In this document: positions 1-37,818 of the stretch, piece after piece
Layout of the letters: each line of letters begins with the position of its first letter
Position numbering within the stretch: the stretch's first letter is position 1
From: Chloroflexota bacterium
GTDB lineage: Bacteria > Chloroflexota > Dehalococcoidia > Lucifugimonadales > Lucifugimonadaceae
Assembly: GCA_022567135.1 (NCBI GenBank)
Contig: JADFHP010000011.1
Location: 1-37,818, forward strand
Direction of reading: 5' to 3'
DNA length: 37,818 bases
Position numbers and translations under genes: made by a program
The notes under the pieces: generated by a model
Told to the model about the DNA's origin: nothing
What the model saw: the letters and a program-made list of their open reading frames with translations, nothing else
Database searches by the model: none

Positions 1-1
1 C

Positions 2-442
2 ATCCTCTGGGAGGGCCACTGCTCGGTCCATACCCGATTTACCGCCGCTCAGATCGCTGACGCTCGCAAGAGCTACCCAGGCGTGCAGGTAATCGTCCAT
101 CCCGAGTGCACCCGGGAGACAGTGGATGCCGCCGACTACTCCGGATCGACCGAGACGATCGTCCGGATGGTCACTGACGCGCCCGCCGGCTCGGCGTGGG
201 GCATCGGGACGGAGATCAACCTGGTCAACCGGCTGGCCCAGGAGAATCCGGACAAGAAAGTCTTCTGCCTGGACCCGATAGTCTGCCCCTGCGCAACGAT
301 GTACCGCGTGCATCCCGCTTACCTGCTCTGGGTGCTCGAAGGCCTGCGGAGCGGCATCATCATCAACCGGATACAGGTGCCGCAAGAGATCGCGGTGGAC
401 GCCCGGGTTGCGCTCGAGCGCATGCTGGACCTGCAGGCCTAG
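2..442 (+). CDS. nadA: Quinolinate synthase NadA, C-terminal part (5' end outside window)
   Basis: Frame reads ILWEGHCSVHTRFTAAQIADARKSYPGVQVIVHPEC...GTEINLVNRLAQENPDKKVFCLDPIVCPCATMYRVHPAYLLWVLE, with NadA motifs VHxRF, VHPEC, GTE and C-P-C-ATM. Confidence 0.95.
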   Translation: MLWEGHCSVHTRFTAAQIADARKSYPGVQVIVHPECTRETVDAADYSGSTETIVRMVTDAPAGSAWGIGTEINLVNRLAQENPDKKVFCLDPIVCPCATMYRVHPAYLLWVLEGLRSGIIINRIQVPQEIAVDARVALERMLDLQA

Positions 443-461
443 CAGAATACCGGCCCAGCAA

Positions 462-1313
462 GTGGCGATACCGAGAGTAGAGCTTGAACGCGCCATCGAC
501 GCGGCCCTCACCGAAGACCTGGCACTTGGCGACCCGACCACCGATGCGCTTATCCCGCACGAGCGGCAGGGGAGGGCGACGATGGTTGCCCGCGAGCCCG
601 GCATCGCCTGTGGCGTCGACGTTGCCGCTAACGTATTTCAACGGGTCGACCCCACCCTCAGCGTTACACCACTGGTGGGCGATGGACAGACGCTGGAAGC
701 CGGCGGCCTGATGCTTTCGGTGGAGGGCGCCTTCGGCTCAATACTGAGGGCGGAGCGCACCGCGGTGAACTTCGCCCAGCGAATGAGCGGCATCGCAACG
801 CTGACCGCACAGTACGTAAAAGCGGTTGAGGGCACCTCCACGACGATCGTCGATACGCGCAAGACCGCGCCCGGCCTGCGTGTCCTGGACAAGCACGCCG
901 TCGCTTCTGGCGGCGGCCGCAACCACCGGCAGGCGCTTGGGGACGGCGTGCTGATCAAGGACAACCACATCGACGCCCTGCGCGCCGAGGGGATGTCGAT
1001 TGGCGAGATCGTCACCAGGGCGCGGGAGAACGCTCCCCACACGATCAAGATCGAAGTCGAGGTACAGAGCCTCGCCGAAGCGCGGGATGCCATGGACGGC
1101 AAGCCGGACATCCTGCTGCTCGACAATATGACCCCGGACGATATGCGGAAGGTAGTGGACCTGATCGATGGCCGCGCTCTCACAGAGGCATCCGGCGGGA
1201 TCACTCTGGAGACCGTGGCCGGGGTGGCGGCAACAGGCGTCGACCTGATCTCAATTGGCGCCCTCACGCACTCGCCCCGGGCGCTCGACATCAGCCTGGA
1301 CTACTCGGGTTGA
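462..1313 (+). CDS. nadC: Nicotinate-nucleotide pyrophosphorylase (carboxylating) NadC; probable GTG start at 462 inside the 408..1313 ORF
   Basis: VDTRKTAPGLRVLDKHAVASGGGRNHR, LIKDNHI, IEVEVQSLAEA, LLLDNM, EASGGI, SIGALTHS are NadC signatures; adjacent to nadA. Confidence 0.95.
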   Translation: MAIPRVELERAIDAALTEDLALGDPTTDALIPHERQGRATMVAREPGIACGVDVAANVFQRVDPTLSVTPLVGDGQTLEAGGLMLSVEGAFGSILRAERTAVNFAQRMSGIATLTAQYVKAVEGTSTTIVDTRKTAPGLRVLDKHAVASGGGRNHRQALGDGVLIKDNHIDALRAEGMSIGEIVTRARENAPHTIKIEVEVQSLAEARDAMDGKPDILLLDNMTPDDMRKVVDLIDGRALTEASGGITLETVAGVAATGVDLISIGALTHSPRALDISLDYSG

Positions 1314-1429
1314 ACCGATAATCGAACTACCATTGGGGGCATCTGAGTTTTATCGGCCTGAATCGGATGCCGGACCGGGCGTCCGTCAGGGCGCGTCTGG
1401 GAAGAGCGTGGTAGCAAAGGACCGGGCAG

Positions 1430-2860
1430 TTGCGGAAACTTCGCGTCATGTGGACAGCGTTCGGCCTGTTGGCGCTGGCCGCAATAGCCTGTAGTTCCTC
1501 AACGTCCGCCGTCGCCACGTCGACGCCGCAGACGAACCCAACGGCCACACCCGTCCGTTCTAGTGCCTCCGACTCAGTGCCAACGTTGACGCCCACGCCC
1601 ACACTGGCGCCAACGTCAACTCCGGCGCCGGTGCAACAGGCATCCCCCACGCCGGTCATCGACGTCGCCGGCGATGTGACGAACCGTATCGTCTTCGTAA
1701 GCCCCGACTCGCAGATCTACACAGTCAAGCCGGACGGCAGCGGCCAGATTCGCGTTAGTCCGGAGCGGGGTACCTTTGGGCAGGGGGCGCAGGTGCCCGG
1801 CTACACCTGGCCCGGCTGGTCCCCCGATGGCACGACCATTCTCTATTCGGCAGCATTGCCCCTGGCGATAAGCAACAGTCCGTATATCCTGCTTGCCTCC
1901 GCCGCGGACGGCTCGTCGGCTGATTCGCCCGACGTTCTCTACCAGAACGAGCCAGGGACGGGATTGATCGTGGCGGGCGGCCCGCACTACGGAGTATGGT
2001 CGCCGGACAGTGAAAAGGTCGCGTCAATCGTATCGACGCCGGATGGACTGGCCGTCATCCTGGCAGATACGGTAAACGAGCGGGCTTTCCCGTTAGTGCC
2101 GGGAGCGCCCCTGTACCTTGGCTGGTCCCCGGACTCCAGCCAACTCCTCGTACACGTCGGGGACCGCCTGCTCCGTTTCGACGCCCCATTTACCTCTGTG
2201 AGCGCGGCGCTCGATGGTGGCTCGATGAGATACTTTGCGCCCACGTACGCGCCGAACGACCGCAGGGCCGCATTCCTGGTGGATGGCCAGGACGGCACGA
2301 CGCTCTTCGTGCAGGACCAGGATGATGGGACGCTGACGCCACTGACGGACATCGAAGCGGTGGGATGGTTCCGCTGGGCGCCGGACGGCGAATCGCTGGC
2401 GGTGCTGAAGGGCAATCCGCTTGCCAACGAGTCGACCATCTGGCGCATCGCGGCCGACGGCTCTTCCGAGGAGCTGCTGGCATCTGGCCGGTATCTCATG
2501 CTCATGTGGTCACCCGATGGCAAAAAGATGCTGCTGGCGCAACGCAGTGGCGAGATCACGAGCCGCTTCCTGTGGTCCGTGATGGATCTCGCAACGAAGG
2601 AGATCACCGATATGATCGAGTTCACTCCCAGCGGGGAGATCGAGCAACTCCACCTGTTCTTCGATCAGTACTCGGCGTCTCACACCTTCTGGTCGCCGGA
2701 CAGCAGCTCGATCGTGTTCACCGGCCTGCTGCACGAGCCGCTATCGCGCCAGGAAGACCGGGCGCGTGGCGACGATACGGTGTGGGTCGTGAAGGTCGAT
2801 GGCTCGGAGCCGCCGAGAGCGGTGGCAGACGGCTTCCTGGCGTTCTGGTCGCCCAAGTAA
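1430..2860 (+). CDS. Putative lipoprotein with TolB/PD40-like beta-propeller
   Basis: N-terminal lipobox LLALAAIACSS, Thr/Pro-rich linker TPTPTLAPTSTPAP, repeated W-SPDG/WSPDS blades. Confidence 0.8.
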   Translation: MRKLRVMWTAFGLLALAAIACSSSTSAVATSTPQTNPTATPVRSSASDSVPTLTPTPTLAPTSTPAPVQQASPTPVIDVAGDVTNRIVFVSPDSQIYTVKPDGSGQIRVSPERGTFGQGAQVPGYTWPGWSPDGTTILYSAALPLAISNSPYILLASAADGSSADSPDVLYQNEPGTGLIVAGGPHYGVWSPDSEKVASIVSTPDGLAVILADTVNERAFPLVPGAPLYLGWSPDSSQLLVHVGDRLLRFDAPFTSVSAALDGGSMRYFAPTYAPNDRRAAFLVDGQDGTTLFVQDQDDGTLTPLTDIEAVGWFRWAPDGESLAVLKGNPLANESTIWRIAADGSSEELLASGRYLMLMWSPDGKKMLLAQRSGEITSRFLWSVMDLATKEITDMIEFTPSGEIEQLHLFFDQYSASHTFWSPDSSSIVFTGLLHEPLSRQEDRARGDDTVWVVKVDGSEPPRAVADGFLAFWSPK

Positions 2861-2981
2861 CTCCCTACCCCAACAACCCTCGTGCCGTCGTCTACCACAA
2901 CGACCCATCCATAACCCCGTAGGGGAGGGGCTCGCCCTCCCGAGCGTCGCCTTCTGGTCGCCTAAGTAACTCTCAGATCCC

Positions 2982-3058
2982 GGTAGACGAGGGGCTTGCC
3001 CCTCCCGAGCGTCGCGGACCTGCGACGTGGGATGTGCGGGGCAAGCCCCGCCGCTACC
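2982..3058. repeat. GC-rich intergenic inverted-repeat element with nested hairpins; partial second copy at 2917..2950
   Basis: Left end GGTAGACGAGGGGCTTGCCCC, right end (reverse complement) GGTAGCGGCGGGGCTTGCCCC; inner CGTCGC-ggacct-GCGACG stem and GCGGGGC-aa-GCCCCGC hairpin. Confidence 0.65.
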
Positions 3059-3081
3059 AGGCTGGTTCCGAGTTCCAGCCC

Positions 3082-3558
3082 CTAATCAGCACCCCGTCGC
3101 GGCGTATTGCGTTCCTGGCTATCCAGGATGATCGTGACAGGGCCGTCGTTGACCAGCTCCACCTGCATATAGGCGCCAAACAGGCCCGTCTCGGCGCGAA
3201 CGCCGCGATCCCTGAACGCTCCGACTACCCGATCGAACATCGGCCCGGACACCTCGCCCGGCGCCGCGGCCATGAAGCTGGGCCTGCGGCCCTTGCGCGT
3301 CGACGCGTAGAGGGTGAACTGGCTGACGAGCAGCACTGACCCTTCGATGTCTAAGACCGAGCGCTCGAAGCCGTGCTCTTCGCCCTCGTGCGGGAACAGG
3401 CGCATGTTGACCGTCTTATCGACGATGTAGTCGATGTCCTGCTGCTCGTCATCGTGTGTGACGCCGAGCAGGACCGTCAGGCCGCGTTCGGTCGAGCCGG
3501 TGATATCGCCATCTACGGAGACACTGGAGCGTGATACACGCTGGATGACTGCGCGCAC
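3082..3558 (-). CDS. dtd: D-aminoacyl-tRNA deacylase
   Basis: MRAVIQRVSRSSVSVDG...LLVSQFTLYASTRKGRRPSF...FGAYMQVELVNDGPVTIILDS; Dtd motifs SQFTLYA and VNDGPVTI. Confidence 0.96.
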   Translation of the reverse strand: MRAVIQRVSRSSVSVDGDITGSTERGLTVLLGVTHDDEQQDIDYIVDKTVNMRLFPHEGEEHGFERSVLDIEGSVLLVSQFTLYASTRKGRRPSFMAAAPGEVSGPMFDRVVGAFRDRGVRAETGLFGAYMQVELVNDGPVTIILDSQERNTPRRGAD

Positions 3559-3573
3559 GGTTAGCCTGCGGCG

Positions 3574-3948
3574 CTAGTGGCTGTTGGTCGAGCCGCCGTT
3601 GGACTGCGCCTTGCTTCCCGAAGAGCCGGAAGCGGAACTTGAGCTGGACTTCGAGTCCGATTTGGAGTCCGAGCCAGAACTTGAAGAAGACTTGTCCGAC
3701 GATTCCTTCTTGCCCGATTTAGAGCCCCCGTCAGACTCCGCCTTCGAGCCGTTGGCTGAAGCATGGGATGACGAGGAGTTGTCTTTGCGGTACCAGCCAC
3801 TGCCCTTGAAGTGGAGGGCGGCTGCGGAGATCTTGCGCTGAGAGGCAGAGCCGCATGCGGGGCAGGCGGCCCCAGGGGCATCGTTAAAGCCCTGGACCAC
3901 CTCGAATTCGTGGCCGTTTTTCTCGCATCGGTAGTCGTAAGTGGGCAA
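3574..3948 (-). CDS. FmdB-family zinc ribbon protein with long Ser-rich tail
   Basis: MPTYDYRCEKNGHEFEVVQ...CPACGSASQRKIS...FKGSGWYRKD is the FmdB/CxxC_CxxC_SSSS pattern, followed by about 70 residues of low-complexity Ser/Lys/Asp. Confidence 0.88.
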   Translation of the reverse strand: MPTYDYRCEKNGHEFEVVQGFNDAPGAACPACGSASQRKISAAALHFKGSGWYRKDNSSSSHASANGSKAESDGGSKSGKKESSDKSSSSSGSDSKSDSKSSSSSASGSSGSKAQSNGGSTNSH

Positions 3949-4165
3949 GGAGGGGGTCTCCGGGATTCTGGGGATATGAACACCGCATGATGCGCTGGCG
4001 CGCGCGGGATTCGATTGCTAACAACCTATCAAAGCTAGCAAGTGGGTGCTGCGGCTGTCAATTTGGGGGGGGCACGCGTGTGAGTAGGTTCGTTCGTAGA
4101 TTCAAGAACGGCTGTCAGCGGAGATTGACCCCAGAATTCCTTCTTCTGAAGCTGAATCCTCAAGT

Positions 4166-4185
4166 GCGGGGGCTTTAGCCCCCGC
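4166..4185. repeat. Perfect palindromic hairpin GCGGGGGCTTTAGCCCCCGC
   Basis: 9-bp perfect stem with TT at the centre (or 8-bp stem with 4-nt loop), intergenic. Confidence 0.6.
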
Positions 4186-4230
4186 CTTCTCGCGTCTGCT
4201 AATATCCGTCACCTGGACGGAGGCGTGGGA

Positions 4231-4530
4231 ATGGCTCAACTAACGCGTGTGCAACGCGCTGGATTCAACACATATATAGAGCAATACAACCGATTCGATC
4301 TTGACCTGGGCATAACGATTCTCTCAACGTACGAGGCTCTCGCAGGGCCGAACGGTACCCAGGCAGACGGGCAAGATCGGCTCTTCGAATTGATCAAGGT
4401 CTACGAATCAGACCGGCAGGGTGTCCTGATCCAGATGCGTGAGGACCACAACCCACTGGTCATCAACCCTCTGAATTTCCTGTTGGGGCTTCGCGGCTGG
4501 ATTGAGACTCATGGGCCAGCGCCAGAGTAA
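4231..4530 (+). CDS. Hypothetical protein, about 99 aa
   Basis: ATG at 4231 preceded by GGAGG at 4219..4223 with 7-nt spacing; ordinary amino-acid composition; no family recognised. Confidence 0.5.
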   Translation: MAQLTRVQRAGFNTYIEQYNRFDLDLGITILSTYEALAGPNGTQADGQDRLFELIKVYESDRQGVLIQMREDHNPLVINPLNFLLGLRGWIETHGPAPE

Positions 4531-4618
4531 CCAATCCTCCATGCGTGGCTTTTGTGTGCCAGGCCCGTAACTGCCGTTTGCGTTTGGTGCCAATTGAACC
4601 GTGTGCAAGACTGCCTGC

Positions 4619-5151
4619 ATGTCAAACACACCTGTCGATCAAGCAGAACCAATCGAACGCCGGTGGCCGGAAACCTATGCGACCGATGAGCTCACGCTGG
4701 AGTGGGAATTCCTGACGTTCCTGCGCATCACCGCGGTGAACAAGATTGCGGGATTGACGCCAGAGCAAGCAGCCGCGAGGCCTCTGTCCACGTCGCCGCT
4801 CTCAAGTCTCACAGGCGTGATCAAGCACCTGACCGCGGTCGAGCGGTTCTGGATTTCCATTGTCGGAGGCGGCGCTGATTTGCCTGATTTCTGGGACGAT
4901 CCTGACGAGGAGATCGACTGGCGAATAACCGATACAGATACACCGGCGGCCGCTGTGGCGGCTTATCGCGCCGAATGGGAGCTTTCGGGGCAGGCCATCG
5001 CAGGAATGTCGGGGGATGACAAGACCCGCGGTCACGATGGCCGCAAGGAAACTATTCGCTGGATACTGACCATCTCATGCAGGAAGCGGCCCGGCACGTC
5101 GGGCACATGGACGTCCTTCGGGAACGGGCGGACGGTGAGCGCGGCGAGTAG
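4619..5151 (+). pseudogene. DinB/DUF664-like protein with apparent 1-nt deletion near 5069..5072
   Basis: Frame 1 reads ...LSSLTGVIKHLTAVERFWISIVGG...KETIRWILT. The next frame from 5071 continues as HLMQEAARHVGHMDVLRERADGERGE*, the expected family C-terminus. The predicted ORF instead runs into antisense purL. Confidence 0.7.
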
Positions 5152-5167
5152 ATACGCCGCCGGAGGA

Positions 5168-7405
5168 TCACCCCGCCAGCGCGCGCAGCAGGCCGTTGTC
5201 CCACGCGTCGGCGGCTTCTGCCAGCGCGATGTCGAACGCCCCAGAAAACGCGACGCGGTCGCCGCCGGTGGAGCCGAGCCGCAGCAACGGGACATCGTGG
5301 GTGGCGGCGATGGCCTCGAACTTTTCCGTGTTGTCCGGCCGCACGGAGGCGACGATGCGCGACTGCCCCTCGCCGAACAGCGCCGCATCCCAGCGGCCGT
5401 TGATCTCGCGAACGATTACTGCGCCGACCCCGCCGATGATCGCCGACTCTGCGACGGTGACGGCCAGCCCGCCGTCTGAGCAGTCGTGCGCCGACTGCAG
5501 CAGCCCTTCCTCGATGGCTGCGATGCATGCCGCCTGGACCCTCGTCTCAAGGCCGAGGTCGATGAACGGCGAGCCTTCGACGCGGTCATGTAGCAGCGAC
5601 AAGAACTCGGAGCCGGCAAGAGTTTCGGGGTCGGAATCAATCGAATCGACGCCAAGCAGGTATATCGCGTCGCCTGCCGTCTTGAACCCGGCGGTGCAGT
5701 GGATGGAGGCTTCTTCCAGCTTGCCCAGCGTGCCGATTACCGGCGTGGGGTAGATGGCGGTCCCTGCGCCCTCGTTGTAGAGGCTCACGTTGCCGCTGAT
5801 GATGGGGATTCCAAACGCATCGCATGCTTCTTTGATCCCCCTGACGGCCTCGGTCAACTGGTACTGGACGTCGGGCCGGTCAGGGTTGCCGAAGTTGAGG
5901 CAGTCGCTGGCGGCGAGCGGCCTTGCCCCAACGACCGCCATGTTGCGGCAGGCCTCCGCAACGGCAATGGCGCCGCCGTCATAAGGCGACAGGTACGTGT
6001 ACCGGCCATTACCGTCCGTGGCAAGTGCGATGCCCGTCTGCGTGCCCCTGAGCCGCATTACCGCCGCATCGCCGCCGGGCGCGACGACGGTGTTCGTCTG
6101 GACCTGGTGGTCGTACTGCCGGAACACCGGAAGCCTGGAGGCTATGTTGGGCGAGCCGAGCAACTGCAGCAGGACATCGCCCGCGGGCCGGTCGGGGAGG
6201 GCGAGGTTGCCGAAGTCAGCCGACTGAAGTTCGTCCAGCCACGCCGGTTTCGATGCACTGAACGTGTATTCCGGTGGGTCGGTGAGCGTACGGACCGGGG
6301 TAGAGCTGATCTGCTGGCCACCGTCGAAAATCTCGACGGTCCCGCCCTCGATAAATTCGCCGATCGGCACGGCCCAGAGGTCCCAGCGGTCGAAGATCTC
6401 CTTCACCTCCGGCTCGCCGCCGGGCGCCACTACAAGCAGCATTCGCTCCTGGGACTCCGAGAGCATGACTTCATAGGGGGTCATGCCGTCTTCCCGACGC
6501 GGGACCTTCGCGACGTCCAGCCGCAGACCCATCCCGCCGCGCTCCGCGCACTCGATTGCGGCGCTCGTCAGCCCCGCCGCGCCCAGGTCCTGCAACCCCA
6601 CAACCGCCTCCAGTTTCACGGCTTCAAGGCAGGCTTCGATCAGGACTTTTTCCAGGAACGGATTGCCGACCTGCACGGTCGACCTGAGTTCCGCCTTCTC
6701 TTCGAACGTTCGCGAGGCGAGGCCGGAGGCGCCGTGTATGCCGTCCCGTCCGGTGTCGGCGCCTACCAGCATCAGGATGTCGCCCGTATCGCGAGGCGAG
6801 GCGCTGACTATCCGGCCATCCTCGATGAGGCCCACGCACATGGCGTTGACCAGCGGGTTCTCAGAATAGGAGTCGGCGAATACGACCTCGCCACCGACGT
6901 TCGGAACGCCGATGCAGTTTCCGTAGGCGGATATGCCGCCCACCACACCGTTGAACAGGTAGCGGTTCCGCGGCGTGTCGAGGGGGCCGAAGCGCAGGGA
7001 GTTGAGGAGCGCGATGGGGCGCGCTCCCATCGCGAATATGTCCCGGACGATGCCGCCGACGCCGGTGGCCGCGCCTTCGTGTGGTTCGATGGCCGACGGG
7101 TGGTTGTGCGATTCGATCTTGAAGGCAATGGCGAGGCCATCGCCGATGTCTACGACGCCGGCGTTCTCAGAGCCGGCGCCGACGAGCAGGTTGGGGCTGG
7201 AGTCGGGCAGCGTCCTGAGGAGCGGCTTCGAGTGCTTGTAGCCGCAGTGCTCGCTCCAGAGCGCGCCGAAGAGGCCAAGCTCCAGAGGATTCGGCTCACG
7301 CTCGAGCCGCTCTACGATGGTCTCGTACTCCTCGCGGGAAAGCGCAATCTCATCGAGTGTTTCCTGAGTTACGGGGCTCACCGGCAACTGGACCTCACGT
7401 TTCAC
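5168..7405 (-). CDS. purL: Phosphoribosylformylglycinamidine synthase subunit PurL (ORF extends to 7477; GTG at 7405 more likely)
   Basis: GLFGALWSEHCGYKHSKP, KIESHNHPSAIEPHEGAATGVGGIVRDIFAMGARPIA, GVVGGISAYGNCIGVPNVGGE, HDCSDGGLAVTVAE. Confidence 0.97.
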   Translation of the reverse strand: MKREVQLPVSPVTQETLDEIALSREEYETIVERLEREPNPLELGLFGALWSEHCGYKHSKPLLRTLPDSSPNLLVGAGSENAGVVDIGDGLAIAFKIESHNHPSAIEPHEGAATGVGGIVRDIFAMGARPIALLNSLRFGPLDTPRNRYLFNGVVGGISAYGNCIGVPNVGGEVVFADSYSENPLVNAMCVGLIEDGRIVSASPRDTGDILMLVGADTGRDGIHGASGLASRTFEEKAELRSTVQVGNPFLEKVLIEACLEAVKLEAVVGLQDLGAAGLTSAAIECAERGGMGLRLDVAKVPRREDGMTPYEVMLSESQERMLLVVAPGGEPEVKEIFDRWDLWAVPIGEFIEGGTVEIFDGGQQISSTPVRTLTDPPEYTFSASKPAWLDELQSADFGNLALPDRPAGDVLLQLLGSPNIASRLPVFRQYDHQVQTNTVVAPGGDAAVMRLRGTQTGIALATDGNGRYTYLSPYDGGAIAVAEACRNMAVVGARPLAASDCLNFGNPDRPDVQYQLTEAVRGIKEACDAFGIPIISGNVSLYNEGAGTAIYPTPVIGTLGKLEEASIHCTAGFKTAGDAIYLLGVDSIDSDPETLAGSEFLSLLHDRVEGSPFIDLGLETRVQAACIAAIEEGLLQSAHDCSDGGLAVTVAESAIIGGVGAVIVREINGRWDAALFGEGQSRIVASVRPDNTEKFEAIAATHDVPLLRLGSTGGDRVAFSGAFDIALAEAADAWDNGLLRALAG

Positions 7406-7628
7406 CAATAACGCGCCCAATCGGCGCGCACAAGAAACCCGTCCCCAACCTGGGGCGCATGTTTCAGAATAAGTCATACGGGCGACCCGGGCCGCGGCGC
7501 CTCGTGGAAGCCCGTGTCAATCACCTGTGGGCCACCTGGGGATCACCCATACAGGGGAGGGGAATTCGTAAAATCCCCTTCAGACGCGCGAAACTGAGCA
7601 GGCGCGCGACGCCGGGACTGGAATATTC

Positions 7629-8933
7629 ATGGCGCAGGAACCGATGAATACCGATTCAGCCGCGGGGAGGCCGCCTTCCCGGGGGATGAAAATCGGCTTC
7701 TTACTGGCCGGGTCTCCGGAGAAGGCGCGCGTGTACGCGGTCCTCGCTGCTCTGCCGCTCCTGGATGGCGTGAGCACCGTCCGACTGGCCTGGTCAGATG
7801 CGTCGCAGGCTGAGTTCTCCGCCCTGTCCAGCTTCTCCGCGTCACCCGGCGAGCTGATCGACCGGCTGACAGACGAGTTGTTGCATCTTCCGGGATTCCG
7901 CGTCGAGATCCAGGGCGTCACTCGCGTGCCGTATCCGGTACTGGTGTTCCGGGCCGAGCCTGGCGCAATGGACCGTGACGCCGTTGGGCGAAGGTCCCGG
8001 GCCCGTTCGAGTCTTGCGGAGCAGGAGCAGGCCCAGCGCGGGGCGGCGCAAATAGAACGGCAGGAGACCGGGGTCAAGCCCGGAAGGACGCCCGGCGCCG
8101 GGAACATCGACGATCATGAAGACGCTCCACAGGGGGACCCGGCGGCAAGAGAAACGCCTATGGAGACGGCGTGGGCGCCCGGAAGCATCGCTTCTACGGT
8201 CCGAGAACCGGGGTTTGAAAACGTGATTCCCCGCCTGCATCCTGCCCCGCGGCCGCGGAAAGACCCCATCGAACCAGTAGTCAGATCGCACTATCCGCGT
8301 CCCTCGCCGGTCAACGCCGACGGTGATACAGACCCGGGCATGCTGGCCGTAGACTGGCTCATAGAGGTATCCGAAGAGACCGGCCTTCCGGCCTCGGCGG
8401 AGAGCGATGAGAGCGTGCCGCATCCGCCTCAGGCGGACGAAACGATAGGCACGATCGTGCTGGGGCCGGACGAGTTGCCCGAAGGTGAGGACGCACCGTG
8501 GCAGGTTCTCGTATCGGAGTTCTACCCGGACATCGGAGACCCCGATCAGTTGGGCGGGCAAATGGACGCAGCTGGTCCAACTGCCGGGCGGGATCCTGGA
8601 GCGGTTGAGCAGGAAGAAGTGGCCTGGCGGAAGCTCATGGTCGGTGCCAGGTCGGTCGCGACTGGCAACCGGCCACGGCGCGAGTCGCTGTGGAGCCGGG
8701 TGATGAACGCCCTGTTCGGTGAGACCGGCCCAGACAGGCCGGACACACCCGGCGCACCGGATACACCGGATATGCCGGATACCCCTGACGCGGATGGAGC
8801 GGACGAATCTGACGATGCCCTCGCCTCCGCCTCAATCCTCCGCAGGCGGACCCACGACGATTCACTGAGACCGGCGAACCCGGATCTGGACGAGGAACGG
8901 GAAAAGGCGGAAGACGATGACTCCCCCATGTGA
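7629..8933 (+). CDS. Hypothetical low-complexity, acidic C-terminal protein
   Basis: Long ORF with no recognised domain; C-terminal PDTPGAPDTPDMPDTPDADG repeat; ends before tRNA-Leu. Confidence 0.6.
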   Translation: MAQEPMNTDSAAGRPPSRGMKIGFLLAGSPEKARVYAVLAALPLLDGVSTVRLAWSDASQAEFSALSSFSASPGELIDRLTDELLHLPGFRVEIQGVTRVPYPVLVFRAEPGAMDRDAVGRRSRARSSLAEQEQAQRGAAQIERQETGVKPGRTPGAGNIDDHEDAPQGDPAARETPMETAWAPGSIASTVREPGFENVIPRLHPAPRPRKDPIEPVVRSHYPRPSPVNADGDTDPGMLAVDWLIEVSEETGLPASAESDESVPHPPQADETIGTIVLGPDELPEGEDAPWQVLVSEFYPDIGDPDQLGGQMDAAGPTAGRDPGAVEQEEVAWRKLMVGARSVATGNRPRRESLWSRVMNALFGETGPDRPDTPGAPDTPDMPDTPDADGADESDDALASASILRRRTHDDSLRPANPDLDEEREKAEDDDSPM

Positions 8934-9035
8934 TTCCAGACGAGGGTAAGTCCCGGCGCGCTCCCACCACTTCCGCCGGTACCATAGTAATTGGCGCGGT
9001 CCGCTTGAGGCGGATGGGGCAGCGGCCGCACACGA

Positions 9036-9120
9036 GGGGAAGTGGCGGAATTGGCAGACGCGCAGGCCTTAGGAGCCTGTGCCTTCGGGCGTGTGGGTTC
9101 GAGTCCCACCTTCCCCACCA
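9036..9120 (+). tRNA. tRNA-Leu, anticodon TAG (9070..9072), encoded CCA
   Basis: Acceptor GGGGAAG/CTTCCCC, anticodon stem CAGGC/GCCTG with loop CTTAGGA, variable arm TGCCTTCGGGCG, T-arm GTGGGTTCGAGTCCCAC, terminal ACCA. Confidence 0.96.
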
Positions 9121-9631
9121 GCCTGGCCCCACTCGACAGAATCGCTGGAAATGTCGATTACCGTGGTCCCAGGAGTGCCGTCTTCAATAGAGCTCCACAT
9201 GGAGCCTGGACCCAACCTGGCGCGATTGCTCCACAAAACCCATCAGGCAAAGTGTCGTGATCTTATCTGCCTCGATTCCGGGCCAGAGGGTCTCTCCCCG
9301 AAACACCCACATGCTCTCCTGGGCGGTGGTGTCCAGCATCGCTTCGGACTCCGGGCCGGTGGAGTGGACATTGCTTCTGGAATCAAGACCTTCAGCAGGG
9401 ATCCCATCGCGATGCCTATCGTTCTCTCGCTCATGCAAAACCTTCCCGCCTCATGGGTTCTCCCGTGGCGAAATCGAGATCAGGCCCATATGGCTGCGAA
9501 CGCGAGTCAGCCGTTCACGGGGTTCTAACGCCCATTAATGAATTCTCAGGCCTAAAACGACTCGACGCGTACGGCTGCATCCCCGACCAGATCAACAGAA
9601 GGCAGCAAGGCCGCTCTACCAGGGCAGCCCC

Positions 9632-11137
9632 TCACGCCGTGGGAGCTGCCTCGGCTCCTTCGGTTTCGGCGATCTCAGCAATCTCGCTTGGATCAATACC
9701 CAGGGCGCGTGCAACGCCTTCGCCATAGCGCCGGTCCGCTCTGGCGAAATGCCTGATCTGCCTCACCTGGATCTCATGGGGTACCGTCTGCATTGAATCG
9801 GCCAGGTTGTCGATCAGTCGCTCCTGGTGGTCGGGCGTCAACAGGCGGAACAGATTTCCCACCTGCGTATAGTCGTCATTGCCCTCACGGTGGTTATAGC
9901 GTGCCGCCATGCCATCAATCTCGAAGTTGTACGCCTCTTCTTTGACGCTCGAGTCCTCGAAGGGACCGCCAAAGCTGTTCGGCTCGTAGTTCACGCTCGG
10001 ACCGCCGTTCCCATCGAACCGCATGAATCCGTCTCGATGGTAGTTCTGCGACTCAGTCGCGTGCGGAGAGTTGACCGGCAGCGTTGCGTAGTTAGCGCCC
10101 AGCCTGTAGCGGTGGGTGTCGGGGTAGGCGAATAGTCTGGCCTGCAGCATCTTGTCTGGCGAAAACCCGATACCCGGCACGATGTTCGAAGGCTCGAAGG
10201 CAGCCTGCTCGACATCCTGAAAGTAGTTCTCCGGATTGCGGTCCAGGACCAGCTCGCCGAACTCGACAAGCGGATAGTCCCCGTGGGGCCAGACCTTTGT
10301 CAGATCGAACGGATTGACATGATAGTTCTCGGCATCTTTCATCGGCATGATCTGGACACAGGCCCGCCAGCGCGGGAAGTCGCCGCGTGCGATAGCCTCG
10401 TAAAGATCCCGGGTGGCATGATCTGGATCATCGCCGCCGACCTTGATAGCCTCTTCCCTGGTGAAGTTCTTGATACCCTGCTTCGTCTTGAAGTGGTACT
10501 TCACCCAGAACCGCTCGCCCTCCGAATTGATCCAACTATACGCATGGCTGCTGTAACCGTTCATGTAGCGGTGCGACCTGGGCGTGCCCCGGTCAGAGAA
10601 CAAGATCGTCACCTGGTGCAGACTCTCGGGTGACAGCGACCAGAAATCCCACATCGCAGTCGGGTTTTTCAGGTTCGTCTGCGGGTCCCGCTTCTGCGTC
10701 CTGATGAAGTCAGGGAACTTGATCCCATCCCGGATGAAGAAGATCGGGGTGTTATTCCCGACGATGTCGTAGTTGCCATCTTCCGTGTAGAGCTTGATCG
10801 CGAAACCGCGCGGATCGCGAGCGGCATCGATGGAGCCTCTTTCACCTGCCACCGTTGAGAAGCGTAGGAATGCCTCGGTTCTCTTGCCAATCTCTGAAAA
10901 GAGTCTGGCCTTGGTGTACCTCGTGACGTCGGCCGTGATTTCTAAGTACCCATATGCGCCTGCGCCCTTCGCGTGAACAACACGCTCAGGAATCCGCTCC
11001 CGGTTGAACTGCGCGTTCTTCTCGATCAGTTGAAGGTCCTCGAGAAGGAGCGGCCCTCGAGGCCCCACCGATAGCGAATTCTGGTTATCGCCCACCGGCG
11101 CTCCGGCGGAAGTTGTCAACCGCTTTCTATCTGCCAT
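9632..11137 (-). CDS. katA: Monofunctional heme catalase (small-subunit KatA type)
   Basis: [67 protein letters not shown], heme-ligand region [17 protein letters not shown]; start MADRKRL at 11137. Confidence 0.97.
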
Positions 11138-11160
11138 TTCAGTCCTCCTCAATCACTATC

Positions 11161-11421
11161 TCAGCCGGATTCCGTTTCAGCTTTCGGCACCTTGCCCGCC
11201 TGATCCCGGTGCGCGCGTCCGTCGCACATTCCTCCCACGCTAAACGAGTCGGCTTCACGCCAATGATCAACGCAAAGGCCCGCGCCACAGTGGCGATAGG
11301 TGGCGATCGCCCTGCGTTCCTGCGATTCCAGTGTGCATAGCCAGCAGTCCAGTTTCGAATCGCCCCTACACACGGGATCAAATCCCGTTTTCACCGCTAG
11401 GCGTGTTAATGATGCTAGCAA
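11161..11421 (-). CDS. Small Cys/His zinc-ribbon-like protein (DUF2180-like pattern); start uncertain
   Basis: LDCWLCTLESQERRAIATYRHCGAGLCVDHWREA: CxxC...HCGAGLCxDH spacing; directly upstream of the catalase gene on the same strand. Confidence 0.4.
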   Translation of the reverse strand: MLASLTRLAVKTGFDPVCRGDSKLDCWLCTLESQERRAIATYRHCGAGLCVDHWREADSFSVGGMCDGRAHRDQAGKVPKAETESG

Positions 11422-12307
11422 GCGTTTAATTAGCGATCAACTACGGGATATGCCTTGTCGAAAAAGGGGTGAGCGGCCCGCTTGATACTGGTTGGTTGCC
11501 ATCAGTCGAAATCCTTATGCCGCGGCACGGGTCGGGCTTCGAGCCGGTGTCGCAGGGCGTCGTTCGGGATTATTGGGCAACGGTACAACTTAAAGTGCAC
11601 TGTAAGTCAGGGGGCATCGCAGGGCTCGCTATGTCAGCTCTGCCTGACTCACTCACCAGTGGCGCGCTGGCGGCCCGCGGCGGCGGCAGTATGTGGGCAA
11701 CGTGGGGAGTGCGCAGTCTCGTGTTTGCGGTGTAGTTCGACTCTGCTCCATCTACACGCGAAACGCGGCCTGAAGGCCTCGTTAACAACCGGCTATTCTC
11801 ACGGTCAGCGCGTTCGTCATGCAGTCAACAACGCTCCCTCGCCCGTCTCTGCCAGAAACACAGATCTGGATTTGCCCCCCGCTTTATCGCCGGGGACTTC
11901 TTCCTTCTGGCGCATCAGGACATGCTTTTGAGAGCAGTTCAACTCCCGATCCCGCCCGTGTGACCGGCTCCCATGTATCTGGTCCAGGATAGTGTCAGTT
12001 TGTGACAGTCGCACATCTCTAAGGGGCGGCGTGATCCACGCTAGATGAGATCGACAGAATCCCCGGTATTGTCGAAATGGCCAGTACGAGAGCACCGGTT
12101 CAAACACAGATTCATCAAGCCCGCCACCGACACGGCGTCGACCGACAGACGCGCCGGCGCTGAAGCCGGAGATGAGGACAGATCACTGTGCCGGACCAAT
12201 CCCGATATCCAGTAAACCTGGTAGTCGGCGCGCTGGCGCAGTAACCGGTCACCTGACCATAATCTGATTCGCCATAGTCGAAACCAGATCGCGGTAGGAG
12301 CATCTCT

Positions 12308-13039
12308 GTGCTCGGACGCCGCGCTGCAGCAAGAGGACCAATGGGAGAAAACGAACCCGACTCAATACTTGTCGTTACCCCGCACCCTGATGACTCGGAA
12401 TCGGGAGCGGGGGGAACTATCGCCCGTTGGTGCGCCGAAGGCAAGAAGGTCGTCCTCGTCGTGTGCACAAACGGCGATAAGGGAACAAGCGATCGCTCTA
12501 TCAAGCCGGAAGACCTGGCGAAGACGAGGGAGATAGAAACACTTAATGCGGGGAAGGTTTACGGACTCGCTGAAGTCGTTTTCCTGAGACAGCCGGATCA
12601 GGCTCTGGAAGACAGCGAAGATTTTCGCGAGCAGATCGTTCGCCAGATTCGCACCCACAGACCCAGGATCTTGCTCACCGCCGAGCCGGAGCGTCGCTAC
12701 CTGCGGCACCGTGACCATGCCGTGGCCGGCCGAGTGGCTCTGGACGCCGTATTTCCTTACGCCCGCGATCATCTCTCCTACCCTGAGCATCTGGAAGAGG
12801 GCCTGGAGCCGCACAGGGTTGAGGAGGTCTGGCTCTTCCGCGCTGACGAGCCTGACACCTACGTGGATGTCACGGACTACTTCGAGACCCGCCAGAATGC
12901 GTTGCACTGCCACCTGAGCCAGGTCGGCCCGCGTAGCAAGGAGAGCGACGAACGCTCCCGGGCGCGGCTTGCTGAGATCGGCGAGAAGTATGGTGTACCG
13001 CTTGCTGAGCAGTTCAAGCGCATCAAGGTGTTCCGCTGA
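12308..13039 (+). CDS. PIG-L/LmbE family deacetylase (ATG at 12341 possible start)
   Basis: SILVVTPHPDDSESGAGGTIARWCAEGKKVVLVVCTNGDKGTSD ... RHRDHAVAGRVALDAVFPYARD; PHPDD and HxDH motifs. Confidence 0.92.
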   Translation: MLGRRAAARGPMGENEPDSILVVTPHPDDSESGAGGTIARWCAEGKKVVLVVCTNGDKGTSDRSIKPEDLAKTREIETLNAGKVYGLAEVVFLRQPDQALEDSEDFREQIVRQIRTHRPRILLTAEPERRYLRHRDHAVAGRVALDAVFPYARDHLSYPEHLEEGLEPHRVEEVWLFRADEPDTYVDVTDYFETRQNALHCHLSQVGPRSKESDERSRARLAEIGEKYGVPLAEQFKRIKVFR

Positions 13040-13153
13040 CTCCGGGTTGACCGCGGAATCGCGCCCTCCGGCCCCGCGAAGATCACGGTTGAGTTCTATA
13101 CCGCCGGGCAACTTCGAGCGCGCTTTAAGTCAGGCCTGTATATTTGACTGAGC

Positions 13154-13627
13154 ATGCCGGCACTACCTAACAGCCTTTCCATCGGCGATCTGGCGGACCG
13201 CAGCGGGGTCCGGACGTCCGCGCTGCGGTTCTACGAGTCGCGCGGCTTGATCAGCTCACAGAGAACTTCGGGTAATCAGCGTCGCTATGCCCGCGAGACG
13301 CTGCGCCGTGTGGCAGTCATCCGCGCCGCCCAGATCCTCGGCCTTTCCCTGGAAGAGATAGAGCGCGCGCTGAGCCAGCTTCCCGATGCCCGTACGCCCA
13401 ACCGTCGCGACTGGGAGCGGCTGTCCGGGACGTGGCGAGGCCTGCTTGACGACCGCATTGAGGAGCTTGAGGCATTGCGGGACAAGCTATCCGGGTGCAT
13501 AGGATGTGGCTGTCTCTCGCTGGATAGCTGCAGCCTTTTCAATCCAGACGATCGCGCTGCGGGTCGCGGCGCCGGCGCGCGCTATCTGGTCGGCGACAGC
13601 CCTGACGACGCGCTGGCCGGCGGATGA
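13154..13627 (+). CDS. soxR: SoxR-type MerR-family redox-sensing regulator
   Basis: LSIGDLADRSGVRTSALRFYESRGLISSQRTSGNQRRYAR MerR HTH and the [2Fe-2S] cluster motif CIGCGCLSLDSC. Confidence 0.93.
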   Translation: MPALPNSLSIGDLADRSGVRTSALRFYESRGLISSQRTSGNQRRYARETLRRVAVIRAAQILGLSLEEIERALSQLPDARTPNRRDWERLSGTWRGLLDDRIEELEALRDKLSGCIGCGCLSLDSCSLFNPDDRAAGRGAGARYLVGDSPDDALAGG

Positions 13628-13672
13628 TCTAGCGGTACCGCAGCTCCGACTAACGATGGCCGGCGCCCAGCG

Positions 13673-14449
13673 CTAACTGCCCTGCCAGACCGGCTTGCGC
13701 TTCTCGGAGAACGCACGCGGCCCCTCGATGAAATCGGCCGACGCCCGGGCCTCTTCGTAGGCGCTGTACTTGCGGTTCATCGCCTCTTCGTACGGAAGAT
13801 GCGCGCCTTCGAGGGCCATCTGCTTGGCGGCGCGCACGGAAAGCGGCGCGCCTTCCAGTATCTGGCTCGCCCATCTCTCCGCCGTCGCCATCAGGTCGCG
13901 TGCCGGCACGACCTCGTTGACAAGCCCCATCTGGCGCGCCTCGCTGGCCGGTATGCGGCGTCCGGTGAGCAGGAGGCCCAGTGTGTCTTTCGAGCCGATC
14001 TGCCTTATCAGCCGGTGCGGTCCTCCCGCGCCGGGGGCGAGGCCGACGCGCACCTCGGGCAGGCCAAGCTCGGCGTGCTCCGCGGCGATAGCGATATCGC
14101 ACGCAAGCATCAGCTCGAGCCCGCCGCCAAGCGCGTATCCATTGACCGCCGCGATGATCGGTTTCCAGCACTCCCAGTCGCGGGTGATGCCGCCGAGCGG
14201 AACCGACTCGGCAGGATTGCGCTCCTTCCGGGAAGCGGCGTACTTGAGATCGAATCCGGCGCAGAATGCCCTGTCTCCCGCCCCCGTCACGATCGCGATC
14301 CAGACATCCGGGTCGTCGCGGAAGTCCTCGAATATCTCACGCATCTCCCGGCTCGCATCGGGATGAAGCGCATTCATCGATTCCGGCCGGTTTATCGTGA
14401 TGTACGCGATGCGGTCTCGCTTTTCGTACAGGGCGTATTCGTATGCCAT
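13673..14449 (-). CDS. Enoyl-CoA hydratase/isomerase family protein
   Basis: YITINRPESMNALHPD, AGDRAFCAGFDLKY, IAAVNGYALGGGLELMLACDIAIAAEHAELGLPEVRVGLAPGAGG. Confidence 0.93.
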   Translation of the reverse strand: MAYEYALYEKRDRIAYITINRPESMNALHPDASREMREIFEDFRDDPDVWIAIVTGAGDRAFCAGFDLKYAASRKERNPAESVPLGGITRDWECWKPIIAAVNGYALGGGLELMLACDIAIAAEHAELGLPEVRVGLAPGAGGPHRLIRQIGSKDTLGLLLTGRRIPASEARQMGLVNEVVPARDLMATAERWASQILEGAPLSVRAAKQMALEGAHLPYEEAMNRKYSAYEEARASADFIEGPRAFSEKRKPVWQGS

Positions 14450-14483
14450 TCGACTCCTCTTCTCGGGACGCTGTCATGTCACG

Positions 14484-15209
14484 TCAGGGCGTTGGCGGCA
14501 GCACCGGCTTCCCGTCGAGCCGCGGCGTCTTCCTGAGCCACGTGCCGTCCAGCTGCCGATCGTAGAAAGTGTGGCTCGGCGTGACGTTCGGGGTGACCGT
14601 CAGCCAGACCACCAGCCGGTCTTTGCCCACGTTCGCCAGCCGGTGCTTCATCTCAGGCGCTACGTAAACCACCTCGCCGGGTCCCACGCGCACGGTCTCG
14701 TTTTCAGTGGTGCAGTCGCACGTCCCCTGAAGGAACACGAACACCTCCGGCGCACCGTCATGTGAGTGGTATTGCGACTCCACTCCAGGCTCCAGGAAAA
14801 ACATCCCGCCCCTGACCAGCCCCGAGTCTGGAAAGCGATCGAACTGGCTGATACCCAGCAGCGTCGCGCCGCCGGCGGTGGCCTTAGGCGCATGCTCCCC
14901 GACCGGCTCGGTAGGGCCGTCGGGGCAGAGCGCATAGGCCATCTTCAGCGGCGAGTTGCCGGTGCAGCGAATCTCGAAGATCGTGCCCGCCGAAACAAAC
15001 GCATGCCGCGGGCCGACGAACGGGAAAGTCCGGTCGGCCGACTGAATCTCGCCTCGCCCATCGTAAAAGAGCACGCCCAGATCCGAGCCCGGGTGTCTTC
15101 GCGGCCCGGTCGACTCGCCCGCCGCGACCTCGATGGCGTCCATCTGGATGGTCTCGTCGCTCGCCAGCGTTGCGCCAGTCTCCAGCCTCAGCCGGGCGTA
15201 GTTGGCCAA
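14484..15209 (-). CDS. Cupin-domain protein (probably bicupin)
   Basis: FLEPGVESQYHSHDGAPEVFVFLQGTCDCTTENETVRVGPGEVVYVAPEMKHRLANVG cupin motif; upstream half GESTGPRRHPGSDLGVLFYDGRGEIQ cupin-like. Confidence 0.78.
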   Translation of the reverse strand: MANYARLRLETGATLASDETIQMDAIEVAAGESTGPRRHPGSDLGVLFYDGRGEIQSADRTFPFVGPRHAFVSAGTIFEIRCTGNSPLKMAYALCPDGPTEPVGEHAPKATAGGATLLGISQFDRFPDSGLVRGGMFFLEPGVESQYHSHDGAPEVFVFLQGTCDCTTENETVRVGPGEVVYVAPEMKHRLANVGKDRLVVWLTVTPNVTPSHTFYDRQLDGTWLRKTPRLDGKPVLPPTP

Positions 15210-15236
15210 ATTGTCTCTCCTGCGAGCCTCGAACTA

Positions 15237-15863
15237 CTAAAGATCCATCTTGCGCGGCGGGTCTCGGCGTGACTCCGTCTCGATGATCTCTACCAGCTCC
15301 TCCACGATCTCGTCGAGGCGGTCGTCGTGGTTGATGAGCTGTTCATCGAACCGTGGGGCCTGTTCGATCTCGCCTTTGGCCGATTTGAGGCGCCGGTCGA
15401 TAGACTCCTCGCTGTCCTGGTCGCGCTCGATCAGCCGCCGTCGCAGGGCGTCCTTGTCGGGCGGCAACACGAAGACGAATAGGGCCTCCGGCACCAGCGT
15501 CCGGATTCGCGCCGCGCCCTGCACGTCGACGCGGCAGAGCACGTGCTTGCCGGCCGACAGCGCGTCCGTTACCTGCGCTATTGGCACGCCGTAGTAGTTG
15601 CCGTAGACCTCGGCCCACTCCAGCAACTCGTCGTTCCGGATCATGTCCTGGAACTGGTCCCGGCTGAGGAAATGGTGATTCACGCCGTCTGCCTCGCCGG
15701 GCCGAGGGTCGCGAGTGGTCGCCGTGACGACGAAGTGGAAGTTCAGGCCGGAGTGAAGCTCTTCCATCCGTTCGAGGAGGGTGTCTTTGCCGACTCCGGA
15801 CGGGCCCGACACGACGACTATGAGCGGGTTCGCGGCGTCGATCTGCCTGTCGTCACCGCTCAT
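15237..15863 (-). CDS. gmk: Guanylate kinase
   Basis: P-loop SGPSGVGKDTLL, TTRDPRPGEADGVNHHFLS, EWAEVYGNYYGVP, DVQGAARIR, IERDQDSEESIDRRL. Confidence 0.93.
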   Translation of the reverse strand: MSGDDRQIDAANPLIVVVSGPSGVGKDTLLERMEELHSGLNFHFVVTATTRDPRPGEADGVNHHFLSRDQFQDMIRNDELLEWAEVYGNYYGVPIAQVTDALSAGKHVLCRVDVQGAARIRTLVPEALFVFVLPPDKDALRRRLIERDQDSEESIDRRLKSAKGEIEQAPRFDEQLINHDDRLDEIVEELVEIIETESRRDPPRKMDL

Positions 15864-15955
15864 CAGGCGACTGTGCCTGAGATCGTGGGCAGGTCGCGCC
15901 AGCCAGAGTAACTCATCAGGCGACTGTGCCTGAGATCGTGGACAGGTCGCGCCAG
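15859..15955. repeat. Direct repeat, 44 bp, copies at 15859..15902 and 15912..15955 (53-bp period)
   Basis: CTCATCAGGCGACTGTGCCTGAGATCGTGGRCAGGTCGCGCCAG occurs twice with a single mismatch. Confidence 0.95.
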
Positions 15956-17250
15956 AAAGACGGGTATGAGATCTCTGCTGCGCCCGCCTCTTCTATGCGC
16001 ATCTCGCCCTCTGCGACCAGTCCCGCCACGGCCAGCGCCATCGCGATGCGGTGGTCATCGTGACTGCGGGCGGTGACGCCGCGGATCGGCCGGCCGCCGC
16101 GAATGACCATGCCGTCGGGCCGGTCTTCCACGTCCGCCCCCGCGGCCACCATCCACTCCACCGTCGCGGCGATGCGGTCCGTCTCTTTGACGCGCAGCTC
16201 CTCGGAGTCGGCGAATACCGTCTCGCCATCGGCCTGCGCCGCCGCAACGGCCAGGACGGGTATCTCATCGATCAGCAGTGGGACTATCTCGCCGCTAATC
16301 TCGATTCCGTGAAGCGCGCTGGAGCGTGCGATTAGATCACCGACCGGCTCTCCGGCCACTTCTCTCTCGTTGATCGTTTCGATATCGGCGCCCATCTCCC
16401 GCAGCACGGTCAGCACGCCCGCGCGAGTGGGGTTCAGGCCGACGTTCCTGATCGTCACTTCGGCGTCAGGGTGTATGACGCCGGCAACGAGCCAGAAGGC
16501 GGCCGAGCTGATGTCGCCGGGGACTTCAACGTCTACTGCCGAAAGCTCTGACGCCGTGATCGATACATCAGGGCCATCTGTACGGACGGGCGCCCCCATC
16601 GCGGCCAGCATGCGCTCCGAGTGGTCGCGTGAGATCGCGGGGCTGCGGACCGTCGTCTCACCGTCTGCTCTCAGGCCTGCGAATAACAGGCAGGACTTGA
16701 CCTGGGCGCTGGCCACGCCCTGCACGTACTCGATGCCCCGCAAATCGCCTCCGTGGAAGACGATGGGCGCCAGCCGCCCTCCGTCGCGGGCGGAGATGTT
16801 CGCTCCCATCTCCACCAGCGGGTCTATCACGCGCCCCATGGGCCGGGATCGGATCGAGGCGTCGCCGGAGATGATCGCCTGGAAATCGCGGCCCGCAAGT
16901 ATCCCCGACATGAGCCTGGTCGTCGTGCCGCTGTTGCCCGCGTCCAGGACATCGGCCGGCTCCGAGAGGCCGTTCATGCCGACACCGCGTACGGTCAACT
17001 CGCCGCCGCGACTGGCCGACCCCGGACGGTGATCGATATCCACGCCAAGGGCGCGCAGCATTTCCACCGTAGAGGCACAGTCGGCGCCCGTGGAGAAGTT
17101 CGTGACGCGCGCTTCGCCGTTGGCCACGGCGTTGAGGATGGCCGCCCTGTGTGAGATCGACTTATCGCCGGGCGCCGTAATTTCGCCGCGCAATCTCGCC
17201 GGTCTGGAAACCGCTACGGCCTTGACCGTGCCTGAGCCAGAGAAACTCAA
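15916..17250 (-). CDS. aroA: 3-phosphoshikimate 1-carboxyvinyltransferase (EPSP synthase); probable TTG start at 17250
   Basis: ITAPGDKSISHRAAILNAVANGEARVTNF, DAGNSGTTTRLMSGILAG, GDASIRSRPMGRVIDPL, LRVKETDRIAA, SHDDHRIAMALAVAGL. TTG overlaps the tyrA stop as TTGA. Confidence 0.95.
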   Translation of the reverse strand: MSFSGSGTVKAVAVSRPARLRGEITAPGDKSISHRAAILNAVANGEARVTNFSTGADCASTVEMLRALGVDIDHRPGSASRGGELTVRGVGMNGLSEPADVLDAGNSGTTTRLMSGILAGRDFQAIISGDASIRSRPMGRVIDPLVEMGANISARDGGRLAPIVFHGGDLRGIEYVQGVASAQVKSCLLFAGLRADGETTVRSPAISRDHSERMLAAMGAPVRTDGPDVSITASELSAVDVEVPGDISSAAFWLVAGVIHPDAEVTIRNVGLNPTRAGVLTVLREMGADIETINEREVAGEPVGDLIARSSALHGIEISGEIVPLLIDEIPVLAVAAAQADGETVFADSEELRVKETDRIAATVEWMVAAGADVEDRPDGMVIRGGRPIRGVTARSHDDHRIAMALAVAGLVAEGEMRIEEAGAAEISYPSFWRDLSTISGTVA

Positions 17251-18239
17251 TAATCCTGCTGTCTCGACCGGTCCCGGATGCCCCTGAGACGCTCTGCGAC
17301 ATGGTGGCCGACGAGCACGCCAAGCATCATATCGCCCGACGTGGGCAGCGCCGGCCGCTCGATCACTCCGGGCTCGATGCCGTTCTCCCAGCGCAGGCGG
17401 GCGTCCCACGCGTCGTTGAGGGTCTCTATGAGAGGGCTGTCCGGGTCGGCGCAAGATTCATCCTCGAGCATTACCCTGAAGTCGGCCAGCTCGATGATCA
17501 TCTGGTCGATCCAGTGGATCGTCATCTCGGTGTTGCCGGTCAGCGACCCGATGTTGATATCCGGATTGAAGCGCGATGCGCTTGAGACTTCCCCGAACTG
17601 GTCGGTGGCGAACTTTCCGATCTCGCGCCAGGAAGGGCTGCGGGCGGCCGCCAGCATCATCGCGTTCGATACGACGATAGGGAGGTTCGTCGCCGCAGCA
17701 ACGTAGCTATCGTGCTCCTCCACGCTGATGAAAAACGGCTTCGAGCCAAGGTGCTCGACCAGCCGGATAGTACGGCGCACGGCATCCTGGGGCGCGGTGG
17801 CGGTCGGCGCAAGCGCCCAGCGCTTGCCCTCGAAGACCGCGCCATTCGCCTCATCTATTCCGACTCCGGAGACGAGGGGGTGGCCGGAGACGAATCCCAC
17901 GCTGTTCGGCAGATACTCTTCGGCCCAGCCGGTGATAGTTCCTGCCGTGCTCGTGGTGTCCGTTACAACTGCGCCGGGCTTCAGATCATTTGCTATATCG
18001 GCAAACAGATCTTTCGCTGCGGCCGCCGGCGTGGCGATCACAATGATGTCGGCATCGCGAACCGCATCGCCCAGCGCCCAGGTGCTCTCATCCAGCGCGC
18101 CGGTCTTATCGGCCTTCTGCTGTGTTTTCGAGTCGTAGTCGAACCCGACGACGTGATATCGCTTCCCGTGGTTCAACCGAAGCGTATAGCCGATTGAAGC
18201 GCCGATGAAGCCGAGTCCGATTATTGCGATCCGGTCCAT
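17247..18239 (-). CDS. tyrA: Prephenate dehydrogenase family protein
   Basis: MDRIAIIGLGFIGASIGYTLR, VVTDTTSTAG, FVSGHPLVSGVGIDEANGAVFEGKRWALAPT, EEHDSYVAAATNLP. Confidence 0.9.
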   Translation of the reverse strand: MDRIAIIGLGFIGASIGYTLRLNHGKRYHVVGFDYDSKTQQKADKTGALDESTWALGDAVRDADIIVIATPAAAAKDLFADIANDLKPGAVVTDTTSTAGTITGWAEEYLPNSVGFVSGHPLVSGVGIDEANGAVFEGKRWALAPTATAPQDAVRRTIRLVEHLGSKPFFISVEEHDSYVAAATNLPIVVSNAMMLAAARSPSWREIGKFATDQFGEVSSASRFNPDINIGSLTGNTEMTIHWIDQMIIELADFRVMLEDESCADPDSPLIETLNDAWDARLRWENGIEPGVIERPALPTSGDMMLGVLVGHHVAERLRGIRDRSRQQDY

Positions 18240-18299
18240 GAGGGATCCGCCTTTGTTTCTTCACTGCTGCGAGTTGCCGGGGGAATCAGGATACACCGG

Positions 18300-19007
18300 C
18301 TAACGCAGGGAGTGTCCGGTTACTACCTCTATCACGAGGCCTGCGAGCGGGACCATGACCCCTGAGAGAATCCCGAATGGAGTCGCGAATTCCAGGACCA
18401 GGATGATGCCCAGGGGGGCGAACCCGTACGCTCCGACTCTCCTGACGATACGTGCCGGACCGCGTGGAAGGATGCCAAGCGCGAGCGCGAATCCGTCCAG
18501 CGGAGGCAGCGGGATCAGGTTGAAGATCGCAAGGAACGAGTTGAAAAGCACGCCGTAAACAAGAAAGTCCGCCACTATGCTTTCGGCAGACCCGCCGGTA
18601 AACGGCGCATTTTGTCCCGGAGCTCGCCAGTCGATCAGGTCCAGCCGAAAAGGAAGGGCCAGAATGGCCGCCAGAATGAGATTGGAGACCGGGCCGGCCG
18701 CGGAGACGATGGCCATGCTCTTCTCCGGATTGCCCCGCAGATTGGCCGCATTGACCGGCGTGGGCTTCCCCCAGCCGAAGAAGACGATCAGAAACATCAG
18801 CGAGCCGCCGGGGTCCAGGTGCGCCCGGGGATTGAGGGTGACGCGTCCCAGCGCGGCCGCTGTGCGGTCGCCCAGTTGCAGAGCGGACCACGCGTGCGCC
18901 GCCTCATGAACAGTGACCGCGCTTGCCGCCCCGGCAATGATGACGATCAGAAGAGCGAACCATGTGCTCGGATCGTTCTGAAGAAGATCGAAATTACTCA
19001 GCAGCAT
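18300..19007 (-). CDS. Site-2 protease-like (M50) membrane metallopeptidase
   Basis: VTVHEAAHAWSALQLGD (HExxH), FGWGKPTPVNAANLRGNPEKSMAIVSAAGPVSNLILA, NLIPLPPLDGF. Confidence 0.92.
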   Translation of the reverse strand: MLLSNFDLLQNDPSTWFALLIVIIAGAASAVTVHEAAHAWSALQLGDRTAAALGRVTLNPRAHLDPGGSLMFLIVFFGWGKPTPVNAANLRGNPEKSMAIVSAAGPVSNLILAAILALPFRLDLIDWRAPGQNAPFTGGSAESIVADFLVYGVLFNSFLAIFNLIPLPPLDGFALALGILPRGPARIVRRVGAYGFAPLGIILVLEFATPFGILSGVMVPLAGLVIEVVTGHSLR

Positions 19008-19107
19008 CTGTTGCCGCCGCGACGCCAGGCCGGTCTATGGCTCCAACAGGCCGCAGCCCGCCACCGCGTGGCCGGAAGAGCGATCACGTCAACGCACGAC
19101 CCGGATC

Positions 19108-19935
19108 TCAGAATCGTCGGGATCGTGTGTCGAAGTCGAAGTCATCATCGTCATCGTCATCTTCTTCGAAACCGTCCTCGTGCCCTTCGGCATCTACGAT
19201 TGTCTTGCCGGACTGGGCAATCGTGGGCTCATCGTGATGACTGCGCGGCTTGCGCGGGTCGATGGCGTCTATCGCCTTGCGGATGGACTTCCCTTGCTTC
19301 GCGGTCAGCCCGCCCGCGGGCACGATGACGGCGTCCACAGGCAGGTCCCTGAGCAGGCTTAGCTCGCTCTCGGACGGCAGCTCGCTCACTTCAAGAACGA
19401 TGTGCTTGCCGACCATAGATACGGCGGCCTGGAATTCGAGCAGCCCTGCAACTGTCAACTTCTCCGGCTTGACGTTGTACTTGAGAGTAAGGAAATCGAA
19501 CGGCAGGTCTTCCAGGACGCGAGCCTGTCTTTCCGTGACGTCGAGCGGGAGTTCCTTGCCGCGCGCCATGCCATCGTCGCGAAGGATGACGGCGGGGGCT
19601 TCTTCAGACTCGACAAGTATGAAATCGCATCCGGATTCCTTGAGTTCGTCCAGCCCTTTTTCGTCCAACTTGGAGACACGCGCTCCCCAGAGAACGTCGC
19701 CGAGTGACTTCGCGACTTCACCCGAGGGCGTACCGGCAAGGAGCACAGCATCGAGATGCTCGATGGCGCCTTTAGATAGCAACGATTTGATCTGCCCTGA
19801 ACTCGCCTCGCCGATGACCAGAAGGCCGGGCTTATGCTTGCGTTTTACCGGCCTGCCGAAGCCTATGGGTGCCGACTCGGTTTTGCCGAGTTCATGGAGG
19901 CGCTCGATGAGCTTAGCCAACAGGCGGATCTCCAT
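19108..19935 (-). CDS. Conserved-looking hypothetical protein, possible TIM-barrel-like, with Asp-rich tail
   Basis: Alternating hydrophobic strands (GLLVIGE, LDAVLLAGT, CDFILVES, DFLTLKYN, HIVLEVSE, VDAVIVPAGG); tail EEDDDDDDDFDFD; 23-bp overlap with the next gene. Confidence 0.7.
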   Translation of the reverse strand: MEIRLLAKLIERLHELGKTESAPIGFGRPVKRKHKPGLLVIGEASSGQIKSLLSKGAIEHLDAVLLAGTPSGEVAKSLGDVLWGARVSKLDEKGLDELKESGCDFILVESEEAPAVILRDDGMARGKELPLDVTERQARVLEDLPFDFLTLKYNVKPEKLTVAGLLEFQAAVSMVGKHIVLEVSELPSESELSLLRDLPVDAVIVPAGGLTAKQGKSIRKAIDAIDPRKPRSHHDEPTIAQSGKTIVDAEGHEDGFEEDDDDDDDFDFDTRSRRF

Positions 19936-20827
19936 CGTCCGGCCTGTCGCTGCTCCTGCGCAGGAACTCCTCTACATCGGCGACGAGCGACTCGGCATCG
20001 TCTTCAGGAATGGCCGCGTCTTCCTCTTCGGCTTCGGTGTCCGAATCGTACTTCTGTTCCAACTGGCTCACGTAGCCCCTCACCTGATCCTGATCTTCGA
20101 GCGCGCGGGCGACAGTGGAATCGAACTCCTTCGCCCTCTTTTCCAGCCGCTCGACATCGATCATCTGTGGGATGAATCGCTGCGCAGCCTGGATCAGCGC
20201 CAGCGTAACCACCGGGTTGGGGCGAACCTGCAGATAGTGAGGTGCGTGGCCCCAGAGTGCCACACATTCAATGCCGTGGCGTGTCAGGCTGTCGGTCAAT
20301 ATAGAGGTGATACCAGTCGGCCCCTCATAACGGGACGGCCCCCACCGGATATCGGAAAAGTCGCCACCCAGATTGGTGCTGCTGGCGCTTGTGGTGACTC
20401 GTGCGGGCCGCGTGTGGGGAACACCGTCCAGCAGCGCGCCCAGCGTCACCATCAGTTCCACGTTGCAGGTGTTGACGACATCCAGTACAAGCTCGGAGAA
20501 CCGCTTCCAGCGGAGCTGCGGCTCTGCGCCGATCATGATCACGACGTCGTGCTTACTTGGGTCTTCCGGCCGCCAGGCGTAAAACCGGTTCTTCGGCCAG
20601 GAGATTCGCCTTGTTCCCGAGCGGGTGGTTGATACGATGGGCCGCTGCTCGGTGTACACGTAGAACTCTTCGGGATCGATGGCGGCAAATCGGGACGCGC
20701 CCAGGTTGCGGACAATATAGCGGGCGGCGCGCGTCGCTGCTTCTGAAGCGTCGGGCCATCCGGCAAACGCCGTAATGAGGACGGTTCGTTTCAGTTGCGG
20801 TCTTTCGAAGTATTCGAGTTCAGCCAC
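19913..20827 (-). CDS. PAC2 family protein (proteasome-assembly-chaperone-like)
   Basis: RTVLITAFAGWPDASEAATRAARYIVRNLGA...EFYVYTEQRPIV...PTGITSILTDSLTRHGIECVALWGHAPHYLQVRPNPVVTLALI. Confidence 0.88.
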   Translation of the reverse strand: MAELEYFERPQLKRTVLITAFAGWPDASEAATRAARYIVRNLGASRFAAIDPEEFYVYTEQRPIVSTTRSGTRRISWPKNRFYAWRPEDPSKHDVVIMIGAEPQLRWKRFSELVLDVVNTCNVELMVTLGALLDGVPHTRPARVTTSASSTNLGGDFSDIRWGPSRYEGPTGITSILTDSLTRHGIECVALWGHAPHYLQVRPNPVVTLALIQAAQRFIPQMIDVERLEKRAKEFDSTVARALEDQDQVRGYVSQLEQKYDSDTEAEEEDAAIPEDDAESLVADVEEFLRRSSDRPDDGDPPVG

Positions 20828-20948
20828 GTTTTAGATCGCCTGGTTGATTCGCCTGGCAAGTTTCGGGAACGCCCGTGGTCCGGGCGAGTCAGGCTCGTGA
20901 ATATGAGTTTAGCACCGGCGGCCTGATTTCCACCCTGCCGGGTCGTCA

Positions 20949-21809
20949 TCAACTGAACCGGGCCAAGTACTCCACGAGGGACGAATCGTAGGGTAACGAT
21001 TCGGTGTCGTAATCGGGAAACCTGGGCGCAGGCGGCACCGAGAAGGGAAGGCGCGAACTCAGCATGTCGTATGCCAGCCGAGCCAAATCTGGCAGTGAGG
21101 CAACGTCCTCAGCGTTGTAGCGCACCAGCGTCTCGATTGCGCCCGGCTCACCCTCGCCGGCCATTTTCCAGAGCGTCACCGCGTCTGCTCCGCCCAGTTT
21201 GGAGAGCGCCGACGATCTCCCGAGGCCGGTCCGCTTCTCGATGCGCTTTAGCCCACCGGTGTAGCCGGCCTGCCTCAGGGGATATCGAAGATCGATGTGC
21301 ACGGCCCTGGCGAAGAGATCCTCTGCGTCCGGTTCTTCAGAAGCCTGAAATTCCCGTCTCAGGAACGGCAGGTCGAAAGAGGCGCCGTTGAACGTGACAA
21401 CAAGGTCGTATTTCAGCAACGCCTCGGGCAGGTCGTCGAGGTTGTCGCCCCGCAAATAAGCGGTATAACCGTCTCCATCGAGGATGCCAACGAGCGTCGT
21501 ATATGAGTACCCGGGCGATAATCCGGTAGTTTCTATGTCTAGAAATGCCGCGCCGTCTATGAACTCCGGGTAGGCGCGCCAGCGCGCAGAGGAAGGCAGG
21601 CGCTCGCGAAAGAACCCCGCATCGCCGGCTGCCAGCCTTTGCCGGGACCGGATTGCCTCATCGGTGACTCCATCCCCGGGGCCGCCCAAGCCGCCGCCTG
21701 AGTTCGCTTTGGCGATCAAGTCGTCCCAACAGAAATAGCCGTCGTCCCATAACTCTGCTTCGCGGGCAAGGGTTACGCCGGGGAAGTGGGCAAAAGTGTG
21801 AGTTAGCAT
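20949..21809 (-). CDS. YprB-like RNase H-fold 3'-5' exonuclease domain protein
   Basis: AAFLDIETTGLSPG (DxE), LVVTFNGASFDLPFLRREF, HIDLRYPLRQAGYTGGLKRIEKRTGL, YNAEDVASLPDLA. Confidence 0.85.
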   Translation of the reverse strand: MLTHTFAHFPGVTLAREAELWDDGYFCWDDLIAKANSGGGLGGPGDGVTDEAIRSRQRLAAGDAGFFRERLPSSARWRAYPEFIDGAAFLDIETTGLSPGYSYTTLVGILDGDGYTAYLRGDNLDDLPEALLKYDLVVTFNGASFDLPFLRREFQASEEPDAEDLFARAVHIDLRYPLRQAGYTGGLKRIEKRTGLGRSSALSKLGGADAVTLWKMAGEGEPGAIETLVRYNAEDVASLPDLARLAYDMLSSRLPFSVPPAPRFPDYDTESLPYDSSLVEYLARFS

Positions 21810-22287
21810 TCAGTTCACTGTATCGCCCATCGGCTCCCATAAAAACACAGGCTTGTCGATACCCGCCGGTGAGGTGAACCCCGTCCACTGAACACTGCCA
21901 CGGGTCGTTGATGATCCGGGGGATCGTCATTGATCCTGCCGGCGATCCGAGTTGTTCCCCATCGATTTCGGGCAATTTCTTCCGGGGATCAGTGCTGCAT
22001 CGCGAATCTGTTCGAACATTTGTGACATCGATTGGTTCGCTAATATTGCCGATTGTGCGGCCATGTTGTCCGTTTGTGTGCATATGATTATGTGGCGCAA
22101 ATTCATCGGGCCATTAACACAACATTCAAATACGTCTCTGGACCGATGACCGGTTATACGGGTACTATTATTTCGAGCAGGTAGATCAAGATGATTTGTC
22201 TACTCTTCCCGTGGGAAAGCGCCGTTGGAGCGTGGAGATAAACAGCGGCCACGGACCGCTGCGACATGCCGAAAGAAAGGTTGACTG

Positions 22288-22569
22288 ATGCCGTTGAAGA
22301 TCGTTGACGCAGATATTAAGGATCTCAAGAAGTCTCGCACTCGAGGCAGAGTGCGCTCACCGGAGACGATTGCGCTCATCGAGGCGATTGATAGCCTCAG
22401 CTCTGGCAAGGCGAAGGCCATTGAACTGGCGGCGGGCCAGGATCCCGCCAAAATCCGGGCAAGACTCGCTTACGCCGCGAAGGTGGCGGGCAAAAAACTC
22501 AAGATCGTTGTAGAGAAAGATCGCGTTCTGTTTGCGCGAGGCCCGGGACGCCCCCGCAAACGGGGCTAA
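22288..22569 (+). CDS. Small basic protein with C-terminal AT-hook-like motif
   Basis: 93 aa, Lys/Arg-rich, ends FARGPGRPRKRG; start preceded by GAAAGGTTGACTG. Confidence 0.6.
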   Translation: MPLKIVDADIKDLKKSRTRGRVRSPETIALIEAIDSLSSGKAKAIELAAGQDPAKIRARLAYAAKVAGKKLKIVVEKDRVLFARGPGRPRKRG

Positions 22570-22760
22570 TCCCTGCATTAATCCCAAGGCCGTCTGTCCA
22601 GGACGATCGGCGTTCGACCAGGAGATTCGCGCGGTCTTTGTGATACCGAAGTGCGTGGAGTCGTGAAAATGATCCGCGCACTTTTCGCGCTCACCCAATA
22701 TTGTCGCCCGAGAAGCACAATCGAAGCGGCGGGATATCCTCGCCACTTCGAGCGGCGGCT

Positions 22761-23447
22761 CTAAAGAAGTTCGATCTCTTTCAGTTCGTCAGATACTGCG
22801 AAATCGGCGGCGGTGACGGAGCCCACCGCGTCCGCATCCCACCCCGGCGCGACCTCGATCAGCCATAAGCCCCTGTTCCGTCCCGTCACTTCAAACACAG
22901 CCACGTCCGTAACGATCAGGCTCACACACCGCATCGCGGTCAGCGGAAACGTACATTCGGATACGATTTTTGAGTCGCCCTCTCTGTCGCTGTGCTCCAT
23001 CGCGACGATCACCCTTTTTGCGCCGACCGCGAGGTCCATGGCGCCCCCCACGTTTCCCACCCCGCGTGACGGCAAGAACCAGTTGGCCAGGTCGCCCCTC
23101 GCCGAGACCTGAAGAGCGCCCAGAACGGTCAGGTCGATGTGCCCGCCGCGGATCATCGCAAAGGCCTCCGCGGAATCGAAAAACGACATTCCGGGTACCG
23201 CTTGCAGGAACTGGCCGCCCGCATTGATCAGATCGATATCGCCGTCCGCTTCATCGGCGAGAGGCCCGCAGTTCAAAACGCCGCTCTCGCTGTGATACAG
23301 GAGCTGCACTCCCGGCGGCACGAAGTCCGAGCAGAGCGTCGGAATGCCGATGCCAAGATTTACTACGTCTCCATCGCGAAACTCTCTGGCAACCCGCATG
23401 GCGATGACTTCGCGATCGAGACGCGACGCCGGGTCCGGAATGGTCAC
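22761..23447 (-). CDS. CoA-transferase subunit B (3-oxoacid CoA-transferase-like)
   Basis: VNLGIGIPTLCSDFVPPGVQLLYHSESGVLNCGP, GGHIDLTVLGALQVSARGDLANW, GVGNVGGAMDLAVGAKRVIVAMEHSD. Confidence 0.94.
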   Translation of the reverse strand: MTIPDPASRLDREVIAMRVAREFRDGDVVNLGIGIPTLCSDFVPPGVQLLYHSESGVLNCGPLADEADGDIDLINAGGQFLQAVPGMSFFDSAEAFAMIRGGHIDLTVLGALQVSARGDLANWFLPSRGVGNVGGAMDLAVGAKRVIVAMEHSDREGDSKIVSECTFPLTAMRCVSLIVTDVAVFEVTGRNRGLWLIEVAPGWDADAVGSVTAADFAVSDELKEIELL

Positions 23448-24178
23448 CGGCTTCCCTTACCCTGCGCGCCGCGGGCCACCACGCGATCGACGTAGATCGC
23501 CGGGGTATCGACGCGCTCAGGATCGATCTCGCCGGGCTCGACGATCTCATCGACCTCCGAGATGGTGATCTCAGCCGCGGCCGCCATCGCGACGTTGAAT
23601 GACCGAGATGTTCCCGAGTAGGTGATGTTGCCGAGCCTGTCTGCCACCGCTCCTCTGATCAGCGCGAAATCGGCGCGCAACGCCGTCTCCAGGACGCATT
23701 CGATGCCGTCGAACTCTCTGGTCTCCTTGCCCGCGGCGAGATCCGTTCCGGCCCCGGTGGGCGTGTAGAAGGCCGGAATGCCCGCGCCCGCCGCGCGCAT
23801 GCGCTCGACGAGGGTACCCTGCGGCACCACCTCCAGCTCTATCTCACCCCGTTCGAAGGCCAGCTCGAAGGCGTTCTTGCGGGAGACAGAGCCGGACACA
23901 GGAAAGGAGGCGATCACCTTCGCGATCTGGCCGTTTTCAACAAGAATCGCGTGGTCTATGGGCTCCTCACCCGCCGGCCAGCCAAATCCCGTCGGCACCG
24001 CGATTCCTGCGGTATTGCCCGCGATCGTGAGCGACTTCGATCCGAGGTCGCGAAGGGCCAGCATGAGCCGGTGGGGCATTCCGCCCGCGCCGCCAAATCC
24101 GCCAATGAAAACAGTAGCGCCGTCAGGGATGTCGGCTACCGCTTCTTCGAATGTGGGGACTGTCTTGTCGATCGGCAC
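23444..24178 (-). CDS. CoA-transferase subunit A
   Basis: TVFIGGFGGAGGMPHRLMLALRDLGSKSLTIAGN, GIPAFYTPTGAGTDLAAGKETREFDG, ADFALIRGAVADRLGNITYSGTSRSFNVAMAAAAEITISEVDEIVEPGEIDPERVDTP; ATGA overlap with subunit B. Confidence 0.94.
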   Translation of the reverse strand: MPIDKTVPTFEEAVADIPDGATVFIGGFGGAGGMPHRLMLALRDLGSKSLTIAGNTAGIAVPTGFGWPAGEEPIDHAILVENGQIAKVIASFPVSGSVSRKNAFELAFERGEIELEVVPQGTLVERMRAAGAGIPAFYTPTGAGTDLAAGKETREFDGIECVLETALRADFALIRGAVADRLGNITYSGTSRSFNVAMAAAAEITISEVDEIVEPGEIDPERVDTPAIYVDRVVARGAQGKGSR

Positions 24179-24203
24179 GGCGGGATTCTATCCAAATAGC
24201 CGC

Positions 24204-26135
24204 TTACCGGGCAGGAATAATCGGCAGGACGATCCGGGACGGCTGTTCCGGGCCGAAATGGACCGTATTCCGGGCGACTTCCTGATGGGTGTGCCGTCCC
24301 ATCGGCTCCCCGGTATTCGGGTTGATGTCGAACCTTGGAAAGTTGCTGCTCGCCACATCCAGCCTGATCCGGTGCCCCGCCGCGAAGACGTTGGAGATCG
24401 GCGGCAGTGGAATCACGATCTCGTAAATCTCGCCTGGCTGGAGGAACGCCTCATGATCGAAGCCTTCCCTGAACCGAGCGCGCAGAATCGAGTCGACAAG
24501 CGGAAGGTGGAAACCGTCCGGATAGTCTTCGCTCGGCGGGTATATGTCCAGCAGCTTTGCGGTGAAGTCGGTATCTGGAGCTGACGATGAGATCCAGAGC
24601 CGAACCTCGCTGGCGCCCGTCACTTCGATATCTTCTTCCAGGGCCGGCGTCTGGAAGACCATCACGTCCGACCTGTCGGCGAGGAGCGGGTAGGGTGGCC
24701 GCGCGCCGGTCATCCCCGGCGCCTCTTTCTGGTGCAGCGGCCCATCTTCGATCATCGACCTCATGCGGGCCCGGCCAGGCACGTACGCCGAGTCCATTCC
24801 CTCAGGCAATTTTACCCACTCGTAGAACCCGGTCACATTGGCGCTGATGCTCGGCACCGGGTGTTCTGGATCGTGCTCCCAGGTGACCTTATTGTTGCCC
24901 GCGGGGCCGCTGCCCGCGGGGGCGTCGGCAGCAGTAAGCGCACCTGCAAGGTCCAGGAAATAGCTCTGCGGCACGGCGCGCTCAAGCGGCCACTTCTCCT
25001 CCGTGCGCCAGCTTCCGCCGTGCCGCATATTGCCCGCGGCGTCTCTGCGTCCATCCCCGCCGCCCATCACGAATATTCTGACGGGCGCCTCGTTCTCCAC
25101 GCCGGTGTCGATATCTTTCAGCCAGCGGTCGAACCAGGCGAGGCGAAGCGCGTTGTATACGGGGTCGCCCCAGAACGCGTCCGGGCCGAACTCGACCTCG
25201 CCAACGCTTGACGTGCCGGCGCCGCGCATCCGCACATGGTTCCACGGCCCCATGATCAGTTTCTGGGCCGTCGTGTTCAGCTTCGCCATCTGCGTGAACT
25301 GGCCGGTCACGTCCATCGCGAACGGGTCGTACCACCCGCCCGAGTAGACCGCCGGTATGTCAGCCATGCGGCCGAAATGCGGCGTCTGGTCAAGCGACTC
25401 CTGCGCCCAGAAATCGTTGTACACGCCGTCGCAGTAGTAGTGCATCAATATGTCTTCAAGGTGCGGGACTTCGGCGATGGGCGTGCTCCCGCGCTTGAAC
25501 GGTGTCTGCCAGACCAGTTCCCGCAGGTTCTCCGCTCCTTGCTCGATGCGTGCGGTGGCCTCGGGGTTGTCCCGTATCTCCTGGGAGTCGTATCCATGCA
25601 GAAAGAGAGCGCCGAACATATGGAGGCCCATCGCGCCGCCCTGCCGGGCCTCATAGGCGAAGGCGTTCGTCGGAGCGACGTCGACCCATAGCGCCGAGAG
25701 ATGGGGCGGGCGATAGAGCGAGGCCATGTTCTGAACGATGCCGCCGTGGGAGCTGCCGACCATGCCCACGCGGCCGTTGCACCACTCCTGTGCGCCAGCC
25801 CACTCGATCGTGTCGAAACCATCTAAACCCTCGTTCGGGTTGGCGGTGTGGTGGTACTGGCCGGTTCCCTCGGAGCGGCCCCGGCCCCGCAGGTCCTGCA
25901 GCATCACCACGTAGCCGCGCGCAGTGAAAAAGTTCGCGACGGCATCTACCCATATGACCGGATTCGACTTGTCGTAGGAGGTCCGCCCCAGGATTACCGG
26001 GAACTTGCCGGGAGCGTTATCCCCATCGGGGAGTGCCGGCCGATAGATATCGGTCGCCAGTCGAACGCCGTCCCGCATGGGAATGTATACGTCCAGCGAA
26101 ACATTGATGCCGAATTCAACTTCCGAACCCGTCAT
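24204..26135 (-). CDS. CocE/NonD family hydrolase (X-Pro dipeptidyl-peptidase-like)
   Basis: VYIPMRDGVRLATDIYRP, VVMLQDLRGRGRSEGTGQYH, WCNGRVGMVGSSHGGIVQ nucleophile elbow, YSGGWYDPFAMD, C-terminal jelly-roll VTGASEVRLWISSSAPDTDFTAKLLDIYPP. Confidence 0.94.
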   Translation of the reverse strand: MTGSEVEFGINVSLDVYIPMRDGVRLATDIYRPALPDGDNAPGKFPVILGRTSYDKSNPVIWVDAVANFFTARGYVVMLQDLRGRGRSEGTGQYHHTANPNEGLDGFDTIEWAGAQEWCNGRVGMVGSSHGGIVQNMASLYRPPHLSALWVDVAPTNAFAYEARQGGAMGLHMFGALFLHGYDSQEIRDNPEATARIEQGAENLRELVWQTPFKRGSTPIAEVPHLEDILMHYYCDGVYNDFWAQESLDQTPHFGRMADIPAVYSGGWYDPFAMDVTGQFTQMAKLNTTAQKLIMGPWNHVRMRGAGTSSVGEVEFGPDAFWGDPVYNALRLAWFDRWLKDIDTGVENEAPVRIFVMGGGDGRRDAAGNMRHGGSWRTEEKWPLERAVPQSYFLDLAGALTAADAPAGSGPAGNNKVTWEHDPEHPVPSISANVTGFYEWVKLPEGMDSAYVPGRARMRSMIEDGPLHQKEAPGMTGARPPYPLLADRSDVMVFQTPALEEDIEVTGASEVRLWISSSAPDTDFTAKLLDIYPPSEDYPDGFHLPLVDSILRARFREGFDHEAFLQPGEIYEIVIPLPPISNVFAAGHRIRLDVASSNFPRFDINPNTGEPMGRHTHQEVARNTVHFGPEQPSRIVLPIIPAR

Positions 26136-26240
26136 TGCCTGCTACCTCTCGTGGCCAGCGGCGCGCGGTGAGCGGCCCAAACGATAAGCCGACCAAACGA
26201 TATTCCAAGAGATCCGGCGTTCACAAGGTGTCAGGAGAGG

Positions 26241-27572
26241 TCAGCGACCCGGATCGTATATCTCCAGGGTCGCTATTGTGTCGCCGCCGGTAAATCCGCC
26301 GCTGACCAGAACACGGCCGTCCGGAAGCGCTGTTGCGCGGTGGCTGAGGCGGGGCTGCGCCATCTCTCCGATGAAGGTCCACTCGCCATTCTGTGGATCG
26401 TAGATCTCGGCGGAGGACAGGAACGCGAGATCGTCCGTTCCGCCGACCACAAGGATCCGGCCGTCGGGCAACACCGCCATGGCATGCCCGCTGCGCCTGT
26501 TATTCATATCGGCCAGTTGCCGCCACATGCCGGTCTCATCGTCGAACAGTTCGGTCGAGATGTGGGTTTCTACGTTGCCATCACTGGAGAGCCCGACTCC
26601 ACCGACTACGAATATTTTGTTATCGCGCAACAATGTGGCGGTATGGCCTGATCTGCCGGCGATCATTCTCTCCGCCTGGGCCCACGTGCCATCGGCAGGA
26701 TTGAAAACCTCCACGGAAACCTGGTACCCGGCATCACCTGATCCCCCGGCTACCAGCGCGCGCCCATCGGGCAGGAGGGTCACAGCTGGAAAAGCCCGGC
26801 GTTGGTCGATGTTGCCCGCAAACTCCCAACTATTGGTCTCTGGATCGTAGATCTCAGAATTGGGTACGAGCGACGAACGGCCCGAGCCGCCGATCATGAG
26901 TACCCTGCCATCGTCCAGCAAGATAGCGCCCTGCCCGAATCGCAACTCAATCATTTCCGGGATCGCAGTCCAGGTATCTGTCACCGGATCGAAAATCTCC
27001 GCAGACCCGATCACCTTCACGTCGTCCGCGCCCCCGGCGACGAGGACGCGACCATCCTTCAGCAAAGTCGCGGTGTGGCCCGCGCGCGCCACGACCATGT
27101 CACCTGCGAGCATGAGACTGTCGGTTGCGGAATCGAACAGCTCAGTCTGCGCCACGGCGTCACCGAACCGGTCACGGCCTCCGGTAATCAGCACTCTGCC
27201 GTCGCCGAGAAGTGTCGAAGTGTGCTCCTCCCGCGCCATGAGTAGATCACCTATTCGCTGGAATGCCAGCGGCTGAGGCGTTGCTGTCGGAAGTGGCGTT
27301 GGCGTCGGTGGCCGCGGCGTGCGGGTAGGGGTGGGAACGGGGTCGGCCGCGGGCGTGACGAGCGCAGTCGGAAGCGCGGTTGGCCCGGCAGCACCCGGCG
27401 TTGTGGGACCAGGCGTCGAAGAACCGGAACAGGCGATGGCCAGGACTGCCGTTAACCCGGTGGCGAACGCCACGAGGCGTGGCGCCGGTAACAACCCGTG
27501 CGATACAGAAAGCCTGCCCATACGGAATTTGATGCGCGAGAGGCGGTTGAAGTGCATACGAATCGCAGTCAC
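26241..27572 (-). CDS. Kelch-repeat (7-bladed propeller) putative lipoprotein
   Basis: Lipobox LTAVLAIACSGSS, TPTPTRTPRPPTPTPLPTATPQP linker, seven DGRVLxxGG-type blades. Start could be internal (e.g. MGRLSVSHG). Confidence 0.85.
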   Translation of the reverse strand: MTAIRMHFNRLSRIKFRMGRLSVSHGLLPAPRLVAFATGLTAVLAIACSGSSTPGPTTPGAAGPTALPTALVTPAADPVPTPTRTPRPPTPTPLPTATPQPLAFQRIGDLLMAREEHTSTLLGDGRVLITGGRDRFGDAVAQTELFDSATDSLMLAGDMVVARAGHTATLLKDGRVLVAGGADDVKVIGSAEIFDPVTDTWTAIPEMIELRFGQGAILLDDGRVLMIGGSGRSSLVPNSEIYDPETNSWEFAGNIDQRRAFPAVTLLPDGRALVAGGSGDAGYQVSVEVFNPADGTWAQAERMIAGRSGHTATLLRDNKIFVVGGVGLSSDGNVETHISTELFDDETGMWRQLADMNNRRSGHAMAVLPDGRILVVGGTDDLAFLSSAEIYDPQNGEWTFIGEMAQPRLSHRATALPDGRVLVSGGFTGGDTIATLEIYDPGR

Positions 27573-28768
27573 GCCAGCGTTCGGGACTCGTACCCTCCGC
27601 CGGATTCGATCAGCTCTCCCCGGCCGAATCGCTCGACGTTGAACATGGACAGGTCGACGAACGAAGGCTCGCCTTCGAGTATCCAGTCGGCCATCAGGTG
27701 GCCGACGGCGGGGCTGAGCTTGAACCCGTGTCCACTGAATCCGGCGGCGATGTAGAGGCCGGGAACGGCCTGCACCGGACCGAGCGCGGGCTGGAAATCC
27801 GGGGTGCAGTCGTATACCCCCGTGTAACCCTCCCGCAGACGCGCCTCAGCCTGGCCGGGGAATCGATTCCAGAACCGGCCCGCGAGCAAAGCCGTAGGCT
27901 CGGCCTGTGGCCGGCGGGTCGTCTCTACATCGGCATCAATTTCGCCCTCGAGAGGATCGTGCGCGCCGATCAGCGTAAGCCCCGGACCGGATGGCCTGTA
28001 GTAGCCCAGCTGCACCCGATCGGAGATCGTGGCATGCGAATCGTCCAGACCTTTTGCCTCCACCCGTTCGACAATCGCGATCGTGTGCCGGACCGGAGTA
28101 ATCGGCAGCTCGACACCGTGCGGCGCCAGCAGCCCGGCCGATCTGAAGCCGCCGGCCAGAACTGCCGTGCCGGACTCGATAACGCCGTTGGATGTAATGA
28201 CGCGCACGCCGCCGCCGGGAGACTCGATTGCCGTCACCTGCCCCACCTCCGGGCCGATGCGCAGCTCCGCGCCCTCGCGCCGCGCCGCCTCGGCAAAGGA
28301 GTTGGCGGTCAGCGCGCCGTCCGCATGACCTGAGTCCGGTTCAGCGCAGCCGCCGGCGACGACGTCCAGGCTCATGCCCGGCAGCATTTCGGTAATCTCG
28401 TCGACCGAGACCATGCGGGCGTCGATGCCGATTCGCTGCTGCATCTCAATAATCACCCGGGCGGGTTCGATCTCCTCCTCGGGAAGGAGCACCACGTATC
28501 CGTTATTTCGCCAGCCGCTTTCGCCGCCGACGCGCTCCTCGAAGTTGCGGAACATCTCCCGGCCGTACAGCGCCATTCTGGCCAGCGTCTCGATCTGGTA
28601 GTGAAGCCGGATGTTGGCGCTTGACCACTGTGTCGCCCCGCTGGCAATTCCGGACTTCTCCAGGAGGACGACTTTGCCCGCGCCGCGGCGCGCCAACTGC
28701 CAGGCGATGCTTGTTCCATGGCAGCCGCCGCCGATCACCACGATGTCAGCCGTATCTGCCACTTTCAC
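27569..28768 (-). CDS. FAD-dependent oxidoreductase (DAO / sarcosine oxidase beta-like)
   Basis: IVVIGGGCHGTSIAWQLARRGAGKVVLLEKSGIASGATQWSSANIRLHY; C-terminal GLYIAAGFSGHGFKLSPAVGHLMADWI. Confidence 0.92.
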   Translation of the reverse strand: MKVADTADIVVIGGGCHGTSIAWQLARRGAGKVVLLEKSGIASGATQWSSANIRLHYQIETLARMALYGREMFRNFEERVGGESGWRNNGYVVLLPEEEIEPARVIIEMQQRIGIDARMVSVDEITEMLPGMSLDVVAGGCAEPDSGHADGALTANSFAEAARREGAELRIGPEVGQVTAIESPGGGVRVITSNGVIESGTAVLAGGFRSAGLLAPHGVELPITPVRHTIAIVERVEAKGLDDSHATISDRVQLGYYRPSGPGLTLIGAHDPLEGEIDADVETTRRPQAEPTALLAGRFWNRFPGQAEARLREGYTGVYDCTPDFQPALGPVQAVPGLYIAAGFSGHGFKLSPAVGHLMADWILEGEPSFVDLSMFNVERFGRGELIESGGGYESRTLA

Positions 28769-28778
28769 GCTCCAATGT

Positions 28779-30461
28779 TTAATTCGACGAGCCCGATCTC
28801 AAGGCCAGAGCCGGTGTATCGTCAACAGAACCGTAACTCACCACGGTGTGCCCGCGATCCTTCGGCTCGAGCCACCAGATCCGTTCTGCAAACCTGCGGG
28901 CAAATGCCCGATCGTGGGTTACCGCAACGACCGGCCCGGAAAATTCACTGAGCGCAGCCTCCAGCTTCTCCCGGGATTCGATATCCAGGTGATTCATCGG
29001 TTCGTCGAGCAACAGCATGTTCGCGCCCCGCACGATCAGTGAGGCCAGGGACAGCCGAACCCTCTCGCCAAAGCTGAGCCGGTCGATCTGCACCAGCGGC
29101 TCGTCATCCTTGAACAGGAAATGGTGGAGATACGTGCGCGAGGCAGTCTCGTCCAGGCCGCCCGCGCCCTGGATCACAGACAGAGGCGTCGCGCCCGGCT
29201 CGAAATCCAGTCGGTCCTGACGCAGAAAGCCGATCTGGATTCCGGCGCCGACCTTGACAACGCCATGAGTGGGCTCGAGATCGCCGCCGATCAGCCGGAA
29301 CAGTGTCGACTTGCCGGAGCCGTTGACGCCCATGACCGCTACCTTCTCACCGTACCGGAGTTCGATATCGCAATGAGCCAGCACAGGCGCGTCGCCAAAC
29401 GCAAATGCGGCATCCTGCAGCCGGACCGCGAACTGCGCGCCACGCGGCGTTTGCGCGAAATCGATCTTCATCTGCCACCGCTGCCGCGGCTTTGCCACGC
29501 GGTCTTCAGAATCGAGATACCGCTCAAGACGGCGTTGCCTCGACTTCGCCTTCCGGGCCACCTTTTTCGCGCGCCCTCTCCAGTAGTCGTTGGTAGTCGC
29601 AGACTCGGTGCGCTGCGCCTGGTCTCTGGTCCGCCTGATGTCCGCTTCCACGCGCCGAATCTCGGCCTGCTGATCACGATATTCGGCGTCCGCCCTTGCC
29701 AGTTCCCGCTCCCGCTCGGCGGCGAATTCATCGTACCCGCCGGAATAGAGGCCAACTTCCAGAGTCTCATCGTCGAGCGCCAAAATCCGAGTCACGCAGC
29801 GGTTTAAGAATTCGCGATCGTGGGAGACCAGGATCACGCCGCCTTCGAATGCGCTGACGAAAGTTTCAAGCCACTGAAGCGACTCGATGTCCAGGTGGTT
29901 CGTCGGCTCGTCAAGCAGCAGCAGGCCGGGCGCCGCAATGAGGAGGCGGGCGATGCCGATACGCGTCTGCTGGCCGCCGCTGAGTTCAGCCAGCGGTGTC
30001 TCATGCTCAAGCCCATCCATCCCGACAGCCCGAAGCGAATGTTCGATGAGCGTATCTGTCGCGAAGCCGCCCAGGGCGTCATAGCCGGCCACTGCCCGCT
30101 CGTACTCTTTCGCCGCCGCCTCGCCGGCTATATCCGAAACAGCCATTCGCGCTGCCGCGGCGTCAACCTCCAACCGCGCGGGCCCGAGACCGGGTATCCC
30201 TGATCGGACCTGGGATGCGACTGTCCTCTCGGACAGGTCCAGCTCCCCCTGCGCCAGGTACCCGACTCGCGTCCCCTTGCTCATGGCGACGCTGCCCGAG
30301 TCAGGCTGCTCAAGGCCGGCGAGAATTCGCAAAAGCGTGGACTTGCCGCAGCCATTGGGACCGACGATCCCAAGTCGCGAGTCTCGATTAACGGCAAAGG
30401 AAACGTTCTGGAAAAGAGGGCGGATGCCGAAAGATTTCGACAACCCGGAAACTGTCAGCAT
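28779..30461 (-). CDS. ABC-F family ATPase
   Basis: Two Walker A motifs (GPNGCGKSTLL, GVNGSGKSTLF), LSGGQQTRIGIARLL and LSFGERVRLSLASL signatures, LLLDEPTNHLDIESLQWLE / LLLDEPMNHLDIESREKLE, basic inter-domain linker, no TM segments. Confidence 0.95.
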   Translation of the reverse strand: MLTVSGLSKSFGIRPLFQNVSFAVNRDSRLGIVGPNGCGKSTLLRILAGLEQPDSGSVAMSKGTRVGYLAQGELDLSERTVASQVRSGIPGLGPARLEVDAAAARMAVSDIAGEAAAKEYERAVAGYDALGGFATDTLIEHSLRAVGMDGLEHETPLAELSGGQQTRIGIARLLIAAPGLLLLDEPTNHLDIESLQWLETFVSAFEGGVILVSHDREFLNRCVTRILALDDETLEVGLYSGGYDEFAAERERELARADAEYRDQQAEIRRVEADIRRTRDQAQRTESATTNDYWRGRAKKVARKAKSRQRRLERYLDSEDRVAKPRQRWQMKIDFAQTPRGAQFAVRLQDAAFAFGDAPVLAHCDIELRYGEKVAVMGVNGSGKSTLFRLIGGDLEPTHGVVKVGAGIQIGFLRQDRLDFEPGATPLSVIQGAGGLDETASRTYLHHFLFKDDEPLVQIDRLSFGERVRLSLASLIVRGANMLLLDEPMNHLDIESREKLEAALSEFSGPVVAVTHDRAFARRFAERIWWLEPKDRGHTVVSYGSVDDTPALALRSGSSN

Positions 30462-30611
30462 GGAGAACCTGCACTCGGCCCCTGGCGTGTAAGCCTTCAG
30501 GGGCGCGGGAATCGCTATCGGGTGGTGATGCGGTCTAGCGCAGGGTCTTCACTGTATGCGGAAACCTCCGCTGGTTGGCTGACGATGCGCCCAGTCTATC
30601 AGGCGCCGTCT

Positions 30612-31520
30612 CTAAATCCGGTAGTACCGCTCGGCGTTGCGCCAGAACAGGCCATCACGCTCCGACTGCGAAAACTCCGCGGTGATCTCGTCATAGGCGT
30701 CCCATAGCCGCTTGTACGTGGTCATCAGGCTGTCCACGGGAAAGTTGCTTGCGAACATGCATCGCTCTGCGCCCATGATCTCAATCGTATCCATCACGAA
30801 GGGCCGAATTTTCTCCGTCGTCCAATCCCAATCCATCATCGACAGCGCCGATATCTTCACCGAGACCTGATCGACTTCCGCAAGCGCCTTCATCCCGGCC
30901 CGCCAGACCTTCGCGAGCTCAGAATCCAGGTCTTTCGGCATGCCGGTGTGGTTCAGGATTATCGGAATTTGAGAAATCTCCCGGCCAAGTTTCGCCGCCT
31001 CCTCAAGCTGCCACGGCCATACCTGCAGGTCGAACGACATGCCGAATACGCCGAGCTGCCGATATCCACGTCGCCACTGATCGTCGCTCATCAGGCCGTC
31101 GCGGTCCGCAAACCGCAGTCCCGGATCGTCGGAATAGTTCAGCATGTGCCGGATGCCGCGCATATTCGAGTGTTCGGCGTGGCGTGAGAGAACTTCCTCG
31201 ACATCGGGCTTGCCGAGGTCGGCGAAACCGACGATCGCGTTCGGCATCCCCCTCGATGCCGGATCATCCGCCACGCCCTGCAGCCATGCCGTCTCCTTCA
31301 CCGGATCGTCATTGTGGTCGAACTCGGCCTGCACGTGAACGGACTTCACAAGATCGAATTCGGCGGCGTCACGATGGAGATCACCGATGAGATAGCTCTT
31401 TCGAATCGGCGAGTAATCTCCGACGAAATGGTCTATTGGCTCCACGAGCCATGGGTAGTAGTTTGTTTCAAGGTCCCAGAGATGATGGTGCGTGTCTATG
31501 ATCTTCATTGGGATTCTCAC
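30612..31520 (-). CDS. Amidohydrolase family (TIM-barrel, COG3618-like)
   Basis: MKIIDTHHHLWDLETNYYPWL, VHVQAEFDHNDDPVKETAWLQ, ADLGKPDVEEVL, PIILNHTGMP, SALSMMDWDWT, RCMFASNFPVD. Confidence 0.9.
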   Translation of the reverse strand: MRIPMKIIDTHHHLWDLETNYYPWLVEPIDHFVGDYSPIRKSYLIGDLHRDAAEFDLVKSVHVQAEFDHNDDPVKETAWLQGVADDPASRGMPNAIVGFADLGKPDVEEVLSRHAEHSNMRGIRHMLNYSDDPGLRFADRDGLMSDDQWRRGYRQLGVFGMSFDLQVWPWQLEEAAKLGREISQIPIILNHTGMPKDLDSELAKVWRAGMKALAEVDQVSVKISALSMMDWDWTTEKIRPFVMDTIEIMGAERCMFASNFPVDSLMTTYKRLWDAYDEITAEFSQSERDGLFWRNAERYYRI

Positions 31521-31869
31521 GAGATGGAATGCTCCCTGGGCCCGCCACTTCCACGGCGCTTGCTATTTCGGCGTAGTGCGCAGTGTGCCACGCGGGCCCG
31601 ATTTTGGGGAAACTGGAACAGAGGCACTACGTAACTGGCCGCCTGTACGTGAAAACACCTACGGGCAAGAGAATTCATCCACCCCTGAACCAAGGATTCG
31701 CACAGGGGATTCCTTCCCAGGACCATCTATTCTCAACCGAAGGCTCAAATTCCCAGGAAACGCCAACTCGTTGCACCACCCCCACCGCCATCCTCTCTCC
31801 TTCGCCTGCCCGGCCCGGCCGGGCGGAGTCAGCGAAATCACGCGTACGCCGAATGCAGAGGCAGCCTGA

Positions 31870-33285
31870 ATGCCATCTGTAATGATCGTGGCGCGCCCCG
31901 GCAACGACCGGAAAGCGCTGTTTAACCACCTGAAAAACGAAGGCTTCATCGTCCACGAAATCGACGACGGGGGATCGGCGCTGGAACTGATCCGCGTTCT
32001 CAAACCGGCCGTCGCGATCATCGACATCGATCTGCCGAATCAGGATGGCCTCAGCGTACTCAAGTCGGTACGCGCCTCGTCGGTGACCAGAGGGCTGCCG
32101 GTGATCCTGACCGGGGCCTCCGAGCGGACGGCCGTCAGGTCTACAGCAAACACTCTGAACGTGGTTGATTACCTGATTCGTCCCTTCCTGCCGGAAGAGG
32201 TCGCTTTGCGGGTGAACTGGGCGCTCAAGGGCACCACAAACACTCCAGCGGTGCCATGGGATCAAACAGACGTCATTTTGCGCCAGATAGCGGCGGCGGA
32301 CGCTACCGAAGATGCGCCGCCTCCGGAGACGACTCCCGCCGTCGTCGCGGCATACAAGAAACTCATCGCGGACGCCAAAGTCCTGCCTGGCGCGGCGATC
32401 TCCATGATGACGCCTGAAGAGGGCGGAACCGTCGAGACGAAAGACGGTGTCGTTCGAGTAGATGTCCCGCCGGGCAGTGTGCGCCGGCCGATGTCCCTCG
32501 GAGCGTCGAGGCCCGCATCTCCGGCGCCGCCGCTCGAGGACTCAGTTCGCTTCCGGATGGGCCGGCGGGTTGCCGACCTGACGTTCATCGACCAGACGGG
32601 CTCTCCCATCGGCGGCATGAAGCTGGACCGGCCGGTGAAGATTTCGATCAAATACGACGAGCGGGACATTGTCGAAGCCGGCGGTTCTGATGCACTGGCA
32701 CTCCAACGCTATCGCCCCGAATCCGACGATTGGGAAGAGATCTCGTCCTCTCTCGACCGGAAGGAGCAGCGATCGGTGGCCTGGGCGCGGAATTTCAGCG
32801 CGGCCAGGCAGATGCTGGGTGGCAAAATCCTGATCGCTGAAGGCGTTGGTGAGGGACAGATTTATCTGGCAGAGACCGTAGAGGGCGCCGGCTTTATCGT
32901 GCTCCTGGAGCCCGACGGACTCGCCGTCACCCGCAGAGTCGCCCTGGAACGCCCGGACGTAGTTCTGGTAGACCTTGCGTTGCCCAGACTGGACGGCATC
33001 CAGGTGCTGCGCCAGATCAAGGGCGACCCGGCTACCCGCTCAACACCGGTGATTTTGTTCGGCGAGAACGAGGACGAGAACCTGCAGGCGTCGCTGATGA
33101 CGATGGGAGTCAGGGAGCTGATCCTGAAGCCCTGGCAGGCGGGCGATGTGCAGCAACGGGTGCGGCGCGCATACCAGGCTTCCAGGGCCACGAAGAGCCA
33201 GCAAAATCGCGCCGTGGAGCGCGTAAAGGCCAGGCACGTGCGCCAGGTGCGGCACTCGGCAAGACGGGCGCGCCGGGCGTCTTAG
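31870..33285 (+). CDS. Two-receiver response-regulator-like protein with central ZU5-like domain and Arg-rich C-terminal tail
   Basis: REC1 about 31870..32235 (AIIDIDLPNQDG, VILTGAS, DYLIRPF). ZU5-like region about 32388..32825 (TPEEGGTVETKDGVVRVDVPPGSV...DRPVKISIKYDERDI...LALQRYRPESDDWEEISSSLDRKEQRSVAWARNFSAARQ). REC2 about 32825..33170 (VVLVDLALPRLDG, ELILKPW). Confidence 0.8.
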   Translation: MPSVMIVARPGNDRKALFNHLKNEGFIVHEIDDGGSALELIRVLKPAVAIIDIDLPNQDGLSVLKSVRASSVTRGLPVILTGASERTAVRSTANTLNVVDYLIRPFLPEEVALRVNWALKGTTNTPAVPWDQTDVILRQIAAADATEDAPPPETTPAVVAAYKKLIADAKVLPGAAISMMTPEEGGTVETKDGVVRVDVPPGSVRRPMSLGASRPASPAPPLEDSVRFRMGRRVADLTFIDQTGSPIGGMKLDRPVKISIKYDERDIVEAGGSDALALQRYRPESDDWEEISSSLDRKEQRSVAWARNFSAARQMLGGKILIAEGVGEGQIYLAETVEGAGFIVLLEPDGLAVTRRVALERPDVVLVDLALPRLDGIQVLRQIKGDPATRSTPVILFGENEDENLQASLMTMGVRELILKPWQAGDVQQRVRRAYQASRATKSQQNRAVERVKARHVRQVRHSARRARRAS

Positions 33286-35375
33286 CTAATCAACAGGTTG
33301 CCGAAGCGGTCGACGTTTGCCGCTGTCCCGGGATGGATGACGGTCGTCGAGTCGACTTCCTCGACGATAGCCGGCCCCTCGATCGTATCCCCCTCTCCCA
33401 GTCGATAACGATCGTAGACGCGGCAATCGATCAGCCCCCCCGACTCGGCGAAGTAGACCTTCCGGGTTTCTTTCACGGCCCCATCGGAGCCATTCCCGGC
33501 GCCCACTTCCCGCAGGCTCGGCCTGGCGATGGCTCCAAGCGCCATGACCCGCAGGTTCACCAGCTCTACCGGCTCCTCAAGTGCCTTGTGGCCATACGCT
33601 CGCTCATGCTCCACGTGGAACGCGTCGGACACCCCTGTGAGCGTGGCCGCGTCGAGATGCCCTGGCGGCAGGCTCACGCCCAGTTCGTAGCTCTGGCCCA
33701 CGTATCGGACGTCGGCGTGCCGCTCAAAGCTCATATCGCTGCCGCGCACGCCCTCGCGGACAAGCGAGTTTCGGCCGCGCTCTTCCAGATCGTCGAGCAC
33801 CGACTCGATCTCAGCCGGGTCGCACTCGTCGATCCGCCTGATCCGCGTCATGGAGTTCTCATGCTTCAGATCGGTGACGAGCAGCCCCATCGCCGAGGTG
33901 ATCCCCGGGCTCATGGGGATGATAGTCAACGGAACTTCCGTCTCCATTGCCAGCTTCGCGGCGTGCACGGGCCCGGCCCCGCCGAACGCAACGAGCACGA
34001 AGTCACGCGGGTCATAGCCGCGCTGTACGGAGATCAATCGGATGGCGTTGACCATCGCTGAATTGGCGATTTCAACAACACCGTTCGCCGCCTCAAGGAG
34101 GTTTAGGCCAAGCGGTTCTGCGCAGTTCTTGAGCACGGCCTCCTCGGCAAGTTCCGGCTGCAACGGCAACTCGCCGCCGAGGAAGTAGTCTGGATTGAGC
34201 CTGCCAAGCACGAGATTGGCGTCTGTGATCGTTGCGTCTGTGCCGCCGTTGCCGTAGGAGGCCGGACCCGGCGCCGCGCCTGCGCTCTGCGGCCCGACTC
34301 GCAGCACTCCGCCCGAGTCGACCCACGCAATCGAGCCACCTCCAGCGCCGATCTCCACCAGGTCGATTACCGGTGTTCTGATCGGGTATCCGCTCCCGCG
34401 ACCGGACCCGGTGTCGGCCGAGGCCTTTGCGCCGACTTCGTAGTCCTTTGTGATCCGGGGCGTACCGTCCTGAATGAGCGCGGCCTTGGCAGTGGTGCCG
34501 CCCATGTCGAGCGATAACACGTTCCTGTGGCCGATGGCTTCGCCAACGTAAGCGGCCGCTATAACTCCCGCGGCCGGGCCGGACTCCACCATGTAGACGG
34601 GGCGCTCGCTTGCCGCCTCGAAGTTATATACGCCGCCGTTGCTCTGCATCACCAGCAGCTCGGCGCCGAGGCCGTCCGCCCGCAGCCGTTCTTCGATCGA
34701 GTCCAGGTAGCGGCCAATGATCGGCCTGATGGAAGCATTGATTACCGTGGTGCTTGCGCGGAAATACTCCCGGAACTCGGGAACGATGTCGGACGAGATA
34801 GAGATCGCGGCATCGGGAAGCTCCTCGCGCAGGATCTCGCCGATGCGCCGCTCGTGGTCCGGGTTGGCGTACGAGTGGAGCAGGCAGACCGCGACGGCCT
34901 CGACACCCTCTTCCCGGAGGGTTATGGCGGCCTGCCGAGCGTTCTCTTCATCCAGCTCGGTAACAACTGCGCCGCGGGCGTCGAGCCGCTCGGGGATGCC
35001 GAAACACAGATAGCGGGGCACAAGCGGGGCTGGCTTCTCGAACTGGAGATCGTAGAGCGACGGCCTGATCTGACGGGCGATCTCCAGCATGTCGCGAAAG
35101 CCCTCGGTCGTCAGAAATCCGGTGCGCGCGACTTTCCCCTCGATGATCGCGTTAGTCGCGACTGTCGTGCCGTGGACGACGTAGCTGACCTGCTTCGGGT
35201 CGACTGCCGCCTCACGGAGAATGCGACCCGTTGCTTCCAGAAAGGCGCGCGATGGGTCGTCCGGCGTGGAAGGGACCTTCGTGATCCGTACTTCGCCGGT
35301 CGATTCGTTGATCAGCACGCCGTCGGTGAACGTTCCGCCGACATCGACTCCAAGCCTGTAGCTATCCGTTGCCAA
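33282..35375 (-). CDS. Hydantoinase/oxoprolinase family protein, HyuA-like (probable TTG start at 35375 inside the 33282..35702 ORF)
   Basis: RLGVDVGGTFTDGVLINESTGEVRITKVPSTPDDPS, VVHGTTVATNAIIEGK, VESGPAAGVIAAAYVGE, LSLDMGGTTAKAALI, FGGAGPVHAAKLA. The N-terminal 109 aa of the longer ORF are antisense/overlap to HyuB and not HyuA-like. Confidence 0.93.
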   Translation of the reverse strand: MATDSYRLGVDVGGTFTDGVLINESTGEVRITKVPSTPDDPSRAFLEATGRILREAAVDPKQVSYVVHGTTVATNAIIEGKVARTGFLTTEGFRDMLEIARQIRPSLYDLQFEKPAPLVPRYLCFGIPERLDARGAVVTELDEENARQAAITLREEGVEAVAVCLLHSYANPDHERRIGEILREELPDAAISISSDIVPEFREYFRASTTVINASIRPIIGRYLDSIEERLRADGLGAELLVMQSNGGVYNFEAASERPVYMVESGPAAGVIAAAYVGEAIGHRNVLSLDMGGTTAKAALIQDGTPRITKDYEVGAKASADTGSGRGSGYPIRTPVIDLVEIGAGGGSIAWVDSGGVLRVGPQSAGAAPGPASYGNGGTDATITDANLVLGRLNPDYFLGGELPLQPELAEEAVLKNCAEPLGLNLLEAANGVVEIANSAMVNAIRLISVQRGYDPRDFVLVAFGGAGPVHAAKLAMETEVPLTIIPMSPGITSAMGLLVTDLKHENSMTRIRRIDECDPAEIESVLDDLEERGRNSLVREGVRGSDMSFERHADVRYVGQSYELGVSLPPGHLDAATLTGVSDAFHVEHERAYGHKALEEPVELVNLRVMALGAIARPSLREVGAGNGSDGAVKETRKVYFAESGGLIDCRVYDRYRLGEGDTIEGPAIVEEVDSTTVIHPGTAANVDRFGNLLIS

Positions 35376-35386
35376 TTCCCTTCTCG

Positions 35387-37141
35387 TTAAGATTCTGCAT
35401 AGGTGAGGCGCAGCGCTTCTGTGCCCGCCTCGTCGACAGTCCAGTTGTCTGTGTCCACGACGACTCCGTACTCGGTGCATGCGCGCTCGGGGCTTACCTT
35501 CCCCTCGCGAACGTCCCGCAGCACCAGCTCGGGCGACCGCTCGAACGGCGGGCCGTAGCCGCCGCCGCCGCAGGTCTGGTAGCTGACCACGTCGCCCGGC
35601 ATCAGATCGAGGGTCAGCTTCGAGCCAAGCTCGCGCGCCTCGCCGTCCGGGTTGAGTATGTAGTAAGCCTTCTTTCCGGCCTTCCCGCCGAATAGCCCCC
35701 ATGGCCCTGAGATCTCGCGGTCGGCGAGGATGGTGAATCGAGCCTCCACGTCAGGGAACATGTAGTCGCGTCGCAGTCCGAGGCCGCCCCTGTGTTTGCC
35801 GGGGCCGTCGGAGTTCTCGACCAGCTCATAGCGGTTGATGCGGACCGGGTGCTTCGCCTCCGTCTCTTCGATGGGCGCATTCTCGGTGTTCTGGCCGTGC
35901 GCCTGCACCGCATCTGGGCCGTCCAGGGTCGCCCTGCCGCCGTAGCCGCCGGCAAGCGCCTCATACGAGCACTTGTACTCCCTGTCCACGGGGTCGATGA
36001 CGCCGAAGCCCATCTGGCACTGCATCGCCTTCGTGCCTGCGGGAACGCGCTCCGGCACGGCTTCTGACAGCGCCTTGAAGATCAGATCGTTGAGCCGGTC
36101 CTCCGTCTCCCATCCGCCGACGACCGGCGCCGGATGAACGGCGTGAGTCACGGTACCGGGCGGCGCGGTGACGTTCATATACCGGTAGAAGCCGTCGTTG
36201 ACCGGCAGGTCCTTGTCCAGCAGCGCCCGCAGCCCGTACGCACACCCGGAGAAGGTCATCGCGTACGTGGAGTTGACCGGCGCCCGGCGTTGCGGATCGG
36301 ACCCCGTGGTATCGAAAAACACACCGTCATCATCGATACGGACCTCAATGACCAGCTTAACCACCTTGTCCGTGAACCCGTCGCTGTCGAGAAATCCCTC
36401 TGCTTTGTACGTGCCCTTTGGAAGGCCGGCGATCTCAGCCCTGGTTCGGCGCGCCGTGTACTCCAGCAGCTCGTCCATGTAGAACATGATCTCGTCAAGG
36501 CCGTAGCGGTCGAACAGGCTGGCCAGGCGGCGGTTGCCAATCAGGTTGGCCGAGACCTGGGCCCTGAAGTCACCGGTCGTTTCGCGCTTCGACCGAATCT
36601 GGGCCAGCACAAGGGTGAATATGTCGTGATCGATCTCTCCTGCGACGACCATCTTGACCGGCGGGATGATGACGCCTTCCTGGTAGATCTCCTGGAACGC
36701 GCCAAGGCTGGCGGGCGCGCCGCCGCCGACGTCGACGTGGTGCGCGAGCGTCGCGAGGTATGCGACCGGCTCACCCATCTCACCGTCGGGCGGGTAGTAG
36801 ACCGGCGCGATCAGCGTCACGTCGTTCAGGTGGGTGCCGCCCGAATAAGGGTCATTGACCAGGATCATGTCGCCCGGCCCCATGTTTTCCAGCCCGTAGA
36901 ATCGAATCGCACGGGGGATCAACTCTACGAACGAGCCGAGGTGCACCGGCTGCGTGAAGGCCTGCGCGACCACCCGCAACCGGCTATCGAGAATGGCGCA
37001 GGAAAAGTCCTGGCGCGTCTTGACGTTGGTCGAATACGCGCTGCGGCGCAACGCAGCCGCCATCTCCTCGGTGGCTGCGGAGAGGGCGCTGCGAACTACC
37101 TGTAGCCGGATGGGGTCGAAGGCGTTGCTGCCGTGCGTCAC
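35387..37141 (-). CDS. Hydantoinase B/oxoprolinase family protein, HyuB-like
   Basis: DPIRLQVVRSALSAATEEMAAALRRSAYSTNVKTRQDFSCAI, GDMILVNDPYSGGTHLNDVTLIAPVY, GQNTENAPIEETEAKHPVRINRYEL, GGGGYGPPFERSPELVLRDVREG. Confidence 0.95.
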   Translation of the reverse strand: MTHGSNAFDPIRLQVVRSALSAATEEMAAALRRSAYSTNVKTRQDFSCAILDSRLRVVAQAFTQPVHLGSFVELIPRAIRFYGLENMGPGDMILVNDPYSGGTHLNDVTLIAPVYYPPDGEMGEPVAYLATLAHHVDVGGGAPASLGAFQEIYQEGVIIPPVKMVVAGEIDHDIFTLVLAQIRSKRETTGDFRAQVSANLIGNRRLASLFDRYGLDEIMFYMDELLEYTARRTRAEIAGLPKGTYKAEGFLDSDGFTDKVVKLVIEVRIDDDGVFFDTTGSDPQRRAPVNSTYAMTFSGCAYGLRALLDKDLPVNDGFYRYMNVTAPPGTVTHAVHPAPVVGGWETEDRLNDLIFKALSEAVPERVPAGTKAMQCQMGFGVIDPVDREYKCSYEALAGGYGGRATLDGPDAVQAHGQNTENAPIEETEAKHPVRINRYELVENSDGPGKHRGGLGLRRDYMFPDVEARFTILADREISGPWGLFGGKAGKKAYYILNPDGEARELGSKLTLDLMPGDVVSYQTCGGGGYGPPFERSPELVLRDVREGKVSPERACTEYGVVVDTDNWTVDEAGTEALRLTYAES

Positions 37142-37818
37142 TGGCTGCCCGACCGCAGTTCGGCAGTAGCCGCCTCATCCACCGTCCCGCCGTCTTCAGC
37201 GATGGCGACCCTGTAGAAACGGCTGGCCCGCTCGCGGCTGATCTTGCCGTCTCGCACGTCTTTCAGGACGCGCTCGGGCGGGCGCTCGGCCGGGTTGCCG
37301 AATCCGCCGCCGCCTGCGGTCCGATACGAGATCACGTCGCCGGGCTGTAGCTGCACCGTCGTCTTGGAGCTGAGTTCCACGTTCTCGCCGTCCGGGTTGA
37401 GCACATAACTCGCCTTCATGCCGGGCATGCCGCCGTCCAGGCCGTGCGGACCGGCCTTGTCGCGGTCGGCAAGCACGGTGAACGTCACATCATGATCGAA
37501 AAAGACGTAATCCCGCCGCAGGCCGAGGCCGCCCCGGGTCCGTCCCGGCCCGTCCGAATCGTCCACAAGCTCGTAGCGGGGTATCCGCACCGGATAGTTG
37601 AATTCCGTCTCCTCGATGGGCGCGTTCTCCGTGTTCTGGCCGTGGCACTGGACGGCGTCCGGGCCGTCCGAGTAGCGGCGTCCGCCGTAGCCGCCCGCGA
37701 GCGTCTCAAGGAAGCAGTAGTACTCGCCGGATTCCGGGTCGACGCCGCCGAACCCGGCGTGGCACTGCATCGCCTTCGTGCCTGCCGGAACCCGGTCCGG
37801 CATCGCCTGATGCAGGGC
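37138..37818 (-). CDS. Second HyuB-like protein, C-terminal part only (runs off right edge)
   Basis: Frame open to the window edge (ALHQAMPDRVPAGTKAMQCHAGFGGVDPESGEYY...GQNTENAPIEETEFNYPVRIPRYEL...GGGGFGNPAERPPERVLKDVRDG); ATGA overlap with the downstream HyuB. Confidence 0.94.
   Translation of the reverse strand, partial: ALHQAMPDRVPAGTKAMQCHAGFGGVDPESGEYYCFLETLAGGYGGRRYSDGPDAVQCHGQNTENAPIEETEFNYPVRIPRYELVDDSDGPGRTRGGLGLRRDYVFFDHDVTFTVLADRDKAGPHGLDGGMPGMKASYVLNPDGENVELSSKTTVQLQPGDVISYRTAGGGGFGNPAERPPERVLKDVRDGKISRERASRFYRVAIAEDGGTVDEAATAELRSGSQ

Follow-up and report, generated by a model that had tools for sequence, protein, structure and literature searches.

A genus-restricted REC-ZU5-REC protein of Chloroflexota, in which a ZU5 module of surface-protein type lies between two receiver domains

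A protein in which a ZU5 beta-sandwich is placed between two receiver (REC) domains, followed by a basic C-terminal helix, is encoded in the stretch of 37,818 nucleotides from a Chloroflexota bacterium of the family Lucifugimonadaceae that was analysed here (hereafter, the window). Among the genomes examined, this REC-ZU5-REC architecture is a genus-restricted variant of double-receiver proteins. While the anatomy of the protein is secure, its mechanism is inferred: at about even odds (a probability of roughly 0.5), the window protein would be an atypical response regulator that serves as a scaffold for protein docking. Its parts are individually of known kinds; new to our knowledge are the way in which they are combined, the fact that the origin of this combination can be traced, and its spread within a genus. 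A first-pass annotation made from the DNA letters had already recognized the outline of the architecture; the pseudo-receiver state, the five paralogues, a surviving REC-linker-REC form and the loss of a His and of the last strand from the ZU5 part are points absent from it. Features of the locus are collected in Table 1; scanning it for promoters and RNAs yielded no result.

Table 1. Features of the REC-ZU5-REC gene and its surroundings, in window coordinates
Feature	Position	Strand	Basis or remark
REC-ZU5-REC gene, 471 aa	31870..33285	+	Open reading frame; no same-strand neighbour in the window's genome
REC1, residues 1-122, pseudo-receiver	31870..32235	+	Pfam, key residues, AlphaFold2 model
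Conserved linker motif past REC1, residues 122-131, consensus about VPAVPWD	32233..32262	+	Family alignment
Linker, residues 123-168: 123-154 of low confidence, short helix at 156-168	32236..32373	+	AlphaFold2
ZU5 beta-sandwich, residues about 174-311	32389..32802	+	Fold; homology to surface modules
ZU5/REC2 junction, residues 308-318: N-F-S, then polar linker	32791..32823	+	Alignment with surface relatives
REC2, residues 317-437, pseudo-receiver	32818..33180	+	Pfam, model, key residues
alpha5 C-terminal extension and basic tail, residues 438-471, net +11	33181..33282	+	Model, charge
Intergenic stretch	31521..31869	.	In the orthologous locus of G002, this place is taken by a histidine kinase gene (GAF-HisKA-HATPase)
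Divergent neighbour Amidohydro_2	30612..31520	-	Synteny marker at the locus in 4/4 genomes of the genus
Convergent neighbour hydantoinase A	33282..35702	-	Gene ends share a 4-bp overlap with the REC-ZU5-REC gene

The reading frame has zero internal stops, and a frame artefact or a chimera could be ruled out, since 13 intact genes from three genomes share the whole architecture. Both ends of the protein match Pfam Response_reg in two stretches (E 7.4e-31), in agreement with the AlphaFold2 model and with the receivers first proposed there by eye. Response_reg alone rises above the Pfam cut-off, and neither the HTH, kinase or GGDEF parts whose absence had been remarked on in the first-pass annotation nor any other annotated output domain was found by Pfam in the window protein. 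The full-length AlphaFold2 model, built on an input alignment of 13 sequences, shows REC1 (residues 1-121), a poorly ordered linker (123-154), a short helix, the beta-sandwich (176-309), REC2 (319-437) and a long C-terminal helix in this order. Its mean pLDDT is 79.8 and its pTM 0.58, values at which each domain as modelled is secure, the placement of the domains relative to one another being of low confidence. The sandwich predicted to lie between two receivers is thus where it was expected, and the middle, when modelled alone from 49 aligned sequences, reaches a pLDDT of 92.3 and a pTM of 0.86.

It had been suggested that this middle is ZU5-like, and its fold bears this out: the top 16 Foldseek matches in the PDB are all ZU5 domains of ankyrin and ZO-1 (probability 0.95-1.00, TM about 0.45-0.56, identity 11-18%), and the first match after them drops to a probability of 0.13. 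At the profile level the outcome is divided. Pfam ZU5 (PF00791) is silent on the middle of the window protein at any reported level, and no significant ZU5 match was obtained for it among Pfam, NCBIfam and PDB sequences, while by hhalign it is aligned with surface modules of the same genus at 99.8% probability (E 1.9e-28). Matches of the middle to kelch were discarded as short W-motif matches. In the wider alignment of the module, ZU5 is the Pfam family matched by most members, though the matches are weak (best E 0.02) and number 4 of 49. Two proteins from the same taxonomic family (G031:C28 and G014:C1) exceed the Pfam ZU5 cut-off, and a profile of the module matches them in the same position (E about 1e-9). 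Because of the Foldseek matches and these sequence bridges, we accept the middle as ZU5 by fold and distant homology, and not on the basis of Pfam membership.

How far can the two receivers still work as phosphate-controlled switches? Five catalytic positions are relevant, namely two acidic residues, the Asp, a Ser/Thr and a Lys. Those of the window REC1 are A8, R9, D52, G82 and R104, of which the Asp alone is kept, and those of REC2 are E324, G325, D368, G398 and K420, with one acid, the Asp and the Lys kept; the Asp codons lie at 32023..32025 and 32971..32973, respectively. Since each receiver is without one or more of the five residues, both are, as judged from these positions, pseudo-receivers by the definition of PMC12632262. 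The phosphoacceptor-type receivers of the first-pass annotation thus stand as far as D52 and D368 are concerned, but not for the remaining active-site residues. According to PMC12632262, phosphotransfer may survive changes at DD, T or K, and pseudo-receivers that retain the Asp may still be weakly phosphorylated; the window copy might be phosphorylated at D52 or D368. Beyond the orthologue group of the window gene, all REC1s have the acidic pair, the Asp and the Lys, and most of them the Ser/Thr, while REC2 misses at least one catalytic position everywhere in the family: its phosphoacceptor Asp is Gly in five paralogues, and both Asp and Lys are changed to Gly in the group of C92, C77 and G2-C8. 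In the orthologue G002:C2, REC1 has Asn at the phosphoacceptor site. The family pattern looks like a switchable REC1 combined with a degenerate REC2, and in the window lineage REC1 has decayed too.

Five full-length copies are present in G000, the genome of the window, on contigs C159 (the window), C163, C43, C92 and C77; G003 has five as well, G002 has three, and G001 has a single copy that is split over two frames and contains a stretch of masked residues. The family is therefore present in all four genomes of the genus examined. Paralogues align nearly full-length to the window protein (E 1e-58 to 1e-91), and the window orthologues are 85% (G003:C167, in the record Chloroflexi MAG B70T1L10, JADFPB01) and 59% (G002:C2) identical to it. 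In the 250 genomes of the order, matches to more than one domain are confined to these four, the other listed matches being receivers alone, and the remaining 246 gave no instance of the whole architecture. Without receivers, the module is widespread: its profiles match 109 of 393 genomes at the level of the class and 36 of 400 at that of the phylum. Among the best-matching loci opened outside the genus, which beyond the order were the best 50 or so, no receiver was in frame with a ZU5 module, and many encode visibly exported proteins that carry a signal peptide as well as an LPxTG-type or membrane anchor at the C-terminus. A Burkholderiales match (L042) was rejected, as it has only receivers of the chemotaxis type (CheV/CheY-like).

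The origin of the architecture can be read from trees that take in a gene still lying beside one of the copies. About 50 bp past the stop of the C163 copy starts a second double-receiver gene, which has a linker and no ZU5 between its receivers, and the same tandem pair is present in G002 and G003. In G000 this REC-linker-REC gene is located at L021:4964-6091 (G000:C163:9963-11090), and both of its receivers look canonical. Its linker, Pro-rich in G000 and acidic in G002, looks unstructured and is unconserved between them, and a basic tail is found in this neighbour, too. In a tree of 64 receiver domains, including 32 other receivers that were sampled, the REC1s of ZU5 proteins go with the neighbour REC1s (97/85), and their REC2s form a single clade (100/98) that joins the neighbour REC2s (100/96) separately from the 32 others; taken alone, the REC1s of ZU5 proteins also come together in the best tree, but as a weakly supported clade (75/52). 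The second tree, which is unrooted, contains 49 ZU5 modules; those borne by REC proteins are monophyletic (100/100) and lie beside surface proteins of the same genus (97/87). Those surface proteins end in LPATGD (Gram_pos_anchor), and every genome checked has a sortase gene; in L025:3356-4492, L034, L038 and L039, exported proteins of the same genus, a ZU5-like module is followed by such an LPATGD/LPxTG-type anchor. From the groupings in the two trees, the simplest reading of the sequences is that a surface ZU5 module of the same genus took the place of the linker in a REC-linker-REC gene on a single occasion, and that the paralogues arose by duplication and diverged afterwards. This agrees with the earlier proposal that a surface module had been moved into a cytoplasmic double-receiver protein, as the relatives of the module are of the exported or surface type and the nearest of them in the ZU5 tree belong to the same genus.

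In each of the four genomes, the site is flanked by genes for the amidohydrolase and hydantoinase A. In G002 the histidine kinase gene ends about 17 bp upstream of the REC-ZU5-REC gene, while the kinase is absent from this locus in G000 and G003, with no remnant of it found in the upstream gap of the window. In G001 (L132:5151-6139, G001:C17), the first 300 kinase codons directly adjoin what is left of the REC-ZU5-REC gene, its last 40 codons, and the two parts are in different frames; this looks like a deletion, though an assembly error might also account for it. Because the kinase is adjacent in G002, abuts as a fragment in G001 and is absent in the window and G003, it was probably an ancestral partner at this locus that was lost in the window lineage. 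Other copies keep other company: that on C77 adjoins a gene for a Ser/Thr kinase that also contains AAA and TPR parts, and that on C92 adjoins a cluster (L023, G000:C92, 142-3653) encoding a PP2C phosphatase, an FHA-Trans_reg_C fusion and a protein in which three FHA domains are present. As for the rest of the window, the longest-ORF start of the hydantoinase A gene (33282-35702, minus strand) adds about 110 residues without a Pfam match, and the G001 homologue gives strong alignment from residue 110 only; judging from this, the true start is probably near 35370. A tandem pair of hydantoinase B genes (35387-37818, minus strand) follows, the second being truncated by the window end, and a 443-aa protein at 26241-27572 (minus strand) consists mostly of kelch repeats (Pfam Kelch_1, Kelch_4, Kelch_6).

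As to the mechanism, in a typical paralogue a histidine kinase would phosphorylate REC1, whose packing on the ZU5/REC2 unit would then be altered so that a docking surface of ZU5 becomes exposed or hidden. Such phosphate-gating is plausible, from their residues, for the paralogues with a canonical REC1, and probably does not operate in the window copy, where docking would probably be constitutive or controlled by the level of a partner, independently of phosphate. It is to be noted that the G002 orthologue, which has the adjacent kinase but Asn at the REC1 site, counts against a simple kinase-REC1 pairing. A docking role is ascribed to ZU5 by analogy with its functions elsewhere (ankyrin-spectrin, ZO-1-GRINL1A), and ZU5 would here be a binding module, not an autopeptidase. 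The most conserved receiver elements across the family include beta4, beta5 and alpha5, and REC2 is supposed to serve as a pairing module, its most conserved part being beta5-alpha5 (0.76 and 0.69, versus 0.46-0.65 for its remaining elements). The basic C-terminal helix is a candidate anchor to a partner or nucleic acid.

Is it then possible that the ZU5 part cuts itself, or does nothing at all? Some members of the ZU5 superfamily autoproteolyse (PMC3482391), and the window protein has N-F-S at residues 308-310 where H-F-S would be expected; self-cleavage as in PIDD or NLRP1 could free REC2. In surface relatives the module commonly ends in H/T/R-F/L-S followed by a hydrophobic strand, and the His is present in 14 of 36 of them. 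In all 13 REC-borne modules, however, the position of the His is taken by R, N, D, Q or E, the Ser is missing in most, and a polar junction stands in place of the last hydrophobic strand, which would follow the cleavage point; the mean hydrophobic fraction of the eight residues past the ZU5 end is 0.23, versus 0.61 in surface relatives. With the His and the last strand missing throughout, autoproteolysis of the REC-borne ZU5 is unlikely by sequence, and a switch built on it is hardly credible. A related idea, to be regarded as a long shot, is that the captured ZU5 is an incomplete sandwich, fused just ahead of the final strand where autoproteolytic ZU5 domains cut, whose open edge could take a partner strand in trans under the control of the receiver state; if true, this would be a new route of scaffold assembly for two-component proteins. 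Alternatively, ZU5 might bind nothing and merely set the distance and angle between receivers like the former Pro-rich linker, whose place it took in an otherwise similar protein; the linker of the neighbour is, as described above, unstructured-looking and unconserved. Such a passive spacer is fairly unlikely, given that ZU5 is kept in every full-length paralogue and is constrained nearly as the receivers are, with a conservation of 0.57-0.61 against 0.36 for the real linker. The PAVPWD motif is on a par with the receivers. Between the window gene and its 85%-identical G003 orthologue, dN/dS is 0.18 for REC1, 0.23 for ZU5, 0.13 for REC2, 0.26 for the linker and 0.30 for the tail. From these values of 0.13-0.30 in every segment, the gene is under purifying selection, with ZU5 kept at roughly the same level as the receivers.

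The same values bear on whether the window copy is turning into a pseudogene after loss of its kinase. Active-site residues are lost in both receivers, the adjacent kinase is missing in G000 and G003, and the kinase and gene fragments abut in G001; still, the open reading frame is intact in three species at 59-85% identity, the overall dN/dS is about 0.2 or less, and ZU5 and REC2 are conserved, so that a decaying gene seems decidedly improbable. Another possibility is a nucleic-acid-binding regulator whose basic C-terminal helix binds DNA or RNA under regulation by ZU5 and the receivers. A basic Arg/Ala-rich tail is shared by all members (net +2 to +21 in 13 of 13) and by the REC-linker-REC neighbour, but it is poorly conserved in sequence and length (0.45), and Pfam detects no known nucleic-acid domain; we hold this unlikely. 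A docking scaffold remains our preferred reading of the window protein.

No account of REC-ZU5-REC was found in the literature searched, whether on response regulators with ZU5 or on ZU5 among Chloroflexi, nor any description of ZU5 as a partner domain of pseudo-receivers, and PMC8195603 and PMC3482391 place bacterial ZU5 in surface, toxin and apoptosis-related settings only. What was once suggested as a new class of adaptor is better taken as a variant of double-receiver proteins within one genus. The activation of pseudo-receivers has been called a mystery (PMC12632262), and a series from canonical to degenerate receivers within one architecture is useful for the question of their control. 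What makes the case attractive is a traceable capture of a surface-protein module by cytoplasmic signalling: a single genus of uncultured Chloroflexi, to which REC-ZU5-REC is confined among the genomes examined, still contains proteins of the likely donor type, the form before insertion and several fused copies that diverge independently, and thus the order of events is readable and testable.

Among known systems, PleD of Caulobacter receives its phosphate on REC1, and its REC2 is a degenerate adaptor. PleD (REC1-REC2-GGDEF, PDB 1w25/2v0n) has two receivers per chain like the window protein, for which reason it is the best Foldseek match of the full model, and its division between REC1 and REC2 resembles that in most REC-ZU5-REC members; the window protein differs in having no GGDEF, in the ZU5 between its receivers and in a REC1 that is degenerate too. 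FrzZ, the dual CheY-like protein of Myxococcus, consists of two receivers joined by an Ala/Pro-rich linker with no output domain. Its layout resembles, at the architecture level, the REC-linker-REC neighbour of the C163 copy, and differs from REC-ZU5-REC in lacking ZU5. The ZU5 domains of ankyrin and ZO-1 are protein-binding modules, for spectrin and a GRINL1A peptide, respectively. Their fold (PDB 3kbu, 3f59, 4d8o, 2kxs) is common with the window middle, which in contrast is bacterial and sits between receivers, with no UPA or death domain seen. The closest homologues by sequence and tree are the bacterial surface ZU5-like modules (e.g., that of G000:C133, LPATGD-anchored), which are exported and anchored and keep the hydrophobic last strand that the REC-borne modules lost. 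With the atypical response regulators of PMC12632262, finally, the window protein has in common receivers that miss one or more of the conserved residues.
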